The position numbers and the translations under genes were made by a program. A DNA stretch of 64,000 nucleotides from Bryobacteraceae bacterium (GTDB taxonomy: Bacteria; Acidobacteriota; Terriglobia; Bryobacterales; Bryobacteraceae): NCBI GenBank assembly GCA_025056865.1, contig JANWVO010000048.1:1-64000 (forward strand). The letters run 5' to 3'. Positions 1-64,000 of the stretch are shown here, in pieces (within the stretch, counting starts at the first letter, position 1; each line of letters begins with the position of its first letter). Below the pieces are notes generated by a model. It searched no databases. It was not told where the DNA came from and worked only from the letters and a program-made list of their open reading frames with translations.

Positions 1-359
1 GGCGGCAGGACAGCGGATGTCCCAAGGTAAGACCTGATGAGCCTGAACAAATACGGCCCATTCGGTGCCGCGGCCCCCTGAGGGCGGCGGACACGAGGCC
101 GGGCTGCGCAGGAGCGCGTTCCGGTCGACACGCGGCGGATCGATGTGGCGGGCCGGCTGCCTCGAATGGCCCCGGTCCCGCCCCCGCCCAACAGGCAGGA
201 AAGGGAGGACAGGCCCGCCCGGACCCGCTTCCCGGCAACTTCGCACAGGCCGCCCGCAGCCGCAGTGTGCCTCCACGCGCTGCCATGCGTCCCGTCTCGA
301 TCGCGCGGCAGCCGCGCTGTCAGCGCGCATCGGGGGAGGCGCAGGCATACACTGAAAGC
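1..359. other. Upstream stretch without a clear gene
   Basis: No convincing gene is visible here. A 14-codon open frame (ATG at 37, stop TGA at 79-81) follows a weak AAGG, but nothing supports it as a gene. The rest is GC-rich sequence up to the putative promoter of the M1-like peptidase. The left end could hold the tail of a gene or RNA that begins outside the window. Confidence 0.4.
348..353 (+). promoter_or_regulatory. Putative leaderless -10 (TACACT)
   Basis: TACACT ends 6 bases before the GTG start at 360, which would place transcription initiation at or next to the start codon. The only purine-rich ribosome-binding-like sequence (around 331-337) lies upstream of this hexamer, so it would not be in the transcript. 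Confidence 0.4.
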
Positions 360-2810
360 GTGAGCGCCCGCCTCTGGATCGCACTCCTGCTCCTTCCCGT
401 CAGCGCTCCGGCGCAGACCGGCGCGGCGCTCGGCGACCGGCTGCGCCGCCTCGAGCTCGACCCCGAACACTGCTACCGCGTCCGCGATCTCGAACTCCAG
501 CGCGAAGACATTCGCTTTTATCTCAACGACGGCCTGCTGATCTTCTCCCAGCCCGCCGGGGGGCGGCGCCCGCTTGCCGTCTTCCGCGCCACGGAGCCCG
601 GCGACGACGGCGAGATCCTGCTCCGCCCGCCGGACCGCGGCGAACGCGCCTCGCTGGCCCGCGCAACAGGATCCCCCAATCTCAACGAGCATTTCCACAC
701 CGCCGTCTTCGTCTTCGGCGATGGCGGCGGCGAGCAGCTTCTGAAGGCGATCCAGGAGGCCGGACCGAAGCCGCGCCCCGAAGAAGGCCTGCTGCTGGCC
801 TCCCGGTATGCCGACGTCGTCCGCAATTTCGCACAGAGTTTTCAGGTGCGGCTGGTCCGCGATCTGCTCACTGAAGACTGGGAAAACGGCCTCTTTTATG
901 CCGCCGTTTCCGGCACTTCCCGTGGCAATTTCGACGTCCTGCACGACCCCACGCTGCCCGAGCAGGTCATCGTCGGCGAAGTCTCCGTCTCCGATCCCGG
1001 CCGCTTCAACGTCTGGACCAGCTTCCCGGGCCGCAGCCGCCGCCAGCGCCCGCAGCCGCCCGCCGAAGAGGCCTTCGTCGAAGATTGCCGCATCGAGGCC
1101 GCCGTCGGCGAGGACCTTTCGCTCGATATCCGCATGGAGGCCGCGCTGAAGCCCCAGCGGCGCATCCAGGGCGCGCTCACCTTCGAGCTGGCGCCGCAGA
1201 TGACCGTAAAAGCGGCCCGCCTGAACGGAAAATCCGTGGAGATTTTCCGCCGCGAATCGCTTCGTTCCAGCCTGATCGGCGGCTATGTCAATGATCCATT
1301 TCTGCTGATTTTGCCGGAGCCGCTCGAGGCCGGTTCCGTCCACCGGCTCGAGTTCGAGCTGAGCGGCAACGTCATCCGCCGCGCCGGCAACGGCGTCTAT
1401 TATGTCGGCGCGCGCACCAACTGGTATCCCAGCCGCGGCTATCATTACACGAACTTCGATCTGACCTTCCGCGTCCCGAAGGACCTGCGCGTCGCCGCCA
1501 CCGGCGACATCGTGGAAGAAAAAGTGGAGGGCGAGACGCGCATCAGCCGTTTCCGCACCTCCGCCCCCGTGCGTCTGGCCGGCTTCAATATCGGCAGTTT
1601 CGAGGAAGCCGAAGCGAAAGCCGACGGCCTGCTCGTGCGCGTCTTCGCCAACCGCACGGTGGAGCCGGCGCTGATGCCGCCGCCGAGGCAGATCGTCATG
1701 CCACCCCAGACGAGCGTCCGGCTGCCCGGCCGGCAGCCTACGCAGGTCATCACGCTCACGCCCTCTCCGCCGAACCCGCAGGCGCGGATGCGCGAGCTCG
1801 CTTCCGAGGTCGCCGCGGCCATGCAGTGGATGCAGCAGCAGTTTGGCCCGCCCGCCCTGCCGACGCTCACCGTCTCGCCCATCCCCGGCAATTTCGGGCA
1901 GGGCTTCCCGGGCCTCGTCTATCTCTCCACCATCGCCTACCTGCCCGAGAAGGACCGCCCCGCCCCCATCCAGACCTCGCGCCTCAACCTCTTCTATTCC
2001 GAAATCCTGCTGGCGCACGAAGCCGCGCACCAGTGGTGGGGCAACGTGGTCACATCGGCCAGCTACCGCGACGAATGGCTCCAGGAGGCGCTGGCCAACT
2101 ACACCGCGCTGATGCTGCTCGAGCGCAAGCGCGGGCCGAAGGCGCTCGAGTCCGTCCTCGAAGAGTACCGCGCAGAGCTGCTGCGGGAATACGGCGAGCC
2201 GAAGCAGACCATCGAGTCCGCCGGGCCCATCACGTGGGGCGCGCGCCTGCGGGGTGCCGAAGGCATCGACCCCTGGCGCGTCATCACCTACTGCAAAGGC
2301 TCCTGGATCCTCCACATGCTGCGCCGCCGCATGGGCGACGCGGCCTTCCTCGCCATGCTCGGCGAGCTGCGCAGGCGGCATGCCTATCAGCCCGTCACCA
2401 CGGAGCAGTTCCGCGCCCTCGCCGCGGAATTCACTGCGAAAGACGATCCCGACCGCTCGCTCGAGGGCTTCTTCGATACCTGGGTGTATGGAACCGGCAT
2501 CCCGGTGCTGGAAACGATGATCCGCATGCGCGGCAAGGCGCCGGCTCTCGAGGTGGCGGTCAGCGTGAAGCAGAGCGGCGTGCCGGAGGACTTCATGCTG
2601 GAGCTGCCCGTCGAGCTCCGGGCCACCCGCGCGTCACGCCCGGTGGTGAAGTGGATCCGCACCGGTGGCGACAGCGCTTCGGTCTCGTTTCGCGTGCAGG
2701 CGCCGCCGGCGCGCGTCGAGCTCGCCCCCGGTGCCGGCGTGCTCGCCGTGCGGCGCGACCGCAGGCTGGGCGCCGCGGGCGAGCCCGCGGCCGAGGTCCA
2801 GCCGGAGTAA
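360..2810 (+). CDS. Secreted M1-family metallopeptidase-like protein
   Basis: This 816-residue protein belongs to the M1 (gluzincin) metallopeptidase fold. The zinc motif HEAAHQWWG lies near residue 553, and the third ligand follows in WLQEALANY, giving the HExxH-x18-E spacing. The GTG at 360 is preferred over the ATG at 267 because it opens directly on a signal peptide (SARLWIALLLLPVSAPAQ), so export is expected. Where classical M1 aminopeptidases carry GAMEN, this protein reads GQGFPGLVYL (from about residue 513). The residue that anchors a free substrate N-terminus is therefore missing. It may be an endopeptidase or have changed specificity. The first ~400 residues are beta-rich and match no family I recognise. 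It appears to be monocistronic. Confidence 0.85.
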   Translation: MSARLWIALLLLPVSAPAQTGAALGDRLRRLELDPEHCYRVRDLELQREDIRFYLNDGLLIFSQPAGGRRPLAVFRATEPGDDGEILLRPPDRGERASLARATGSPNLNEHFHTAVFVFGDGGGEQLLKAIQEAGPKPRPEEGLLLASRYADVVRNFAQSFQVRLVRDLLTEDWENGLFYAAVSGTSRGNFDVLHDPTLPEQVIVGEVSVSDPGRFNVWTSFPGRSRRQRPQPPAEEAFVEDCRIEAAVGEDLSLDIRMEAALKPQRRIQGALTFELAPQMTVKAARLNGKSVEIFRRESLRSSLIGGYVNDPFLLILPEPLEAGSVHRLEFELSGNVIRRAGNGVYYVGARTNWYPSRGYHYTNFDLTFRVPKDLRVAATGDIVEEKVEGETRISRFRTSAPVRLAGFNIGSFEEAEAKADGLLVRVFANRTVEPALMPPPRQIVMPPQTSVRLPGRQPTQVITLTPSPPNPQARMRELASEVAAAMQWMQQQFGPPALPTLTVSPIPGNFGQGFPGLVYLSTIAYLPEKDRPAPIQTSRLNLFYSEILLAHEAAHQWWGNVVTSASYRDEWLQEALANYTALMLLERKRGPKALESVLEEYRAELLREYGEPKQTIESAGPITWGARLRGAEGIDPWRVITYCKGSWILHMLRRRMGDAAFLAMLGELRRRHAYQPVTTEQFRALAAEFTAKDDPDRSLEGFFDTWVYGTGIPVLETMIRMRGKAPALEVAVSVKQSGVPEDFMLELPVELRATRASRPVVKWIRTGGDSASVSFRVQAPPARVELAPGAGVLAVRRDRRLGAAGEPAAEVQPE

Positions 2811-2857
2811 ACCCGCCCCATCCCCGCGTCTGTTAGGCTCGGGCTGAGGGGCCTGCC

Positions 2858-3523
2858 GTGCGGGACAGTCTGGAGAAGCTCGAGCGCGACATCGTTTCCT
2901 GTGAGCGTTGCCCGCGGCTGCGTTCATGGTGCCGCGAGGTCGCGCGCCTCAAGCGGCGCGCCTACCAGCACGAAGAGTACTGGGGCCGTCCGGTGCCCGG
3001 CTTCGGCGACCCGCAGGCCGAGCTTTACATTCTCGGACTCGCGCCCGCCGCCCACGGCGCCAACCGCACCGGGCGCGTCTTCACCGGAGACCGCTCCGGC
3101 GAATGGCTCTACCGCGCGCTCTGGGAAACCGGCTTCGCCAACCAGCCCGAGAGCCTGCGGCCCGGCGATGGCCTCGCGCTGCGCCGCGCGTGGATCGGCG
3201 CCAGCGTCCGCTGCGCGCCGCCCGCCAACCGGCCCCTGCCCGAAGAGTTTGAGGCGTGCCGCGAATATGTCGCGCGCGAGCTGCGCCTGCTCGGCCGCGT
3301 GAAAGTCGTGGTCGCGTTGGGACGCCTCGCCCATGAAAACTTCCTGGCCGTGGCCGGCCAGCGCAAGGCCGCCTTCCCCTTTTCGCACGGGGCCCGGCAC
3401 CAGACCGGGTCCTGGACGCTGCTCGATTCCTACCATCCCAGCCAGCAGAACACGCAGACCGGGCGCCTGACGCGGCAGATGCTCCGGTCCGTGTTCGAAT
3501 GCGCAAGGAGGATCCTCGGATGA
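2858..3523 (+). CDS. Family 5 (UdgB-like) uracil-DNA glycosylase
   Basis: The 221-residue protein is a uracil-DNA glycosylase superfamily member that starts base excision repair by removing uracil from DNA. Visible motifs are GLAPAAHG at about 60-67, followed by NRTGRVFTGD, and the late motif YHPSQQN at about 192. The family-5 style Ala-rich first motif lacks the Asp/Asn of family 1. Cysteines 15 and 18, plus SVRC and FEAC further on, can hold the 4Fe-4S cluster seen in families 4 and 5. The start is GTG with GAGGGG upstream. Its stop overlaps the start of the TenA-like gene by ATGA, so the two are translationally coupled. Confidence 0.85.
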   Translation: MRDSLEKLERDIVSCERCPRLRSWCREVARLKRRAYQHEEYWGRPVPGFGDPQAELYILGLAPAAHGANRTGRVFTGDRSGEWLYRALWETGFANQPESLRPGDGLALRRAWIGASVRCAPPANRPLPEEFEACREYVARELRLLGRVKVVVALGRLAHENFLAVAGQRKAAFPFSHGARHQTGSWTLLDSYHPSQQNTQTGRLTRQMLRSVFECARRILG

Positions 3524-4248
3524 AACGCCTCGCACTTTGCGCCCTGATCTTCAGCGCCGTGGCGCAGGCCCAGACGGGCGGGTTCGCCCAGCAATGCTGG
3601 CGCCGCGCCGAACCTGTCTTCCGCAAGGCGCTCGAACATCCGTTCCTTCAGGAGCTCGCTTCGGGGAAACTGCAAAAGGAGAAATTCCGCTTCTACCTCG
3701 AGCAGGACCTGCTCTATCTGCGCGAATTCTCGCGGCTGCTGCTCGAGCTGGCGGCGAAGGCCCCGCGCGGCGCGCAGGCGCAGACGCTTGCGCGCCATGC
3801 CAACGAGGCCATCGCCGAAGAGGCGGCGCTGCACGGCGAAATCCTCGGGCTGAGCGATTCCGCGCGCACGGAGTTTCCGGATCGGTTCACGATGTCCCCC
3901 ACGAACCTCGCCTACGTGAACCACCTGCGCACCAGCGTCGGGCGCGGGTCGTTCCTCGAGGGCATGGCGGCGGTGCTGCCCTGCTACTGGTACTACCTGG
4001 AGGCCGGCAAAGAACTCGCGAAAAAAGGTTCTCCGGTGCCGGAATATCAGCAGTGGATCCGGCAATATTCCGGACCGGATTACGGAAAAAGCGTCAGGGA
4101 AGCGCTGGAAATTTTCGAGGCGGCCGCCGCCGGGGCCAGCCCCGCGGAACGGGAGAGGGCGGCCCGGATCTTCGAAACCAGCGCCCGCTACGAGTGGATG
4201 TTCTGGGACATGGCCTGGCGCATGGAGCGCTGGCCGCCGGTGGAATGA
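3520..4248 (+). CDS. Exported TenA/thiaminase-II-like protein
   Basis: This 242-residue protein belongs to the TenA/THI-4 family, whose known members hydrolyse aminopyrimidines or thiamin in the cytoplasm for thiamin salvage. The ATG at 3520 has AAGGAGG just upstream and overlaps the glycosylase stop. It gives a clear Sec signal peptide (MKRLALCALIFSAVAQAQ). The family's catalytic residues look intact: Asp63 in FYLEQDLLYL, Cys155 in LPCYWYY and Glu225 near the C-terminus (YEWMFW). It therefore looks like an active enzyme sent to the periplasm, which is unusual. Pairing with a DNA repair glycosylase has no obvious pathway logic. A haem-oxygenase-like fold with another substrate is an alternative. 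Confidence 0.75.
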   Translation: MKRLALCALIFSAVAQAQTGGFAQQCWRRAEPVFRKALEHPFLQELASGKLQKEKFRFYLEQDLLYLREFSRLLLELAAKAPRGAQAQTLARHANEAIAEEAALHGEILGLSDSARTEFPDRFTMSPTNLAYVNHLRTSVGRGSFLEGMAAVLPCYWYYLEAGKELAKKGSPVPEYQQWIRQYSGPDYGKSVREALEIFEAAAAGASPAERERAARIFETSARYEWMFWDMAWRMERWPPVE

Positions 4249-4268
4249 AGCCGCGGAGCCGCGGGTCC

Positions 4269-4274
4269 TAAAAT
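4269..4274 (+). promoter_or_regulatory. Putative leaderless -10 (TAAAAT)
   Basis: TAAAAT ends 6 bases before the ATG at 4281. It stands out in GC-rich surroundings and would start the transcript at the start codon. Confidence 0.35.
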
Positions 4275-4280
4275 GGAAGT

Positions 4281-4532
4281 ATGGCACGTGGCTGGGAAAG
4301 CAAAGCAGTGGCGTCCCAGATGGAAGACGCCGCCCTGCCGCGCGCGCCTCGCCGCAACGTGCCGCGCGGGCAGGATGACGTTCAGAGGCTGGCCAGGCTG
4401 AGGTCGCTCGAGCTGAGCCGGGCGCGCGCCCTCAACGAGCTGAGCCGTTGCGAAAACGAACGCTTCCGCGCGCTGCTGGAAGCCGAGCTGGCCTGGCTCG
4501 AGGCCGAAATCCGCAAGTACAACACGCAGTAG
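4281..4532 (+). CDS. Small charged protein of unknown function
   Basis: An 83-residue protein rich in Arg, Glu, Leu and Ala. Its second half (from about residue 33) is probably one long alpha helix or coiled coil. I do not recognise a family. It has no signal peptide or membrane segment. The start is supported by a -10-like hexamer immediately upstream and a GGAAG close to the ATG. It sits alone between the TenA-like gene and the purine permease. Confidence 0.55.
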   Translation: MARGWESKAVASQMEDAALPRAPRRNVPRGQDDVQRLARLRSLELSRARALNELSRCENERFRALLEAELAWLEAEIRKYNTQ

Positions 4533-4583
4533 CAGCCGCCGCCGCGCCGCCCCGGGCCGGTGCCGCAGGGGAGGGGGCTTCTG

Positions 4584-4589
4584 TATGCT
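4584..4589 (+). promoter_or_regulatory. Putative near-leaderless -10 (TATGCT)
   Basis: TATGCT ends 9 bases before the permease ATG at 4599. The leader would be only about 2 bases, and no Shine-Dalgarno sequence lies in between. Confidence 0.3.
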
Positions 4590-4598
4590 GGCAGAGAC

Positions 4599-5906
4599 AT
4601 GCGCGCGGCACTGGAATCGTACTTTCAGTTCAAAGAGTTAGGCACGAACTGGCGCACCGAGGCCCTGGCCGGCTGCACCACGTTCGTGACGATGGCCTAT
4701 ATCATTTTCGTCAACCCCTCCATCCTGCGCGAGGCGGGCATGCCCCCGGAGGCCGTCACCGCCGCCACCTGCCTCGCCTCGGCCATCGGCTGCTTCCTGA
4801 TGGGCGGGCTGGCCCGCTATCCGATTGCGCTCGCCCCCGGCATGGGGCTGAATGCCTACTTCACCTACACCGTGTGCCAGGGGCTCGGCGTCCCCTGGCA
4901 GACCGCGCTCGGGGCGGTCTTCCTCAGCGGGCTGATCTTCCTCGTCCTCATCGCCGCGGGCATCCGGCAGATGATTCTCGAATCGATCCCGCGCGAGCTG
5001 TACAGCGCCGTCGCCGTCGGCATCGGGCTCTTCATCGCGCTCATCGGAATGAGGAACGCGGGCATCATCACCGCGAGCCCCGCCACGATGGTCACGCTCG
5101 GCAACCTGCGCGATCCGAAGACGCTGCTTGCGCTTGGCGGGCTGCTGCTGATCTGCGCGCTGCTGGTGCGCGGCGTGCGCGCGGCGATGCTCATCGGCAT
5201 CCTGGCCACCACAGCGGCCGGAGCCGCGTTCGGCTTCTTCGACTGGACGCCGCAGGCCTATTCGCCGCGGGCGCTGGCCGGCACCTGGATGCAGCTCGAC
5301 GTGCGCGGGGCGCTGCATCTCGGCCTGCTCGAAATCATCTTCGTGTTTCTCTTCGTCGACGTCTTCGACAACGTGGGCACGCTGGTGGCCGTGGGGACGC
5401 GCGCCGGGCTGATCGACGCGCACGGGCGCATCCCGCGCGTCAACCGCATTCTTGCCTCGGCCGCCACGGCGTCCTCGGTGGGCGCGGTGTGCGGCACTTC
5501 CACCGTGGTCAGCTACATCGAGAGCGCCGCGGGCGTCGTGGCGGGCGGCCGCAGCGGCGTAACCGCCATCGTCTGCGGGCTGCTGTTCCTTGCCGCGCTC
5601 GTGGTGGCCCCGCTGTTCGGAGCCATCCCCGCGCAGGCCACCGCGCCGGCGCTGATCGTCGTCGGGGCGCTGATGCTCGTGCACACCGAGGAAATCGAGT
5701 GGACCAACCCGGCGGCCTCGATTCCCGCCTTCCTGACGCTCGCCGCCATCCCGATGACCTTCAGCATCGCCAACGGGCTCGCCTTCGGCTTCACCGCGCA
5801 CACGCTGCTGAAGGTGCTCTCGGGCCAATGGCGGCGCGTGCACTGGATGGTGTACCTGCTGACGGCGCTGTTCCTGCTGCGGTTCTTCTATCTTGGAGAG
5901 GGGTGA
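4599..5906 (+). CDS. NCS2-family purine (guanine/hypoxanthine/adenine) permease
   Basis: A 435-residue polytopic inner-membrane protein of the AzgA/PbuG/GhxP branch of NCS2, which imports purine bases with protons. Diagnostic stretches are FVTMAYIIFVNPSIL near the N-terminus, DVFDNVGTLVAVG in the middle and GTSTVVSYIESAAGV followed by GGRSGVTAIVCGLL. The length and about 12-14 hydrophobic segments fit the family. The ATG at 4599 (MRAALESYFQF) matches the usual family N-terminus better than the upstream GTG at 4560. The stop overlaps or abuts the start of the exported nucleosidase gene, which suggests joint use of released purine. Confidence 0.9.
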   Translation: MRAALESYFQFKELGTNWRTEALAGCTTFVTMAYIIFVNPSILREAGMPPEAVTAATCLASAIGCFLMGGLARYPIALAPGMGLNAYFTYTVCQGLGVPWQTALGAVFLSGLIFLVLIAAGIRQMILESIPRELYSAVAVGIGLFIALIGMRNAGIITASPATMVTLGNLRDPKTLLALGGLLLICALLVRGVRAAMLIGILATTAAGAAFGFFDWTPQAYSPRALAGTWMQLDVRGALHLGLLEIIFVFLFVDVFDNVGTLVAVGTRAGLIDAHGRIPRVNRILASAATASSVGAVCGTSTVVSYIESAAGVVAGGRSGVTAIVCGLLFLAALVVAPLFGAIPAQATAPALIVVGALMLVHTEEIEWTNPAASIPAFLTLAAIPMTFSIANGLAFGFTAHTLLKVLSGQWRRVHWMVYLLTALFLLRFFYLGEG

Positions 5907-5908
5907 GC

Positions 5909-6712
5909 GTGCAGACCGACAGGCGGACATTTCTGGCTGCTTTTGTTTTTGGCTCGGCGCGGGCGCAGGCGCGCCGCCGGGGGCCGCTGCTCGTGCAGGG
6001 CGCGCTGGACTTCGAGCTGGGGCCGCTGCTGGACGCGCTGGGCGCGGAGGCGCGGCGCCGCGAGCGCCGCATCGCCGCCTGGAGCTTCTGGCAGGGCCGC
6101 ATCGGCAGGCAGGACGTCGTGGTCTGCCGCACGGGCGTCGGCCCCATCAACGCCTCCGCCTCCACCGCGCTCGGCATCCGCGAGTTCCGCCCCTGGGCCG
6201 TCATCAACCAGGGCACGGCCGGCGGCCACAACCGCGCGCTCAAGCTCTGGGACATCGTGCTCGGCGAGAAGACGACGGATTACGCCGCCTTCGAGGCGCC
6301 GCACGCGGACGCGGGCGCGGGCGTCGACACGCGCACCTGGAAGCCGAAGCCGCATGTCCTCCGCGCGCCGTCCGGCGAGCCGCGCACCTACGCCAGCTTT
6401 CCCGGAGACCCGCAACTGCTGGCGGCCGCCGAAAAGATCCGCAACCCGCGCGGCCGCGTCCTGCGCGGCAACCTCGGCTCGGCCTTCCAGTACAACCGCC
6501 AGCTCGACCATATCGACTGGCTGCACCGCGCCTACGGCACCGACGCCGAAGACATGGAAAGCGCCTACGCGCACGGAACGGCCCTCGCCTTCGGCGTCCC
6601 GTTCCTCGCCATCCGCATGATCTCCGACACGGAGTGGGAGCACCCCGTCTTTGAACGCATCGCCGGACAGTACTGCGCCGAGTTCGTCGCCGAGCTCGTC
6701 CGCTCGCTGTAG
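5909..6712 (+). CDS. Exported MTA/SAH-nucleosidase-like nucleosidase
   Basis: A 267-residue member of the PNP/UDP phosphorylase superfamily, closest in motifs to 5'-methylthioadenosine/S-adenosylhomocysteine nucleosidase. TDAEDMESAYA supplies the purine-site Glu of the ME-G/S-A motif and RMISDTEW supplies the catalytic Asp. The GTG at 5909 is chosen because GGAGAG lies 8 bases upstream; a GTG at 5903, overlapping the permease stop, is possible. The N-terminus TDRRTFLAAFVFGSARAQA is a twin-arginine-type signal peptide, so the enzyme is probably periplasmic. Together with the coupled permease it could release a purine base from external nucleosides for uptake. Substrate is inferred. Confidence 0.75.
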   Translation: MQTDRRTFLAAFVFGSARAQARRRGPLLVQGALDFELGPLLDALGAEARRRERRIAAWSFWQGRIGRQDVVVCRTGVGPINASASTALGIREFRPWAVINQGTAGGHNRALKLWDIVLGEKTTDYAAFEAPHADAGAGVDTRTWKPKPHVLRAPSGEPRTYASFPGDPQLLAAAEKIRNPRGRVLRGNLGSAFQYNRQLDHIDWLHRAYGTDAEDMESAYAHGTALAFGVPFLAIRMISDTEWEHPVFERIAGQYCAEFVAELVRSL

Positions 6713-8821
6713 CTACTCGAGCGCCGCCACCTCGTAGTCGGCCACCGCGGGCACGCGGAATTCCACCACGCGCCCTTTCTGCGTGAAGCGCAGCGGGCGG
6801 CCGGCGCGGAGGGCGGTGACGCGGCGGATGCGCGCCTCGCGCGGCAGCTCGAAGCGCGCCTGCTGCGGACCCACCGGCGAATGCCGCAGATATACGCCCC
6901 GGTGGGCGTTCGGGTTGTTGTAGTTCAGCAGGTGCAGGGCGAAGCCCGCCTCCGTCTCCCAGGCGAACAGCTCCAGCAGCCCTTCGCCCTCGACGCGCAC
7001 CGGGCGGCGCCCGCGCAGCGCCCATTCGATCGCGTTGAGCATCAGCCGCAGCGGATCCGGGTGGAAGCTGCGCCAGAAGGTGCGCCCGGCGTCGCCAGCG
7101 AAGTAGACGCAGCGGCTGCCGCCCTCCTCCCGCACGGCCACCGCGGCCTCATCCGTTCGCGGCCTTTCCGGGAAGACGGTTTCCGTGGGGTAGGCAGGGT
7201 AGGGCGGCACCACGGAAAGCAGCAGCGGGCCCTCGGTCCGCACCGGCACCCGCCACTCCGCGCCGGCCAGCCAGCGTGTGTCCGCCACGCCGCGCAACAG
7301 CTCGTGGCCGGGCTGCTCGATCCGTGCATAAAAAGAGTTGTAGAAGCCGCGCACGCCGGTGCGCTCGCCCGCCTTGCGGATGCCGAACAGGCGGGCCAGG
7401 GCGAAGTCGGCGCGGGGCCTGCCGCGCCCGTCGTACAACCCGGTCTCGAAATCCGCGATGACGGATCCCCCGCGCGCGGCGAACGCTTCGATGCGGCGGG
7501 CCTGTTCGTCGCTGAGCCACGCGGCGTTTGGCAGGATGAGCAGATCGAAAGGCGCCAGCGTCTCCGGAGACAGGTCGTCCTCGTGGACGAAGGCGAAGGC
7601 GCGGCGGCCTTCCAGCAGCGCCGCGTACCAGCCCTGCACGTGCTCGCCCGCGTCGCCCTCGCCGGGGTTGGCGTAGAAAGTCTGCGTGCGCTGCGGCAGC
7701 AGCAGCGCCACGTTGGCGAGGGGGCGGCGGTTGAGAAAGTGTCTGTTGTGTCGCGCGTGCCATTGAAGAAAGCGCCGCCCGTGTTCCTGCCAGCGGCGGT
7801 CCTCGCCCAGCCCTGTCTGCGCGCCCAGCCAGTGGTACCAGACGGCCATGCCGCTTGCGGCGGTCTGGGCCATCCAGATTTCGGCTTCCGCAGGACTCTT
7901 GGCGGCGTTGCGCCACACGGGCGAACCGGTGGACCATGCGCCAGTGACGTTGGTCACCGTGCGCCCCTTCATCACGCACCACGCGACGCGCCCCTGCTGC
8001 GCCGCGCCCCAGACCGGGGCCGGGCTCGTGCGCCCCTGGTTGTCGGCGTTGAACCAGAAGCAGTGCGGGGCAAGCCGGTACAGATCGACGCCGGTGCGGA
8101 AGCCGCCGCCCAGGTTGCCGAAGAAAAGACTGTCCTGGCTCTTCTCTTTCGCGATGCGGTCGTACAGCGTCCAGATCTCGATCACGCGCTCCATGAAACG
8201 GTCGCGGAATTCCGGTGTGCCCCGCGGAGGCAGGCGCCGGCAGGCTTCGCAATCGCACTCGGGCAGGTTCCAGTTGGGCCAGCCGTTGGCGTAGAAGGCA
8301 TCGACCTCGTAGCGGGCGTTCACTTCGCGGAGAATGGCAGGGATCTGCTCCGTGAAGTAGCTGGAGAACATGCACGTCTGATACAGGCCGGGCGTGCGGC
8401 TGAACGGGGGGACGGGGCGGCCCTCCCGGTCCCGCACGAACCACTCGGGATGCGCCGCCAGAGCATCCTCCCATTGCAGATCGGGACTCAGCCTGCCGAT
8501 GACGCGGATGCCGCGCTGCCGGGCGGCGCGGACGCATTCGCCGAACAGGTCGCGTCCGCCAAGCCAGCGGCTGCGCCGGTGGAACGGGACGTCCGTGGGA
8601 TAGAAGGCGATGATGCCGGTGATGCTGAGCTGCACGGCGTCCACGCGGCACGAAGCCCAGTAATCGGCCCACGCTTCCACGTCGATCTCGGCAGGATCCT
8701 TCTCGTTGAAATTCACCTGTCCCACGCGGCGGACGCGTTGGTGCCAGGGCGGGGAAGAGGGCGCAGCGAGGGCCGGAGCCGCGGCAGCGGCCAGGAAGGC
8801 GCGGCGGGATAGCGGGGTCAT
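6713..8821 (-). CDS. Exported hypothetical glycoside hydrolase (GHL6/beta-galactosidase-like)
   Basis: This 702-residue protein begins with a Tat signal (SRRAFLAAAAAPALAAP). It then has a TIM-barrel-like region (AFYPTDVPFHRRS, GRLSPDLQWEDALAAHPEW, YEVDAFYANGWPNW) of the type annotated as hypothetical glycosyl hydrolase 6. Next comes a beta-galactosidase-trimerisation-like domain (LLILPNAAWLSDEQARRIEAF), as in GH42 and some fucosidase relatives. CDCEAC inside the barrel is typical of this group. The ATG at 8821 is preferred over that at 8827 because GAGGAG then sits 6 bases upstream. It is convergent with the nucleosidase, with adjacent stop codons. The sugar substrate cannot be read from sequence. 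Confidence 0.7.
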   Translation of the reverse strand: MTPLSRRAFLAAAAAPALAAPSSPPWHQRVRRVGQVNFNEKDPAEIDVEAWADYWASCRVDAVQLSITGIIAFYPTDVPFHRRSRWLGGRDLFGECVRAARQRGIRVIGRLSPDLQWEDALAAHPEWFVRDREGRPVPPFSRTPGLYQTCMFSSYFTEQIPAILREVNARYEVDAFYANGWPNWNLPECDCEACRRLPPRGTPEFRDRFMERVIEIWTLYDRIAKEKSQDSLFFGNLGGGFRTGVDLYRLAPHCFWFNADNQGRTSPAPVWGAAQQGRVAWCVMKGRTVTNVTGAWSTGSPVWRNAAKSPAEAEIWMAQTAASGMAVWYHWLGAQTGLGEDRRWQEHGRRFLQWHARHNRHFLNRRPLANVALLLPQRTQTFYANPGEGDAGEHVQGWYAALLEGRRAFAFVHEDDLSPETLAPFDLLILPNAAWLSDEQARRIEAFAARGGSVIADFETGLYDGRGRPRADFALARLFGIRKAGERTGVRGFYNSFYARIEQPGHELLRGVADTRWLAGAEWRVPVRTEGPLLLSVVPPYPAYPTETVFPERPRTDEAAVAVREEGGSRCVYFAGDAGRTFWRSFHPDPLRLMLNAIEWALRGRRPVRVEGEGLLELFAWETEAGFALHLLNYNNPNAHRGVYLRHSPVGPQQARFELPREARIRRVTALRAGRPLRFTQKGRVVEFRVPAVADYEVAALE

Positions 8822-9382
8822 TCGCATCTCCTCAGGATGCCCCCATTCTCTGGCCGGAGGGCGGCGCCTGTCCATCCGCCTGGCCGCAGAAACGTCCTGT
8901 CCCGTGCCCGCGGGAAGAGACGCCCATGGCGCAGGCTGACAGGCCGAATGCAGGTCGCCCGTGCGGCGATGGCTGCTGCCTGGGGTCCAACGGGAGCTGC
9001 GCCCTGGGCCAATCGGCCCGCCGCCGCAATGCGCCGGAGCCGCCGGCTCACCGGCAGGCGGGCGAGGCTCGGGCGAGTCCGCAGGCCATCACGGCCCACG
9101 GCCCGCGCCCTTCCCCGCCGGACGGCATTTTCACCGTGGACGCAGCGGCGGTACTGCCCGAACCTCTGAGAATGACGCTGCCGGAAAGATCCTCCGCGCA
9201 TTCACGGCGGCTCGCCCCTCTTCGGACCGGCCGCCCCGATGGCCTCCGGGTGGATCCTGCCCTCGCCCGGCCCTTCCGGAGTTTCAGTACTTCCCCGGCC
9301 CTGGCTTCATGTCAACTTCCGGTTGGCAGAGTCCGTCGAGGGTATTATCATGTGAGCTATCCGGCAAAGGGGGGTGTAAGGT
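8822..9382. other. Divergent intergenic region (~560 bp)
   Basis: No gene is convincing here; the open frames are GC-driven. The right end carries the DUF1549 promoter listed separately. The left part should hold the promoter of the GHL6 gene, but I see no clear hexamers there. No tRNA-like or strong hairpin structure was noticed. Confidence 0.5.
9323..9351 (+). promoter_or_regulatory. Sigma70-like promoter of the DUF1549/DUF1501 operon
   Basis: TTGGCA (9323-9328), a 17-base spacer and TATCAT (9346-9351) form a well-spaced housekeeping promoter. The predicted start near 9358 gives a leader of about 25 bases, with AAAGGGGGG before the ATG at 9383. It is one of the few complete -35/-10 promoters in the window. 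Confidence 0.65.
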
Positions 9383-11284
9383 ATGCGATGGAAGCTGGTG
9401 CTTCTGCTGGGCTCAGCGCTGGCCGGAGGGGTGAGAGGCCAGGAGGGCGAATGGCCTACGGTATCTGCCCAGAATTGCACCTGGATCGCCGCTCCGGAAG
9501 AGGTGCAGACGCGCGGCCTCCGGGCGCGGCGCGAGGCCTATGAGCGCACGCTGGCCTTTGCCCGTGCGCTGCCGAAGACGCGCGAAGCGCGCAGCGTGCC
9601 TGCGGCGCAGCTCCCGCGGCGCAACTTCATTGACGACGAGATCTTCGCGCGCCTTGAGGCCGAGGGCGTCCCCGCCGCACCGCTGTCGAGCGACGAGGAA
9701 TTCCTGCGCCGGGCGATGCTCGACCTGACCGGGCGCATCCCGTCGGCGGCCGAGATCCGCGCCTTCGTGGCGGATCCGGATCCGGCCAAGCGGGACAGGC
9801 TCATCGACCGGCTGCTGGCCAGCGAGGAGTTCATCGACAAATGGACCCTCTGGCTCGGCGACCTGTTCCAGAACGCCGCCACCGCCCAGAACCGCAGCCA
9901 GCAGATCAATGGCCGCAATGCGTTCTACCTCTGGATCCGCAACGCGCTGAAGGAAGACAAGAGCTGGCGCGAGATGGCCGTCGAGATCCTCACGGCCAAC
10001 GGCAACAATTACGACGCGGGCACGGCAGGCACCAACTTCCTGATCCGCGGCTTCGCGCCGATGGGCCCGGCGCAGGACACCTACGACCTGCTGCTGGTGA
10101 AGACGGCCTCCACGTTCCTCGGGCTGGGCCACTACGACTGCCTGCTGTGCCACAACGGCAAGTACCACCTCGACACGGTCTCGGCCTGGGGGGCGAAGGT
10201 GACGCGGCTGGAGGCGCAGCAGATGGCGGCCCACTTCGCGCGCATCAACATGGCCGCGCGCCGCGCCGAGACCACCGATTTCTACTACAACTCCTTCGAC
10301 GTCACCGAGCGCACCAGCGGCTTCTACGTGCTGAACACCAACGCGGGCAACCGGCCCAACCGCGCGCCGGCGCTGATCGACGGCCGCACGGTCACCAACC
10401 TGACGCCCGTCTACCGCGATGGCCGCGCGGCCTCCGGCAACTGGCGGGAGTCGTTCGTGCAGGCCATGGTGCGGGACCCGATGTTCGCGCGCAACTACGC
10501 GAACCGCCTGTGGAAGGCGATGTTCAACCTCGCGCTGGCCGAACCCGTCGACGGCCTTGACCCGGCGCGGCTCGATCCGCGCGTGAATCCGCCGGAGGGC
10601 TGGAGCTACCAGGCCTCGCATCCGTGGCTGCTGGAGAAGCTGGCCGAGCACGCGCGCGCCACCGACTTCCATCTGCGCGAAACTCTGCGGCTGATTGCGA
10701 AGAGCACGGCCTACCAGCTCAGCTCGCGCTATGGCGCCGAATGGGACATGACGAAGGCTCCGCTGTTCGCGCGCCGCATCCCGCGCCGCCTGGACGCCGA
10801 GGAGATCCACGACGCCATCGTCAAGGCCACGCAGCTTCCGCAGCCCTACGCCGTGCAGGGCTTCGCCGAGCCCTTCGTGTGGGCCGTGCAGTTGCCGGAC
10901 ACGAGCGAGCCGCGCTCCAACGGCACGTCGCGCGCGTTCCTGGACGCTTTCAACCGCGGCAACCGGGACACGCTCCAGCGCAACCAGGACGGCTCCATCC
11001 TGATGTGGCTGACGCTGATGAACTCCACGTTCACCACCAACCGCGCCCGCGCCACCGGCACGGGCGCATCGCCGTATCTGGCTTCGCTTGTGGGCATCAG
11101 CCCGAACGAGCGGGTGGTGGAGGAGCTGTTCCTGACGTTCCTTTCCCGCCAGCCCACCGAATACGAGCGCGGCGTGGCGCTGAAGGCGCTGTCGAGGGCC
11201 TCCGCCGCCGCCGCGCGCGCCACTGCCATCGAGGATCTGGCGTGGGCGCTGATGAACAAGATCGATTTCCTTTTCAGCTACTGA
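9383..11284 (+). CDS. Secreted DUF1549/DUF1553 protein
   Basis: A 633-residue exported protein (signal peptide MRWKLVLLLGSALAGGVRGQ). It has the DUF1549 domain in the first half (DEEFLRRAMLDLTGRIPSAA, DRLLASEEFIDKW) and DUF1553 in the second (VQAMVRDPMFARNYANRLWK, RLIAKSTAYQLSS, IPRRLDAEEIHDAIVKA). This architecture is common in Planctomycetes and Acidobacteria and nearly always neighbours a DUF1501 gene, as here. A single CLLCH (about residue 254) is a CxxCH haem-binding or metal motif. The molecular function is not established. The start follows a strong promoter and AAAGGGGGG. Confidence 0.85.
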   Translation: MRWKLVLLLGSALAGGVRGQEGEWPTVSAQNCTWIAAPEEVQTRGLRARREAYERTLAFARALPKTREARSVPAAQLPRRNFIDDEIFARLEAEGVPAAPLSSDEEFLRRAMLDLTGRIPSAAEIRAFVADPDPAKRDRLIDRLLASEEFIDKWTLWLGDLFQNAATAQNRSQQINGRNAFYLWIRNALKEDKSWREMAVEILTANGNNYDAGTAGTNFLIRGFAPMGPAQDTYDLLLVKTASTFLGLGHYDCLLCHNGKYHLDTVSAWGAKVTRLEAQQMAAHFARINMAARRAETTDFYYNSFDVTERTSGFYVLNTNAGNRPNRAPALIDGRTVTNLTPVYRDGRAASGNWRESFVQAMVRDPMFARNYANRLWKAMFNLALAEPVDGLDPARLDPRVNPPEGWSYQASHPWLLEKLAEHARATDFHLRETLRLIAKSTAYQLSSRYGAEWDMTKAPLFARRIPRRLDAEEIHDAIVKATQLPQPYAVQGFAEPFVWAVQLPDTSEPRSNGTSRAFLDAFNRGNRDTLQRNQDGSILMWLTLMNSTFTTNRARATGTGASPYLASLVGISPNERVVEELFLTFLSRQPTEYERGVALKALSRASAAAARATAIEDLAWALMNKIDFLFSY

Positions 11285-11299
11285 AGGAGGGGCCGGTCG

Positions 11300-12652
11300 A
11301 TGACGCACAATCCCGCTTTCGCTCCGTTCTGGCGGCGGCCGGCGCTGGACCGCCGCGTCTTCTTCCGCCATCTGGGCGCCGCCGTGGCCGGCAGCTTCTT
11401 CCTGCCCGGACGCTCGCTGGAAACGATCGCGCGCGCCAACGCGCCGGTGAAGGGCACGGCGCGCTACGTCATCTTCGTCAACATGGCCGGCGCGCCCAGC
11501 CACGTGGACACCTTCGACTTCAAGGAAGGCCCGTGGACTCCGCCGGAGATGGAGCCAACCTCCTATGGCGCCATCCGCTGGCCGCGCGGGCTGCTGCCGC
11601 GGCTGGCCGATCATCTGGACTCGATCGCGCTGCTGCGCAGCGCGCGCACGCACGCCGTCGTCCACGGGCTGATGCAGACGTGGATCCAGATCGGGCGCAA
11701 CCCGCTTTCCGGGCTGTCGAAGATCGCCCCGCACATCGGCAGCGTGGTGGCGCGCGAGCTGGGCAATCCCAAAGCGGTGCTGCCCCCCTTCCTCTCGCTC
11801 AACTCGGGCGGCGGGCCCAACCGCGGCTACCTCGAGCCCTGGACCGAGCCTTTCTACGTCACGCCCGCCGGACGGGGCCTGCCCAACTCCACGTCTCCCG
11901 TGGGCGCGGCGGCCTTCGACCGCCGCTATGGCCTGCTGCTCGAGCTCGACGCCGAGACGCGCGCCATGGAGGAGATCGGCCCGGTGGTGGGCGAGTACGA
12001 GCAGTTCAACCTGACGGCGCGCACCCTCATGTACAACGACGACGTGACGCGCGTCTTCACCTTCTCCAACGAAGAGATGGCGCGCTACGGCAACACCGCG
12101 TTCGGGCGCGCCTGCCTTGCCGCCCGCAACCTCGTCCGCACGGACCTGGGCGCGCGCTTCATCCAGATCACGCTCGGCGGCTGGGACAACCACTCCGGCA
12201 TTTACACGGGCGCGCTCAATGCGGCCAATGCGAACTCGCTGGCGCGCACTTTCGACCTCGCCATGGGCGAACTGATCGCCGACCTGAAATCCGATGGCCT
12301 GCTCAGCCGCACGCTCATCGTCTGCATGGGAGAGTTCGGCCGCACCGTGGGGCCGCTGAACAGCCAGAGCGGGCGCGACCACTTCCCGCAGCAGGCGGTG
12401 CTGTTCGCCGGCGGCGGCGTCAAGGGCGGAACAGTGATCGGGCGCACCAACGACACCGGAGCCTTCACCGTGGATCCCGGCTGGTCCAAAGGCCGCGACG
12501 TCCGCCCGGAGGACATCGAGGCGACGATCTACTCCGCCCTCGGCATCGACTACACGAAGGTGTACTACGACGATCCGCTGGGCCGCGGCTTCGCGCTCGT
12601 GCCCACCAACCAGGAAGAAGAATACGCCCCCGTGCACGAGCTGTGGGGCTGA
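11300..12652 (+). CDS. DUF1501 protein, Tat-exported, sulfatase-like fold
   Basis: A 450-residue DUF1501 protein starting 15 bases after the DUF1549/1553 gene, with AAGGAGGGG upstream, so clearly the same operon. The N-terminus carries a twin-arginine-type signal (LDRRVFFRHLGAAVAGSFFLPG). Family motifs are visible: YVIFVNMAGAPSHVDTFDFK, LRSARTHAVVHG, LGGWDNHSGIY, VCMGEFGRT and GRDHFPQQ. DUF1501 resembles the alkaline phosphatase/sulfatase superfamily, and the His/Asp residues in these motifs are likely metal ligands. The substrate is unknown. The pair is thought to act together outside the cytoplasm. Confidence 0.85.
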   Translation: MTHNPAFAPFWRRPALDRRVFFRHLGAAVAGSFFLPGRSLETIARANAPVKGTARYVIFVNMAGAPSHVDTFDFKEGPWTPPEMEPTSYGAIRWPRGLLPRLADHLDSIALLRSARTHAVVHGLMQTWIQIGRNPLSGLSKIAPHIGSVVARELGNPKAVLPPFLSLNSGGGPNRGYLEPWTEPFYVTPAGRGLPNSTSPVGAAAFDRRYGLLLELDAETRAMEEIGPVVGEYEQFNLTARTLMYNDDVTRVFTFSNEEMARYGNTAFGRACLAARNLVRTDLGARFIQITLGGWDNHSGIYTGALNAANANSLARTFDLAMGELIADLKSDGLLSRTLIVCMGEFGRTVGPLNSQSGRDHFPQQAVLFAGGGVKGGTVIGRTNDTGAFTVDPGWSKGRDVRPEDIEATIYSALGIDYTKVYYDDPLGRGFALVPTNQEEEYAPVHELWG

Positions 12653-12677
12653 GCCGCGGCAGGCGGGGCGGGCCGCA

Positions 12678-13085
12678 TCAGCGGCGCCGCTGCGCCGGGT
12701 AGTACTGCATCAGCGATCCGACAAAGGCGCCCAGCGCCGCCAGCGACAGCCACGCCACCGCCTTCGCCTGGTCCGCTCCGTAAAAGCGGTACACGGGGCT
12801 GACGAAGAACCCGTAGACGAGCAGCGCGAAGCTCAGAAATGTGAACGCCACCAGCAGCGGCTTCCATTTGCCCGCGAGCGCCAGCACGGCGGCCAACGCG
12901 CCGGCGAGCCCCGCGCCGAGCAGCACGTACAGCACCGTATCGCCCTTCATCCAGGGCACCATGTCGAAGCGGTAATTCTTCGCGCCGCTGATCAGGATGA
13001 CCGTCGCAATGCCTGCCAGGAAGAGTCCGAACAGAAGAGAGAATAAGTAGCTGTAGAAACGGAGCAACATGGCCAACAACTTCAC
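12678..13085 (-). CDS. Small four-helix membrane protein of unknown function
   Basis: A 135-residue protein with about four hydrophobic segments (LFSLLFGLFLAGIATVILI, LLGAGLAGALAAVLALAG, LLVAFTFLSFALLVYGFFV, WLSLAALGAFVGSLM). I do not recognise a family. The GTG at 13085 has GGGAGG (13090-13095 on the complement) 4 bases upstream and a TAGAAT hexamer at 13121-13126. The alternative ATG at 13070 lacks a binding site. With the GTG start the gene overlaps the divergent S41 peptidase start by 17 bases. Confidence 0.6.
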   Translation of the reverse strand: MKLLAMLLRFYSYLFSLLFGLFLAGIATVILISGAKNYRFDMVPWMKGDTVLYVLLGAGLAGALAAVLALAGKWKPLLVAFTFLSFALLVYGFFVSPVYRFYGADQAKAVAWLSLAALGAFVGSLMQYYPAQRRR

Positions 13086-14871
13086 ACTGCCTCCCGGAGC
13101 CGCGGCAACGGCAAGCGATCATTCTATCAACAAGCGCCGCACTGCCACTGTTGCCGCGCTGGCGGCGCTGGCATCGATGCTGCCTGCGGCGGCGCAGATG
13201 ACGCCGGCGCAGCGGCGGGCGGACTTCGAACAGATCGCCGCGGCGGTGGCGAAGCAGTATGCGCCTTACGCCTGGAAGATCCAGGCCTTCGGCTACGACG
13301 CGCTCCAGTTGAAGCCGTGGCTGGCCCGCCTCGAGAAGGTCCGCGACGACCTCGAATACTACGAGCTCTGCATGGAGTATGTGGCCAGCCTGCGCGACCT
13401 GCACTCCGGCTACTTCCTGCAAAGCGATTTCACCGCCGAGCTGCCCTTCTTCGTCGACCTCTACGACGGAAAAGCGCTGATCGAAGCCGTCGACCGGAGC
13501 CGGCTGCCGGCGTCACAATACCCGATCGAGCCGGGCGACGAGCTGATCTCGGTGGACGGCGTCACGCCGGAAGAATGGATCCGGTACGTGTCCCGGCTGC
13601 AATCGTTCGCCAACGAGCGGGCCACGCGGCGCTGGGCCATCGAGCAGATCGCCTACCGCCAGCAGTCCGTGCTGCCGCGGGCGCATCAGATTGGCGAGAC
13701 CGCCGAGGTGGTGGTGCGTCGCTCGCCGATGGGCCCGGACCGCGTGTTCCGCGTGCCGTGGATCAAGACGGGCAAGCCGCTCGAGCGCATCGGCCCGGTG
13801 CCGGATCCGGTGACGGGCAAGGCGGAGGGCGCGCGCATGGCGGAGCAGGCGGAGCCGGAAGAGCGGCCCGCGGCGGAGCGAAGCATCCCGGCGCTGCGCC
13901 GGCTGCCGCGGGCCAAGCGCCTGCGCGGGTTCGGCCGCGTCACGCCGGTCTTTGCGCTGCCCGACGGCTTCGTAACGCGCGTCGGGCGGGGTTCCTCCGA
14001 CCAGATCTATTCGGGCTGGTTCGAGGCCTCGGGCTACCGCATCGGCTATCTGCGGCTGCCACAGTTCCCGTCCTCGTCCTTCAGCCGCAGCCTGATGCTG
14101 CGGCAGGTGGAGTCCGAAGTGCTCTGGCACAGGGCCAACACCGACGGCCTGATCGTGGACGTGATGCGCAACCCGGGCGGCGATCAGTGCCTGACGAACG
14201 AGATCCTGCGGCGGCTGATCCCCTACCCGTTCCGCACCACCGGCGACGAGATCCGGCCCACGCTCGAGATCGTCGGCTGGTTCCGCCAGGACGTGGAGGA
14301 CGCGCGCAACTCCGGCGCGGACTGGCTGACGCTGTTCATGCTGGAAGCGTTCCTGCGCGACGTGGAGACGGCTTACGCGGAGTTCCGCGGCATCACCGGG
14401 CCGCTGCCGGTCTGCGGCCTGTTCCTGGATCTCGAGCCCTGGCGCGCCGCCGATGGCACGGTGCTTGCCTACGACAAGCCGCTGATCGTGCTGGTGGACG
14501 ATTTCTCCACCTCGGCGGCGGACAGCTTCCCGGCGGTGCTTCAGGACGCGGGCCGCGCGCTCGTGGCCGGCATGCCGACGGCGGGTGGAGGCGGGCTGTC
14601 GCTGGAATCGCCGCTCGGCTTCTACGCCGAGGCTTCGGTGGCGCTGAGCTGCTCGCTGGGCACGCGGGCGCGCGAGTACCGGCACCCGGGGCTGCCGCCC
14701 ACCGCCTATCTGGAGAACGCGGGCGTGCGTCCGGATGTCGAGCTCGACATCATGACGCGCCAGAACCTGGTGGAGAACGGCCGGCCGTTCGTCAGCCAGC
14801 TTGTGTCGATTGCGGTGGACTATCTGCGCCGGCAAGGAGCGAGCGGACGCGGTCTTCGAGCAGGCGAGTGA
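13069..14871 (+). CDS. Secreted S41-family (C-terminal-processing-like) peptidase
   Basis: A 600-residue protein with a signal-like stretch (RRTATVAALAALASMLPAAAQ) after an extended N-terminus. A PDZ-like segment follows (YPIEPGDELISVDGVTPEEW, about residues 145-165) and then a tail-specific-protease domain (TDGLIVDVMRNPGGDQ, YDKPLIVLVDDFSTSAADSF). The Ser of FSTSAADSF is the expected nucleophile. It is annotated from the ATG at 13069 with GGAG 4 bases before it. This ATG shares a CATG palindrome with a possible start of the opposite gene, so the true start is uncertain. The last ~80 bases overlap the convergent plsC-like gene. The natural substrate is unknown. Confidence 0.8.
   Translation: MANNFTLPPGAAATASDHSINKRRTATVAALAALASMLPAAAQMTPAQRRADFEQIAAAVAKQYAPYAWKIQAFGYDALQLKPWLARLEKVRDDLEYYELCMEYVASLRDLHSGYFLQSDFTAELPFFVDLYDGKALIEAVDRSRLPASQYPIEPGDELISVDGVTPEEWIRYVSRLQSFANERATRRWAIEQIAYRQQSVLPRAHQIGETAEVVVRRSPMGPDRVFRVPWIKTGKPLERIGPVPDPVTGKAEGARMAEQAEPEERPAAERSIPALRRLPRAKRLRGFGRVTPVFALPDGFVTRVGRGSSDQIYSGWFEASGYRIGYLRLPQFPSSSFSRSLMLRQVESEVLWHRANTDGLIVDVMRNPGGDQCLTNEILRRLIPYPFRTTGDEIRPTLEIVGWFRQDVEDARNSGADWLTLFMLEAFLRDVETAYAEFRGITGPLPVCGLFLDLEPWRAADGTVLAYDKPLIVLVDDFSTSAADSFPAVLQDAGRALVAGMPTAGGGGLSLESPLGFYAEASVALSCSLGTRAREYRHPGLPPTAYLENAGVRPDVELDIMTRQNLVENGRPFVSQLVSIAVDYLRRQGASGRGLRAGE
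13121..13126 (-). promoter_or_regulatory. Putative -10 (TAGAAT) of the small membrane protein
   Basis: On the complement, TAGAAT lies about 35 bases before the GTG at 13085 and upstream of GGGAGG. It is inside the coding region for the signal peptide of the S41 peptidase on the other strand. No -35 match was seen. Confidence 0.3.
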
Positions 14872-15562
14872 AGGCGGCGCGGTCGCGCAGCGTGAACCCG
14901 GCGGGAGAGACGGGATCGGCGAAGCGGACTTCCACCTCGCCCGGCAGGATGCAACTGTCCTTGGCGGGCAGCACGCGGTCCGTGCCGAGGATGGCCGCGG
15001 GCGCCGCCGGGGCGCCGGACTGGATGGCCAGCCAGGCGGCGCCGTCGCGGAAGGGCTGAAGCGTTCCGTCCGGGCTGCGGCGCCCTTCGGCAAAAATCAG
15101 AACCGACAGGGAATGTTCGCGGATGAGCCGGGCGGCCTCATTCAGGCTCTCGATGGAGGAGCGCACCGAGCGGCGGTCCACCGTGAGGTGCCCGGCGCGG
15201 CGCAGATACCAGCCGATGAAGGGAACGCGCAGCAGCTCGCGCTTGGCGAGGAAGCGGAAGGGCACGGGCACGGCAAGGAGCATCACCGGCGTGTCTGCCA
15301 GCGAGAGGTGGTTGGAGACGATGACGTAGTGGCCCTCCGGCGGCAGCTTCTCCGCGCCGGTGACGCGGACGCGGACGCCGAAAAGGGCCAGCACGGCGCG
15401 CGCCCACAGGCGGTAGAGCCGTGTCTGCCAGGGACCGGCGGGCGCAAACGGGGAAGTGGCGATGGCGGCGGTGATGAGAACCGCGGTGACGAGGCTGGCG
15501 GCGGGAATCGTCCACAGCCACGAACGCAGGTAGCCCGTCCATGGCCGTTTGCGCAGATCCAT
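14792..15562 (-). CDS. plsC: Lysophospholipid (1-acylglycerol-3-phosphate) acyltransferase
   Basis: A 256-residue PlsC-family acyltransferase that puts the second acyl chain on the glycerol phosphate backbone in phospholipid synthesis at the inner membrane. An N-terminal hydrophobic anchor (SLVTAVLITAAIATS) is followed by the catalytic block SNHLSLAD (the NHxxxxD motif) and LIFAEGRRSPDG (the second family block). Length fits the family. It lies 30 bases downstream of the CDGSH gene on the same strand and probably shares its transcript. Its 3' end runs about 80 bases into the end of the convergent S41 gene. Whether it is the main PlsC or a paralogue is not decidable here. Confidence 0.85.
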   Translation of the reverse strand: MDLRKRPWTGYLRSWLWTIPAASLVTAVLITAAIATSPFAPAGPWQTRLYRLWARAVLALFGVRVRVTGAEKLPPEGHYVIVSNHLSLADTPVMLLAVPVPFRFLAKRELLRVPFIGWYLRRAGHLTVDRRSVRSSIESLNEAARLIREHSLSVLIFAEGRRSPDGTLQPFRDGAAWLAIQSGAPAAPAAILGTDRVLPAKDSCILPGEVEVRFADPVSPAGFTLRDRAAFTRLLEDRVRSLLAGADSPPQSTQAG

Positions 15563-15592
15563 TGCGCCAGCCCGCGCCTTTCCGTCCGCGTC

Positions 15593-15835
15593 TCAGGCTT
15601 TCGGGGGCGGAGGCGGAGGCAGCTCGCGCGCCTCGCACACGCTCTGGAAGCCCTGGCGCGCGTGGGCGCCGTCGCAGAACGGCTTGTTGGCGCTGTGGCC
15701 GCAGCGGCAGAGCGAGATGGCGCGGCGCCCGGCGAGGCCGTACTCCTTGCCCTGCGCGTCGCAGAGAATGAAGTCAGAGGGGTCGCCCTCGATGCGGATG
15801 GGCCCGTTGTTGAAGACGGTCACCTTCACTGCCAT
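15593..15835 (-). CDS. CDGSH iron-sulfur domain protein
   Basis: An 80-residue mitoNEET-type protein. The CRCGHSANKPFCDGAH segment gives the C-x-C-x8-C-x3-H ligand set for a redox-active 2Fe-2S cluster. The upstream VTVFNNGPIRIEG is typical of bacterial members. The C-terminus ends in a proline run. The protein is cytoplasmic; its role (electron or cluster transfer) is not established for bacterial single-domain forms. It heads a probable operon with the acyltransferase. The start codon is preceded by a -10-like hexamer and lacks a Shine-Dalgarno sequence. Confidence 0.85.
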   Translation of the reverse strand: MAVKVTVFNNGPIRIEGDPSDFILCDAQGKEYGLAGRRAISLCRCGHSANKPFCDGAHARQGFQSVCEARELPPPPPPKA

Positions 15836-15842
15836 AAACCGG

Positions 15843-15848
15843 AGGATA
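15843..15848 (-). promoter_or_regulatory. Putative leaderless -10 (TATCCT) of the CDGSH gene
   Basis: On the complement, TATCCT ends 7 bases before the ATG at 15835. It lies in a 43-base gap that also carries the opposite-facing hexamer at 15866, so two leaderless promoters would sit back to back. Confidence 0.35.
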
Positions 15849-15865
15849 GCAGAGGCGCGCGTCCC

Positions 15866-15871
15866 TATACT
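15866..15871 (+). promoter_or_regulatory. Putative leaderless -10 (TATACT)
   Basis: TATACT ends 7 bases before the ATG at 15879. Only TTGGGGAT separates hexamer and start codon. It faces away from the CDGSH hexamer. Confidence 0.4.
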
Positions 15872-15878
15872 TGGGGAT

Positions 15879-17153
15879 ATGGCGCGGATGCTGGCTCTCG
15901 CGGTCTTCGGCTGCCTGGCGGCGGCCGCGCAGCAGTATCAGCCGCTCGATCCGCTCCGGCCGGAAACGATCCTGCTGGCGCGGATCCGCAGCGTCGTCTC
16001 GGAGAACCTGGCGCGGCTGCCGGACTTCACCTGCGTGGAGACGATCGAGCGCTCGCAGCGCGACCCCGGTTCCAGGCGCTTCCGTTTCCTCGACAACATC
16101 CGGCTCGAGGTGGCGCTCGTCGAAGGAAAGGAACTGTACGCGTGGCCCGGCTCGCCGCGCTTCGAGGAGCGCGACCTGCGGGACATGGTCGGCGGCGGCG
16201 CCATCGGCACGGGCGACTTTGCGCTCCATGCCCGCAGCATCTATCTGAGCGGTTCGGCGCGCTTCACCTACCAGGGCGTGGAGGAGCTGCGCGGGCGGAA
16301 GGTGCACGTGTTCCACTACCGGGTGCCGATGTCCGAAAGCCGCTACATCATGCGGATCGAGAAGACGGAGGGTCCGGTGGGCTACCAGGGGCACGTGTAC
16401 AACGACGCCGAGACGCTGGAGATCGCGCGGATCGAGATTCACATCGACGAGATCCCGCCGTACCTGCCGCTCAAAGAGGGGCACAAGGTGATCGACTACG
16501 CGCCGATGGACATCGGCGGCGTGCGCCACGTGCTGCCGGTGTCGATGGACATGACGCTGGTGGGCCTCAACGGCGGCGAGAGCCGCAACCGCGCGGTGTT
16601 CAGCGGCTGCCGGCAGTATCAGGGCGCGTCGCGGCTGGTGTTTGAAGACCCGCCGCCGGATGCGCCCGCGCCGCAGCCGCCGGTGCAGTGGGCGCTGCCC
16701 GAAGGGCTGGAGGTGCGGATGCGGCTGGTGGAGGCGCTGGATCTGGCGAAGGCGGCGATGGGGGACCCGGTGGTCTTCGAGGTCACGCGCGACGCCGCGC
16801 GCGGCGGCACGGTGTGGCTGCCGAAAGGAGCGCGCGTCACGCTGCGCATGGATCACATCGCCTGCCGCGACTACCCGGTGAGCCACTGCTTCTTCGCGCT
16901 GGCGCCCGGCACGTTTTTCTTTGAAAACAAATCCGGCGAATTCCGTGCGGAACTGGTGCTGCCGGACCTGGCGCGCTCGATGGAGCTGCTGCTGCGCAAC
17001 GTTCGGCCGCAGCTCCGGATGATCCCGGTGGAGATGGGCCAGGCGGCGCCCGGCTCGGCGATCCTGCTGGTGAGCGGCCAGCGCGGGAAGCTGCCCGGCG
17101 GGTTCTCGACCGTTTGGCGTACCCTGAATACACGGGGAGAGCAACAGCCGTGA
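15879..17153 (+). CDS. Secreted acidobacterial protein of unknown function
   Basis: A 424-residue protein with a signal peptide (MARMLALAVFGCLAAAAQ). I recognise no named family. It has LPDFTCVETIERSQR near residue 45, a motif I associate with large sets of secreted acidobacterial proteins. A beta-rich middle follows (FHYRVPMSESRYIMRIE), then a C-terminal part resembling a small barrel (VRMRLVEALDLAKAAMGDPV, VWLPKGARVTLRM). The C-terminal half may be a TrbI/conjugation-like or envelope-stress-like beta domain, but that is a guess. Its stop overlaps the GTG of the GH88 gene, so the two are coupled. Confidence 0.65.
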   Translation: MARMLALAVFGCLAAAAQQYQPLDPLRPETILLARIRSVVSENLARLPDFTCVETIERSQRDPGSRRFRFLDNIRLEVALVEGKELYAWPGSPRFEERDLRDMVGGGAIGTGDFALHARSIYLSGSARFTYQGVEELRGRKVHVFHYRVPMSESRYIMRIEKTEGPVGYQGHVYNDAETLEIARIEIHIDEIPPYLPLKEGHKVIDYAPMDIGGVRHVLPVSMDMTLVGLNGGESRNRAVFSGCRQYQGASRLVFEDPPPDAPAPQPPVQWALPEGLEVRMRLVEALDLAKAAMGDPVVFEVTRDAARGGTVWLPKGARVTLRMDHIACRDYPVSHCFFALAPGTFFFENKSGEFRAELVLPDLARSMELLLRNVRPQLRMIPVEMGQAAPGSAILLVSGQRGKLPGGFSTVWRTLNTRGEQQP

Positions 17154-18313
17154 TCCAGTTCGGACCGGAAATCGACCGCGGACTCTTCGAGCAGACGCTG
17201 GAGTTCGCCGAGAAGCAGGTGGCCCGCCTCATCGAGAAGCACCCGGGCCTGTACCCCATCTACACGAAGAACGGCAAATGGAAGCACGACGGTCCGGCGT
17301 GGACGCACTGGTGCGACGGGTTTCTGCCGGGGCTGATGTGGATCTTCCACCGCCGCAAGGTGGAGAGCGGCGGCCAGGACGGCTTCTGGATGGAGAAGGC
17401 GATCGAATATACGCGGCCTCTGGAGCCGCGGCAGTTCGACCGCGACGTGCACGACCTCGGCTTCATCTTCCTTTCCAGCTATTACCGCTGGTATCAGGCG
17501 ACGCGCGACCCGAAGCTGAACGAGGTGCTGATCCAGGCGGGCAGGACGCTGTCGCTGCGCTTCGTCGAGAAGGGCCAGTATCTGCGCTCGTTCGTCAGCG
17601 AGGACTCGCTGTTCATCGACATCATGATGAACGTCGGCATCATCTTCTACGCGGCGCGCGAGACGGGCGACCGGCGGCTGCGCGACATCGCCATCCGACA
17701 CGCGCTGACGACGCGCCGCTATCTGGTGCGCGGCGACGGCTCCACCGCTCACGAGGGGATTTTTGATCTGGAGACGGGCGCGTTCCTGCGCCACTCCACG
17801 CAGCAGGGCTACCGGGCGGATTCCTGCTGGTCGCGCGGGCTCACCTGGGCGCTGTACGGGTTCGGAAGCTGCTATGAGTACACGCGCGATCCACGTTTCC
17901 TGGACACGGCCGAGCGCTGCGCCGACTACTACCTGACGCACACCAACCCCGACGGCGTGCCGCCGTGGGACTTCCAGGCGCCGGAGGATTCGCGCCGGCT
18001 GGCGGACACCTCGGCGGCGGCGATCGCCGCCAGCGGGCTGCTGCGGCTGTGCCGCATGCTGCCCGATCCGGTGAAGGGCTTCTACTACTGGTCGAGCGCG
18101 CTGCACATTCTGCGGACGCTGTGCGAGAAGCACACCGCGCGCGACGACGCCCAATGGGAGGGGATCCTCAAAGGCGGCGTCTATCACCTGCACAAGAACC
18201 TGGGCGTGAACGAAAGCGTGATGTGGGGCGACTACTTCTTCTGCGAAGCGCTCGAGAACGCCCTGCGGCACACGCTTTCCAATCAGGCGAAGCGGACCAA
18301 CGGCGGGCGCTGA
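17150..18313 (+). CDS. GH88-type unsaturated glucuronyl hydrolase
   Basis: A 387-residue (alpha/alpha)6-barrel glycosidase of family GH88, which removes the unsaturated uronic acid that polysaccharide lyases leave at oligosaccharide ends. Family marks are DVHDLGFIFLSSYYRW (with a likely catalytic Asp), SCWSRGLTWALYGF and DTSAAAIAASGLLRL. The start is the GTG at 17150, which overlaps the preceding stop and has GGGGAGA 10 bases upstream. A TTG at 17114 would be deep inside the previous gene. No signal peptide is seen, so it acts on imported oligosaccharides. Neighbours do not include a lyase. Confidence 0.85.
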   Translation: MIQFGPEIDRGLFEQTLEFAEKQVARLIEKHPGLYPIYTKNGKWKHDGPAWTHWCDGFLPGLMWIFHRRKVESGGQDGFWMEKAIEYTRPLEPRQFDRDVHDLGFIFLSSYYRWYQATRDPKLNEVLIQAGRTLSLRFVEKGQYLRSFVSEDSLFIDIMMNVGIIFYAARETGDRRLRDIAIRHALTTRRYLVRGDGSTAHEGIFDLETGAFLRHSTQQGYRADSCWSRGLTWALYGFGSCYEYTRDPRFLDTAERCADYYLTHTNPDGVPPWDFQAPEDSRRLADTSAAAIAASGLLRLCRMLPDPVKGFYYWSSALHILRTLCEKHTARDDAQWEGILKGGVYHLHKNLGVNESVMWGDYFFCEALENALRHTLSNQAKRTNGGR

Positions 18314-18319
18314 ACCCGC

Positions 18320-20671
18320 TCAGCGCGCCGATGCGGCGCCGCGGCGGACGGCGGCAAGGACGGCGAGCGCCGCCGCGTACATCAGCGCGCCGGCCAGCAG
18401 CGTGTTCCGCAGCCCGGCCGAGATCGAAAGGAACACGGCGGCGCAGGAGCCAAGCACGCTGGCCGCTGCATTCACCGACCACGCCCACTTCACCGCCGAG
18501 GGCTGCCACCGCGACAGCCGCAGCAGGCCGGACGGAAACGCCATGCCCATGGCGAAGGCGGGCAAGGCGATGAACAGCGCCGTTGCCAGCATCTTCACCG
18601 GCAGCGTCCAGCGCGCACCCGCATGGATGAAGGGCCCGGCCAGGAAGGCGGCGGCCGCGATGAGGGCCGCCGCGGCGGCCAGCGCCCGCATGAGCCGCCC
18701 GTCCTCGCCGCCAATGAGGCGGCGGCTCGAGAAGCTGCCCAGGCCGCTGAACAGCAGCATGGCGAAGATCACCACCGTGAGCGCGTAGGTCGGGTGGCCC
18801 AGAAGAAACACGAGGCGCTGGATCAGTCCCACCTGCACGAGCACGTAGCCCGCGCCGAGGAAGACGAAGTAGAGAAGGAACAGGCGCAGCCCGGGCGCGC
18901 GCTCCAGCTTCGCCCGCAGCACCAGGGGCGGCAGCGCCAGCATCACCGCTACGGCCAGCAGGCTGACGGCGAGCAGCGCGAACAGCGTGCGCGCCGCGGG
19001 CGCGGACGGGTCGCCCGGCTGCGGCGCCGCGAACAGGCGGTCCAGCCGCGAGAAGAAAAAGAAGAACGGGCGGTCGTCGCTGACGGGGCGGACGTCGTAG
19101 GGGTAGGCATCGAACAGCGGGCGCGGATCGGCGGAGGCCAGCAGCTCGGCGAACGGCCCGCCGGCCGCCTGCCCGGGCATGTAGACGATTTCGAGCTGCG
19201 CCCGCGCGGCCTCGAGCGCGGCGCGCTCGAGCTCCTCCACGGGGAACGGCTCGCGGCTGACGAGCACGGTGTCCATGGCCGCGGCGTGCCCGGCCGCATC
19301 GTTCTGCTCGCGCAGCACGACGATGTGGCGCCACGGCTCCTTCCGGCCGGACAGTTCGAGCGCGCGGCGCGCCAGCGCGGCCAGCCGCAGCGACTCGCGG
19401 GGCGGGTCGAGCCCCCACCGGGTGAAGGAGAGCAGGCCGGCCGGCTTGAGGCGCTCGAGGCAGTCGAGGAACGCTTCCACCGTGTAGACGCTGTTTTCGC
19501 TGAGGGCGTAGGCTCCGGCGGCGGTGGAGGCGCGCGTGTCCACCAGCGTGGCCACGATCAGGTCGTAGCGGCCCGTGGCGCGGCGCAGGAAGCTGCGGCC
19601 GTCTTCGACGACGACGCGCACCTCGGGCCGCAGAAAGAGGCCGCGGCTCAGGCCGCGGAAACGGCCGCGCATGATCGTGTCGATGATGATCGGGTTGATC
19701 TCGACCGCGGTGACGTCCTTCGAGCCGGAAGCGAGCGCGCGGGCCACGTCCCAGCCGCCGCCGGCGCCGATGATGAGCGTCCTGCCCCCGGGCCGGAGGC
19801 GGAAGGCGTAGCCCGGGCCCTGCAACAGAAGGCGCTCGCGCTCCTCCGGGCTGAGGGCGGTGGGATCGAAGGGCGGGATGCGGCTGCTCGAATCGGCGTC
19901 GATGAGGATGAGCGGGCCGCCGGAGCCGTCCTCGATGAGGCTGACGCGCGAGAAGCTGTTCCACTGCACGAACCGCTCCTGGCCGAGGTCCCTTCCCTTG
20001 GCCGCGGTGACGTCGACGAGGCGCAGGCTGCGGTTGGCGACGATGAGGCCCACCAGCGCGAGCGCCACCGCGGTGGCGGCCGCGCGTCCCGCCCACGCGC
20101 CGGACAGCCCGAACCAGACCGCCGAGGCCGCGGCCAGCAGCACCGCCGCGCCGAGGATCGCGCCCGGCCCGCCCATCAGATTGAGGAAGGGAATGACCAG
20201 CAGGCAGCCGGCGGCGGCGCCGAGCAGGTCAAAGAAATACACGCGGTCGACGCGCTCGACCGTTTCGGCGATCACCAGCGACAGGACGATGCCCGAGAAG
20301 ACGAAAGGCACCGCGGTGACGAAGTACACCGCCGCATAGGTGAAGAAGCCCGCGGGCCAGCCGCCCGCGCGCACCGCCACCGCCAGCGCGCCGGCCACCG
20401 CGAGCGCATTGGCCAGCGAGAGCTGCCCCAGCCGCGGGTAGAGCGCCGTGCCGCGCCCGGCGAAGCCGTAGGCGAGCACTCCCCCCGCGCCCAGCCCGAA
20501 CAGCGCCACCGACACCGCCAGGAACGCGAAGTGGTAGTAGAAGACCACCGAGAAGATCCGCGTGAAGGAGATCTCGATGATCAGCGCCGCGGCGGCCGTC
20601 AGCACGATCGCAGCGTACAGGAACGCCCACGAAGCCTGTCTTCCGGCAAGCGGCGAGGAGACGACCGACAA
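18320..20671 (-). CDS. Membrane-fused spermidine-synthase-like protein
   Basis: About 783 residues in three parts. First is an N-terminal block of about six to seven membrane segments (starting WAFLYAAIVLTAAAALIIEI). Next is a central spermidine-synthase/methyltransferase-like Rossmann domain (LIIGAGGGWDVARAL at about 298; AVEINPIIIDTI; VVEDGRSFLR). Last is a C-terminal block of about six membrane segments. Such MFS/spermidine-synthase fusions are common in Acidobacteria; their substrate is unknown. There is no in-frame ATG near the N-terminus. The TTG at 20671 is chosen because it opens the first helix properly and a TATCAT hexamer ends 6 bases before it. Upstream in-frame starts would reach into the divergent isomerase gene. 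Confidence 0.75.
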   Translation of the reverse strand: MSVVSSPLAGRQASWAFLYAAIVLTAAAALIIEISFTRIFSVVFYYHFAFLAVSVALFGLGAGGVLAYGFAGRGTALYPRLGQLSLANALAVAGALAVAVRAGGWPAGFFTYAAVYFVTAVPFVFSGIVLSLVIAETVERVDRVYFFDLLGAAAGCLLVIPFLNLMGGPGAILGAAVLLAAASAVWFGLSGAWAGRAAATAVALALVGLIVANRSLRLVDVTAAKGRDLGQERFVQWNSFSRVSLIEDGSGGPLILIDADSSSRIPPFDPTALSPEERERLLLQGPGYAFRLRPGGRTLIIGAGGGWDVARALASGSKDVTAVEINPIIIDTIMRGRFRGLSRGLFLRPEVRVVVEDGRSFLRRATGRYDLIVATLVDTRASTAAGAYALSENSVYTVEAFLDCLERLKPAGLLSFTRWGLDPPRESLRLAALARRALELSGRKEPWRHIVVLREQNDAAGHAAAMDTVLVSREPFPVEELERAALEAARAQLEIVYMPGQAAGGPFAELLASADPRPLFDAYPYDVRPVSDDRPFFFFFSRLDRLFAAPQPGDPSAPAARTLFALLAVSLLAVAVMLALPPLVLRAKLERAPGLRLFLLYFVFLGAGYVLVQVGLIQRLVFLLGHPTYALTVVIFAMLLFSGLGSFSSRRLIGGEDGRLMRALAAAAALIAAAAFLAGPFIHAGARWTLPVKMLATALFIALPAFAMGMAFPSGLLRLSRWQPSAVKWAWSVNAAASVLGSCAAVFLSISAGLRNTLLAGALMYAAALAVLAAVRRGAASAR

Positions 20672-20677
20672 ACCACT

Positions 20678-20683
20678 ATGATA
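20678..20683 (-). promoter_or_regulatory. Putative leaderless -10 (TATCAT)
   Basis: On the complement, TATCAT is followed by 6 bases and the TTG chosen as start of the spermidine-synthase-like gene. No Shine-Dalgarno sequence is present. Leaderless starts at TTG are rare, so this needs mapping. Confidence 0.35.
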
Positions 20684-20781
20684 TCCGCTCGCTGCGGACG
20701 GCTCCTCCGCGGGCCTCCGGCAGCGGCGGTTTTTCGATACGCTGACGGGAAAACCCGCAGCTTCGTGCAGGAGGAATGAGG

Positions 20782-22206
20782 ATGCGTGCACTGACGCCGA
20801 TCCGGCCTTACGCGCCCGCCCGCGCCGGGCTCTTCGCCATCGGGCTGCAAGCCTATTGGGATCAGTTCCCCGGCCTGAAGGAGCGGCTCGAAGGGTATCT
20901 GGCTGAAGTCCGCCAGCGGCTGGAACAGGCCGGCGCCACGGTGGTCTGCGCCGGGCTGGTGGACACGGCGCCGAAAGCGGCCGAGGCAGGCGCGCAGTTC
21001 GCCGCGGCCGATCTCGACGTGATTTTCTGCCATGCGGCCACCTACGCGACGTCGAGCCAGGTGCTGCCGGTGGTGCAGCGCGCCGGCGTGCCGGTGGTGG
21101 TGCTGAACCTGCAACCGGCGGCGCGGCTCGACTACGAACGCTGCGACACCGGCGAGTGGCTGGCCCACTGCTCCGCCTGCTGCGTGCCGGAGATCGCCAA
21201 CGCCTTCGCGCGCGCCCGCGTGCCGTTTCAGGTGGTGAGCGGGCAGTTGCGGGACGATGCGGCCGCATGGCGCGAGATCGAAGAATGGTGCGCCGCGGCG
21301 CGGGCGTGGAGGGCGTTGCGGCGGTCGCGCTTCGGATTCCTCGGGCACACCTACCCGGGCATGCTCGACATGTATTCGGACTTTACGATGGTGAGCGCGC
21401 AGACCGGAGCGCACATCGAAGTGCTGGAGATGTGCGACCTCGACCGCTGCCTCCGGGAGTGCGCGCCCGCCGACTTCGATGCGATGCTTGGGCTGACGCA
21501 GAGCCTCTTCACGCTGGAGAACTGCCCGGAGGAAGACCTGCAATGGGCCGCGCAGGTGGCCGCCGCGCTGGAAAGGATGGCGCGCGCGTTCGATCTGGAC
21601 GGGCTGGCTTACTATTACCGCGGCCTCGACGGCAACCGGTACGAGCGGCTGGGCGCGGGCATGATCCTCGGCAACTCGCTGCTGACGGCGCGCGGCGTGC
21701 CGGCCAGCGGCGAGGGCGACCTCAAGAACCTGGTGGCGATGAAGATCCTGGATGCGCTGGGCGCGGGCGGGGCGTTCACCGAACTGTACGCGATGGACTT
21801 CGTGGAGCAGTTCGTGCTGGTCGGCCATGACGGGCCGGGCCACCTGGCCATCTGCGCGCACCGGCCCGTGCTGCGCGGTCTTGGGCTGTATCACGGCAAG
21901 CGCGGCTATGGGGTGAGCGTGGAGTTCAGCGTGAGGCACGGGCCGGTGACGCTGCTGGCGGTGACGCAGACCGCCGAAGGCGGGCTGAAGCTGATCACCG
22001 CGCAGGGCGAGTCGATCCCCGGCCCGATTCTCCGCATCGGCAACACGAACACGCGGGTGCGCTTCCCGCTGGGGCCGGCCGAATTCGTCAACCGCTGGTG
22101 CGGGGAGGCGCCCACGCACCACTTCGCGCTCGGCACCGGCAGCCAGGCGGGCGTGCTGCGCAAGTTCAGCCGCCTGTCCGGGCTGCCGCTGGCCGAGGTG
22201 TGCTGA
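20782..22206 (+). CDS. L-arabinose/L-fucose isomerase-family protein
   Basis: A 474-residue member of the L-fucose/L-arabinose isomerase superfamily, cytoplasmic metal-dependent aldose-ketose isomerases. Recognisable segments are AHCSACCVPEIANAFARA, GHTYPGMLDMYSDFT and the metal-site candidates GEGDLKN, FTELYAMDF, GHDGPGH and APTHHFALG, which parallel the Glu/Glu/His/His ligands of AraA. The ATG at 20782 has AGGAGGA 7 bases upstream; the ATG at 20776 would leave no spacing. The real substrate may be arabinose, fucose or another deoxy sugar. A fucosidase lies far away at 51642-52946. It is divergent from the spermidine-synthase-like gene. Confidence 0.75.
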   Translation: MRALTPIRPYAPARAGLFAIGLQAYWDQFPGLKERLEGYLAEVRQRLEQAGATVVCAGLVDTAPKAAEAGAQFAAADLDVIFCHAATYATSSQVLPVVQRAGVPVVVLNLQPAARLDYERCDTGEWLAHCSACCVPEIANAFARARVPFQVVSGQLRDDAAAWREIEEWCAAARAWRALRRSRFGFLGHTYPGMLDMYSDFTMVSAQTGAHIEVLEMCDLDRCLRECAPADFDAMLGLTQSLFTLENCPEEDLQWAAQVAAALERMARAFDLDGLAYYYRGLDGNRYERLGAGMILGNSLLTARGVPASGEGDLKNLVAMKILDALGAGGAFTELYAMDFVEQFVLVGHDGPGHLAICAHRPVLRGLGLYHGKRGYGVSVEFSVRHGPVTLLAVTQTAEGGLKLITAQGESIPGPILRIGNTNTRVRFPLGPAEFVNRWCGEAPTHHFALGTGSQAGVLRKFSRLSGLPLAEVC

Positions 22207-22214
22207 GCGCGCGG

Positions 22215-24245
22215 CTACATGATCGCCGCCGGCGGCGCGGGCTCGTCCGGAGAGCCCGCCTTGGCCAGCGGCCAGCGGATCATGATGAGCGCCAGCAGGG
22301 CCAGCACGGCGAGGCCGGCCACGGTGGGCGGCTTGTCGAAGATGCTCAGGATGGAGGAAAGCGGCTTGTCGGCGATGGCGAAGCCCGCCTTCACCATGCC
22401 CATCAGCGCCTCGCCGGCGATGAGGCCGCTGGCGATGAGCACGGCGGCGTTTTCGATGCGCGCCTTCTGCGGCTCGTTGAAGCTGCGGCGGTCGCGGACG
22501 ATCTCCATCAGCCAGCGGATGACGCCGCCGGTGAAGATGGCGAAGGTCGTTTCCAGAGGCAGGTACATGCCGACGGCGAACAGCATCGGGCTGCGCACCT
22601 GCAACAGCACCAGCGCCAGGCCCATGCAGATGCCGACGAGCACCAGCGGCCACGCCATCGAGCCGCCGACGATGCCCTGGCTGAGCATCGCCATCAGGCC
22701 GGCCTGCGGGGCCGAGAGCTTCGGGTCGCCGAAGCCGATGCCGCCTTCGCGGATGTTGCCCTCATGGAGGATCCAGAGCGGGAAGTACAGCAGCAGGCCG
22801 CTGATGAGGATGCCGATGAGGTCGCCGATCTGCATCAACTTCGGCGTGCCGCCGAGGATGTGGCCCACCTTGAGGTCCTGGAGCATCTCGCCCGCCACCG
22901 CGCTCGACACGCAGACGACGGCCGCCACGCCGAGCACCGCCGCCACGCCCGAAAGCCCCTTGACACCGATGGCCACCATCAGCAGGGCAGCGACGATGAG
23001 CGTGGACAGCGTCAGGCCGCTGATCGGGTTGTTCGAGGAGCCGATGATGCCGACGAGGTTGCCGGAGACGGCCGCGAAAAAGAAGCCGAGCACGATCATC
23101 ACGAGCGCGGCCACCACGGCGCCGGGCACCGACTGTGAGAAGAACTCGTAGAGCACGACCATCGCCAGGAAGGTGACGATCAGGCCGGGCAGCACCACCT
23201 TGAAGCTCAGGTCGACCTGCGTGCGGTCGGCCGCTTCCGCCTGGCCGCTGGCCTTCTTCAGGTCCGCCACGGCGCGCTGAAGGCCGGCCGCCAGGGACTT
23301 GCGCATGCGGAACATCGTGGTGGCCGCGCCCACCAGCATGCCGCCCACGGCGATGGGCCGCACGATGTTGCGCCACACCTGGCTGGCAATGCCGTCCCAC
23401 GCCTCATGGCCGGCGCCGGGGGGCAGGTTCTGGGCAAGCTGCGGGCCGAGGAAGTAGACAAGCAGCGGCACCAGCAGGCCCCACGCCGTGAGCCCGCCGG
23501 CGAAGTTCAGCGCGCCCAGCCGCGGGCCGATGATGAAGCCGACGCCCAGATAGGCCGGCGCCACCGCGGGCAGCGAGAACTTGGTCCAGCCGCCGACGGA
23601 GGCCGCGCCCGCGCTGCCGAGCTTCACCACGCTCCTGCCGAGATCGCCCACCTTGAGCAGGAAGTCGCGGCTGGCGGAGAAGAGGCGGAACTCGCCCAGC
23701 AGGTAGATGACCGCGCCCACGCCCATCGCCTGGAACAGCGTGGTGGCGGCGTCCGCGCCGCGCTGGCCCGCCTTGTGGATCTCGGCGGCGGCCTTCGACT
23801 CGGGGAACGGCAGCTCGGGGTCTTCCACCATCACGCGCCGCAGCAGCGTGACGAACAGGATGCCGAGCGTGCCGCCCACGAGCATCAGCGCGCTGGACTG
23901 CCAGTAGGCTTCGAACGTGTCGAACTTCTGCCACGCGCCGACAATGACGAAGGCGGGGATGGTGAAGATGGCGCCCGCGGCGACGCTCTCGCCGATGCTG
24001 CCCACCGTGCGCGCCATGTTCTCCTCGAGGATCGACCCGCGGAACAGGCGCAGCACCGCCATGCTGATCACCGCCGCCGGGTAGGTGGCGGCGATCGTCT
24101 GGCCGGCGCGCAGGCCGAGGTAGGCGTTGGCGGCGCCAAGGACGACGGTCATCACAAGCCCGAGCAGGACCGCCCGGAACGTGAATTCCGTCATCTTCAT
24201 GTCGGGCGGAACGAAGGGCTTGAAGGGGTTCTGCTGGTTGGCCAT
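22215..24245 (-). CDS. OPT-family transporter
   Basis: A 676-residue, very hydrophobic inner-membrane protein of the oligopeptide transporter (OPT) family. Typical segments are MTEFTFRAVLLGLVMTVVLG at the N-terminus, ANAYLGLRAGQTIAATYPA, LPFPESKAAAEIHKAG and ISGLTLSTLIVAALLM. The PFPESKAAAE segment is a strong family mark. Prokaryotic members are annotated as peptide or metal-chelate importers; the substrate is unknown here. The ATG at 24245 (MANQQNPFKPF) has GGAG 8 bases upstream and a TATGAT hexamer at 24273-24278. It diverges from the ferredoxin gene. Confidence 0.9.
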   Translation of the reverse strand: MANQQNPFKPFVPPDMKMTEFTFRAVLLGLVMTVVLGAANAYLGLRAGQTIAATYPAAVISMAVLRLFRGSILEENMARTVGSIGESVAAGAIFTIPAFVIVGAWQKFDTFEAYWQSSALMLVGGTLGILFVTLLRRVMVEDPELPFPESKAAAEIHKAGQRGADAATTLFQAMGVGAVIYLLGEFRLFSASRDFLLKVGDLGRSVVKLGSAGAASVGGWTKFSLPAVAPAYLGVGFIIGPRLGALNFAGGLTAWGLLVPLLVYFLGPQLAQNLPPGAGHEAWDGIASQVWRNIVRPIAVGGMLVGAATTMFRMRKSLAAGLQRAVADLKKASGQAEAADRTQVDLSFKVVLPGLIVTFLAMVVLYEFFSQSVPGAVVAALVMIVLGFFFAAVSGNLVGIIGSSNNPISGLTLSTLIVAALLMVAIGVKGLSGVAAVLGVAAVVCVSSAVAGEMLQDLKVGHILGGTPKLMQIGDLIGILISGLLLYFPLWILHEGNIREGGIGFGDPKLSAPQAGLMAMLSQGIVGGSMAWPLVLVGICMGLALVLLQVRSPMLFAVGMYLPLETTFAIFTGGVIRWLMEIVRDRRSFNEPQKARIENAAVLIASGLIAGEALMGMVKAGFAIADKPLSSILSIFDKPPTVAGLAVLALLALIMIRWPLAKAGSPDEPAPPAAIM

Positions 24246-24272
24246 ATTCCGTACTCCGGACAATCGCACTCG

Positions 24273-24278
24273 ATCATA
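24273..24278 (-). promoter_or_regulatory. Putative -10 (TATGAT) of the OPT gene
   Basis: On the complement, TATGAT gives a leader of about 21 bases containing GGAG before the ATG at 24245. No clear -35 hexamer was found 16-18 bases upstream. Confidence 0.4.
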
Positions 24279-24436
24279 CCTGTTCCGGGGCAGTTTCCGC
24301 TAGTGCGCGAAATGCCCCACCGGAAGGAGCCTCCTCCGGCGGGTGGTGGTTCCCCGTGCATTGAAAACGGGGGGCTTGGCAGGTGCCGCGTTTGGCATGC
24401 CAGTTGCTCCGCTTCTGGACGGAGCCCGAAAGAACC

Positions 24437-24691
24437 ATGGCATACGTAATTGTCGACACCTGCACCAAGGACAACCACTGCATCGAGGCGTGCCCGGTGA
24501 ACTGCATCCACCCGACGCCTGATGAGCCCGGCTATGAGGAAGTTCCGCAGCTCTACATCCACCCGACCGAGTGCATCGACTGCGGCGCCTGCGTGCCGGT
24601 GTGTCCGACCAATTCGATCTACATCCTCGACGAGCTTCCCGAGGACCTGAAGCACTTCGCCGAGAAGAACGCAGCGTATTACAACGCCTGA
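24437..24691 (+). CDS. Ferredoxin with two Fe-S cluster motifs
   Basis: An 84-residue bacterial ferredoxin and electron carrier. The first motif, CTKDNHCIEACPVNC, has C-x5-C-x3-CP spacing. The second, CIDCGACVPVCP, is a canonical 4Fe-4S motif (C-x2-C-x2-C-x3-CP). The wider first spacing resembles the 7Fe/8Fe ferredoxins that carry one 3Fe-4S or a modified 4Fe-4S cluster. The start ATG at 24437 gives the standard MAYVIVDTC opening; the upstream 18 codons are rejected. It stands alone, and no partner oxidoreductase is adjacent. Confidence 0.88.
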   Translation: MAYVIVDTCTKDNHCIEACPVNCIHPTPDEPGYEEVPQLYIHPTECIDCGACVPVCPTNSIYILDELPEDLKHFAEKNAAYYNA

Positions 24692-24733
24692 CGGAAAGTC
24701 TCAGGACGCGATTCTCCCCGCTCCTCCTTCCCT

Positions 24734-24780
24734 GGGCCGCCGGGCGGAACCCTCCTCCTCCACCCGGCGGCCCGCTTTCT
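24734..24780. terminator. Terminator-like hairpin between convergent genes
   Basis: A perfect 11-base inverted repeat (GGGCCGCCGGG at 24734, CCCGGCGGCCC at 24763) with an 18-base loop is followed by GCTTTCT. It lies between the ferredoxin and the convergent thioesterase gene and could serve the ferredoxin transcript. Confidence 0.55.
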
Positions 24781-24798
24781 GCCCTGCGGGTCCGCTGC

Positions 24799-25485
24799 TC
24801 ACCACCATTGCAGGCGCACGCAGGGGCGTCCGCCGGCGCTGGCGGTCTGCAACGCGCGCCGCTGGTGGCAATCCCTCCAGGTGTGGAAGACAACGGTCTC
24901 GCCCTGGCGCGCTTCGGCGAGGAAGTCCGCCTGGAGCCGGGCGGGATGCGGCAGATCCGCCTCCTCCTCGGCCCATGCGATCCAGGCGACGTTGTTGACG
25001 TGCAGGTTGATATCGATGTGAGACGGCTCGATGCGCCGGATGGAGATGGAGCCGGGCGGCGCGCCCGGGTCGGGCGGATCCACGAATTCGATGGAGGTGT
25101 CCCTGGCGGGGAAGGGAAGTTGGTGCAGAAAGCCGGGCAGGCGCACCGGGCGGCGGCGCTCGAGATCGACGATCAGCCAGACGGAAGCGGCTTCCAGCAG
25201 CGGACAGCCGGTTGCGTCTCTTACTTCGAATTCACGCCACGCGCGGGCTCCGGCGGTGCGGCGGCTCGGCCAGGTGAGGACTTCCACTTCTTCCCCCGGT
25301 TCGGGCCAGCGCGCGGCGCGCAGCCCGAGCCGGACGAGCATCCAGGCCCGGCCTCCGGCGCGGAGCGCATCGATGCCCACGCCCAGCGCGGCGGCATGTT
25401 CGCCGGCCGCAGCCTCCAGCAGCCGGCAGACTCCCGCCACGCGGCCGCTGCCGGGCCGCCCGCGCAGGGTATGGACCAGTTCCAT
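24799..25485 (-). CDS. Acyl-ACP thioesterase-like protein (double hotdog)
   Basis: A 228-residue protein matching bacterial acyl-ACP thioesterases (FatA/FatB family). It has two hotdog halves: GGRAWMLVRLGLRAARWPEP with WLIVDLERRRPVRLP in the first, and SHIDINLHVNNVAWIAWA in the second. The last is the family's catalytic-region Asn/His motif. The expected reaction is release of fatty acids from acyl carrier protein in the cytoplasm. It starts 5 bases after the stop of the YqeY gene on the same strand, so they probably share one transcript. Chain-length preference is not readable. Confidence 0.8.
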   Translation of the reverse strand: MELVHTLRGRPGSGRVAGVCRLLEAAAGEHAAALGVGIDALRAGGRAWMLVRLGLRAARWPEPGEEVEVLTWPSRRTAGARAWREFEVRDATGCPLLEAASVWLIVDLERRRPVRLPGFLHQLPFPARDTSIEFVDPPDPGAPPGSISIRRIEPSHIDINLHVNNVAWIAWAEEEADLPHPARLQADFLAEARQGETVVFHTWRDCHQRRALQTASAGGRPCVRLQWW

Positions 25486-25490
25486 GAAGC

Positions 25491-25937
25491 TCAGGACAGC
25501 CGCGCCCGCACGAGCTCGCTCAGCCGTTTGCCGTCGACGCGCTTTCCGGCCAGCTTCGCCTTCGCCGCATTCATCACCTGCCCCATCTGCTTCGCGCTGG
25601 TGATGCCGGTTTCGGCGAGCGCCGCCGCGACGGCGGCCTGCATCTCCTCCTCGGTGGCGGCGGCGGGCATGTAGGCCTCGATCAGCCGGATCTCGGCTTC
25701 TTCCTTTTCGGCGAGATCGGCGCGCCCGCCCTGGCGGTACATTTCGGCGGCGTCGCGGCGCTGCTTGATGAGCGAGTTGAGGACCTTCAACTCCGCGGCT
25801 TCGTCGAGCTCTTTCATCGAGTCGACCTTCTCCTTCATCAGCGCGGTCTTGATCATCCGCAGCGCTGACAGGCGGGCCTCGTCGCGGGCTTTCATGGCCG
25901 CGGCCATGTCCTTCTGCACCTGTTCGAGCAGAGCCAT
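25491..25937 (-). CDS. YqeY/GatB-domain protein
   Basis: A 148-residue all-helical protein of the YqeY family, which shares the tail domain of the GatB amidotransferase subunit. It opens LLEQVQKDMAAAMKARDEARL, carries SALRMIKTALMKEKVD, and ends with the compact helical domain GITSAKQMGQVMNAAKAKLAG. The family may bind tRNA, but a role outside GatCAB is not settled. It is the first gene of a pair with the thioesterase and diverges from the aminotransferase gene 45 bases away. AGGA lies 8 bases before the start. Confidence 0.88.
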   Translation of the reverse strand: MALLEQVQKDMAAAMKARDEARLSALRMIKTALMKEKVDSMKELDEAAELKVLNSLIKQRRDAAEMYRQGGRADLAEKEEAEIRLIEAYMPAAATEEEMQAAVAAALAETGITSAKQMGQVMNAAKAKLAGKRVDGKRLSELVRARLS

Positions 25938-25982
25938 ATCTGGTATCCTGATAACCTATTTCCCTCTGATTCTCCCACAGCC

Positions 25983-27146
25983 ATGCATATCAAGAAGCAG
26001 CGACTCCTGACGCCAGGGCCGACGCCTCTTCTGCCTCGCGCCCTGCACGCCATGATGGCGTCCGACATTCATCACCGGACGCAGGACTTCATCCAGCTGT
26101 ATCCGCGCGTGCTGAGCGACCTCAAGGAGGTTTACGGCACGCAGAACGATGTCCTGATCACCGTCAGCTCCGGCACCGGCGCGATGGAAGCCGCGGTCTC
26201 CAACTTCTTCAGCGACGGCGACAAGGTGATCGTGCTTTCGGCCGGCAAGTTCGGCGAGCGGTGGGTGGAGCTCGCCAAAGCCTACCGGCTGAACGCCGTC
26301 GTGCTCACGGCGGAATACGGGCAGGCAGTGACGCCTGACCGCGTGGCGAAGGCTTTGCAGGAAAACCCGGACGCGAAGGGCGTCTTCTTCCAGGCGTCGG
26401 AGACTTCCACCGGCGTGGCGCATGACGTGCGCGCCATTGGCGAGCTGGTGAAAGCGACGCCCGCGCTCTGCATCGTGGACGCGATCACCGGGCTGGGCAC
26501 GATGCCGCTCGACATCGACGGCTGGGGCCTGGACATCGTCATCGGCGGCTCGCAGAAGGCGTTCATGATCCCGCCGGGGCTCGCCTTCATCAGCGTGAGC
26601 GCGAAGGCGTGGGCAAGGAACGAGACGGCGACGCTGCCGCGGCTGTACTTCGACCTGAAGCGCGAGAAGAAGATGGCCGACAAGGGCGAGAGCGCCTGGA
26701 CGCCGAACGTCAGCCACATCCTCGCGCTGGCGGAGGCGCTGGCCTACATCAGGCAGGTGGGCATGGCGAAGCTGGTGGAGAACGCGCAGCTCCTGGCGCG
26801 GGCGACGCGCGCGGCGGCGGTGGAGCTGGGACTGGAGCTGTTCGCGCCCGAATCGCCGTCCAGCTCGGTCACCGCCATCAAGGCGCCCGCCGGCATGGAT
26901 TCGGGCGAGATCGTCAAGGCGTTCCGCAATCAGTTCGGGTCGATCATCGCCAACGGCCAGGGGTCGATGAAGGGCAAGATCTTCCGCATCGCGCACCTCG
27001 GCTACTTCGACTTCGCCGATCTGTTTGCGGTGATCGCCGAGCTGGAGCTGATCCTGCACCAGAAGGGGATTCCGGTGACGTTCGGCAAGGGCGTCGCCGC
27101 GGTGCAGAGGGTGTATCTGGAGGCCGCAGGCGGGAAGCAGTCATGA
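25983..27146 (+). CDS. Class V aminotransferase, probable phosphoserine aminotransferase
   Basis: A 387-residue PLP-dependent class V aminotransferase with the alanine-glyoxylate/serine-pyruvate pattern: LLTPGPTPLLPRALHAM at the start, SSGTGAMEAAVSN for phosphate binding, and Lys192 in GGSQKAFMIPPG as the PLP lysine. The next gene, serA, starts inside its stop (ATGA overlap). The likely physiological job is therefore to convert 3-phosphohydroxypyruvate to phosphoserine in serine biosynthesis, in place of a classical SerC. A glyoxylate-linked aminotransferase is the alternative. The start is ATG at 25983, 45 bases from the divergent YqeY start. Confidence 0.82.
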   Translation: MHIKKQRLLTPGPTPLLPRALHAMMASDIHHRTQDFIQLYPRVLSDLKEVYGTQNDVLITVSSGTGAMEAAVSNFFSDGDKVIVLSAGKFGERWVELAKAYRLNAVVLTAEYGQAVTPDRVAKALQENPDAKGVFFQASETSTGVAHDVRAIGELVKATPALCIVDAITGLGTMPLDIDGWGLDIVIGGSQKAFMIPPGLAFISVSAKAWARNETATLPRLYFDLKREKKMADKGESAWTPNVSHILALAEALAYIRQVGMAKLVENAQLLARATRAAAVELGLELFAPESPSSSVTAIKAPAGMDSGEIVKAFRNQFGSIIANGQGSMKGKIFRIAHLGYFDFADLFAVIAELELILHQKGIPVTFGKGVAAVQRVYLEAAGGKQS

Positions 27147-28744
27147 AGATCCTGGTTGCTGAACCCATGTCCCCGGCGGCGCTGGAGCTGCTGCGCCGGC
27201 AGCCGGGTTTTGAAGTCATCGAGTCCAATCCGAAGGAGTACGAACAGCACCTCGGCGACTGCGAAGCGCTGCTGGTGCGGAGCGCGGTGAAGGTGAAGGC
27301 CGACACGCTGGCCAGGGCGCCGAAGCTGCGCGTGATCGGCCGCGCCGGCGTGGGCGTGGACAACGTGGACCTGGCCGCGGCGACCGCTGCCGGCGTGCTG
27401 GTGATGAACACGCCGGGCGGCAACGCGGTGAGCGTGGCCGAGCACACGCTGGCGCTGATGCTGGCGCTGGCGCGGATGATCCCCGAAGCCAACGCCTCCA
27501 CGCGCGCCGGAAAGTGGGAAAAGAAGAAGTTCCTCGGCAACGAGCTGCGGGGCAAGACGCTCGGCATCGTGGGGCTCGGAAACATCGGGCAGGAGGTGGT
27601 GCGGCGGGCGCGCGGCTTCGAGATGCGCGTGCTGGCCTCCGACCCCTACGTCAACCCGGTGACGGCGGCGGACCTGGGCGCGGAGCTGGTGCCGTTCGAC
27701 GAGCTGATCGCGCAGGCCGACTACATCAGCCTGCACGTGGCGCTGACGCCCGAGACGCGCAACATGATCAACGCGCAGACGATCGCGCGGATGAAGCCGG
27801 GCGTGCGGATCATCAACTGCGCCCGCGGGGAGCTGATCGATCAGGACGCGCTGGCCGAAGCGCTGCGTTCGGGCAGGGTGGCCGGCGCGGGGCTGGACGT
27901 GTTCTCGCCGGAGCCGCCGCCGGCGGACCTGCCGCTGCTGTCGGCGCCGAACCTGATTGCGACGCCGCACATCGCCGGCTCCACCGAGGAGGCGCAGGAG
28001 ATTGTCGGCATCCGCATCGTCGAGCAGCTTGTGGAGTACCTGCTGCATGGGGTGGCCATCAACGCGGTGAACATGCCGGCGGTGGCGCCCGAGCAGTACC
28101 GGGCGATCAGCCCCTACATCGAGCTGGCCGAGCGGCTGGGGCGCTTCGCCGCCTTCATCGCCGCCGACCACCCGCAGGCGGTGCGGCTGACCTACCGCGG
28201 GCGCATCGCCGAGCTGAACACCAACCTGCTGCGCAACGCGGCGCTGGCCGGGATCCTGAGCCGGAGCCTGGCGGGGCGGGCCAACCTGGTGAACGCGATG
28301 CAGCTTGCCTCGCAACGCAACCTGACGGTGACCGAGGCGCACCAGCCGCGGGGCGGAGCGACGGATTCCATCCAGATCGAGATCATCGCTCCCGCCTCGG
28401 CCACGTCGGTCACCGGCGGGGTGGTGATGGACAAGCCGCGGCTGCTCTCAGTGGACGGCATCCCGGTGGAGATCACCCTGGCCGGGCATCTGATTTACAT
28501 GCGGAACATCGACGTGCCGGGCGTCATCGGCCATGTGGGCAGCATCCTGGGCCGCAACCAGATCAACATCGCCAACTTCTCCCTGGGTCGGCAGGAGCGG
28601 CCGCCGGCGCCCGGCCAGCCCCTGGAGGCGGTGGCGCTGGTGGAGGTGGATTCGCCAGTGAACGAGGCGATCCTGGCCGAGCTGCGGGGCCATCCGGCGG
28701 TGCGGCTGGCGGTGACGGTGGAGCCGGGCGGGCAGGCGGGGTGA
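27143..28744 (+). CDS. serA: D-3-phosphoglycerate dehydrogenase
   Basis: A 533-residue long-form phosphoglycerate dehydrogenase, which catalyses the first committed step of serine synthesis with NAD. Domains in order are a split substrate domain (MKILVAEPMSPAALELL, IGRAGVGVDNVDL), the NAD-binding Rossmann fold (TLGIVGLGNIGQEV, catalytic region NCARGELIDQ and TPHIAGST), the allosteric intervening domain, and a C-terminal ACT domain (MRNIDVPGVIGHVGSIL). The ACT domain implies feedback regulation by serine. Translation is coupled to the preceding aminotransferase by an ATGA overlap. A perfect terminator hairpin follows 18 bases after the stop. Confidence 0.95.
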   Translation: MKILVAEPMSPAALELLRRQPGFEVIESNPKEYEQHLGDCEALLVRSAVKVKADTLARAPKLRVIGRAGVGVDNVDLAAATAAGVLVMNTPGGNAVSVAEHTLALMLALARMIPEANASTRAGKWEKKKFLGNELRGKTLGIVGLGNIGQEVVRRARGFEMRVLASDPYVNPVTAADLGAELVPFDELIAQADYISLHVALTPETRNMINAQTIARMKPGVRIINCARGELIDQDALAEALRSGRVAGAGLDVFSPEPPPADLPLLSAPNLIATPHIAGSTEEAQEIVGIRIVEQLVEYLLHGVAINAVNMPAVAPEQYRAISPYIELAERLGRFAAFIAADHPQAVRLTYRGRIAELNTNLLRNAALAGILSRSLAGRANLVNAMQLASQRNLTVTEAHQPRGGATDSIQIEIIAPASATSVTGGVVMDKPRLLSVDGIPVEITLAGHLIYMRNIDVPGVIGHVGSILGRNQINIANFSLGRQERPPAPGQPLEAVALVEVDSPVNEAILAELRGHPAVRLAVTVEPGGQAG

Positions 28745-28762
28745 GGCGCGTTTTTCGGCGCA

Positions 28763-28796
28763 GGAAAAAGGGCGGCGGCATTGCCGCCCTTTTTCC
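28763..28796 (+). terminator. Intrinsic terminator after serA
   Basis: A perfect 14-base stem (28763-28776 pairing with 28783-28796) has a GGCATT loop. Because the arms end in A5/T5 tracts it can work on both strands. It closes the aminotransferase-serA operon. Confidence 0.9.
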
Positions 28797-28882
28797 GTCC
28801 GTGATAGGATAGAAGTGCCTCAAGGACTGCGCTTCTTGCATGAATCAGTCCGAATCCCCGACGGAGCTAGCTTCCCATCTCA

Positions 28883-29311
28883 ATGAGTTCAACCGTTTTC
28901 CTCGGTAATCTTCCGCCGTGGGTCACCGCCGACGATATCAAGGCGTGGCTCGTGGCGGAAAACCTGGTGGCCGATTCAGTCAAAGTCATCCGCAATCCCG
29001 AAACGCAGGAATCGAAAGGTTTCGCATTCATCGAAGCGCCGAATGAAGAAGAGATGATGGCGATCATCAAGCGCTTCGACCGTGCGCCGCTCGAAGACCG
29101 GCTGCTGCGCGCCAATCCGGCCCAGCCTCCGAAGTCGAAGGGCGCGCGCGGCGCCTCCGGCCGGGCTCAGGCGGGCCAGCCGGCGCAGGGCGCGCAAGGC
29201 GCACAGGGTGCGCAGGGTGCCCAGGAGCGCCGGCAGCGCGGCGGCAAGAAGCACCGCAAGCCGAGCGGGCCGACCAGCGCATTCGCTGAAGAACTCGCCA
29301 AGGCTCTGTAA
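28883..29311 (+). CDS. RRM-domain RNA-binding protein with low-complexity tail
   Basis: A 142-residue protein with one RNA-recognition motif: RNP2 is VFLGNLP at residues 5-11 and RNP1 is KGFAFIEA near 46. Bacterial RRM proteins of this kind bind single-stranded RNA, often in cold or stress responses. The C-terminal tail is low complexity: a GAQ tripeptide repeat around residues 101-111, then a Lys/Arg-rich stretch (RRQRGGKKHRKPSG). The repeat DNA (about 29182-29222) is a GCGCAGG-type tandem and may vary in copy number between strains. A TAGGAT hexamer at 28805-28810 could be its -10. Confidence 0.85.
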   Translation: MSSTVFLGNLPPWVTADDIKAWLVAENLVADSVKVIRNPETQESKGFAFIEAPNEEEMMAIIKRFDRAPLEDRLLRANPAQPPKSKGARGASGRAQAGQPAQGAQGAQGAQGAQERRQRGGKKHRKPSGPTSAFAEELAKAL

Positions 29312-29449
29312 GCCTTCCGCCCCGACGCCCGCCGGCCGCAGGCGGGCCGCCGGGGCAGAGTGCGGTTTCCCACCCAGTCTTCCTATCCGCCGAGCCTCCC
29401 TGTTATTGTGGGAAGTTCACTCCCATCCAGGAAGGAGCAGTCTGAACCC

Positions 29450-30469
29450 ATGCGCGTGGTCGCGGGCGTCGATCTGGGCGGAAACGCCGTCAATTACACG
29501 TTCCTGACAGCGGACGAGAAGTTCCTCATCGAGTCGCTGTGCGAGTATCCGTCGAAGTCGAAGGAAGGGCCGGCGGTCTGCCTTCAGCAGATACTGGACG
29601 GTTTGCAGGTGGCGATGCGGCAGGCGGGGGTGACGATGGACGACATCGCCGTCGTCGGCCTGGACACGCCGGGCCCGGCCAGCGCCGACGGAGTGCTGAG
29701 CGCGCGCGGCTCCACCAACTTCGTGCATCCGGACTGGGCGGGCTATGACATCCGCGCCGGGCTGGAAGCCAAGGTTGGCAAGCCGGTCATCTACCTGAAC
29801 GACGGCAACGCGGGGGCGCTTTGGGGGCACTTCAACCTGTTTGGCGCCCATTCGAACGCCACTTCGATTTCGGCCATCATCGGGACCGGACTGGGCGGCG
29901 GGGTGATCATCGGCGAGCTTGTGGTAAAGGGCCGCAAAGGCTTTGGCGGCGAGCTGGGCCACGTGCTGATCCCCTACCAGAGCATTCCGTTCCTGGAGGG
30001 CATCCGCCCGCGCTGCAACTGCGGGCGCACCGGGGATCTGGAGTCGCTGTGCTCGCTGACGGCGATCGAGGTGAACTACCTGCCGTACTTCCGGGCGAAG
30101 TATCCGGATCACGAGCTGTACCGCATGGGCGATCTGCACAAGGCGGCGAAGCTGGTGCGGGGCCTGGCGGAGAAAGGCGACCCGCTGAGCCGCGAGATCT
30201 TCCGCGGGCAGGCGCACGCGCTGGGGCTGTTCTTCGACGAGATGATCAACACGTTCGATCCGGACGCGCTGATCGTCGGCGGCGGCGCCATCGAGACCGG
30301 GCCGGAATTCCAGCAGTGGTTCCTCAACGAGATCCGCGCGGGCATGCCGGAGCAGCGGGAGGAGCAGGCCGACATTCCGATCCACATCATGCCCAACGGC
30401 GATACGGCCGGGGCCCGCGGCGCGGCCATCGAAGCACTGCGCGTGGCGCGCGAGCGGTCGCTGCTGTGA
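29450..30469 (+). CDS. ROK-family sugar kinase
   Basis: A 339-residue ROK-family protein, probably a cytoplasmic glucokinase or related hexose/N-acylhexosamine kinase. It has the ATP-binding opening VVAGVDLGGNAVNYTFL, the catalytic-loop region LNDGNAGALWGHF, GTGLGGGVIIGE, and ELGHVLIP with the family His. The zinc motif reads CNCGRTGDLES, so the third cysteine of the usual CxCGxxGCxE is replaced by Asp. The ATG at 29450 has AAGGAG 12 bases upstream. No DNA-binding N-terminus is present, so it is a kinase rather than a repressor. It precedes the exported methyltransferase, about 60 bases apart. Confidence 0.85.
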   Translation: MRVVAGVDLGGNAVNYTFLTADEKFLIESLCEYPSKSKEGPAVCLQQILDGLQVAMRQAGVTMDDIAVVGLDTPGPASADGVLSARGSTNFVHPDWAGYDIRAGLEAKVGKPVIYLNDGNAGALWGHFNLFGAHSNATSISAIIGTGLGGGVIIGELVVKGRKGFGGELGHVLIPYQSIPFLEGIRPRCNCGRTGDLESLCSLTAIEVNYLPYFRAKYPDHELYRMGDLHKAAKLVRGLAEKGDPLSREIFRGQAHALGLFFDEMINTFDPDALIVGGGAIETGPEFQQWFLNEIRAGMPEQREEQADIPIHIMPNGDTAGARGAAIEALRVARERSLL

Positions 30470-30529
30470 GCGGCGCTGTAACCGGAACGCTGCCGGACGC
30501 GCTATTCTTCAGGAACGGGAAATACAGCC

Positions 30530-31120
30530 ATGCTGCGATCTACTGAACTCACGCGGCGCGCCGCGCTGCTGACGCTCTGCGCATTCCTTTCCGCTGCGGC
30601 CCAGACGCCGAAGCCGAAGCGCTCGCCGGACGTTCCCTACGTGCCGACCACCGAAAGGGCGGTCGAGGCCATGCTGGAGCTGGCGAAGGTCACCAAGAAC
30701 GACATTGTGTACGATCTTGGCTGCGGCGACGGCCGCATCGTCGTCACCGCGGCGAAGAAGTACGGCGCGCGCGGCGTCGGCATCGACATCAACCCGGAGC
30801 GCATCGCCGAAGCGCGCGAGAACGCGAAGCGCAACGGCGTCGAGCACCTGGTGAAGTTCATCGAGGGCGACCTGTTCGAGGCCGACATCCGCGAAGCCAC
30901 GGTGGTGACGCTGTTCCTGCTGTCGAGCGTCAATCTGAAGCTGCGGCCGAAGCTGCTCGCCGAGCTGAAGCCCGGCACGCGCGTCGTGTCGAACACGTTC
31001 GACATGGGCGACTGGAAGCCGGACAAGGAGTTCACGCTCGAAGACAACGGCGAGGACTCGTATCTGAGCCACAAGTTCTACCTCTGGATCATTCCCAAAG
31101 ACAAGCCCGCTCTGAAGTAG
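30530..31120 (+). CDS. Exported class I SAM-dependent methyltransferase-like protein
   Basis: A 196-residue protein with a class I methyltransferase fold: PYVPTTERAVEAMLELA, the SAM motif VYDLGCGDGRIVVTAA, the acidic loop GIDINPERIAEA and EGDLFEADIREATVV. Ahead of it stands a twin-arginine-like signal sequence (LTRRAALLTLCAFLSAAAQ), so the protein is predicted to be exported although SAM is cytoplasmic. The ATG at 30530 follows AGGA and a TATTCT hexamer at 30503-30508. The substrate is unknown; similar proteins are annotated simply as methyltransferases in Acidobacteria. Confidence 0.75.
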   Translation: MLRSTELTRRAALLTLCAFLSAAAQTPKPKRSPDVPYVPTTERAVEAMLELAKVTKNDIVYDLGCGDGRIVVTAAKKYGARGVGIDINPERIAEARENAKRNGVEHLVKFIEGDLFEADIREATVVTLFLLSSVNLKLRPKLLAELKPGTRVVSNTFDMGDWKPDKEFTLEDNGEDSYLSHKFYLWIIPKDKPALK

Positions 31121-31182
31121 CGCGGGCGGACGCGGGCGCGCCGCCCGGCAGCAGGCAGCGGGCAGAGCTGCCGGCGCGCGGC

Positions 31183-31224
31183 GGCCCGGCTCCTGGAAGG
31201 CGCTTCCGGAAGCCGGGCCTCTTT
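31183..31224. terminator. Long hairpin between convergent genes
   Basis: GGCCCGGCT (31183-31191) pairs with AGCCGGGCC (31211-31219), and an inner GGAAG/CTTCC pair extends the stem. It is followed by TCTTT. It lies between the methyltransferase gene and the convergent secreted-protein operon and may end the + strand transcript. Confidence 0.55.
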
Positions 31225-31230
31225 GCGTGC

Positions 31231-34200
31231 CTATTGCGCTGGCGGCACCGTAAATGAACCCATCAGCCTGCCGGGGCCGCAGGTCACGCGGTAGCGGTAC
31301 ACGCCCGGCGCGAGGCCGTCCAGCACGATTCTCCGCGTCCTGAGGCCGCCGCGGTCGGCCGTGTCGCCGCTGTCGTCGGGCGAGGAGAACCACGTCTGGG
31401 TGACCGCGTACCGGCAGGCAGCAAGCGTGGGCGCATCGTAATGGATTTCCGCCCTGCCGGGGGCGACGAGCACCTTCAGGTTGTAAGGCTCGATCCTGGG
31501 GACGAACGCATAGCGCTGGTCGTTGGCCCGCATTTCCAGCCCGGTTCCCATCGAGATGGCGCGATGGTAGGCTTCCCGGCCGGAGCCGAGCGAGCCGGCC
31601 ACGTCGTAATAAAACGCCAGCGCATTCACCCAGAGGTTGGGGTAGGTGTGGCCGGAGAGGAAATCACCGAGAAGCCTCCACTCGGCGTTCACGGTCGAAG
31701 AAGTCGTGTGGGGCTGGGCCTTCGTGCCCCAGAAGCCCCGCCCGCCGGGGCAGACAGTGAACGTCGTGGTTGTTGAACCCACGCTCTTGGCGCAGGTGCG
31801 GATGTATTCCTCGTCGATGCGGAACACGGCTTCGCGGCCAGGGACGTTGATGCATCCCAGCGCGCCGGCGCGGCAGTTCAGCACGAAGGACATGTCGGAG
31901 GAGGACATGGCGCTGGCCAGCGCCACGGGAGGATTGCGGGCTGCGATGTAGCGCTCCCATGTGGTAATGAGCCCCAACCCGTCGGCTGTCGGTGTGCGGT
32001 AAGCGCCGGAGTACAGCGCCGGTTTGCGGGGGTGAAGCACGCCATCGATGTAGTATTTTCCGAGCTTGGCGGCGCTTTTCTCGAACAGGTGGCCGCCGTT
32101 GACAGCGAGGGCCCGCGTCTGCCGCGCCCATCCGAGCGTCATGGCAAGATAGCTCACCATCCACGGGCTGGTGCCGGTTGTGCCGGCGGCGCCCTCCATG
32201 TCCGCGTAGTTGGTTCCGACGCCGATCATTGGCAGCGGGTTGGACAGGCCGCGCATCATGGCAAAGCCCTTGCACCATGGCGTAGCGCTGCGGCCCGCCT
32301 GATAGTTGACGACAAGCGTATCGGAAGGCGCGAGGGGCGGATCCGATTCGTTCTGGATGATCAGAGAGCCGCCGGGGATGTAGTACCACTGCCGGCCCGT
32401 GTCCTGTCCGTAGATGCCGAACGTTCTCGGCGAGCCATTCACCGTGACGGCGGTGACATTGGAGATCGTGTCCCACCCGTTCATGGCGAAGACGCGCCGC
32501 TGGCCATTCGGCGCGGAGAGAGGATGCGAGGAGTTGAAGGTATGCGAGGCGTTGGAGGTCACGGCGCCGGCGCAATTGCTGACCACCTGGCTGGCATAGA
32601 GGCCATCGCGGACATCGAAAGCTCCTTCGTAGGCCGCATCAATGTTCTTCAGTTTGTCGGCGAAATAGTTGCGCTCGGGGGAATCAGGGCTCAGCAGGAA
32701 GCCCCAGAAGATGGCCTTGATGGGGCGGGAAGCGACTCTTGGCTCGGCGCTGCTGTAGTGGATGCCCCAGTCGTAATGACGGTCGTATTGCGGATGAGGC
32801 GAGCCGAGGATCGAAGCTGCCCATTGCTGGAGGCTGCTCAGGTAGAGGTAGCGGCCTGTCAGCAGGTAGGGAACCGGCAGCAGAGAGGGGTAATGGGAGA
32901 CGCTGAAGACCCAGGGCTTGTTGGTGGCTGGACAGTTGGTGCAGACATAGACCGCGGGATAGGCTCCGGAGTTTTCGAATTGCAGCGAGCGGCCGTCGTA
33001 TTGCGCCGTGACGGAGAAGATCCTGCCAAACGACGGGGTTACCTGATCCGCAGGCCAGTTCAGGTAGTTCCGCAGCGGCGGGCTCATGTTGGTGTAGCTT
33101 TCGCGGGTGTGGACCGGGGCGGTAATGGCTGCCTCGGCGCTGCCCAAAATCAGCCTGTCGAACAGGTCCTTCCGCGTCTGGATGTTGAACCGGCTGTCGC
33201 CCATCGCATACAGGAAGGCGATCTGCCAGCCGGGGATGATGCCGAAGTTCGGGTGGTCGCCCGTGTCAGGCCACGAAGTCTTGACGTAGGCACAGATGGA
33301 CATCCCCGTCGTGCACGACCGGGGATCGGGCCGCCCCTGATCGTCCGTGCCGACATTGCCGGGCCACTGGTTCAGCAGGCTGTTGATCTGCGAGGTGCTG
33401 ACAGCGATGCTCAGGTCGTAAGGGGGCAGGATGCGGCTCGCCACCAGATAGGGAAAGTTGCGGTCGACAAAGATCTCGCCCGGCGCAGTTCCGCTCCATG
33501 ACCAGTAGGTGACGGCGCCCTTGGCCGTCAGGTTGTAGCCGGTTTTCGAATAGACAACCGCAGGCGGGGCTCCCGCCAGGAACTCCAGCGTGAACTGCCA
33601 GGCGGCGAAGCCTCCGCTGGAGGTGCGGATGAACCGGGTGCGCCAAGGGGCTTCCAGCTTGTAACCGGTCTCCACGCCGTTCCACCCGGGATAAAAAGAC
33701 AGTTCGAACATGGGGTGAATGCCCTTGTACTGATCGCCGGAAGGCGCCTGCCAGTTCGAGCCGTCCCATTGCCAGCCGAAGTCAAAGGCAAGCGAAGGGG
33801 ACATATCCTCGACGATGACGCGCGTCACCACCGGCCCCTGCAGCCAATAACGCCATGCGCCGGCGGCGAGCATCGTCCGGGCGTCCACGGTGTAGGAGAT
33901 CCCGTTGGCCGTGCCACGGATCCGGGCATTCCAGGCTCCGCCGAGGAAATTCAGCATACCTGCCTGATCGAGCGCAGCCGCCTCGCAGACGGCCTGCGCG
34001 CCGAGATGGCATGGGTTCGAGTCCGCGACGAAGTCCACCTTCACGTTGCCGTTGGCTGCAAGCGTGACCGGAAACGAAACAAAAGCGGACAGAACGCTGC
34101 CATCCGGCCACCGGCTTTTGATGTCGGTCTGCCAGGCTGCGGGGACCGAGCCATTGATCCTTGGCTTCGGGTAGGTTCCCTGCGGGAATTCGCCCTGCAT

Positions 34201-34326
34201 GAAAACCATCAACGCGGTGAAAGGGCGATTCGACTGAGCGCTTCCGCCTGCTTCGTGGATGCGGATGGAGTTGTCCAGTCCGAAGCAGGCCGATGCCAAC
34301 CAGACCAGTGCCGCCAGTTTCTTCAT
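31231..34326 (-). CDS. Large secreted protein of unknown function
   Basis: A 1031-residue protein with a signal peptide (MKKLAALVWLASACFG). I recognise no enzyme family. An early segment (SRWPDGSVLSAFVSFPVTLA) recalls the N-terminal domains of some exo-polysaccharide lyase-like and phage-encoded surface proteins. The middle is Trp/Tyr-rich with many Ser, Thr and Asn. About the last 90 residues look like a fibronectin-III-type domain (LKVLVAPGRAEIHYDAP, RRIVLDGLAPGVYRYRV). It is the last gene of a three-gene operon, 3 bases after the preceding stop, with GGAGAGA inside that gene. Base composition looks less GC-rich than the neighbourhood. Confidence 0.6.
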   Translation of the reverse strand: MKKLAALVWLASACFGLDNSIRIHEAGGSAQSNRPFTALMVFMQGEFPQGTYPKPRINGSVPAAWQTDIKSRWPDGSVLSAFVSFPVTLAANGNVKVDFVADSNPCHLGAQAVCEAAALDQAGMLNFLGGAWNARIRGTANGISYTVDARTMLAAGAWRYWLQGPVVTRVIVEDMSPSLAFDFGWQWDGSNWQAPSGDQYKGIHPMFELSFYPGWNGVETGYKLEAPWRTRFIRTSSGGFAAWQFTLEFLAGAPPAVVYSKTGYNLTAKGAVTYWSWSGTAPGEIFVDRNFPYLVASRILPPYDLSIAVSTSQINSLLNQWPGNVGTDDQGRPDPRSCTTGMSICAYVKTSWPDTGDHPNFGIIPGWQIAFLYAMGDSRFNIQTRKDLFDRLILGSAEAAITAPVHTRESYTNMSPPLRNYLNWPADQVTPSFGRIFSVTAQYDGRSLQFENSGAYPAVYVCTNCPATNKPWVFSVSHYPSLLPVPYLLTGRYLYLSSLQQWAASILGSPHPQYDRHYDWGIHYSSAEPRVASRPIKAIFWGFLLSPDSPERNYFADKLKNIDAAYEGAFDVRDGLYASQVVSNCAGAVTSNASHTFNSSHPLSAPNGQRRVFAMNGWDTISNVTAVTVNGSPRTFGIYGQDTGRQWYYIPGGSLIIQNESDPPLAPSDTLVVNYQAGRSATPWCKGFAMMRGLSNPLPMIGVGTNYADMEGAAGTTGTSPWMVSYLAMTLGWARQTRALAVNGGHLFEKSAAKLGKYYIDGVLHPRKPALYSGAYRTPTADGLGLITTWERYIAARNPPVALASAMSSSDMSFVLNCRAGALGCINVPGREAVFRIDEEYIRTCAKSVGSTTTTFTVCPGGRGFWGTKAQPHTTSSTVNAEWRLLGDFLSGHTYPNLWVNALAFYYDVAGSLGSGREAYHRAISMGTGLEMRANDQRYAFVPRIEPYNLKVLVAPGRAEIHYDAPTLAACRYAVTQTWFSSPDDSGDTADRGGLRTRRIVLDGLAPGVYRYRVTCGPGRLMGSFTVPPAQ

Positions 34327-34329
34327 CGC

Positions 34330-35346
34330 CTATCTCTCCGATCCGCGGTCAAGCCAGAAATGCAGATAATCGAGCTGGACCGTCTTCACCGCCGCTTCGT
34401 TTGTGGCGATGCTGACGAAGAAAACTCCCGACCAGGAGTGGCTCAGGTAGGTGGAGACTCCGAGATCACACCCGCTGGGGCAGGCGCTGTACTCCGTCCC
34501 GTTGTCCAGCCGGAGCCAGATCCTGTTCTGGGCCGAACCGTCCGAGCGGATTCTCAGCCGATGCCAGTTGGTGTCTGGCGCGACCCCGGTGTTGAGCGTG
34601 CTGCCCCACGTGTTCTGGCTTCCATAGGCGAAGACGAAGTTCGTGTCGGTGCCAGCCAGATACCGCACGGCAATGCCTCTCGGGGGCGCTTCGCTCGTCG
34701 ACGCCATCATGCCGAGGTAGAGGCTGGAATTGGCGAAATCGGCAGCGGCAGGGTAGCGGAACACGACGTCCATTTCCCAGGGCAGGTTCGACCGGGCCAA
34801 CAGGGAGTCCGCCTCCGCCGAATGAGGCCCGCCCAACGAGGCGGCCCAGGCCGAGCGATTGCCGGCCGTGCTCGTGGTCGTGATGCTGGCCAGACCCGGA
34901 TACAGGGAGCCGATCACGGGACTCGGATTGTTCAGATTGGCCGATCCAGCCACACGCGACAGGATGATGTCTCCGAGGTACGCCGGACTGCCCTGGTTGT
35001 AAAACGCAGCCATCTCGCTCCGGAACACCACATAGCGCGAGCCGGGTTTCCAGTCAAACGCCACGGGGGCGGCGGCCCCTGCCGCCTGCGTCCAAGTGTT
35101 GGCGGCGGTGCAGAGAAAGATGTTCTGTCCTGCCGCTGCGTCGGTCTTGAAGAACGTCTGCCCGACACCGCAGGCGGAAGGCAGCACGGTTCCGGCTTTC
35201 ATCGGAGCCGTCGAGGCGGCGTCGCTGAAGTCAACCACCCCAGCCGTCAGCTTTCCCAGCACATTGAGGTCCCCATTCACCGACACTGCCAGCAGAAGGA
35301 CCGCCGTTGCCAGCAGCGTGGCGGACACACTGATCCATCTTCTCAC
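34330..35346 (-). CDS. Secreted lectin-like protein of unknown function
   Basis: A 338-residue protein starting at GTG with AAGGAGGG 6 bases upstream. It has a signal or anchor helix (VSATLLATAVLLLAVSV). The segment CGVGQTFFKTDAAAGQN...CTAANTWTQ (about residues 58-87) is a module I associate with secreted acidobacterial and phage-related proteins. The C-terminal ~200 residues (WEMDVVFRYPA, TNWHRLRIRSDGSAQNRIWL) fit a concanavalin-A-like jelly roll, the kind of fold used in carbohydrate binding. It is the middle gene of the secreted operon, 12 bases after the repeat protein. Function is inferred only as surface binding. Confidence 0.55.
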   Translation of the reverse strand: MRRWISVSATLLATAVLLLAVSVNGDLNVLGKLTAGVVDFSDAASTAPMKAGTVLPSACGVGQTFFKTDAAAGQNIFLCTAANTWTQAAGAAAPVAFDWKPGSRYVVFRSEMAAFYNQGSPAYLGDIILSRVAGSANLNNPSPVIGSLYPGLASITTTSTAGNRSAWAASLGGPHSAEADSLLARSNLPWEMDVVFRYPAAADFANSSLYLGMMASTSEAPPRGIAVRYLAGTDTNFVFAYGSQNTWGSTLNTGVAPDTNWHRLRIRSDGSAQNRIWLRLDNGTEYSACPSGCDLGVSTYLSHSWSGVFFVSIATNEAAVKTVQLDYLHFWLDRGSER

Positions 35347-35358
35347 GATCGTCCCTCC

Positions 35359-36990
35359 TTAAAAGCCGCGCACGACGCGCGCGTTGTAGGACATCCCGTC
35401 CGGCACAGCCACGGCGGCTCCGGTCACATTGCACAGGCGCACGACGACCGCGTCGGCAGCGCCGTACATGGTTCCAAGAATCCCGGCGGGCAGAGCGCCG
35501 GGCAGGCCCGCAGCCACGCTTTCCCCGGCCGACACGCCCGGCGCCGGGATCGGCTGCTCCTGGCAGGTGAACGCGGGGATGCTGCCGAAGGTGAGACTCG
35601 CCGAATAGAAGGTCTGGCTGGCCACGCTTCCCCCCGTGGCCAGGCGAACCGGATCCGACGGCGTTCCGCTTCCCTCGAGGCCTGCGCCGAAATAAATGGT
35701 TCCTCCGCAGGGTCCCGTGCTTCCGTCAGCACGGACGCAGTCAGACGGTGCGCCGGTCACGAATCCCAGCACTCCGTTGGCCAGCCTGACGAGGCCGCTC
35801 CCCGTGGCCCTTCTCAACGTTTTTCCTGTCGAGCCCTGAAACACGGCGACCTCCCCATCGACCGCGCCCGCCGGTCCCGTGACGTCGCCATTGCCCGTTC
35901 CGCAGGCCGCCCCGGCGCTCACCAGGTTGCCGTTGGCGTCGAACTTGGCGCAGTCATTGGCCGCCGCCGTGCCGCTGAAGAGCTGGATCTTCGATCCATT
36001 GCCCTGCAACGCCGCCGGCGCGATCTGGTTCAGCGCCAGAAAGCCGGCAATCTGGCTGAAAGTGTAGTCGCCGGCCTGCGCCGTCACCGCCCCGGTGCGC
36101 CCGAAGACCGAGCTGACGGCTCCGCTGCCGGTGCCGCAGGGCGCGCCCGCCGAAACCAGGTTGCCGTTGGCATCGAACTTGGCGCAATCATTGGCCGCCG
36201 CCGTGCCGCTGAAGAGCTGGATCTTCGATCCATTGCCCTGCAACGCTGCCGGCGCGATCTGGTTCAGCGCCAGGAAGCCGGCAATCTGGCTGAAGCTGTA
36301 GTCGCCAGCCTGCGCCGTCACCGCCCCGGTGCGCCCGAAGACCGAGCTGACGGCTGCGCTGCCCGAGCCGCCTCCACCGTTGGCGTTCACCACGCAGCGG
36401 CCGCTTTGCGGCGTGACGAAATTCACCTGCACCCGGTTGTTGTCGAGCACCTGGATCCGGTCCGGGATGACCAGACGGTCATTGCTGTCCACGCAGCCGG
36501 CCAGCACGTTGCGCGTGCCCAGCCCGTGCTCGAGCAGCACTGTCGTCTGCCCCGTGAACGAGAGACTGAAATTGGGCGTTCCGCCGCAGGGCTTCCTTGC
36601 GGACACCAGGTTTCCGTTGGAGTCGAACTCCGCGCACTCGCCCGCCTGCGCGGGGCCGCCGCCGAAGGCCTGCAACAGGGTGCCCGTGCCCTGTTTGCCC
36701 GCCACGCCGGACAGTTCGCTGAGCTGATGTCCATGAGGCGCCGCGGCCACCCACGCACCTGCGCCGTTGCAAACGTACAGGCCCGCCGCCGGGCCTCCCG
36801 TGACAATCACCGCCTCGCCCGCCGTGCAACCCGCCGGAAGCGCCGCCACCACCCGTGCAGGCTTCGTCTGCGGGTAGCCGCTGAAGTCCGCGGCGCGCCC
36901 CTGGGTCGGCAGGTGGATGGTGCTTTGGGCCCACGCCGCCGCCAGGCACGCCGCCCACAAGATTCCGCTCATGCATGCTTTCGTCCGCAC
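35359..36990 (-). CDS. Secreted modular protein with 78-residue repeats
   Basis: A 543-residue protein. The start chosen is GTG at 36990, since GGAGG lies 8 bases upstream and a signal peptide follows (SGILWAACLAAAWAQS). Residues 213-290 and 291-368 are two nearly identical 78-residue modules, each opening AVSSVFGRTGAVTAQAGDY. A diverged partial copy (CAEFDSNGNLVSARKPCGG) precedes them. VFGRTGAV modules are familiar from phage tail-fibre and other surface proteins. A glycine-rich C-terminal part follows. It is the first gene of the secreted three-gene operon, with a promoter-like A/T-rich patch upstream. Function is unknown; a surface fibre or adhesin is plausible. Confidence 0.6.
   Translation of the reverse strand: MRTKACMSGILWAACLAAAWAQSTIHLPTQGRAADFSGYPQTKPARVVAALPAGCTAGEAVIVTGGPAAGLYVCNGAGAWVAAAPHGHQLSELSGVAGKQGTGTLLQAFGGGPAQAGECAEFDSNGNLVSARKPCGGTPNFSLSFTGQTTVLLEHGLGTRNVLAGCVDSNDRLVIPDRIQVLDNNRVQVNFVTPQSGRCVVNANGGGGSGSAAVSSVFGRTGAVTAQAGDYSFSQIAGFLALNQIAPAALQGNGSKIQLFSGTAAANDCAKFDANGNLVSAGAPCGTGSGAVSSVFGRTGAVTAQAGDYTFSQIAGFLALNQIAPAALQGNGSKIQLFSGTAAANDCAKFDANGNLVSAGAACGTGNGDVTGPAGAVDGEVAVFQGSTGKTLRRATGSGLVRLANGVLGFVTGAPSDCVRADGSTGPCGGTIYFGAGLEGSGTPSDPVRLATGGSVASQTFYSASLTFGSIPAFTCQEQPIPAPGVSAGESVAAGLPGALPAGILGTMYGAADAVVVRLCNVTGAAVAVPDGMSYNARVVRGF
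35887..36354 (-). repeat. Two tandem 234-bp coding repeats
   Basis: Copies at 36121-36354 and 35887-36120 have a 234-base period (78 codons) and differ at only scattered positions. They lie in frame inside the secreted modular protein. Near identity at DNA level suggests recent duplication or homogenisation and a likely site of copy-number change. Confidence 0.95.
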
Positions 36991-37346
36991 GCTGTTCACC
37001 TCCGCTTCGCCGCCGGATGTCTCCATCCGCCGCCGGTGTCATCTTGGAACTGCTCCGCGCCGCCGCCGCGCGGAAAAGAACATAAATTGCAGAAAATGCA
37101 GCAAAAACATTTCCCGGAACTCGTGTGAAGCCGCGGGCGTGCCCCCTTCGGGACGGGTCCGTTGGCAGATCCCTCCGCTTGCCGGGCGGGAAGGGCGCGG
37201 GCCGCCCGATCTCCAGCCGTCCCACGGCTCGCCGCAGGCTGCGGCGCGCTATCCTACCCACGAAGGGGGTGGAGGCGCTTCCGCATCCTCCCGGTGCGCT
37301 TGCGCCAGGGCAGGGGCTAGCATGGTTGTGCGCCTCCGGGCGAAGA
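36991..37346. other. Divergent intergenic region, ~350 bp
   Basis: This region separates the secreted operon from the glycosyltransferase. An A/T-rich patch at about 37070-37115 is unlike the surroundings. On the complement it offers TTTTTG, 18 bases, TATGTT as a weak promoter for the secreted operon. TAGCAT at 37318-37323 could be the -10 of the glycosyltransferase. No gene was seen. Confidence 0.45.
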
Positions 37347-38519
37347 ATGAAGATCCTCTACCATCACCGCACCCGGGCCGCCGATGCCCAGGGGGTCCAT
37401 ATCGCGGAAATGGTGCAGGCCTTTCGCGATCTCGGTCACACCGTGGAACTGGCCGCCCTCGTCTCGCCCGACTCCCGGCCGCCGGACAGGACCGTGCGGG
37501 AACCCCTCTGGCGCAGGCTTGTTCGCGCGGTCCCATTCTCGTTCGAGATCCTGCTGCTCTCCTACAACCTTGCCGGCCTGTGGCTGCTGCTGCGGGCCGT
37601 GCTTCGCTTCCGGCCGCACTTCATTTACGAAAGGTACGCCCTGTTCAACTTTGCCGGCGTCCTCGTGGCGCGGCTGTTCCGCATCCCGCTGGTGCTGGAA
37701 GTGAACTCTCCCCTGGCCCTGGAAGCCGCCGAAGAAGGCCTGCTGCGCCTGCGCCGCCTGGCCCGGTGGAGCGAAGCCCGGATCTGCAACGCAGCCAGCC
37801 TGGTCGTCGCCGTCACCGGAGTGCTGCGTTCCATGCTCATCGAGGGCGGAGCGGACGGCCGCAGGGTCCGTGTGCTTCACAACGGCGTATTCCGCGAGCG
37901 CTTTTATCCCAAGCCGCCGGATCCCTCGCTGCGCTCGGCTCTTGGGCTGGAGGGCTGCTTCGTCATCGGTTTTGTGGGCTGGTTCCGGCCCTGGCACGGA
38001 CTGGAGCTGCTGCTCGAGGCCTTCAGGCGCGCCGGTTTCACTGCGCGCCCGGCCCGGCTGCTGCTGGTGGGAGACGGGCCGGCCATGCCATCGCTGCGGC
38101 AGAAGGTGGAAAGCATGGGCCTCTCCGGCTCGGTCATCTTCACCGGCGCTGTTCCGCATCGGGAGATTCCGGCGTATGTGTCGCTGTTTGACTGCGCCGT
38201 TCAGCCGGCGGCCAACCCTTACTGCTGCCCGATGAAGATCATCGAGTATCTGGCCATGGCGAAGCCTGTGGTCGCCCCTGCCCAACCGAACATCAGCGAG
38301 CTGGTGGACCATGGAGTCGAGGCCTGCCTGTTCCACCCGGGCGATGCAGATTCTCTTGCCTCGGCGCTTGTCGCCCTGGCAGAACAGCCCGGGCTGCTCG
38401 ATGCGCTCCGGCGCGGGGCTGCCTCGGCCATCGAGCGGAAGGGTCTGCTGTGGCCCCGCAATGCGGAGGCTGTCATCGCATGGCTCCGGGAGTCCTCTGT
38501 TATTCTGGTTCGTGACTGA
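37347..38519 (+). CDS. Glycosyltransferase family 4 (GT-B fold)
   Basis: A 390-residue GT4-type glycosyltransferase that transfers a sugar from a nucleotide-activated donor, probably onto a lipid-linked or growing polysaccharide at the inner membrane. The N-terminus MKILYHHRTRA is typical of the group. The donor-binding C-terminal half has IGFVGWFRPWHGLELLLEAF, LLLVGDGPAM and the YCCPMKIIEYLAMAKPVVAP segment, where the E-x7-E motif of retaining GT4 enzymes is partly replaced. It is followed after 14 bases by a UDP-sugar dehydrogenase and then an exosortase-type deacetylase, so exopolysaccharide synthesis is the likely context. Confidence 0.82.
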   Translation: MKILYHHRTRAADAQGVHIAEMVQAFRDLGHTVELAALVSPDSRPPDRTVREPLWRRLVRAVPFSFEILLLSYNLAGLWLLLRAVLRFRPHFIYERYALFNFAGVLVARLFRIPLVLEVNSPLALEAAEEGLLRLRRLARWSEARICNAASLVVAVTGVLRSMLIEGGADGRRVRVLHNGVFRERFYPKPPDPSLRSALGLEGCFVIGFVGWFRPWHGLELLLEAFRRAGFTARPARLLLVGDGPAMPSLRQKVESMGLSGSVIFTGAVPHREIPAYVSLFDCAVQPAANPYCCPMKIIEYLAMAKPVVAPAQPNISELVDHGVEACLFHPGDADSLASALVALAEQPGLLDALRRGAASAIERKGLLWPRNAEAVIAWLRESSVILVRD

Positions 38520-38533
38520 CGTCTACCCGAGCT

Positions 38534-39856
38534 ATGACCCCAACTGACACATTGCCCTTGGCCGCCCGGCATCTTCTGGAAAAAATCCGCTCCCGCTCGG
38601 CCCGCGTTGGCGTGGTCGGGCTCGGCTATGTTGGCCTGCCTCTCGCGGTGGAATTCGCCAAGGCGGGCTTCCAGGTCACCGGAATCGACATCTCCCAGCA
38701 GAAGGTGGACCAGATCAACGCCGGCTCCAGCTACGTGCAGGACGTCCCTTCCTCCGACGTACGCGATCTGGTCTCGCGCGGGCTTCTCCGGGCCACGGCC
38801 GATTTTTCCGCCATTGCGGAGCTCGACACCGTCAACATCGCCGTCCCCACGCCCCTGCGCAAGACCAAGGATCCGGACATGAGCTATGTGGTCAGCGCCT
38901 CGCAGCAGGTGGCGCGGCACATTCACCCGGGGATGCTCGTGATCCTGGAGTCCACCACATACCCAGGCACCACCGAGGAGCTCCTCCTGCCGATGTTCGA
39001 AGGCTCGGGCCTCAAGGCCGGCCGGGATTTCTTCCTCTGCTTCTCGCCCGAACGCGTCGACCCCGGCAACCCGAAGTACCAGACGAAGAACATCCCCAAG
39101 GTCGTGGGCGGCATCACGCCCGCCTGCACGCAGGTGGGCGCGGCGTTCTATGGCATGGCGCTCGACACCGTGGTGCCGGTGAGCAACACCGTGGTGGCCG
39201 AAATGGTGAAGCTGCTTGAAAACACCTTCCGCATGATCAACATCGGCCTGGTGAACGAGCTGGCCGTCATGTGCCACCGCATGAACATCAACGTCTGGGA
39301 GGTCATCGACGCCGCCGCCACGAAGCCCTTCGGGTTCATGCCCTTCTATCCCGGCCCCGGGCTTGGCGGCCACTGCATCCCCATCGACCCCTTCTACCTC
39401 TCCTGGAAGTCCAAGCAGGCGGGCATCGAGGCGCGCTTCATCGAACTGGCAGGCCACATCAACGGGGATATGCCGCGCTGGGTCGTCTCCCGCATCCAGG
39501 ACGCCCTGAACGACCAGTGCAAGCCGCTGCGCAACTCGCGCATCCACGTGCTTGGCGCCGCCTACAAACGCGATATCGACGATGTGCGCGAATCGCCCGC
39601 GCTGGACATCATCCACCTTCTGATGCAGCGCGGCGCGGCCGTCGCCTACTCCGATCCCTACGTGCCCGAGCTCCGCATGGACCACGCCACGCTGCGCTCG
39701 GAACCCCTCGACGCGCTTTCCTCCTGCGACTGCGCCGTCATTGTCACCGACCACCGCGCGTTCGACTACGACAAGATCGTCCGCCTTGCCCCGCTGGTCC
39801 TCGACACGCGCAACGCGCTGAAGGGCAGGCCCGAGGCGCACATCCTGCGCCTCTGA
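38534..39856 (+). CDS. UDP-sugar (UDP-N-acetylglucosamine type) 6-dehydrogenase
   Basis: A 440-residue UDP-glucose/GDP-mannose dehydrogenase family enzyme, which oxidises C6 of a UDP-sugar to the uronic acid with two NAD. It has the Rossmann motif VGVVGLGYVGLPLAVEFAKAG, ILESTTYPGTTEE, KLLENTFRMINIGLVNE, and the catalytic Cys in GPGLGGHCIPIDPFYL. The C-terminal domain carries LGAAYKRDIDDVRESPALD. The GHCIPIDP sequence and length match the WbpA/UDP-GlcNAc dehydrogenase branch. It is flanked by a glycosyltransferase and a polysaccharide deacetylase and probably supplies uronic acid units for an extracellular polysaccharide. Confidence 0.9.
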   Translation: MTPTDTLPLAARHLLEKIRSRSARVGVVGLGYVGLPLAVEFAKAGFQVTGIDISQQKVDQINAGSSYVQDVPSSDVRDLVSRGLLRATADFSAIAELDTVNIAVPTPLRKTKDPDMSYVVSASQQVARHIHPGMLVILESTTYPGTTEELLLPMFEGSGLKAGRDFFLCFSPERVDPGNPKYQTKNIPKVVGGITPACTQVGAAFYGMALDTVVPVSNTVVAEMVKLLENTFRMINIGLVNELAVMCHRMNINVWEVIDAAATKPFGFMPFYPGPGLGGHCIPIDPFYLSWKSKQAGIEARFIELAGHINGDMPRWVVSRIQDALNDQCKPLRNSRIHVLGAAYKRDIDDVRESPALDIIHLLMQRGAAVAYSDPYVPELRMDHATLRSEPLDALSSCDCAVIVTDHRAFDYDKIVRLAPLVLDTRNALKGRPEAHILRL

Positions 39857-39861
39857 TCCCG

Positions 39862-40728
39862 ATGACCAACATCCTCACCATCGACGTCGAGGATTACTTC
39901 CATCCCACCGAGGTGCAGCGATCGGTGGATCCTTCCCGCTGGGATTCCTTTCCTTCGCGCGTCGAGGAAGCCACCGCCCTCGTTCTTGATCTGCTCGGGG
40001 AGGCCGGGGTGAAGGCGACGTTTTTCATCCTCGGCTGGGTGGCTGCGCGGAAGCCTGCTCTTGTCCGCCGCATCGCTGCAGCCGGCCATGAGCTGGGCTG
40101 CCACAGCTACTCCCATGCCCTCGTGTTCGGCCTGACGCCGTCTGCGTTCCGGCAGGACACCGAGAACGGCGCCGACGCCATCGCCCAGGCTTCCGGCATC
40201 CGCCCGCGGGCTTACCGCGCTCCCAGTTTTTCCATCACGGCGCGTTCGCTCTGGGCGCTGGAAGTGCTGCTCGAATGCGGCTTCGACACGGACTCCAGCA
40301 TCTATCCCGTCCGGCACGACCGTTACGGAATCCCGGATCAGCCCTTTTTCCCCCACCGCATCCAGACTCCATCCGGCACCATCGTCGAGGTGCCGCCGGC
40401 TGCCGTCCCGCTCCAGGCGCGCCGCAACGTGCCCGCCGGAGGCGGAGCCTACCTCCGCCTGCTTCCCTACCACTACACGTCGGCTGCCATCCGGTTGCTG
40501 AACCGGCAGCACCAATCGCCGGCCTGCCTGTATGTCCACCCCTGGGAGTTCGACTCCGCGCAACCCCGCCTCGCGTCCGGCCTCATTGCGCGCCTGCGGA
40601 CCTATCTCGGGCTTCGTTCGATGGGGCCGAAGCTCGCGAGGCTTCTTCGCGAGTTCTCGTTTGCTCCGGTCCGCGAGGTCTGCCCTCCGGATGGCCCCTA
40701 TCCGCTCTGCCGCCCGTCCTGCGGTTAG
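39862..40728 (+). CDS. Exosortase (XrtA)-type polysaccharide deacetylase
   Basis: A 288-residue NodB-type polysaccharide deacetylase of the subfamily found in exosortase/PEP-CTERM exopolysaccharide loci. It has LTIDVEDYFHPTEV (catalytic Asp pair), VKATFFILGWVA, the metal His pair in LGCHSYSHAL, YRAPSFSIT, SSIYPVRHDRYGIPD, GGGAYLRLLPYHYT and LYVHPWEFD. The long conserved match to that subfamily predicts an exosortase system elsewhere in the genome. No signal peptide is seen, as usual for the group. It begins 5 bases after the dehydrogenase stop. Its own stop overlaps the stop of the convergent beta-barrel gene. Confidence 0.88.
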   Translation: MTNILTIDVEDYFHPTEVQRSVDPSRWDSFPSRVEEATALVLDLLGEAGVKATFFILGWVAARKPALVRRIAAAGHELGCHSYSHALVFGLTPSAFRQDTENGADAIAQASGIRPRAYRAPSFSITARSLWALEVLLECGFDTDSSIYPVRHDRYGIPDQPFFPHRIQTPSGTIVEVPPAAVPLQARRNVPAGGGAYLRLLPYHYTSAAIRLLNRQHQSPACLYVHPWEFDSAQPRLASGLIARLRTYLGLRSMGPKLARLLREFSFAPVREVCPPDGPYPLCRPSCG

Positions 40729-42116
40729 AACCGGAACGCCGCGCCGCTCGGACTCCAGGTGAGGTGCGCTGAGGCGAACCGCTGCCAGCGGCGCGGCTGC
40801 GTGGGCGAATCGAAGAAAGAATAGCCCCCGTTCAGGCCAAAATAAAGATCGCCCTTGATGCGAAGTCCCGTGCTCAGGCCTGCCTGGCCGCTGGTGAGGC
40901 GCGCGTTTTGCAGCAGCCCGCTCCAGCGGAAAAATCCCCCGTGTGCGCCGAAATTCAGCCTGCCGAAGGAGCGGGAAAGGGATCCGAAGACCGAGTCGCG
41001 CCTCGAGGCGAGCACGACGCCGTTGCCGGGATTCACCCCGTGCAGATAGCTGACGTTGGCTCCCCACGTCCGCCAGCTCCGGTTCACCGCTGCCATGCCC
41101 TGCCAGCCATAGAAATGGCGCTTCTGCACTTCCAGTTGCGCGGGCACGCCGAGCAGGGCGGCAATCTCGGGATCCGTGGCCACCGCGCCCAGAAACGTCG
41201 TGTCCATGCGGTAGCCGCCAACGCCCAGGGTCACCCGAGTCTGCTGCGACACCTGGTGGCTCAGAAACAGGTTTGCCACCTGCACCCGGTTGCCCCCGAA
41301 GAACTTCGGGTAGGAAAACGTCCCGAAGTTGTAGCCGGCGCCGATCATCGTGCGCTCGCTGAGCCGATAGGCAGCCTGGCCGAAAGCGCCCGCCGAGTCG
41401 AGGTCCCGCAGCCCGCGCCCCTTCCGCCGGACATAGCCCGCCTGGCCGCCGGCAGAGAATGACCATCGGAGACTGGGCTGATAGGAGACCCCTCCCGAGG
41501 TGACGTAGAAATTCACGCGAGAGCCGAAGAATTCGTTGTCCACCAGCCCGTTGGCGGCAGGATCCGTCAGCGGCGCCGCCAATAGTCCGGACTCCGGAAG
41601 CAGCGCCTGTCCGGCCAGCCCCCAGCCTCCAAGGACGCCTGCCGGAGCCCCATAGCCGAATCCTCCGAGGCTGGACCCGGCCAGTTGGGATGCGAACAGG
41701 CCCACCCGCCCGGTCACCCGGTGCGAAACCGACACTCCTCCCACCTGGCTCATTCCTTCCCGCGCCAGCCTGCCGCCAAAGCGCTGGTAGTTGGCGGTGT
41801 AGAAAATCGCCACGGAAGTCCTTTCCCAGACCTTTGCCCCGCTGATGCCGGCTGTGCCACCGTAGCCATAGAAGTCCCTTCGCACGCTGCCAGGCAACTG
41901 CTGCGTGCCCACAACCTCGGTATAGTTTCCCTGGGCGGCGACCCATGGACGGAACAGGAAGCGGGAAGGGTCGGCGCTGGAGAGATCTCCCCCCATGGAA
42001 CCCGCCCCCGGCGCGCCCATGCCCCACTGTCCCTGCGCTGTGCCTGCTGCTCCGAGCAGCACACTGAAAATGGCCGTTGCGGCACGCACACTGACACGAT
42101 TGCCGGACTTGTTCAC
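40725..42116 (-). CDS. Outer-membrane beta-barrel-like protein
   Basis: A 463-residue protein with a signal peptide (AATAIFSVLLGAAGTAQGQ), then many alternating amphipathic strands (RVNFYVTSGGVSYQPSL, TMIGAGYNFGTFSYPKFF) and a C-terminal phenylalanine (GAAFRF), the mark of outer-membrane barrels inserted by BamA. The start is GTG at 42116 with AAGGAGG 5-6 bases upstream. No known porin family is recognised. Its position beside the polysaccharide genes suggests a surface or export role, but it is transcribed towards them and may be separate. Confidence 0.65.
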   Translation of the reverse strand: MNKSGNRVSVRAATAIFSVLLGAAGTAQGQWGMGAPGAGSMGGDLSSADPSRFLFRPWVAAQGNYTEVVGTQQLPGSVRRDFYGYGGTAGISGAKVWERTSVAIFYTANYQRFGGRLAREGMSQVGGVSVSHRVTGRVGLFASQLAGSSLGGFGYGAPAGVLGGWGLAGQALLPESGLLAAPLTDPAANGLVDNEFFGSRVNFYVTSGGVSYQPSLRWSFSAGGQAGYVRRKGRGLRDLDSAGAFGQAAYRLSERTMIGAGYNFGTFSYPKFFGGNRVQVANLFLSHQVSQQTRVTLGVGGYRMDTTFLGAVATDPEIAALLGVPAQLEVQKRHFYGWQGMAAVNRSWRTWGANVSYLHGVNPGNGVVLASRRDSVFGSLSRSFGRLNFGAHGGFFRWSGLLQNARLTSGQAGLSTGLRIKGDLYFGLNGGYSFFDSPTQPRRWQRFASAHLTWSPSGAAFRF

Positions 42117-42298
42117 CTGTTCCTCCTTGCCGGGTTCCGCAAGCCTGCACGGATCCCTGCATCCTGGCGGGCAATCCCAATTCTACCCGCTTCGCCGGCA
42201 GCATCGTCCCCTTTCCAGTACCACCGAATTCCGGATCCGGTACTTCCGGTGTTGGCGTGAAGCCCGGGGCCGATCCGCTACACTGGGAGCAGACGGCG

Positions 42299-43804
42299 AT
42301 GCCCGGCACGGCCATTCTGCGCATGAATCCCCTGCTCGCCGCCGCACTCTCCCTTTCCCTTTTCGCCGCCCGCGCGCAGGAGCCGCCCGGGCAGCTCGAC
42401 GCCTCCCCCACGCTGTTCACCGTCATGGCCGCGCTGAACGCGTCGGGTTTCGACGAGGGGCTGCGCTCGCCAAACTCGCACCCGCTGCGCCGGCAGATCC
42501 TGGAATGGATCGCGCAGCGCAACCCGCCTTCTCTTCAGAAGATCCGCGATTACATCGCCGACCGCCGCGCGGACTCGCCCGCCGCCGAGCTCAGCCGCTA
42601 CGTCACCCTGGCCCTCTGCCTCGACGGCCCGCCCAACTTCAAGCCCCGCTTCCAGGCGCAGATGATGCCCCCGGAGACGGTGGCTCTGGAAGGCCTGATC
42701 CCGCTACTGGCGCAGTTCTATCAGGAGGCAGAACTCGAGGAAGCATTCCGCCGCGCCCAGCCCTTTTACGAGCAGGTCATCGCCCAGTACCACCGGCCGG
42801 TCACGGAAGCCATCTTCGAGGCCAACGTCTACCTCCGCAATCCGACCTCCGGCCTGCGCGGGCGCCGCTTCCAGATCTTCGTCGAGCTGCTCGCCCCGCC
42901 CAACTACGTCATCTCCCGGCTGCTCGGAGACGACTTCTTCGTCGTCGTCACGCCTTCGGCGCGCCCGCGCGTCCGCGACATCCGCCACTCCTATCTCGAT
43001 CACCTGATCGATCCGCTCGTCATCCGCTACGGGCCTGCGCTCGATGCCAAGAAGCCGCTTGCCGATCTTGCGCTGGCCGCGCCGCTGCTTCCGGAGGAGT
43101 ACAAGAACGATTTCTCCCGCCTCGCCGCCAAGAGCGCCGTCTACGCCGTGGAAGCGCGCCTCGACCGGGCCCAGGGCCAGGCCATCGTCGATCAGGCCAT
43201 GCGCGAGGGCTACATCCTGACGGCAGCCTTCCATGAAGCCCTCCAGGCCTACGAAAAGCAGGAAGAGTCCTTCAACCTTTACTTCCGCAGGATGATCGAA
43301 TCGATCGATCTGGCCCGCGAGGACAAGCGCATCGAAAAGATCGAATTCGCTTCCGCGCCGGCGGCCCGCAAGGCGGCCTCGCCTCCCCAGCCGGCCGTGC
43401 CTCAGGAGGAGAAGGACCTCGAGCAGGCGGAGAAGTTTTACGAAGCGCGCGACCTCGATGCCGCCGGCGAGCTCTTCCGCCGGGTTTACGGCTCGGACGC
43501 CGCGCCGCCGCTGAAAGCGCGCGCCGCCTACGGCCTCGGCCGCATCGCTGCGCAGCGCAAACAGCTCGATCTTTCCCAGCAATGGTTCGAGCGCACGCTC
43601 GAGCTCGACCCGGAACCCTTCGAGCGCGCCTGGGCGCTCGTCTACCTCGGCAGGCTCGCCCGCGCCGCCCGCGACCTGGAAGCGGCCGTGCGCCACTATC
43701 AGGCCGCCCTTGCCGTGGAAGGCTCCAGCGAGGCGGCGCGCAACGCCGCCCGCAGCGAACTCGCCCAGGTCGCCGAACAGTTGAAACAGCGCCAGGAGCC
43801 GTGA
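42299..43804 (+). CDS. Exported TPR protein with degenerate protease-like N-terminal domain
   Basis: A 501-residue exported protein (signal MNPLLAAALSLSLFAARAQ within the first 30 residues). The middle (HRPVTEAIFEANVYLRNPT, NYVISRLLGDDFFVVV, RHSYLDHLIDPLV) resembles secreted metallopeptidase-like domains, but the expected HExxH reads HSYLDH, so it is probably not an active zinc peptidase. The C-terminal ~120 residues are tetratricopeptide-like (ARAAYGLGRIAAQRKQLDLS, ERAWALVYLGRLARAARDLE). GGGAG sits 9 bases before the ATG at 42299; an internal ATG at 42323 is possible. The next TPR gene follows after 27 bases, so they form an operon. Confidence 0.6.
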   Translation: MPGTAILRMNPLLAAALSLSLFAARAQEPPGQLDASPTLFTVMAALNASGFDEGLRSPNSHPLRRQILEWIAQRNPPSLQKIRDYIADRRADSPAAELSRYVTLALCLDGPPNFKPRFQAQMMPPETVALEGLIPLLAQFYQEAELEEAFRRAQPFYEQVIAQYHRPVTEAIFEANVYLRNPTSGLRGRRFQIFVELLAPPNYVISRLLGDDFFVVVTPSARPRVRDIRHSYLDHLIDPLVIRYGPALDAKKPLADLALAAPLLPEEYKNDFSRLAAKSAVYAVEARLDRAQGQAIVDQAMREGYILTAAFHEALQAYEKQEESFNLYFRRMIESIDLAREDKRIEKIEFASAPAARKAASPPQPAVPQEEKDLEQAEKFYEARDLDAAGELFRRVYGSDAAPPLKARAAYGLGRIAAQRKQLDLSQQWFERTLELDPEPFERAWALVYLGRLARAARDLEAAVRHYQAALAVEGSSEAARNAARSELAQVAEQLKQRQEP

Positions 43805-43831
43805 TTTTTTCTAGGTAAAGGAACTCGCACG

Positions 43832-44608
43832 ATGATTCGTCCCCTCACTCGCATCCTCTTCTGCGCCGCGCTCGCCGCGGCGCTGGTCCCCGCGCAGACC
43901 GCCAACCCGAAGCAGCCCCAGCCGAAGAGCCAGAAAGAGCTCGAGGCCATCCAGGCCATCTTCCAGGCGCCCGATCCGGATGCCCGCATCGCCGCCGCCA
44001 AGGAGCTGGTCACCAAATTCGCCGACACCGAGTTCAAGGCGACTGCCTTCTACGTCGGCGCCTTCTCCTACCAGCAGAAAGGCGACCTCGAGAACGCGAT
44101 CGTCTGGGCCGAACAGGCCGTGGAGGCGGATCCCAAGTTCTACGGCGCCATGCTGATGATCGCCAACGCCCTCGCCCTCCGCACGCAGGAGTTCGACCTA
44201 GACCGCGAGGAGAAGCTCGGCCGCGCCGAAAAGCTCGCCAAACAGGCGATGGAACTCATCAACTCCGCGCCCAAGCCCCGGCCGGACATCACCGATGAGC
44301 AGTGGGAGGGCGCGAAGAAGGATTTCCTAGCCCAGGCCCATGAGGCGCTCGGCCTGGCGGCACTGGCCCGCAAGAATTACGCTGCCTGCGCCTCCGAGCT
44401 CGGCACCGCCGCTTCGCTCGCCTCCCAGCAGGATCCGAGTCTGATGGTCCGGCTGGCCAACTGCCAGATCCATTCCGGCAAGATCGACGAGGCGCTCGCC
44501 CTGCTCGACAAGGTGCTCAACGACCCGAACGCGGTTCCCCAGGTCAAGAACGTAGCCGCGCAACTGAAGGTGGACGCCAACAAGAAGAAGGCCGAAGCCG
44601 CCAAGTAA
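43832..44608 (+). CDS. Exported TPR protein
   Basis: A 258-residue protein with a signal peptide (ILFCAALAAALVPAQT) and several tetratricopeptide repeats: ATAFYVGAFSYQQKGDLENA, HEALGLAALARKNYAACASE and VRLANCQIHSGKIDEALALL. TPR proteins are scaffolds for protein-protein contacts, here likely in the periplasm. AAGGAA precedes the start. It lies between another TPR-type exported protein and the RNase III gene 6 bases downstream; the operon may be only positional. Confidence 0.75.
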   Translation: MIRPLTRILFCAALAAALVPAQTANPKQPQPKSQKELEAIQAIFQAPDPDARIAAAKELVTKFADTEFKATAFYVGAFSYQQKGDLENAIVWAEQAVEADPKFYGAMLMIANALALRTQEFDLDREEKLGRAEKLAKQAMELINSAPKPRPDITDEQWEGAKKDFLAQAHEALGLAALARKNYAACASELGTAASLASQQDPSLMVRLANCQIHSGKIDEALALLDKVLNDPNAVPQVKNVAAQLKVDANKKKAEAAK

Positions 44609-44614
44609 CGCCCC

Positions 44615-45373
44615 ATGCCTGCGCCGCCGGAGGAGCTGGAATCCCGCATCGGATACCAGTTCCGCGACCGGGACCTGCTCCTCCGCGCGCTCACTCACAA
44701 GTCCCTCCGCGCGGAATCCGCCGCCGACGTCCAGCACAACGAGCTGCTGGAATTCCTGGGCGATTCCATCCTCGGCTTCCTCGCCTCCGAGTTCGTCTTC
44801 CGCCTCGTTCCCAATGCCCGCGAAGGAGACCTGTCGCGTCTCAAGGCCCACCTGGTCAGCGCCTCCCGCCTGTACGAAGTGGCTCTTGCGCTCGACCTCG
44901 GAAGCTTCCTCCAGCTTGGCCGGGGCGAGGAGCGCAGCGGCGGACGCTCGAAGAAGACCCTCCTGGCCGACGCCTTCGAGGCACTGCTCGCGGCCATCTA
45001 CCTCGACGCCGGCCCCCGCGAAGGGCTCGAAATCTGCCGCCGCCTCCTCGAGCGGTTCCTCTGGCCCGCGGTGGAAAGCGCGGCCGCCAGCGCCTCCGAG
45101 ATCCCCGTAGATCCCAAGAACGCGCTCCAGGAACTTGCGCAGGCCCGCCGCCTGCCCATGCCGCGTTACGCCCTGATCGCGCAGTCCGGCCCCGAGCATG
45201 CCCGCCTCTTCACCGTCGAGGCCCGCCTCGGCCCGGGCCGCTCCGCGGCCGCTCAGGCCTCCTCGAAAAAGGCCGCCAGCCAGAAGGCCGCCGCCCTGCT
45301 GCTCGAACAGCTCCGCGCCGAATCCGGCACAGAACCCGCCCAACCCGCAGCCGGGGATGGCGACCCGGACTGA
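44615..45373 (+). CDS. rnc: Ribonuclease III
   Basis: A 252-residue double-strand-specific endoribonuclease for rRNA and mRNA processing. The RNase III signature NELLEFLGDS (residues about 43-52) provides the first acidic metal ligands. ADAFEALLAAIYLDAG supplies the second set. A double-stranded RNA-binding domain follows (DPKNALQELAQARRLPMPRY, SSKKAASQKAAALLL). The start ATG lies 6 bases after the TPR gene, with no good Shine-Dalgarno sequence, suggesting coupling to that gene. Length and motif spacing are standard. Confidence 0.95.
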   Translation: MPAPPEELESRIGYQFRDRDLLLRALTHKSLRAESAADVQHNELLEFLGDSILGFLASEFVFRLVPNAREGDLSRLKAHLVSASRLYEVALALDLGSFLQLGRGEERSGGRSKKTLLADAFEALLAAIYLDAGPREGLEICRRLLERFLWPAVESAAASASEIPVDPKNALQELAQARRLPMPRYALIAQSGPEHARLFTVEARLGPGRSAAAQASSKKAASQKAAALLLEQLRAESGTEPAQPAAGDGDPD

Positions 45374-45449
45374 ATTCTGCTTTTCAGAGTTTTCGCTCTG
45401 ATTATCTGACTTCTCCGGGAGTAATCTGGAGGGGAGGAGCGAACCATCC

Positions 45450-46355
45450 ATGTCCGAACGCGCCGCCCGTCTCCGCGCCGCTCTGGAGCGCCGCCAGGCC
45501 CTCGTCGTCCCGGGCTGCCACGACGCCCTGAGCGCCCGCATCATCGAATCTGCCGGATTCGAGGCCGTCCAGGTCTCCGGCTTCGGCCTCGCCGGCTCGC
45601 TTCTGGCCCTGCCGGATGTCGGCCTCGTGGAAATGAAGGACATCCTGGACATCACCGGCAATATCGCCCGCGCCGTGAAGATCCCCGTCATGGCCGACAT
45701 CGACACCGGCGGCGGCAATGCGCTCAATGCCGCCCGCATCACTGAACGCCTCATTGAAATGGGCGTCGCCGGCGTCAACATCGAAGACCAGGTCTTCCCC
45801 AAGCGCTGCGGCCACATGGAAGGCAAACAGGTCATCAGCGCCGAGGAAATGGCCGGCAAGGTGCGCGCCATGGCCGACGTCCGCGCGCGCACGGGACGCG
45901 ACATCGTCATCAATGCCCGCACCGACGCCTACGCAGTGCTGGGCCTCGATGAGGCCATCCGCCGCGCAAACCTTTACCTTGAAGCCGGCGCCGACATGGC
46001 CTTCATCGACGGCATTGGCACCCGCGCCGACATCATGCGCGCCGTGCGCGAAATCCGCGGCCTGCTCTCGGTCAACCTCATGGACGCCGTCACCGGCGTC
46101 AAGACCGAACTGATCCCCATCCCCGAGCTTGCAGCCATGGGCGTGGCGCGCGTCTCGATCCCCATCGCCTCCATCCTGGTCATGCACCGCGCGCTCACCG
46201 ACTTCTTCTGCGATCTGCGCAGCTCCCCCACCGGCATCCTCGCCGGCGAAGTCCATCGCATTACGTCGTTCCGCGACTTCACCCGCTTCGTCGGCCTGCC
46301 GCAGTATCGCGAGATGGAGGACAAATATCTGCCGCCCCGCGGCGGCGTCTGCTGA
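45450..46355 (+). CDS. PEP mutase/isocitrate lyase-family C-C lyase
   Basis: A 301-residue (beta/alpha)8 enzyme of the PEP mutase/isocitrate lyase superfamily. The metal-binding IPVMADIDTGGGNALN and active-site loop VFPKRCGHMEGKQV (KRCGH) put it with the lyases that split 2-methylisocitrate, 2,3-dimethylmalate, oxaloacetate or similar acids, not with PEP mutase. It heads a four-gene cluster with LeuC-like, LeuD-like and dehydrogenase genes. GGGGAGGAG precedes the ATG and TAATCT (45422-45427) may be the -10. In Eubacterium barkeri, 2,3-dimethylmalate lyase works with a LeuCD-like dehydratase, which is the closest described logic. The actual substrate is unknown. Confidence 0.8.
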   Translation: MSERAARLRAALERRQALVVPGCHDALSARIIESAGFEAVQVSGFGLAGSLLALPDVGLVEMKDILDITGNIARAVKIPVMADIDTGGGNALNAARITERLIEMGVAGVNIEDQVFPKRCGHMEGKQVISAEEMAGKVRAMADVRARTGRDIVINARTDAYAVLGLDEAIRRANLYLEAGADMAFIDGIGTRADIMRAVREIRGLLSVNLMDAVTGVKTELIPIPELAAMGVARVSIPIASILVMHRALTDFFCDLRSSPTGILAGEVHRITSFRDFTRFVGLPQYREMEDKYLPPRGGVC

Positions 46356-46366
46356 GGAGGCCCGCC

Positions 46367-47605
46367 ATGAGCATGACCCTCGCCGAAAAGATCCTGGCCC
46401 GCGCTTCGGGCCGTTCCCGCGTCGCTCCCGACGAGATCGTCGTCGCCGACATCGACCTCGCCATGAGCCACGAAAACGCCGACCTGGTCCGCAAGGCGTT
46501 TCTCGAAATCGGCGTCCCGCGCGTCTGGGACCCCGAGAAGATCGTCATCATCTTCGACCACCGCATCCCGGCCGAAAGCGAGAAGACCGCTGCCACGCAC
46601 AAGGCCGTCCGCGAGTTCGTCCAGCAGCAGGGCATCCGCCACTTCTACGACGTGGGCCGCGGCGGCATCTGCCACCAGGTGCTGGCAGAGAACGGCCATG
46701 TGAAGCCCGGCATGGTGGTCGTCGGCACGGATTCGCACACCACCACGCACGGCGCTTTCGGCGCCTTTGCGACCGGCATCGGGGCCACGGAAATGGCCGG
46801 CGTGTGGGTGGAGGGGAAGCTCTGGTTCAAGGTGCCCTCCACCATCCGCATCGAAGTGGAGGGCGAATTCGCCCCGTGGGTCTCGGCCAAGGATCTGATC
46901 CTCTGGATCATCGGCAGGCTCGGCGCGGCCGGGGCCGACTACCGCGCGGTTGAGTTCGACGGCCCCGCCGTCCGCCGCATGAGCGCCGCCTCCCGCATGG
47001 TGCTCTGCAACCTGTCGATGGAGATGGGCGCGAAGACGGCCTTCACGCCCGTTGCCGAAATCGGGCCGGACCCGGAAGCGGAATACGAGCGCGTCCTGCG
47101 CGTGAACCTTGACTATGAGATTCCGGAGCCGCAGATCGCCTGCCCCCACTCGGTCGACAACGTGAAGCCGTTGTCGGAGCTGGGCGACGTGCCCGTGCAT
47201 CAGGCCGTGCTTGGCTCCTGCACCAACGGGCGCCTGGAGGACCTCGAAGTGGCCGCGCGCATCCTGGCCGGGCGCCGCGTCCATCCCCACACCCGCCTTA
47301 TCGTGATTCCCGCCTCGCAACGCGTCTACCTGGACGCCATCCGTCTCGGCTACGTGCAGACGCTCATCGAGTCCGGAGCCATCATCAACCCGCCGGGCTG
47401 CGGCCCCTGCGTCGGCGTCCATCAGGGCATCCTCGCCGCCGGCGAGGTCTGCATCTCGTCCACGAACCGCAATTTCATCGGGCGCATGGGCAGCAAGGAT
47501 TCGTACGTCTACCTGGCCAGCCCCGCCGTCGTCGCCGCATCGGCCGTCGCCGGCCGCATCGTCCATCCCGAAGTTGTCATGGCAAAGGAGCACGCCCATG
47601 TCTGA
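46367..47605 (+). CDS. Aconitase-family hydro-lyase large subunit (LeuC-like)
   Basis: A 412-residue LeuC/homoaconitase-type large subunit. The three cysteine ligands of the labile 4Fe-4S cluster are visible in VLGSCTNGRLEDL and PPGCGPCVGVHQG. VVVGTDSHTTTHGAFGAFATGIG is the family's substrate-site motif. The short length matches the archaeal-type/3-isopropylmalate dehydratase-like group that also includes 2,3-dimethylmalate dehydratase. It starts 11 bases after the lyase gene with GAGGAGG, and its end overlaps the small-subunit start by 8 bases. No 2-isopropylmalate synthase gene accompanies it, so leucine biosynthesis is not the obvious role. Confidence 0.85.
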   Translation: MSMTLAEKILARASGRSRVAPDEIVVADIDLAMSHENADLVRKAFLEIGVPRVWDPEKIVIIFDHRIPAESEKTAATHKAVREFVQQQGIRHFYDVGRGGICHQVLAENGHVKPGMVVVGTDSHTTTHGAFGAFATGIGATEMAGVWVEGKLWFKVPSTIRIEVEGEFAPWVSAKDLILWIIGRLGAAGADYRAVEFDGPAVRRMSAASRMVLCNLSMEMGAKTAFTPVAEIGPDPEAEYERVLRVNLDYEIPEPQIACPHSVDNVKPLSELGDVPVHQAVLGSCTNGRLEDLEVAARILAGRRVHPHTRLIVIPASQRVYLDAIRLGYVQTLIESGAIINPPGCGPCVGVHQGILAAGEVCISSTNRNFIGRMGSKDSYVYLASPAVVAASAVAGRIVHPEVVMAKEHAHV

Positions 47606-48125
47606 CGTCCCCTTCGTCCTCCGCGGCCGCGTTGCCGCCGTGCTCGGGGCCAACATCGACACCGACGTCATCTACCCCGGCCGTTATCTGAACATCACCG
47701 ACCGCGACAAGACCGCCGAGCACCTGTTCGAGCTCGCCTACCCGGAAATCCGCCAGAAGCTCCGGCCCGGAGATTTCCTCGTCGCCGGACCGAACTTCGG
47801 CTGCGGCTCCAGCCGCGAGCAGGCGGCCGCAGCGCTGAAGTATTCCGGCTGCGGAGCCGTCATCGCCGCAAGCTTCGCGCGCATCTTCTACCGCAATGCC
47901 ATCAACCTCGGCCTGCCCGCCATCGTCAGCGCCTCCGCCGCGGGCGAGTGCCGCGAAGGCGACGAGCTCGAAATCGACCTCGCTGCCGGCGAGATCCGCA
48001 ACCTTTCGCGGCGCATCACGCTGGCCGCGGCTCCGCTCGATCCCCGCGCCATCGAGCTTCTCCGCGCGGGCGGTCTCATCCCCTATCTGAAGGCGAAGTA
48101 CGCCGCCGCCCCTGCGGCGGGCTGA
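47598..48125 (+). CDS. Aconitase-family hydro-lyase small subunit (LeuD-like)
   Basis: A 175-residue swivel-domain subunit. [15 protein letters not shown] and [17 protein letters not shown] are the classic LeuD/homoaconitase small-subunit motifs, the second binding the substrate carboxylate. The ATG at 47598 is chosen since AAAGGAG ends 7 bases before it; an earlier frame start at 47574 lies inside the large-subunit gene. It pairs with the overlapping large-subunit gene to form an active dehydratase/isomerase. Substrate choice, decided partly by the YPGRYL loop, is not known. Confidence 0.88.
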
Positions 48126-48145
48126 CCCGGCAAGGAGGTGCATCC

Positions 48146-49258
48146 ATGGCAAAGCATCAGATCGCATGGCTCCCCGGCGACGGCATCGGCGTCGAGGTCT
48201 CCGCCGCCGCGCGCACCGTGCTCGACGCCGCCGGCTTCGAGGCCGACTACCACCACGGCGACATCGGCTGGCACTTCTGGGTCACCGAAGGCGACGCGCT
48301 GCCGCAGCGCACGCTCGACCTGCTTCAGCGCACCGAGTGCGCCTTCTTCGGCGCCATCACCTCCAAGCCCGCCGCCGAGGCGGCGCGCGAGCTCGCGCCA
48401 GAGCTTCAGGGCCGGGGCCTCTCCTACCGCAGCCCCATCGTGCGCATGCGCCAACTGCTCGATCTCTACATCTGCCAGCGCCCCTGCCGCGCCATTCCGG
48501 GCAATCCGCTCAACTACCGCGAGGGCATCGATCTCGTTGTGTTCCGCGAGAACACCGAAGGCATGTACGTCGGCGTCGAATTCCCCAGCGTGCCGGAAGC
48601 CTTCTACGCGGAGAAGGCGATGTCGCGCATTCCCCGCGACGCCGCCATCAGCATCCGCTCCATCACCGCCCGCGCCTCGCGCCGCATTGTCGAGGCGGCG
48701 TTCGAATTCGCCCGCCGCAACGGGCGCCGCAAGGTAACCGCCGTGCACAAGGCCAACGTGCTGCGCGCCACCTGCGGGCTTTTCCTCGAGCAGGCCACCG
48801 AAGTGGCGGCCCTGTATCCGGACATCGAGTTCGACACCGCCAACGTCGACGCCATCTGCATGTGGCTGCTCAAGAACCCGCACAACTACGACGTCATCGT
48901 CACCACGAACCTCTTCGGCGACATCCTTTCCGACCTCTGCGCCCAGCTCGTCGGCGGCATGGGCTTCGCTTACAGCGGCAACATCGGCGAGAAGTATGCC
49001 GTCTTCGAGCCGACGCACGGCTCCGCGCCGAAGTACGCCGGCCTGAACAGGGTGAACCCGATCGCCGCCATTCTCGCCGCCGCGATGATGGCCGGCTGGC
49101 TCGGCGAAAAGGACGTCGAAGCGGCCATTCACCGCGCCGTCGAAGAGGTGGTGCGCCGCGGCGAGGTCCGCACCTACGACATGGGCGGCACGTCCACCAC
49201 GACGGACATGGCCGAGGCCATCGCCCGCGAGGCGGCGCGCATCCGCGCAGCCGCCTAG
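48146..49258 (+). CDS. Isocitrate/isopropylmalate-dehydrogenase-family enzyme
   Basis: A 370-residue NAD(P)-dependent beta-decarboxylating dehydrogenase. Motifs are WLPGDGIGVEVS, IVRMRQLLDLYICQRPCR (substrate arginines), FRENTEGMYVGVEF, VHKANVLR (catalytic Lys), the metal-site TTNLFGDILSD and FEPTHGSAPKYAG. NTEGMYVG resembles the homoisocitrate/isocitrate group more than strict LeuB. AAGGAGGTG precedes the ATG at 48146. It completes the lyase-LeuC-LeuD cluster and is probably co-transcribed. Together these enzymes could rearrange and oxidatively decarboxylate a substituted malate. Stop codons overlap with the convergent aldo/keto reductase. Confidence 0.85.
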   Translation: MAKHQIAWLPGDGIGVEVSAAARTVLDAAGFEADYHHGDIGWHFWVTEGDALPQRTLDLLQRTECAFFGAITSKPAAEAARELAPELQGRGLSYRSPIVRMRQLLDLYICQRPCRAIPGNPLNYREGIDLVVFRENTEGMYVGVEFPSVPEAFYAEKAMSRIPRDAAISIRSITARASRRIVEAAFEFARRNGRRKVTAVHKANVLRATCGLFLEQATEVAALYPDIEFDTANVDAICMWLLKNPHNYDVIVTTNLFGDILSDLCAQLVGGMGFAYSGNIGEKYAVFEPTHGSAPKYAGLNRVNPIAAILAAAMMAGWLGEKDVEAAIHRAVEEVVRRGEVRTYDMGGTSTTTDMAEAIAREAARIRAAA

Positions 49259-50025
49259 GCAGCGCCAGCCGCCGTCTCGCGCCACAGCCGCGCGTTGTCG
49301 CGCAGGTGCGCCGGCGATCTCGTGCCCGCCAGCACGAAGCCTTCGAACGCGTAGCGCCGGAGGAAGGCGAACGCCCGGCGGCGCGCCGCATCGCCTTCGA
49401 GCGGCCGTCCCTCCTCATCATGCAGGAGCCGTCCTTCGGCGAACGGCCGGTTCACCAGCAGCCGCAGTCCGTGCGCGCGCGCCAGTTCGAACACGGGTTC
49501 CATCTCCCGGCGCAGCGGGTTGAACGGGATCTGCAACCAGCCGAACCGTCCGCTCTCGATGGCGATCCGCGCCGCTTCCACCGTCTTCACGCTGGCGCCG
49601 AACTCGCGCACTCCCCGCCGTTCCGCCTCCCCGAGCGCCCGGGAAACGTCCCGGAGCCGCAGCGCCTCCTCCGTGGCGCGGTGGACCTGCAACACATCGA
49701 TCCGCGGCAGAAGCGCCATCGACCGGTCGAGGCTGCGCATCAGGGAGCCGAAGGAGTGGTCTCCGTAGGACTCCTCCATGCCGGGCTCCCAGACGTCGCC
49801 GAACTTGGTGGCGATCCGCACGCGCGCAGCAGCACCAGGACGCCCGCGCAGGAACCTCCCGATGCGCTCCTCGCTCGAACCGTAGGAGGATGCCGTGTCC
49901 CAGAACAGGATGCCCGCCTCGAGCGCCGCCTCCAGAAGCTCTTCCACCTGCTCCCACGCGGGCACGCTTCCCCGGGGCACGCCCCAGGGCCTGCCGATCC
50001 CGATCAATCCCAGGCCGAGTTCCAT
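49255..50025 (-). CDS. Aldo/keto reductase-family oxidoreductase
   Basis: A 256-residue member of the aldo/keto reductase superfamily. LGLGLIGIGRPWG, ILFWDTASSYGSSEERIG (catalytic Asp and Tyr), RIATKFGD (Lys), IDVLQVHRA (His in the usual position) and GASVKTVEAARIAI follow the family order, and GTRSPAHLRDN supplies the late cofactor-binding part. It is shorter than typical members, lacking some loops. The ATG at 50025 is preferred over an upstream GTG-like start. It is convergent with the dehydrogenase gene (4-base overlap of stops) and divergent from the M20 peptidase. The substrate is unknown. Confidence 0.82.
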   Translation of the reverse strand: MELGLGLIGIGRPWGVPRGSVPAWEQVEELLEAALEAGILFWDTASSYGSSEERIGRFLRGRPGAAARVRIATKFGDVWEPGMEESYGDHSFGSLMRSLDRSMALLPRIDVLQVHRATEEALRLRDVSRALGEAERRGVREFGASVKTVEAARIAIESGRFGWLQIPFNPLRREMEPVFELARAHGLRLLVNRPFAEGRLLHDEEGRPLEGDAARRRAFAFLRRYAFEGFVLAGTRSPAHLRDNARLWRETAAGAA

Positions 50026-50103
50026 CGCACGGCCATTGTGCCAGAAGCGGCGGGGCGCAGCATCGGGCGTTTCGCGCCGATCCACGGCGCCGCCTGCCGC
50101 AGT

Positions 50104-50109
50104 TACAAT
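50104..50109 (+). promoter_or_regulatory. Putative -10 (TACAAT) of the M20 peptidase gene
   Basis: TACAAT lies 26 bases before the ATG at 50136, leaving a leader that contains GGAAGGA. No -35 match is evident. Confidence 0.35.
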
Positions 50110-50135
50110 TGCATTCACCACTGTGGAAGGATCCG

Positions 50136-51626
50136 ATGCCTGTTCTCCTCCTGCTCCTGCTGTTTGCGGACGCCCGCGAGGCCGCCGATGCGGCCCGCCG
50201 CTGGCGCGAAGCGCGCGAAGCGGCGCTGGTGCGCCGTTACGCGGAGTTCCTCTCCATCCCCAACACCGCAGGCGACAAGGCCGGCCTCCGGCGCAATGCC
50301 GAGTTCATTGCCGCGCTGTACCGCGAAGCCGGCGCCGCGGCGGAGATCGTCAATGTGGAAGGCGCCGCGCCGGCCGTCTACGCAGAGCTGCCCGCGCCGG
50401 GCGCGCAGCGGACGCTGCTCGTTTACGCGCACTATGACGGCCAGCCCGTGGTTCCCGAGCGGTGGGCCGGCCATGCTCCCTTCGAGCCGGTGCTGAGGAC
50501 GGCGCCCGTGGAAGCCGGCGGCCGCCTCCTCCCGCTCGAGCAACCCCGCTACGACCGCGAATGGCGGCTGTTCGCGCGCTCCGCCTCCGATGACAAGGTG
50601 TCGGTCTTCGCGCTCTGGGCGGCGCTGATGGCGCTGCGCGACGCCGGCATCCGGCCGGCTTCCCACCTCAAATTCCTCTTCGAGGGCGAGGAAGAGCAGG
50701 GATCGCCCAACCTCCGGCGGCTGCTCGCCAGGCTCGGAGACAGGCTCCGCGGCGACGTCTGGCTCATCTGTGACGGCTCGGTGCATCCGAGCCGGGCGCA
50801 GCGCATCGTGCTGGGAGCGCGCGGCGTGGCCACCGTGGACATCACCGTTTATGGCGCGCGGCGCGGATTGCACAGCGGCCACTACGGCAACTGGGCGCCG
50901 AATCCCGCCATGCAACTGGCGCGCCTGCTCGCATCGATGACCGACGGCGAAGGCCGCGTTCTGGTCAAGGGCTTTTATGACGACGTGGTCCCTCTCTCGG
51001 AGGCCGAAAAGAGGGCCCTCGCCGAAATCCCTCCGGCGGATGAGGAGCTGCGCCGCGAGCTCGGCATCGCCGCCACGCAGCCCTTCGGCGGGCTGCTGCG
51101 CGAGAGCATCTATCAGCCGTCGCTCAACGTGCGCGGGCTGGAAAGCGGCGGCACAGGCGAGCGCGCTTCCAACGAGGTGCCGGCGGTGGCGCGCGCCTCG
51201 CTCGACCTGCGCCTCGTCAAGGGCGTCGACGGGCGCAGGCAGGCCGAACGCGTCATCGCCCACATCCGCGAGCAGGGATTCCACGTGATCGAAGGGCGCG
51301 ACCCCGATGAGGCGGAGCGCCTGCGCTACGCGAAAATCGCCCGCGTCGACGTCCGTCCCGGCTACAACGCGCTGCGGACGCCGCTCGATCTGCCCATCGT
51401 CGCTGAAATCGTCCGCACTGCCCGCGCCGTGCGGCAGCCCGTCTACGTCGAGCCTTCTTTCGGCGGCAGCCTGCCGCTCGTGTGGTTCGAAGAGGCCACC
51501 CGCACGCCGCTCGTGATCGTTCCCATCTCCAACCACGACGACAGCCAGCACACGCACAACGAGAACATCCGTCTCGGCAACCTGTGGGACGGCATCGAAC
51601 TCTACGCCGCGCTGCTGTCGATGTAA
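50136..51626 (+). CDS. M20-family metallopeptidase, exported
   Basis: A 496-residue M20 (dipeptidase/carboxypeptidase-like) di-zinc hydrolase. Zinc-site motifs are VYAHYDGQPVVP, ARSASDDKVSVFAL, LFEGEEEQGSPN (catalytic Glu followed by ligand Glu) and the final His in QHTHNENIRLGN. The lid domain reads RGLHSGHYGNWAPNPAMQLA. A short hydrophobic leader (MPVLLLLLLFADA) suggests export. It probably trims peptides outside the cytoplasm. The next gene is convergent. The specificity of the many M20 branches is not decidable here. Confidence 0.88.
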   Translation: MPVLLLLLLFADAREAADAARRWREAREAALVRRYAEFLSIPNTAGDKAGLRRNAEFIAALYREAGAAAEIVNVEGAAPAVYAELPAPGAQRTLLVYAHYDGQPVVPERWAGHAPFEPVLRTAPVEAGGRLLPLEQPRYDREWRLFARSASDDKVSVFALWAALMALRDAGIRPASHLKFLFEGEEEQGSPNLRRLLARLGDRLRGDVWLICDGSVHPSRAQRIVLGARGVATVDITVYGARRGLHSGHYGNWAPNPAMQLARLLASMTDGEGRVLVKGFYDDVVPLSEAEKRALAEIPPADEELRRELGIAATQPFGGLLRESIYQPSLNVRGLESGGTGERASNEVPAVARASLDLRLVKGVDGRRQAERVIAHIREQGFHVIEGRDPDEAERLRYAKIARVDVRPGYNALRTPLDLPIVAEIVRTARAVRQPVYVEPSFGGSLPLVWFEEATRTPLVIVPISNHDDSQHTHNENIRLGNLWDGIELYAALLSM

Positions 51627-51641
51627 GCCCCGGGCGGCGCT

Positions 51642-52946
51642 TCACGCCTCGCGGCGGGGGCGGTTCACGCGGACATGGTCCGTGTCCTGCTGCGGCACGC
51701 CATCGCATTCCATGGCGATGGTCGTGATGGGGCTGTCCGGCGCCGTTTCCGGCAGCCCGGTGAAGCGCACGCGGAACTCGTCCTGCTCGAACTTCACCGG
51801 CGCGCCGCTGGCCAGCAGGCGTGCGGAAAGCACGCGGTTGCGCAGCCCGGCCAGCGCCACGGTGCTGCCAGGCCAATAATGAACGTGCGCAAAGAGCGTG
51901 TGGCCGCGGCGCGTGAAGCTCATGTAGTTGGAGCGCGACACCTGGCACGGCTCCGCCGTGTAAATGGCGGAGCCGTTGCGTGCGAGCCACTGCCCCATCC
52001 CGGTCAGGATCCGCACGCTCTCCGGCGGAACGCTTCCGTCCGCCATCGGGCCGATGTTCAGCAGATAGTTGCCGCCCAGCCGCGCGCAGGTGATCAGGTG
52101 GCGCAGGCATGTGCGCGCCGGCTTCCAGTTGTCGTCGGCCCGGTGGTAGCCCCAACTGTCGTTCATCGTCATGCAGGACTCCCAGTCGCGCGCCTTCGAG
52201 GCTTCAATGCGCTGTTCGGGCGTGTCGAAGTCCTCGGGCACGCGGCTGCGGTTGTTGATGATGATGTCCGGCTGGAGCTGCCGCACCATGCGGTTCATCT
52301 TCACGCTTTCCCAGCCCTCGGCGTCGAGCGGCCAGGCGACGTCGTACCACAGGATGTCCACCTTGCCGTAGTTGGTCATCAGCTCGCGGACGTGCGTGTG
52401 GACGTAGTCGACGAAGCGCCGGCGCGCCGCCTCGTCCGTGCGGCAACGCGCCCCGTCGGGATGGTGCCAGTCCATCAGCGAGTAATAGAAGCCGACTCGC
52501 AGGCCTTCGGCGCGCGCCGCATCCACGAACTCCTTCACGAGGTCGCGCCCGGCGGCCTGTTTCGGAGCGCAGTAAGAGGTGGTCGACGTCTGGAAGAGGC
52601 AGAAGCCCTCGTGGTGCTTGGTGGTCATCACCATGTACTTCATGCCCGCCTTCTTCGCCAGCGCCGCCCACTCGCGCGCGGGCCAGGGCTTCGGGCGGAA
52701 CTGCTTCGCCAACTGCTCGTATTCGGCCACGGGAATGCCTTCGTTCTCCATCACCCATTCGTGGCGGCCGAGCACGCTGTACAGGCCCCAGTGGATGAAC
52801 ATCCCGAAGCGCGCCTCGCGCCACCACTTCATGCGGCGCTCGCGGTCCTCTTCGGTGCTGGTTTGCAGCGATGCTGCGGCCGGCGCGGCCGGGACGATCT
52901 TCAGATAATCGCGTCGCGAAACTCCCTTGGGCAGCATGGGGATCAT
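51642..52946 (-). CDS. GH29 alpha-L-fucosidase-like, Tat-exported
   Basis: A 434-residue GH29-type glycosidase releasing alpha-L-fucose. A Tat signal (VSRRDYLKIVPAAPAAAS) precedes the barrel. Family marks are ARFGMFIHWGLYSVLGRHEW, YMVMTTKHHEGFCLF, VGFYYSLMDWHHPD and KVDILWYDVAWPL, where the Asp of YD is the expected nucleophile (many members have FDG there). LGGNYLLNIGPMADG closes the catalytic part, followed by a small beta domain. The ATG at 52946 has GGAG 7-8 bases upstream. It sits beside other exported hydrolases for complex carbohydrates. Confidence 0.88.
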   Translation of the reverse strand: MIPMLPKGVSRRDYLKIVPAAPAAASLQTSTEEDRERRMKWWREARFGMFIHWGLYSVLGRHEWVMENEGIPVAEYEQLAKQFRPKPWPAREWAALAKKAGMKYMVMTTKHHEGFCLFQTSTTSYCAPKQAAGRDLVKEFVDAARAEGLRVGFYYSLMDWHHPDGARCRTDEAARRRFVDYVHTHVRELMTNYGKVDILWYDVAWPLDAEGWESVKMNRMVRQLQPDIIINNRSRVPEDFDTPEQRIEASKARDWESCMTMNDSWGYHRADDNWKPARTCLRHLITCARLGGNYLLNIGPMADGSVPPESVRILTGMGQWLARNGSAIYTAEPCQVSRSNYMSFTRRGHTLFAHVHYWPGSTVALAGLRNRVLSARLLASGAPVKFEQDEFRVRFTGLPETAPDSPITTIAMECDGVPQQDTDHVRVNRPRREA

Positions 52947-53007
52947 GCTATCACTCCGGCCGCGGCAGGCCCGCGCGGAACCGGGCCGCAATGCAGGCTT
53001 CCGCTGA

Positions 53008-53013
53008 TAGAAT
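53008..53013 (+). promoter_or_regulatory. Putative -10 (TAGAAT) of the VOC-GH fusion gene
   Basis: TAGAAT lies 27 bases before the ATG at 53041. The intervening leader carries AGGAGGG, so this gene looks conventionally led, unlike the leaderless candidates. Confidence 0.4.
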
Positions 53014-53040
53014 GGCACCGGCTTGCGGCCAGGAGGGCAT

Positions 53041-55854
53041 ATGCGGCGCCTGATCTTCGCGATGCTGATGGCGGCGGCGGCCTGCGCGCAGATGCCGGAG
53101 CCTTACCGCCGCGTGGCCCGGCTGCTGTGGATCGTTCCGGACGTGGAGAAGACGGCCGAGGCGTGGCGCGGGATCGGCGTTCCGGTGGACGAGGCGGCCC
53201 GCGCGGAGTTCCTTCTGGCCGGCGGCTCCGCGCACGGAGGGCTGGCGGCCACGGGCCACTTCGCCAACCTGCGCGTGGACTGGGTGCAACCCGAGCCGGG
53301 CCCCGGCCCGCTCTCGCGCTTCCTCGGGCAGCGCGGCGCGGGCGTGTTCGCGCTGGCTTACGAACTGCCCGGCGCGGAGGAGCTTGGCCGCGAAATCGCG
53401 CGCTTCCGCGAGGCGGGCGTCGGCGTGCTCGAGCAGGGCGAAATGCGCATCGGCAGCGAGAGGACGCAGTACGCGTTTCTCGACACCGCGCGCGAAGGCC
53501 GGTTCGTTCTTGCGCTGCTGGTCCGCAGCGGCAACGGCGGCAATGCGGCGGGAACGATGCGCGTCTCGCAGCTCGCTTTCGTGGTGCGCGATCCCGAGCC
53601 CGTCTCCGCCTTCTGGGCGCGGCTCGGCTTTCCGCCCTTCACCTTCACCCACCCGGATCTTGGGGACAAGACGTACCGGCGCCGTCCGGCGGATTTCGAC
53701 ATGCGCCTCGGCTGGCAGCGCCACGCGCAGATGCCGTTCGAGTGGATCCAGCCGCTGCGCGGGCCCAGCGTCTATGAGGACCATCTGGCGAGGCACGGCG
53801 AGGGGTTCCACCATCTCGCCTTCGATGTGCCGGACATGGACACAGCCATCCGGCGCTGGGAGTCGCTCGGCTATCCGCTCACCATGTCCGGCTCCTGGGG
53901 CGAGACGGGCAAAGCAGGCAGCGGACGCTTCGCCTATGTCGACGCGCATGCGATCGGCGGAACCGACATCGAGCTGCTGTGGAACTACCGCGCGCCCGCG
54001 CCGCCGCCCGCCGCGGGGCCCTTCGTGCTGAAATTTCCCGCCGGCGAGCCGCTGCCGGAGCACCGCATTCCCGTCGCCCGCCTGCGCTGGCCTTCCGACT
54101 GGCGCGCCTGGCGAGGACTCACGTTTGAATTCCTCGCGTCCTCGGTGGAAGCCTTCGCCTTCGGCTTCTCCGACGGCGCGCAGGTGAAAAGCCTCATCAT
54201 GGAGCCGCTGCCGGGCCTGCGCATCCGCGCCTTCCTCCCATTCGACGCCTTCTGGCAGACGCGGACGATGACGCCGCTGCTCCCGCTCGGCTACAAGGCA
54301 TGGCCCGAACGCCTGTTCACGTTCGAGCGCTTGGAGGAAATCGTCATTCGCATGAAATACCCGGCGGCGGAGGCCACGCTGACCCTTTGGAATCTCGCGC
54401 TCGCCGCCGAGGACTTGCGCGACGAAATCCTCGACCGCAGGCCGGTGATCGACGCCTTCGGCCAGTGGATGGGCGAGGACTGGCCCGGCAAGGCGCACTC
54501 GCTCGAGGAGCTGAAGAAGCTGTGGGCGGAAGACCGCCTGCCAAAGGCCGAATATCCCGACTACTGCCCTCTGGGCGGCTACCGCCGGCAGACCGTGAGT
54601 CCCGCCAACGCTGCCGGCAGGCCCGGCTTCTTCCGCGTGGCGGAGATCGAAGGCCGATGGTTCTTCCTCGACCCGCACGGCCACCCGTTCTTCTCCGCCG
54701 GCATGGACCTGGTGGGCTGGCAGCAGGGCTCGTTTGCGACGCGGGTCACCGGACGGGAGTTTCTCTTCGAACAGCTCCCGCCGCCCGGACCCGCCTGGCT
54801 GACGCCCGGTCAGGACGTGTCCTTCTACGTGGCCAACCTCATGCGCCGTTACGGGGAGAAGTGGCAGGAGGAGTGGAAGAAGGCCATCGCCGCGCGCCTC
54901 AAGAACTGGGGCTTCAACACCATCGGCAACTGGAGCGACCCCGGCATCGCCTCCTCCGCCGGCATGCCCTACGTCGTGCCGCTCTATGGCTGGACGACGA
55001 AGAAGACGTTCCCCTTCCCCTGGGACTTTCCCGACGTCTTCAGCGAAGAGTTCGAGCGCAACGTGGACGAGGCTGCGCGGAAGCAGTGCGCGCCGCTGCG
55101 CGACGATCCGAACCTGATCGGCTACTTCCTCGGCAACGAGCCGCACTGGGCGCGCGAGTTCGGCTCGCTGAAGCCCTGGGCCGACATGCTGCTCGAGGAC
55201 CCGGAGCCTTCCGCCACCAAAGCCGAACTCCTGCGCCGGCTGAAGGAGAACCCGGACCGTGCGGACGAAATCCGCCGCAACTGGGTGTTCGTTTGCGGAC
55301 GGAAATACTTCGAGACGATCGCCGCCGCGGTCCGACGCCACGATCCGAACCATCTGCTGCTCGGCATCCGCTATGCGGGCACGCCGCAGGATGAGTGGGT
55401 GAGGATGTCGTCGCTGTTCGACGTCTTCTCCATCAACATCTACACCGACGAGTTCCGCCCGAATCCGGCGCGGCTGGACCATTACGCGAAGCTTTCCGGA
55501 CGGCCCATTCTCATTGGAGAATTCACCGCCTGCGCGCCGGGGCGGGGCTTGCAGGGGCTTTTCTACTGGACCCACAAGGTGAAGGACCAGACACAGCGCG
55601 GCATCGCCTACCGCTACTACGTCGAGAACGCCGCCGCGCATCCGGCCCTGATCGGCACGCACTGGTTCCAGCTTGTCGACGATCTGCCCACGGGGCGTCC
55701 GTCGGACCTCGAGCGGTTGAACTACGGCTTCCTCAACGTGCTGGACCTGCCCTACAGGCCCCTGGTCGAGTACGCGCGCGAAACGCACCGGCGGATCTAC
55801 GAGGTGAAGTTCGGCAGGACGCCCCCGTACGACCGCAAGCCGCTCGTTTTCTGA
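53041..55854 (+). CDS. Secreted fusion of two VOC domains and a GH-A clan (agarase-like) hydrolase
   Basis: A 937-residue exported protein (signal MRRLIFAMLMAAAACAQ). Residues ~23-155 form a degenerate VOC (glyoxalase-fold) module. Residues ~165-312 form a better VOC module with Gln177, Glu234, His257/258 and Glu311 where metal ligands are expected. A beta-rich, carbohydrate-binding-like stretch follows (~315-455). Then comes a TIM-barrel hydrolase reminiscent of beta-agarases (GRWFFLDPHGHPFFSAG), with Glu700 in GNEP and Glu827 in LIGEFT as likely acid/base and nucleophile. AGGAGGG precedes the ATG. The combination of VOC and glycosidase in one exported chain is unusual; the frame is continuous, so it is not two genes. 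Confidence 0.75.
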   Translation: MRRLIFAMLMAAAACAQMPEPYRRVARLLWIVPDVEKTAEAWRGIGVPVDEAARAEFLLAGGSAHGGLAATGHFANLRVDWVQPEPGPGPLSRFLGQRGAGVFALAYELPGAEELGREIARFREAGVGVLEQGEMRIGSERTQYAFLDTAREGRFVLALLVRSGNGGNAAGTMRVSQLAFVVRDPEPVSAFWARLGFPPFTFTHPDLGDKTYRRRPADFDMRLGWQRHAQMPFEWIQPLRGPSVYEDHLARHGEGFHHLAFDVPDMDTAIRRWESLGYPLTMSGSWGETGKAGSGRFAYVDAHAIGGTDIELLWNYRAPAPPPAAGPFVLKFPAGEPLPEHRIPVARLRWPSDWRAWRGLTFEFLASSVEAFAFGFSDGAQVKSLIMEPLPGLRIRAFLPFDAFWQTRTMTPLLPLGYKAWPERLFTFERLEEIVIRMKYPAAEATLTLWNLALAAEDLRDEILDRRPVIDAFGQWMGEDWPGKAHSLEELKKLWAEDRLPKAEYPDYCPLGGYRRQTVSPANAAGRPGFFRVAEIEGRWFFLDPHGHPFFSAGMDLVGWQQGSFATRVTGREFLFEQLPPPGPAWLTPGQDVSFYVANLMRRYGEKWQEEWKKAIAARLKNWGFNTIGNWSDPGIASSAGMPYVVPLYGWTTKKTFPFPWDFPDVFSEEFERNVDEAARKQCAPLRDDPNLIGYFLGNEPHWAREFGSLKPWADMLLEDPEPSATKAELLRRLKENPDRADEIRRNWVFVCGRKYFETIAAAVRRHDPNHLLLGIRYAGTPQDEWVRMSSLFDVFSINIYTDEFRPNPARLDHYAKLSGRPILIGEFTACAPGRGLQGLFYWTHKVKDQTQRGIAYRYYVENAAAHPALIGTHWFQLVDDLPTGRPSDLERLNYGFLNVLDLPYRPLVEYARETHRRIYEVKFGRTPPYDRKPLVF

Positions 55855-55935
55855 GCGGCCGGGAAGGGAAGCGGGGACAAGCGGTCCGCAGCGGCCGCGC
55901 GAAAAACGCTGCCTGCCCGGTCCATGCGCCGCGCC

Positions 55936-57048
55936 TCAGCGCGGCTCCGGCTTCCAGCCCCACGCTTCCATCACGATCTCGAACACGCGCGTGTTGGGCA
56001 GGAAGCCGCGCACGCGTTCCGCGCCCGCGCCCATCGCCGTCACCAGCACTTCCTCGCCGGTGTGCGAATGGCCCACGCGGAGCGCCGGGATGCGGATCTC
56101 GTCCTTCGCGCTGTTCTTCGCCATCCACTCGTCCAGGCCTTCCAGCAGCGGCACGCCGCGCCGCCCGCCGGTGATGCGCAGCTCGAAGGAGTGATCCGCG
56201 GTGAAGATCAGCAGCGTCTCCTTCAGATCCACCTGCGAGGCGATCTCGCGGATCAGCCGGTCGAAGTTCACCAGGTTGTCCAGCCCCTTGCGCGGATCGT
56301 CGGTGTGCGCGTCCCACTCGATCATCAGGAAATACCCTTTACGGTTCGCGGAAAGGTGCTTCAGCGCGCGCCGCGCCGCGGCGGCGACATCCATCTCCGC
56401 TTCGCTGACCACGATGGGGCGCGCCTCGCTTTCCGGGACTTCGGCCAGCGAAGCATAGATGCGGCGGCCGGCCTTCTGCGCCGCCTGCTCGATCTCCTCG
56501 CCCGCCTGGCTCCAGATGGTCTTGCGGCCCGAGCCGATCACCACGTCGGGCCCGTCGCCAAAGCGCGGCGTGAAGATCTGCCGGAACAGCTCGCCCTGCT
56601 TGCGCCGGTCATTGGCATGGCCGTAGCACGCGGCGGGCGTGGCGTCGGCGATCGACACATTCGTCAGCACGCCCGTCGAGAGGCCCTTCTCCTCGGCGTA
56701 CTCGAGCAGCGTTTTCAGAATGCGGCCGTCTTTTTTCCCGCGCTCTGTGTCCGGCCCCATGCTGATGACGCCGTTCTGCGTCTTGACGCCGGTGACAATG
56801 GCGGTCATCCCGGCTGCCGAATCGCTCACGTAAGCGGTGGCCGTGGTGGTGTCCATCAGCCCCATGTGCGGCCAGCTCTGCACGTAGAGCTTCAGCGGCT
56901 CGCCGTATCCGTGCAGGCTGGCGGCGCTGACCGTGGAGACGCCGGCGGCATCGGCGAGGAAGAGGATCACGTTCTTCGCGCGCTTCTGCGCCGAGGCGGG
57001 CGCGAGCAGAAGCAGGGCGGCCAGAATGCACCGTGCAAGGCTTCGCAT
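55936..57048 (-). CDS. Alkaline phosphatase, exported
   Basis: A 370-residue alkaline phosphatase. After a signal peptide (LARCILAALLLLAPASAQ) come KNVILFLADAAG (metal Asp), AYVSDSAAGMTAIVTG with the phospho-acceptor Ser, FLMIEWDAHTDDP and FTADHSFEL with metal ligands, and GHSHTGEEV with the last His. The usual length of PhoA is greater, so this is a compact variant. It releases phosphate from monoesters in the periplasm. The ATG at 57048 gives the signal peptide; the longer upstream open frame runs antisense through the sialidase gene and is rejected. Confidence 0.9.
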   Translation of the reverse strand: MRSLARCILAALLLLAPASAQKRAKNVILFLADAAGVSTVSAASLHGYGEPLKLYVQSWPHMGLMDTTTATAYVSDSAAGMTAIVTGVKTQNGVISMGPDTERGKKDGRILKTLLEYAEEKGLSTGVLTNVSIADATPAACYGHANDRRKQGELFRQIFTPRFGDGPDVVIGSGRKTIWSQAGEEIEQAAQKAGRRIYASLAEVPESEARPIVVSEAEMDVAAAARRALKHLSANRKGYFLMIEWDAHTDDPRKGLDNLVNFDRLIREIASQVDLKETLLIFTADHSFELRITGGRRGVPLLEGLDEWMAKNSAKDEIRIPALRVGHSHTGEEVLVTAMGAGAERVRGFLPNTRVFEIVMEAWGWKPEPR

Positions 57049-57055
57049 GCCAGAG

Positions 57056-57061
57056 ATTCTA
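57056..57061 (-). promoter_or_regulatory. Putative leaderless -10 (TAGAAT) of the phosphatase gene
   Basis: On the complement, TAGAAT ends 7 bases before the ATG at 57048 with no Shine-Dalgarno sequence between. It pairs with the same hexamer facing the other way at 57112. Confidence 0.45.
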
Positions 57062-57111
57062 GCGGGCGCCTGCGTCCGCCCGCTGTAACCGGGATGCAAC
57101 CGGCGCGGGTG

Positions 57112-57117
57112 TAGAAT
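57112..57117 (+). promoter_or_regulatory. Putative leaderless -10 (TAGAAT) of the sialidase-like gene
   Basis: TAGAAT ends 6 bases before the ATG at 57124 and is followed only by CCCGCC, so no ribosome-binding site exists in between. Confidence 0.45.
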
Positions 57118-57123
57118 CCCGCC

Positions 57124-58269
57124 ATGGCCGCCCTGAGCCGCCGCGCCCTGCTGGCCGCGCCTGCCCTCCTGCGCGCTGCCCGCATCCGCAAGACCGCCGA
57201 CATCGTCATCTACAGCGACGACCGCTTCTACAGCGCTTTCCCCAGCATCGCCCGCCTTCCCGGCGGAGAGCTGATCGTGGCCTTCCGGCGGGCGCCCGAG
57301 CGGCGGCTTCTCGGCGCGAAGGGTGTCACCCACACGGACGCGAACAGCCAGCTTGTGCTCGTCCGCTCGCGCGACGGCGGCAGGACATGGACGCGCGAGC
57401 CGGAGCTCCTTTTCTCGCACCCGCTCGGCGGCTCGCAGGATCCCTGCCTGCTCGCGCTGCGCGATGGCACCATCCTCTGCGCATCGTACCTGTGGATCCG
57501 CGTTGGGGCGGAGGCGCGCGGAACGGTGCCCGCCACGGTCTGGCTGGGCGATTACGCCTTCCACGGCGGCTACCTGCTGCGCTCGCGCGATGGCGGGCGC
57601 ACCTGGCAGGGGCCGTTCCCGCCGCCGCCCGTCCCCGGGCGCAGCGCCCGGGACTGCTACGGCGGTCCGCTGCCCGCCTGCAACCGCGGCGCCATGTGCC
57701 AGACGCGCGATGGAACCGTGCACTGGGCCGTTGCCTATCCGAAAGGAACGGACGCCGCCTCCGGTACCGATGTCCACTGGATGACCTCTGCCAATGCGGG
57801 CATGTCATGGCAGTACCGCGGCGTGCTCGCCACCGACAGCCGCGTGTCGTTCAACGAGACCTCGCTGTATGAAACTCCCTCCGGCGCCCTGGTTGCCTTC
57901 GTACGCACGGAAGGATTGGACGGCCGCGCGGCGGTGGTCCGGTGCGACCCGCGCACATGGCGCTGCGGCGCGTGGCAGGACGCCGGATGGCGCGGCCATC
58001 CGCTTCAGGCCGTACGTCTGGAGGATGGCCGCGCGCTGCTCGTCTACGGTTACCGCCACCCGCCCTACGGCGTCCGCGCGCGCATCCTGAACGCCGAATG
58101 CACGGACTTCGCCGCTGCGGAGGAGATGGTGCTGCGCGACGACGGCGGCGGCACGGACCTCGGATATCCCTGGGCCGCCGTGCTGCCGGGCCGCCGCGTT
58201 CTCGTTGTGTACTACTTCCAGAAAGAGAACGGCACGCGGCACATCGCCGGCACGTGGCTCGAATCCTGA
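57124..58269 (+). CDS. Sialidase-like (BNR/Asp-box) exported protein
   Basis: A 381-residue six-bladed-propeller protein of the sialidase/neuraminidase superfamily. It has a Tat-like signal (ALSRRALLAAPALLRAA). An FR-like motif reads IVAFRRAPE. Asp boxes SRDGGRTW occur twice (about residues 83-90 and 155-162), and a weaker SANAGMSW once. Such proteins cleave terminal sialic acid or act on other sugars; in soil acidobacteria many are of unproven specificity. It diverges from the alkaline phosphatase gene over a 75-base region carrying two opposed TAGAAT hexamers. Confidence 0.8.
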   Translation: MAALSRRALLAAPALLRAARIRKTADIVIYSDDRFYSAFPSIARLPGGELIVAFRRAPERRLLGAKGVTHTDANSQLVLVRSRDGGRTWTREPELLFSHPLGGSQDPCLLALRDGTILCASYLWIRVGAEARGTVPATVWLGDYAFHGGYLLRSRDGGRTWQGPFPPPPVPGRSARDCYGGPLPACNRGAMCQTRDGTVHWAVAYPKGTDAASGTDVHWMTSANAGMSWQYRGVLATDSRVSFNETSLYETPSGALVAFVRTEGLDGRAAVVRCDPRTWRCGAWQDAGWRGHPLQAVRLEDGRALLVYGYRHPPYGVRARILNAECTDFAAAEEMVLRDDGGGTDLGYPWAAVLPGRRVLVVYYFQKENGTRHIAGTWLES

Positions 58270-58328
58270 AGCCGCCCCGCCGCTGCTAGCATGAAACTTC
58301 CAGCTCGTTTGGTGGCCGGAGCCGTCCC

Positions 58329-59597
58329 ATGAAAACCATCCGCTTTCCCTCGCTCTCTCTTTCCCGGCGCGCCGTCCTTGCCGTTGCAGTGCCTGCCGTG
58401 GCCGTGCTGCTTGCGGCGCTGGAAATCAGCTCTGCCCCGTTTGCGCCGTCGCCGCTTCCGGACCGCATCGTGGCGAACTGGACTGCCTCGCCCGCCACTT
58501 CGTTCAGCGTCACCTGGCGCACGGACGCGAGCGTCGCGCAGGGCTTCGCCGAGATTGCGGAAGCGTCCGACGGCCCGTCTTTCGAAAAAAACGCCCGCCG
58601 CGTGGCGGCACGGAAGGAGGCCTACACCGCCGGCGGCAGGGCGGCGCACGCCTTCAGCGTGACGTTCGAGGGGCTCAGGCCGTCGACGGAATATCTCTAT
58701 CGCGTGGGCGACGGCGGCGAGTCCTGGAGCGAGTGGATTCCGTTCCGCACGGCGGCGGACCGCGAAGAGCCGTTCACGTTCCTCTATCTCGGCGACGCGC
58801 AGACGCGCATCCACGCCGCGTGGGCGCGTGTCGTGCGCAAGGCGTACGAGACGGCGCCCGACGCGCGCTTCCTCATCCACGCCGGCGACCTCATCAACAA
58901 CCACGACCGCGACGAGCAGTGGGGCGAGTGGCACGCCGCCAGCTCGTGGGTGCAGCGAGTCATTCCCGCCATGCCCGTGCCCGGCAATCACGAATACGGC
59001 CGCGGCCCGGACGGGCAGCGGCGCCTCACCGTGAACTGGCGCGCGCAGTTCACGCTGCCCGCCAACGGTCCCGAAGGTCTGGAGGAGACCTGCTACTTCG
59101 TCGACTTCCAGGGCGTGCGCCTCGTTGGGCTGAACTCGAACGAGAAGCTCAGGGAGCAGGCCGCGTGGCTCGACCGGCTGCTGGCGAAGAACCCCAACCG
59201 CTGGACCATCGTCTTCTTCCACCATCCGCTCTACTCCGGCGCCCGCGGCCGCGACAACCGCGAAGTGCGCGAGTTCTGGCAGCCGGTGTTCGACCGTCAT
59301 GGCGTCGATCTTGTGCTGAGCGGCCACGACCACATCTACACGCGCACGCGGCTCGTGCGCGGCGACGGCGCGCGGGAGGGAGGCACCGTCTACGTGATCA
59401 GCGTCAGCGGCGCCAAGATGTACGAGCCGGACGAGCGGCCGCAGTTTCCGAAGGTCATCGCCGGCACGCAGATGTTCCAGGTGATCCGCGTGCGCGGCGA
59501 CGAGCTCTCTTTCGAGGCGCGCACCGCCCGCGGCACGCTGGCTGACAGCTTTGTCATCGAGAAGCGCGGCGGCGGGAAGCGCCTCATCGAAAAATGA
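58329..59597 (+). CDS. Purple-acid-phosphatase-like metallophosphoesterase
   Basis: A 422-residue exported phosphoesterase. A twin-arginine-like signal/anchor (LSRRAVLAVAVPAVAVLLAA) is followed by an N-terminal fibronectin-like domain (FSVTWRTDASVAQG, LRPSTEYLYRVGDGG). The calcineurin-type catalytic domain shows FLYLGDAQ, IHAGDLINN, PVPGNHEYG, VFFHHPLY and LSGHDHIYTR, the full metallophosphoesterase motif set. It probably releases phosphate from organic esters outside the cytoplasm, complementing the alkaline phosphatase upstream. A TAGCAT hexamer lies about 40 bases upstream. The motif order is canonical. Confidence 0.88.
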   Translation: MKTIRFPSLSLSRRAVLAVAVPAVAVLLAALEISSAPFAPSPLPDRIVANWTASPATSFSVTWRTDASVAQGFAEIAEASDGPSFEKNARRVAARKEAYTAGGRAAHAFSVTFEGLRPSTEYLYRVGDGGESWSEWIPFRTAADREEPFTFLYLGDAQTRIHAAWARVVRKAYETAPDARFLIHAGDLINNHDRDEQWGEWHAASSWVQRVIPAMPVPGNHEYGRGPDGQRRLTVNWRAQFTLPANGPEGLEETCYFVDFQGVRLVGLNSNEKLREQAAWLDRLLAKNPNRWTIVFFHHPLYSGARGRDNREVREFWQPVFDRHGVDLVLSGHDHIYTRTRLVRGDGAREGGTVYVISVSGAKMYEPDERPQFPKVIAGTQMFQVIRVRGDELSFEARTARGTLADSFVIEKRGGGKRLIEK

Positions 59598-59598
59598 A

Positions 59599-59626
59599 AC
59601 GGGGCGGCGCGCCAGCCGCCGCCCGT
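59599..59626. terminator. Hairpin between convergent genes
   Basis: A 10-base stem with one bulged G (ACGGG-CGGCG against CGCCGCCCGT) and a 7-base loop separates the phosphoesterase gene from the convergent secreted protein. On the complement it is followed by a short T run, so it best fits the minus-strand gene. Confidence 0.45.
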
Positions 59627-59631
59627 GGCGT

Positions 59632-60666
59632 TCATTTCTTCGGCGCGGCTTTGCCTGCGGCCGGGCGCGCGGCGGTGGCGGCGGGCGCGGCGGGAGCCGG
59701 CGGCCGAAGCTCGTCCAGCCATTCGCGCGCGAAGGCCACGGCCACCGCAGTGGGCTGCTGCCCGTTGCGGTAGATCAGCTTCCACAGGCCGTCTTTCTTC
59801 TCATAGGCCGGATTCGTAAATACCAGCTTCCCGCGCTGCCGCTCCACCGGGGCGCTGAAATCCACGGTGGCCGCCGTGGAGACGAACTCTTCCAGCCATT
59901 GCCGCGTCACCGCCTTCGCGCAGCGGCGGTCGTAGAGCCGCTGGGCGCGCTCCTTGCGCAGCCGGTCCAGTTCGGGTTCCGATTTGCGGACGTCGTACAT
60001 CAGCATCGGGCAGCCGTATGCCAGCAGGCGGAAGCGGTCCGGCGCGCTGTCGGCCACGGCGAGGGCCGAATCGTAGCACTTCTTCACCGCCTCCATGTGC
60101 GCCAGAGCCTCCCGCTCGCGCTGCACCTCGGCCTTCACGTCGGCCAGCGGCCGCGTAAAGAGGTTCAGCTTCGCATCGAGGGCGTCCTCGAGTCCCTGCT
60201 GCCCCATGGCCTGCTGAAGCGCCATGAACTCCTCCATGAATTTCGGATTCGCGGCGACAGACGGGTTCTTCTCCATCTGCCGGGTCATCTCTTCAAGACG
60301 CTTGCGTGGGTCCGGGGGTACGGGCGGCAGGCGCAGCCCATGGTCCACGGCGCCATACTGGAGTGCGATGCGCCCGTCGTGCTGTTTTTGCAGCGCGTCC
60401 GACATGACGATCTGCCTCAGCAGCGGCAGCGCCACGCGCAGCGCGGCGGCGCGCGCCTCCGCGTCCATCTGCGTGTAGACGCGGTTGGCCGGCAGGGCGA
60501 TCAGGCGCGGATACTTGCCCGCCAGAGGGCCTGGCTCGGCGAAGGCGCTCTCAAGGAGTGAGACGACGCGGGCATCTTCGGTGCGAAACTCTGCCGGAAA
60601 AGTCTGTGCGGAGACTCCTGCGGCCAGCAGGAAGACACTGATCCATCCCGCCCCTCTGCATCCCAT
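59632..60666 (-). CDS. Secreted protein of unknown function
   Basis: A 344-residue exported protein (signal GAGWISVFLLAAGVSAQ). I do not recognise a family. It is Glu/Arg/Leu-rich and mainly helical in the middle (DPRKRLEEMTRQMEKNP, LADVKAEVQREREALAHMEA). A short beta segment near the end (GLWKLIYRNGQQPTAVAVAF) and an Ala/Pro-rich tail follow. Two cysteines occur around the centre (KKCYDSAL, AYGCPML). The ATG at 60666 is chosen because AAGGAG sits 7-8 bases before it. It has no obvious operon partner. Confidence 0.6.
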   Translation of the reverse strand: MGCRGAGWISVFLLAAGVSAQTFPAEFRTEDARVVSLLESAFAEPGPLAGKYPRLIALPANRVYTQMDAEARAAALRVALPLLRQIVMSDALQKQHDGRIALQYGAVDHGLRLPPVPPDPRKRLEEMTRQMEKNPSVAANPKFMEEFMALQQAMGQQGLEDALDAKLNLFTRPLADVKAEVQREREALAHMEAVKKCYDSALAVADSAPDRFRLLAYGCPMLMYDVRKSEPELDRLRKERAQRLYDRRCAKAVTRQWLEEFVSTAATVDFSAPVERQRGKLVFTNPAYEKKDGLWKLIYRNGQQPTAVAVAFAREWLDELRPPAPAAPAATAARPAAGKAAPKK

Positions 60667-60891
60667 GCGGCGCTCCTTCCTCGCCCGGCATGGCCGGAGA
60701 GGCGTGGTGAGGCGCGCTCCCTCCGGCAGCCGGGCAGCCAACTGGCTTCCTGTCCAGGTAACCGGAATCAGCGGCAGGAGTGGCTCAGCAGGGCAGGCGG
60801 AATTCGCTCACACGGGAGGATCCGCCGCGAAACGAGGACAGAGCAGAGACGCGGCGGCGTGGCGAACCCGGCGGATTTCCGGGGCGCTTCT

Positions 60892-61182
60892 TCAGCGCTC
60901 CGGCGGGACGTAGTCGGGAGGCAGTTGCGCGCCTTCGCCGAAGAAGTACTGCTCCATCTGCCGGAGCAGGAATTCCTGCGCCTCGCGCGTGCCCAGGTTC
61001 AGCCGGTACTCGTTCATCAGCATCTTCATGTGCTCCACCCACATCCGCCACGCCTCCTTGGAGACGTTCTCATAGATCTTCTGGCCAAGCGGATGCGTGT
61101 CGAACGGCACTTCGTCCAGTCCTTCCATCTCGCGTCCGAACTTGACGCAGTGCACCATGCGCTTCGGTTTGGCTTCCGGCAT
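60892..61182 (-). CDS. yggX: YggX-like Fe(2+)-trafficking protein
   Basis: A 96-residue protein with the YggX pattern: HCVKFGREMEGLDEVPF carries the conserved Cys, then IYENVSKEAWRMWVEHMKML, NEYRLNLGT, and the ending EQYFFGEGAQLPPDYVPP. YggX protects iron-sulfur proteins from oxidative damage and is thought to handle cytoplasmic Fe(II). AGGAGG precedes the ATG. It lies between an unknown secreted protein and a haem-binding protein, all on the minus strand but with separate spacing. Confidence 0.92.
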   Translation of the reverse strand: MPEAKPKRMVHCVKFGREMEGLDEVPFDTHPLGQKIYENVSKEAWRMWVEHMKMLMNEYRLNLGTREAQEFLLRQMEQYFFGEGAQLPPDYVPPER

Positions 61183-61240
61183 GAATTCAGCCTCCTCTTG
61201 CAGTTTGCCTCAAAAAACGGAACGGCGGCGCGCTCGCCGC

Positions 61241-61678
61241 CTACCTGGCCCGCGCCTCGCGCGTCCACGCGCACACGGCCTGGATCTCGGCGCCGCTGAG
61301 CTTCGCTTCCGGATGCAGCAGGAGGTAGCTTTTCAAGGGCATCGAGCCGACGCGGATCTCCTGGCAGATGTCCTTGATGGACATCTCCTCGGTGAAGTCG
61401 TCCATGTTGAAATGGCGGCGCCCGTCCTTCACGTGGTCCGCCAGCATCCAGGACACCGGCGCCACGTGGCTGTACCAGGGCCAGCGGGTGCGGTTCGAGT
61501 GGCAGTCGCCGCAGGCTCGCTCGAGAATCCGCTCGACTTCCTGCGGGACCTCGTATTGCGCCTTCAGCGCGTACTCCGCATTCACCGGCGGATTGGTCCG
61601 CTCCGGACGCCAGGCCTGCGCGGCGGCGAACGCAACCACCAGAACAAGAAGAACCCAGCGAACCCAGCGCGCCCTCAT
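61241..61678 (-). CDS. Membrane-anchored haem-binding (cytochrome-like) protein
   Basis: A 145-residue protein with one N-terminal hydrophobic helix (WVLLVLVVAFAAAQA), then the haem-binding domain seen in small bacterial cytochrome-like proteins: RACGDCHSNRTRWPWYSHVAPVSW, with CxxCH for covalent haem c. GSMPLKSYLLLHPEAKLS supplies a Met that may be the sixth ligand. It probably works as a periplasmic electron carrier or sensor. Its start is either the ATG at 61678 or a GTG at 61705; neither has an ideal binding site. It lies 54 bases downstream of the MBL-fold gene, in the same direction. Confidence 0.78.
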   Translation of the reverse strand: MRARWVRWVLLVLVVAFAAAQAWRPERTNPPVNAEYALKAQYEVPQEVERILERACGDCHSNRTRWPWYSHVAPVSWMLADHVKDGRRHFNMDDFTEEMSIKDICQEIRVGSMPLKSYLLLHPEAKLSGAEIQAVCAWTREARAR

Positions 61679-61732
61679 GCTCCTATTGATGCACAATCGC
61701 CGCACGCGGTGGCGGCAGGCTGCGCCCGGGCC

Positions 61733-62740
61733 TCAGGGCCGGTATGTCTTCGCGTATCCATTGCGCTGGTTCCGCACCGTGAGGACCCCGTCGCGCCCGG
61801 CCTCCACCTCGATGGCGAAGCCCTGGCACCTCTCTTCCAGATTGGCGATGCGCTCTTCGCTCACGTTGGCCTCTTTGCCGCCGGCCAGCGAGTAGTGGAG
61901 CTGCCAGAGATCCTGAAGCCCCGGCGAGGACGCCACAATCCGCCACGCCGCGGGCGAGCCTCCCTTGCGCGCGCCGTTGTTCATGATGGCCACGCGCGGC
62001 CGCAGCCCGTGCACGATCTGCGGGCAGCCGCTCTGGTCCAGGCCGTGGTGCGTGGTGAGATACAGATCCACGGGCCCGATCAGATGCTGGGGACAGGCGA
62101 GCTCCAGCTCCTTGTTCCAGGTGAGATCGGCCAGATCGACGAAGCGGAACCGGCCATACGTCAGCAGGAATCCGATGGAACGGGCGTTCTCCGTGGGGTC
62201 GTCCGCGCGGCGCTCCGCCTGCGGGCACAGCGGGTTGGCCTGCCCGCCGCCCTTCACCGCTTTCGCGATCCTGTCTCCGCGCGCCGCCACAATCTCGATC
62301 CGCACGCCCTTCAGCGGCAGCACATCGCCCGGCTTCACCGTCAGCCGCTTCGCGCCCGTGGCGAGGACTTTGCGGTAGGCGTCCTCCAGGGCTTTGGCCT
62401 GCGCGGAGTTCTCGGTATTGTCGCCGTGGTCGATGAAGACGCCGATGGGCATCTTCGCCGCCAGCTCCGGGACGCCCCCTACATGGTCGAGGTGGTAATG
62501 CGTGACCAGCAGGTAGTCAATCTTCAGGATGCCCAGGCGGTGCGCCGCGGCGACAATCCGGTCCGAGTCCCGCCCGTTGTTGCCCGGGAAGCCCGCGTCC
62601 ACCAGCAGCGATTCGCCGCGCGGCGTCAGCATCAGCGTCGCCTGTCCTCCTTCGGTGTCGACGAAAACCATCCGCAGCGGCTGGGCCTGCGCTGCCAGCG
62701 CCAGGCCGGCCAGCAGCGGGAGAAGTGCGCGGGCCGTCAT
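61733..62740 (-). CDS. Exported MBL-fold metallohydrolase (ComEC-type)
   Basis: A 335-residue metallo-beta-lactamase-fold protein. After a signal peptide (ALLPLLAGLALAAQAQ) it shows MVFVDTEGGQATLM, the ligand motif VTHYHLDHVGGVPEL, and TTHHGLDQSGCP later on. The closest relatives by pattern are stand-alone hydrolases similar to the ComEC beta-lactamase domain. The zinc-binding residues are intact, so it is probably active, perhaps on a nucleotide or ester. A TAAGAT hexamer ends 6 bases before the ATG, and no Shine-Dalgarno sequence is present. It diverges from the zinc-ribbon gene. Confidence 0.82.
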   Translation of the reverse strand: MTARALLPLLAGLALAAQAQPLRMVFVDTEGGQATLMLTPRGESLLVDAGFPGNNGRDSDRIVAAAHRLGILKIDYLLVTHYHLDHVGGVPELAAKMPIGVFIDHGDNTENSAQAKALEDAYRKVLATGAKRLTVKPGDVLPLKGVRIEIVAARGDRIAKAVKGGGQANPLCPQAERRADDPTENARSIGFLLTYGRFRFVDLADLTWNKELELACPQHLIGPVDLYLTTHHGLDQSGCPQIVHGLRPRVAIMNNGARKGGSPAAWRIVASSPGLQDLWQLHYSLAGGKEANVSEERIANLEERCQGFAIEVEAGRDGVLTVRNQRNGYAKTYRP

Positions 62741-62746
62741 GCCCGC

Positions 62747-62752
62747 ATCTTA
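62747..62752 (-). promoter_or_regulatory. Putative leaderless -10 (TAAGAT) of the MBL gene
   Basis: On the complement, TAAGAT is followed by 6 bases and the ATG at 62740, with no ribosome-binding site. Confidence 0.4.
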
Positions 62753-62788
62753 TCACCGGCTCCCCCGGGGAACTTCCGCCCGAAAAAC

Positions 62789-62806
62789 CCCGTAGTACAC
62801 TACGGG
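62789..62806 (+). promoter_or_regulatory. Palindrome spanning a -10 upstream of the zinc-ribbon gene
   Basis: CCCGTAG (62789-62795) and CTACGGG (62800-62806) flank TACA. TACACT at 62796-62801 could be the -10 for the gene at 62815. The symmetrical site overlapping a promoter could bind a dimeric regulator, or form a short hairpin just ahead of the start codon. Confidence 0.4.
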
Positions 62807-62814
62807 AAACGGAA

Positions 62815-63336
62815 ATGCCCTTCTGCACGAAGTGCGGCTGCCAGGTGGACGAGCAGGCGCGGTTCTGTCCCGCCTGTGGTGCGCCGCAGTTCGAGGGCGC
62901 CGCTCCGCCGCCGCCTCCTCCGCCTGGGGCTTCCGCCTTTGCTCCCTCCGGACAGGCAGCCGGCGCGGGCTCGCCGCGCCGCGAGGATTTCCTGTCGCGG
63001 ATGCCGTCCCGCCGCGCGGCGCTGCTGTGCTACGTCCCCCTCGCCGGGTGGATCATGAGCATCGTCGTGCTCGCCTCCGAGCGCTTCCGCGAGGAGCGGA
63101 CCGTGCGCTTCCACGCCTTTCAGGGACTCTACCTCTTCGTGGTCTGGCTCTTCGCCGACTGGGTCTTCGGCCCGATGACCGGCTACGCGCCCGCCCTGCG
63201 CTTCGCCGGGGGAATGCTCAAACTCGCCGTGCTCGGCCTTTGGGTGTACATGATGATGCGCGTGCACGCTGGCGATGACGTGCGCCTGCCGGTGATCGGC
63301 GAGCTGGCCGAGCGCAGCGTCGCCGAGCAGAAGTGA
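62815..63336 (+). CDS. Zinc-ribbon membrane protein
   Basis: A 173-residue protein that starts with a zinc ribbon (CTKCGCQVDEQARFCPACG, two CxxC pairs). A proline-rich linker follows, then a membrane part with about three hydrophobic segments (LLCYVPLAGWIMSIVVLASE, AFQGLYLFVVWLFADWVFG, LAVLGLWVYMMM). The membrane half resembles DUF4870-type domains. The function is unknown; similar proteins may be membrane sensors or scaffolds. It stands between the MBL-fold gene and argC with its own symmetric upstream element. Confidence 0.75.
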   Translation: MPFCTKCGCQVDEQARFCPACGAPQFEGAAPPPPPPPGASAFAPSGQAAGAGSPRREDFLSRMPSRRAALLCYVPLAGWIMSIVVLASERFREERTVRFHAFQGLYLFVVWLFADWVFGPMTGYAPALRFAGGMLKLAVLGLWVYMMMRVHAGDDVRLPVIGELAERSVAEQK

Positions 63337-63390
63337 GTTCTCTCTTCCGCGGATTGGTACCACGAAAGTGGCTGCTCTCCCTGAACTGGT

Positions 63391-63424
63391 AGTATAATTA
63401 TTCATGGGAGTGAATAATTAACCA
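63391..63424 (+). promoter_or_regulatory. Tandem ArgR-box-like operator of argC
   Basis: Two ARG-box-like 14-base cores (63391-63404 and 63411-63424) are spaced 20 bases centre to centre, as in ArgR operators with paired boxes. Inner half-sites ATTCA and TGAAT are perfect; outer halves match 3 of 5. Together they form a 10-base inverted repeat with a TGGGAG centre. The left box covers the -10 of the argC promoter, so binding would block transcription when arginine is plentiful. Confidence 0.6.
63393..63398 (+). promoter_or_regulatory. -10 element (TATAAT) of argC
   Basis: A perfect TATAAT lies 30 bases before the ATG at 63429, inside the left ArgR-like box. The predicted start falls near 63405. 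No -35 hexamer is obvious at 16-18 bases upstream. Confidence 0.55.
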
Positions 63425-63428
63425 AGCC

Positions 63429-64000
63429 ATGAGTTTCAGGGCCGGCATCGTGGGCTTCCGCGGCTACAGCGGCATGGAGCTGGCGCGCATCCTGCGGTCG
63501 CATCCGTCGGTGGAGCCGGTATGGATGGAGCATCGCTCGGACGCCGCCCCGGAGGTGCACCCGCTCGGGTGGAAGGGGCCGGAGCGGATTGCCGCCACTC
63601 CGGAGGCGGCGCGGGAGGCAGGCCTGGGCGTGGTCTTCCTTGCCACTCCCGCGGAAGTCAGCATGGAGCTGGCGCCCGGCTTCCTTGCCTCCGGCATCCG
63701 CGTCGTGGACCTCAGCGGCGCATTCCGTCTGAAGACCGTGGAACGCTACCGGCGCTGGTACGGGGAAGAGCATACGCAGCCGGCGCTGCTGGAAGAAGCC
63801 GTCTACGGGCTGCCGGAGTTTTACCGGGACCGCATCGCCGGAGCGCGGCTGGTGGCCAACCCGGGCTGCTATCCGACGGCGGCGAACCTGGCCTTGCGCC
63901 CGCTGGTGGAGTCGGGACTCGTGGACCGTTCGCACGGCATCGTGTGCGACGCCAAGAGCGGCGTCAGCGGGGCGGGGCGCAAGCCGTCGCTGAAGACGAG
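63429..64000 (+). CDS. argC: N-acetyl-gamma-glutamyl-phosphate reductase, partial
   Basis: The window ends inside this gene, which is open for 190 codons. ArgC reduces N-acetylglutamyl phosphate to the semialdehyde in arginine biosynthesis. Visible are the NADP-binding opening AGIVGFRGYSGMELARIL, VVFLATPAEVSMELAP, VVDLSGAFRLK, YGLPEFYRDRI, the catalytic Cys in ANPGCYPTAAN and DAKSGVSGAGRKPS. It probably starts the arginine operon, with ArgR-box-like sites over its promoter. The Shine-Dalgarno sequence is weak: GGGAG lies 18 bases before the ATG. Confidence 0.93.
   Translation, partial: MSFRAGIVGFRGYSGMELARILRSHPSVEPVWMEHRSDAAPEVHPLGWKGPERIAATPEAAREAGLGVVFLATPAEVSMELAPGFLASGIRVVDLSGAFRLKTVERYRRWYGEEHTQPALLEEAVYGLPEFYRDRIAGARLVANPGCYPTAANLALRPLVESGLVDRSHGIVCDAKSGVSGAGRKPSLKT

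Follow-up and report, generated by a model that had tools for sequence, protein, structure and literature searches.

The gene at positions 53041-55854 on the plus strand of the window (the whole 64,000-nt stretch of Bryobacteraceae DNA that was analysed) encodes, in a single open frame of 937 aa without internal stops, a predicted multi-domain glycosidase in which two VOC domains precede a GH50 part, and this domain architecture, joining two known folds, is real and conserved. Judging from sequence comparisons, we propose with a confidence that comes close to an even chance without reaching it that a metal-dependent VOC enzyme is tethered to the GH50 glycosidase and would act on the released sugar. 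More tentatively still, the two-VOC secreted protein of Acidobacteriota sugar loci may represent a new enzyme family that processes sugars outside the cytoplasm with the help of a metal, as an isomerase, epimerase or eliminase, and its fusion to GH50 may be a two-step machine that would cut a glycan and convert the sugar before uptake. What is new here is the VOC pair as a probable enzyme of sugar loci. VOC domains carry out glyoxalase, epimerase, dioxygenase and drug-resistance chemistry; to our knowledge, they are not associated with glycan breakdown, and among titles and abstract beginnings in the open-licence part of PubMed Central we found no report linking VOC or glyoxalase to glycoside hydrolase, agarase, CAZyme or sugar.

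The ATG at 53041 is preceded by a ribosome-binding-site-like AGGAGG motif (53031-53036, plus strand), read from the sequence, and the first 16 residues (53041-53088) resemble a signal peptide with A-x-A before Q17; the protein is putatively secreted on the basis of this start, as signal peptides of fused and unfused proteins alike were judged by eye. There follow, all on the plus strand, VOC1 (residues 17-165, 53089-53535), VOC2 (residues 175-316, 53563-53988), a Pro/Ala-rich joint (residues 317-330, 53989-54030; dN/dS 0.06 over these 14 residues within the genus), the GH50 N-terminal domain (residues 331-460, 54031-54420) and the GH50 catalytic barrel (residues 461-937, 54421-55851). The union of VOC and agarase-like glycoside hydrolase modules in one protein, the core of the original prediction, was confirmed by the single frame, by a two-stretch Pfam Glyoxalase_4 match (67.7 bits; gathering cut-off 27) and by the matches to GH50. 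AlphaFold models made from 4-row alignments had a mean pLDDT of 36.8 for the whole protein and 49.9 for the VOC part, values too low to tell whether the VOC pocket points towards the GH50 site.

In a phmmer search against PDB sequences, residues 444-925 matched the GH50 beta-agarases 4bq2 (E 3.3e-49), 4bq4, 6xj9 and 5z6p (E 3e-49 to 4e-42), and a profile of 17 relatives lengthened the match N-terminally into the N-terminal domain of 6xj9 (E 4e-97). The region originally described as carbohydrate-binding-like is therefore the N-terminal domain that GH50 agarases normally have; the predicted GH-A clan barrel is present and can now be assigned to GH50 specifically. Both anticipated catalytic glutamates were located by alignment, E700 as the acid/base (codon 55138-55140, plus strand; Aga50D E534) and E827 as the nucleophile (codon 55519-55521, plus strand; Aga50D E695). 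Together with N699, F876, R886 and E891 they complete the six active-site residues that in the 4bq2 alignment correspond to N533, E534, E695, F742, R752 and E757 of Aga50D, in the numbering given in PMC11079163. All 37 aligned GH50 rows agree at each of the six, a count in which the window's own row appears twice. Homology identifies the C-terminal part as a retaining GH-A glycosidase of family GH50. The label agarase-like was right at this family level; agar itself is not implied, because GH50, although mostly beta-agarase, includes a beta-galactosidase and beta-1,3-glucanases as well (PMC11079163). A second, distant GH50 lies elsewhere in the window's genome (G000:C52:215949-217475, L175), is 36-40% identical and has no VOC match.

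The VOC pair was present in 31 of 200 genomes drawn from the family (E <= 1e-20), fused in nine of them and encoded by separate VOC genes in the other 22. Residues 175-316 of the window protein matched 3gm5 (E 1.2e-9 by phmmer against PDB sequences; E 7.1e-21 with a profile), and the VOC1 fold is supported by a profile of 28 relatives against the same structure (E 2.9e-12). VOC2 has Q177, E234, H258 and E311 at the metal-ligand positions. Across the 28 of 31 VOC pairs that were aligned (all except L091, with an incomplete VOC1, and L096 and L097, with no VOC2 match), the first position is Q in 24 and H in four, and the remaining three are E, H and E in every sequence. The plausible metal ligands originally noted in the second VOC module are thus firmer than claimed, for VOC2 only, and VOC2 most likely binds a divalent metal. 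The corresponding positions of the window's VOC1 are R27, D80, A104 and A158, and metal ligands are absent from VOC1 in all 28 aligned sequences, with A, S or G at the third position and G, A or C at the fourth. A separate single VOC gene is also found in the window's genome (G000:C30:53058-53513, L004).

The ligand patterns bear directly on the main rival explanation, in which the VOC pair is non-catalytic and serves as a sugar-binding (CBM-like), dimerising or positioning module for GH50, while the metal site, where present, is structural or holds a sugar. We consider it somewhat unlikely, and it ranks first among the alternatives because one lineage (G220 and G212) keeps the fusion but has lost the VOC2 ligands. 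In the two fused genes concerned (L097:5158-7839 and L096:3494-5173, respectively), a shortened VOC2 has lost E234, H258 and E311, the frame and selection persist (dN/dS between the two species is 0.28 in this VOC2 and 0.15 in VOC1), and the G220 protein has no Pfam match at 0.001. The ligand-less VOC1 of all 28 aligned sequences also suits a non-catalytic role, whereas the retention of all four ligand positions in the 28 other VOC2 sequences, fused or unfused, argues against it, as does the fact that unfused VOC pairs have no GH50 next to them (one weak GH50-like neighbour, in L095).

In the catalytic reading, which we prefer, the retaining GH50 barrel (E700/E827) would free a sugar from a galactose-containing glycan, and VOC2 with its divalent metal would act on the freed reducing sugar. 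VOC metal sites in general chelate a pair of neighbouring oxygens and are able to shift a proton, and an open-chain reducing sugar offers such oxygens; its adjacent carbonyl and hydroxyl oxygens would be what the metal chelates. The chemistry would most likely be a proton transfer that takes place before uptake, such as an aldose/ketose or C2 interconversion or something related. VOC1 would be inactive itself and would complete or position the module, like its counterparts in other two-domain VOC enzymes.

The VOC pair is tied to sugar use by its gene neighbourhoods, by the co-occurrence of the unfused parts and by selection. At least one of five sugar markers (GH42, sodium:solute symporter (SSF), fucose-isomerase-like protein, FGGY kinase and GalT), which were selected with the loci already read, was present at 12 of 22 unfused VOC loci (5.6 to 11.5 kb) compared with 1 of 40 controls (10-kb stretches from six genomes); with the close relatives L085-L087 counted once the figure is 10 of 20, and p-values ignore kinship. 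Taken singly, the counts at unfused VOC loci and controls were 5 vs 0 for GH42, 5 vs 0 for SSF, 4 vs 0 for LacI, 5 vs 1 for the fucose-isomerase-like protein, 2 vs 0 for FGGY and 2 vs 0 for GalT, and no enrichment was seen for MR/MLE (3 vs 2) or the outer-membrane receptor (4 vs 3). Neighbouring genes were called with a home-made GC-position rule, by which some were mis-called, and their families were named only via Pfam or NCBIfam, or by phmmer against proteins so checked. GH42 lay no more than about 6 kb from the VOC pair in six of the 22 genomes (G042, G054, G037, G230, G215 and G125; Pfam, E 4.5e-50 or better). Outside the family, two of five VOC loci had sugar markers, L136 with a fucose-isomerase-like protein and a ribulokinase and L137 with a symporter and AraD; the ribulokinases of L082 and L136 score above one NCBIfam cut-off (NF003154), and AraD of L137 scores above those of NF006047 and NF009003. 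The same five markers were found at only 3 of 22 unfused GH50 loci and at none of the nine fused loci.

The neighbouring genes point to galactose, arabinose or fucose as the predicted sugars. The fucose-isomerase-like proteins of L085 (3746-5152) and L136 (2104-3510) fall below all NCBIfam cut-offs, the best being sulfoquinovose isomerase at about 88 of 700 bits; because a ribulokinase adjoins it, the L136 protein is perhaps an unusual pentose isomerase. Sulfatases adjoin the VOC genes in L042 and L043, with homologues in L088 and in the GH50 loci L047 and L050, and sulfatase-family genes lie beside VOC pairs or close GH50s at L042:5898-7412, L043:3125-4912, L172:836-2761 and L173:4238-6208; such neighbours would fit a sulfated glycan as substrate. 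In the window, the divergent neighbour of the fusion is a GH29 alpha-L-fucosidase-like gene (51642-53018, minus strand; Pfam Alpha_L_fucos, 301 bits), a homologue of which was present in the fetched stretch of four of five genomes of the genus vs 1 of 40 controls. Downstream, window positions 55939-59594 hold an alkaline phosphatase (minus strand), a BNR-repeat protein (plus) and a purple-acid-phosphatase-like gene (plus), with no obvious polysaccharide locus in this interval. Four consecutive plus-strand genes at 45450-49255, of the PEP-mutase/isocitrate-lyase type, the large and small parts of aconitase and the isocitrate/isopropylmalate-dehydrogenase type, possibly form a carboxylic-acid pathway of their own.

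The unfused VOC pair and GH50 also tend to occur together. A GH50 match (E <= 1e-15) was found in 20 of the 22 unfused-VOC genomes compared with 59 of 169 genomes without VOC among the 200 family genomes (Fisher 4e-7), and for close GH50s alone (>= 54%, including a contig-cut match in G122) the counts were 2 of 22 vs 1 of 169 (p 0.035). Among 395 other genomes of the phylum, five had the VOC pair (G518 contig-cut) and four a close GH50 (60-64%; G502 contig-cut), with both present and unfused in three (Fisher 4e-6, ignoring kinship; two of the three, G341 and G401, belong to one genus). GH42 adjoins GH50 in L045 and L046. The L174 cluster of G122 comprises GH50, LacI, outer-membrane receptor and GH42, its GH50 N-part being 54% identical over 156 residues before the contig cut, and clusters of the same kind in L037 and L040 have VOC with LacI, receptor and GH42. 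This company of sugar transport and catabolic genes speaks against the possibility, improbable in our view, that VOC2 is an extracytoplasmic metalloenzyme for the detoxification of reactive aldehydes or dicarbonyls and not for converting a sugar, a role suggested by the ligand set that VOC2 has in common with 3gm5, deposited as a lactoylglutathione-lyase-like protein.

Each of the four domains is under purifying selection. Within the genus, dN/dS (Nei-Gojobori, median of 10 pairs from five species, rough values with dS near 1) was 0.20 for VOC1, 0.095 for VOC2, 0.16 for the GH50 N-domain and 0.069 for the barrel, compared with 0.49 in the signal region and 0.98 in the 9-residue linker between VOC1 and VOC2. 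In trees from which L096 was left out and in which the partial L173 was kept, the GH50 sequences formed two groups of fused rows beside one clade of six unfused rows (100/100), and a single fused clade was not rejected (p-AU 0.148). For the VOC part a single fused clade was rejected (p-AU 0.0039); here the unfused L085-L087 of genus g47, which also contains the fused G168, G220 and G212, nest among the fused rows. The simplest reading of this history is one fusion followed by one separation, two fusions being a further possibility. Either course would also suit a neutral fusion in which the VOC part does no more than provide a promoter, a start and a signal peptide, and the dN/dS near 1 in the VOC1-VOC2 linker fits such a case; we give this explanation little credence, however, as the constraint on VOC2 in five species comes close to that on the barrel and as the VOC pair and close GH50s co-occur where they are unfused.

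The search for the same domain order recovered the fusion in nine of the 200 family genomes, from three genera of one family (G000-G004, G135, G168, G220 and G212), the whole protein being 77-85% identical in G001-G004 of the same genus; none was seen in the 395 other phylum genomes sampled. A gene 77% identical to the window's is also found in the public record DYJN01000111.1 (L034), which is titled 'Arcobacter sp.' and matches G002, so that the title is probably wrong. As a separate protein, the VOC pair occurs in the 22 further family genomes and in other families of the phylum. The original prediction had named close homologues without the VOC part, with a frameshift or assembly error near residue 312, as evidence against it. 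Such homologues do exist: six close unfused GH50s are 59-64% identical (L045 and L046 in the family, L170-L173 outside it), and five of them have their own signal-like N-termini and no VOC part, L173 being cut by the contig there. A frameshift, chimera or assembly error is excluded for practical purposes, with nothing found in its favour, since the joint is read through continuously in eight genomes (G000-G004, G135, G168 and G220) and reached in a ninth, G212, which enters the GH50 part and stops at the contig end.

The idea of a combined attack on a modified sugar, or of a sugar-binding use of the VOC fold, is partly supported, in that the VOC pair is tied to sugar use by neighbourhoods, co-occurrence and selection; the VOC2 ligands kept in 28 of 28 aligned sequences favour catalysis, and their loss in G220 and G212 favours binding. 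For the catalytic reading speak the six of six GH50 active-site residues, the conserved VOC2 ligands, the closeness of the VOC2 dN/dS to that of the barrel, the sugar markers at unfused VOC loci, the GH42 genes near both VOC and GH50, and the co-occurrence in family and phylum; against it are the lack of sugar markers at the nine fused loci, their presence at only 3 of 22 unfused GH50 loci and the G220/G212 lineage. Should VOC2 act on sugars, the fold would have a use that is new for it, and a new step would stand between hydrolysis outside the cell and uptake; should it only bind them, the pair would be an unusual accessory module of GH50. As fused, unfused and naturally ligand-less versions exist in related species, the question is directly testable.

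Compared with known systems, the window protein has in common with the GH50 beta-agarases Aga50D (4bq2), 6xj9 and 5z6p the N-terminal domain, the GH-A barrel, both catalytic Glu and the residues N533, F742, R752 and E757. These structures are without VOC domains, as the matches begin at the GH50 N-domain, and the window protein is distant from them, aligning far and in pieces. On the VOC side, 4-hydroxyphenylpyruvate dioxygenase (HPPD) and other two-domain VOC enzymes match the window protein weakly, and membership was rejected (NCBIfam TIGR01263, 10.9 bits vs a cut-off of 277). In HPPD, too, the first VOC domain is presumably dead and the next one binds metal, but we take its site to be a 2-His-1-carboxylate iron site in contrast to the four-ligand site of VOC2. 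Methylmalonyl-CoA epimerase has the same fold and also matches weakly, and membership was likewise rejected (TIGR03081, 28.9 bits, far under the cut-off of 114.95). With 3gm5 ('lactoylglutathione lyase and related lyases') VOC2 has in common the fold and the four ligand residues Q, E, H and E, which we take to be also the ligand set of human glyoxalase I; yet 3gm5 is a single VOC domain of 159 residues, whereas here VOC2 follows a ligand-less VOC1 in a putatively secreted protein.
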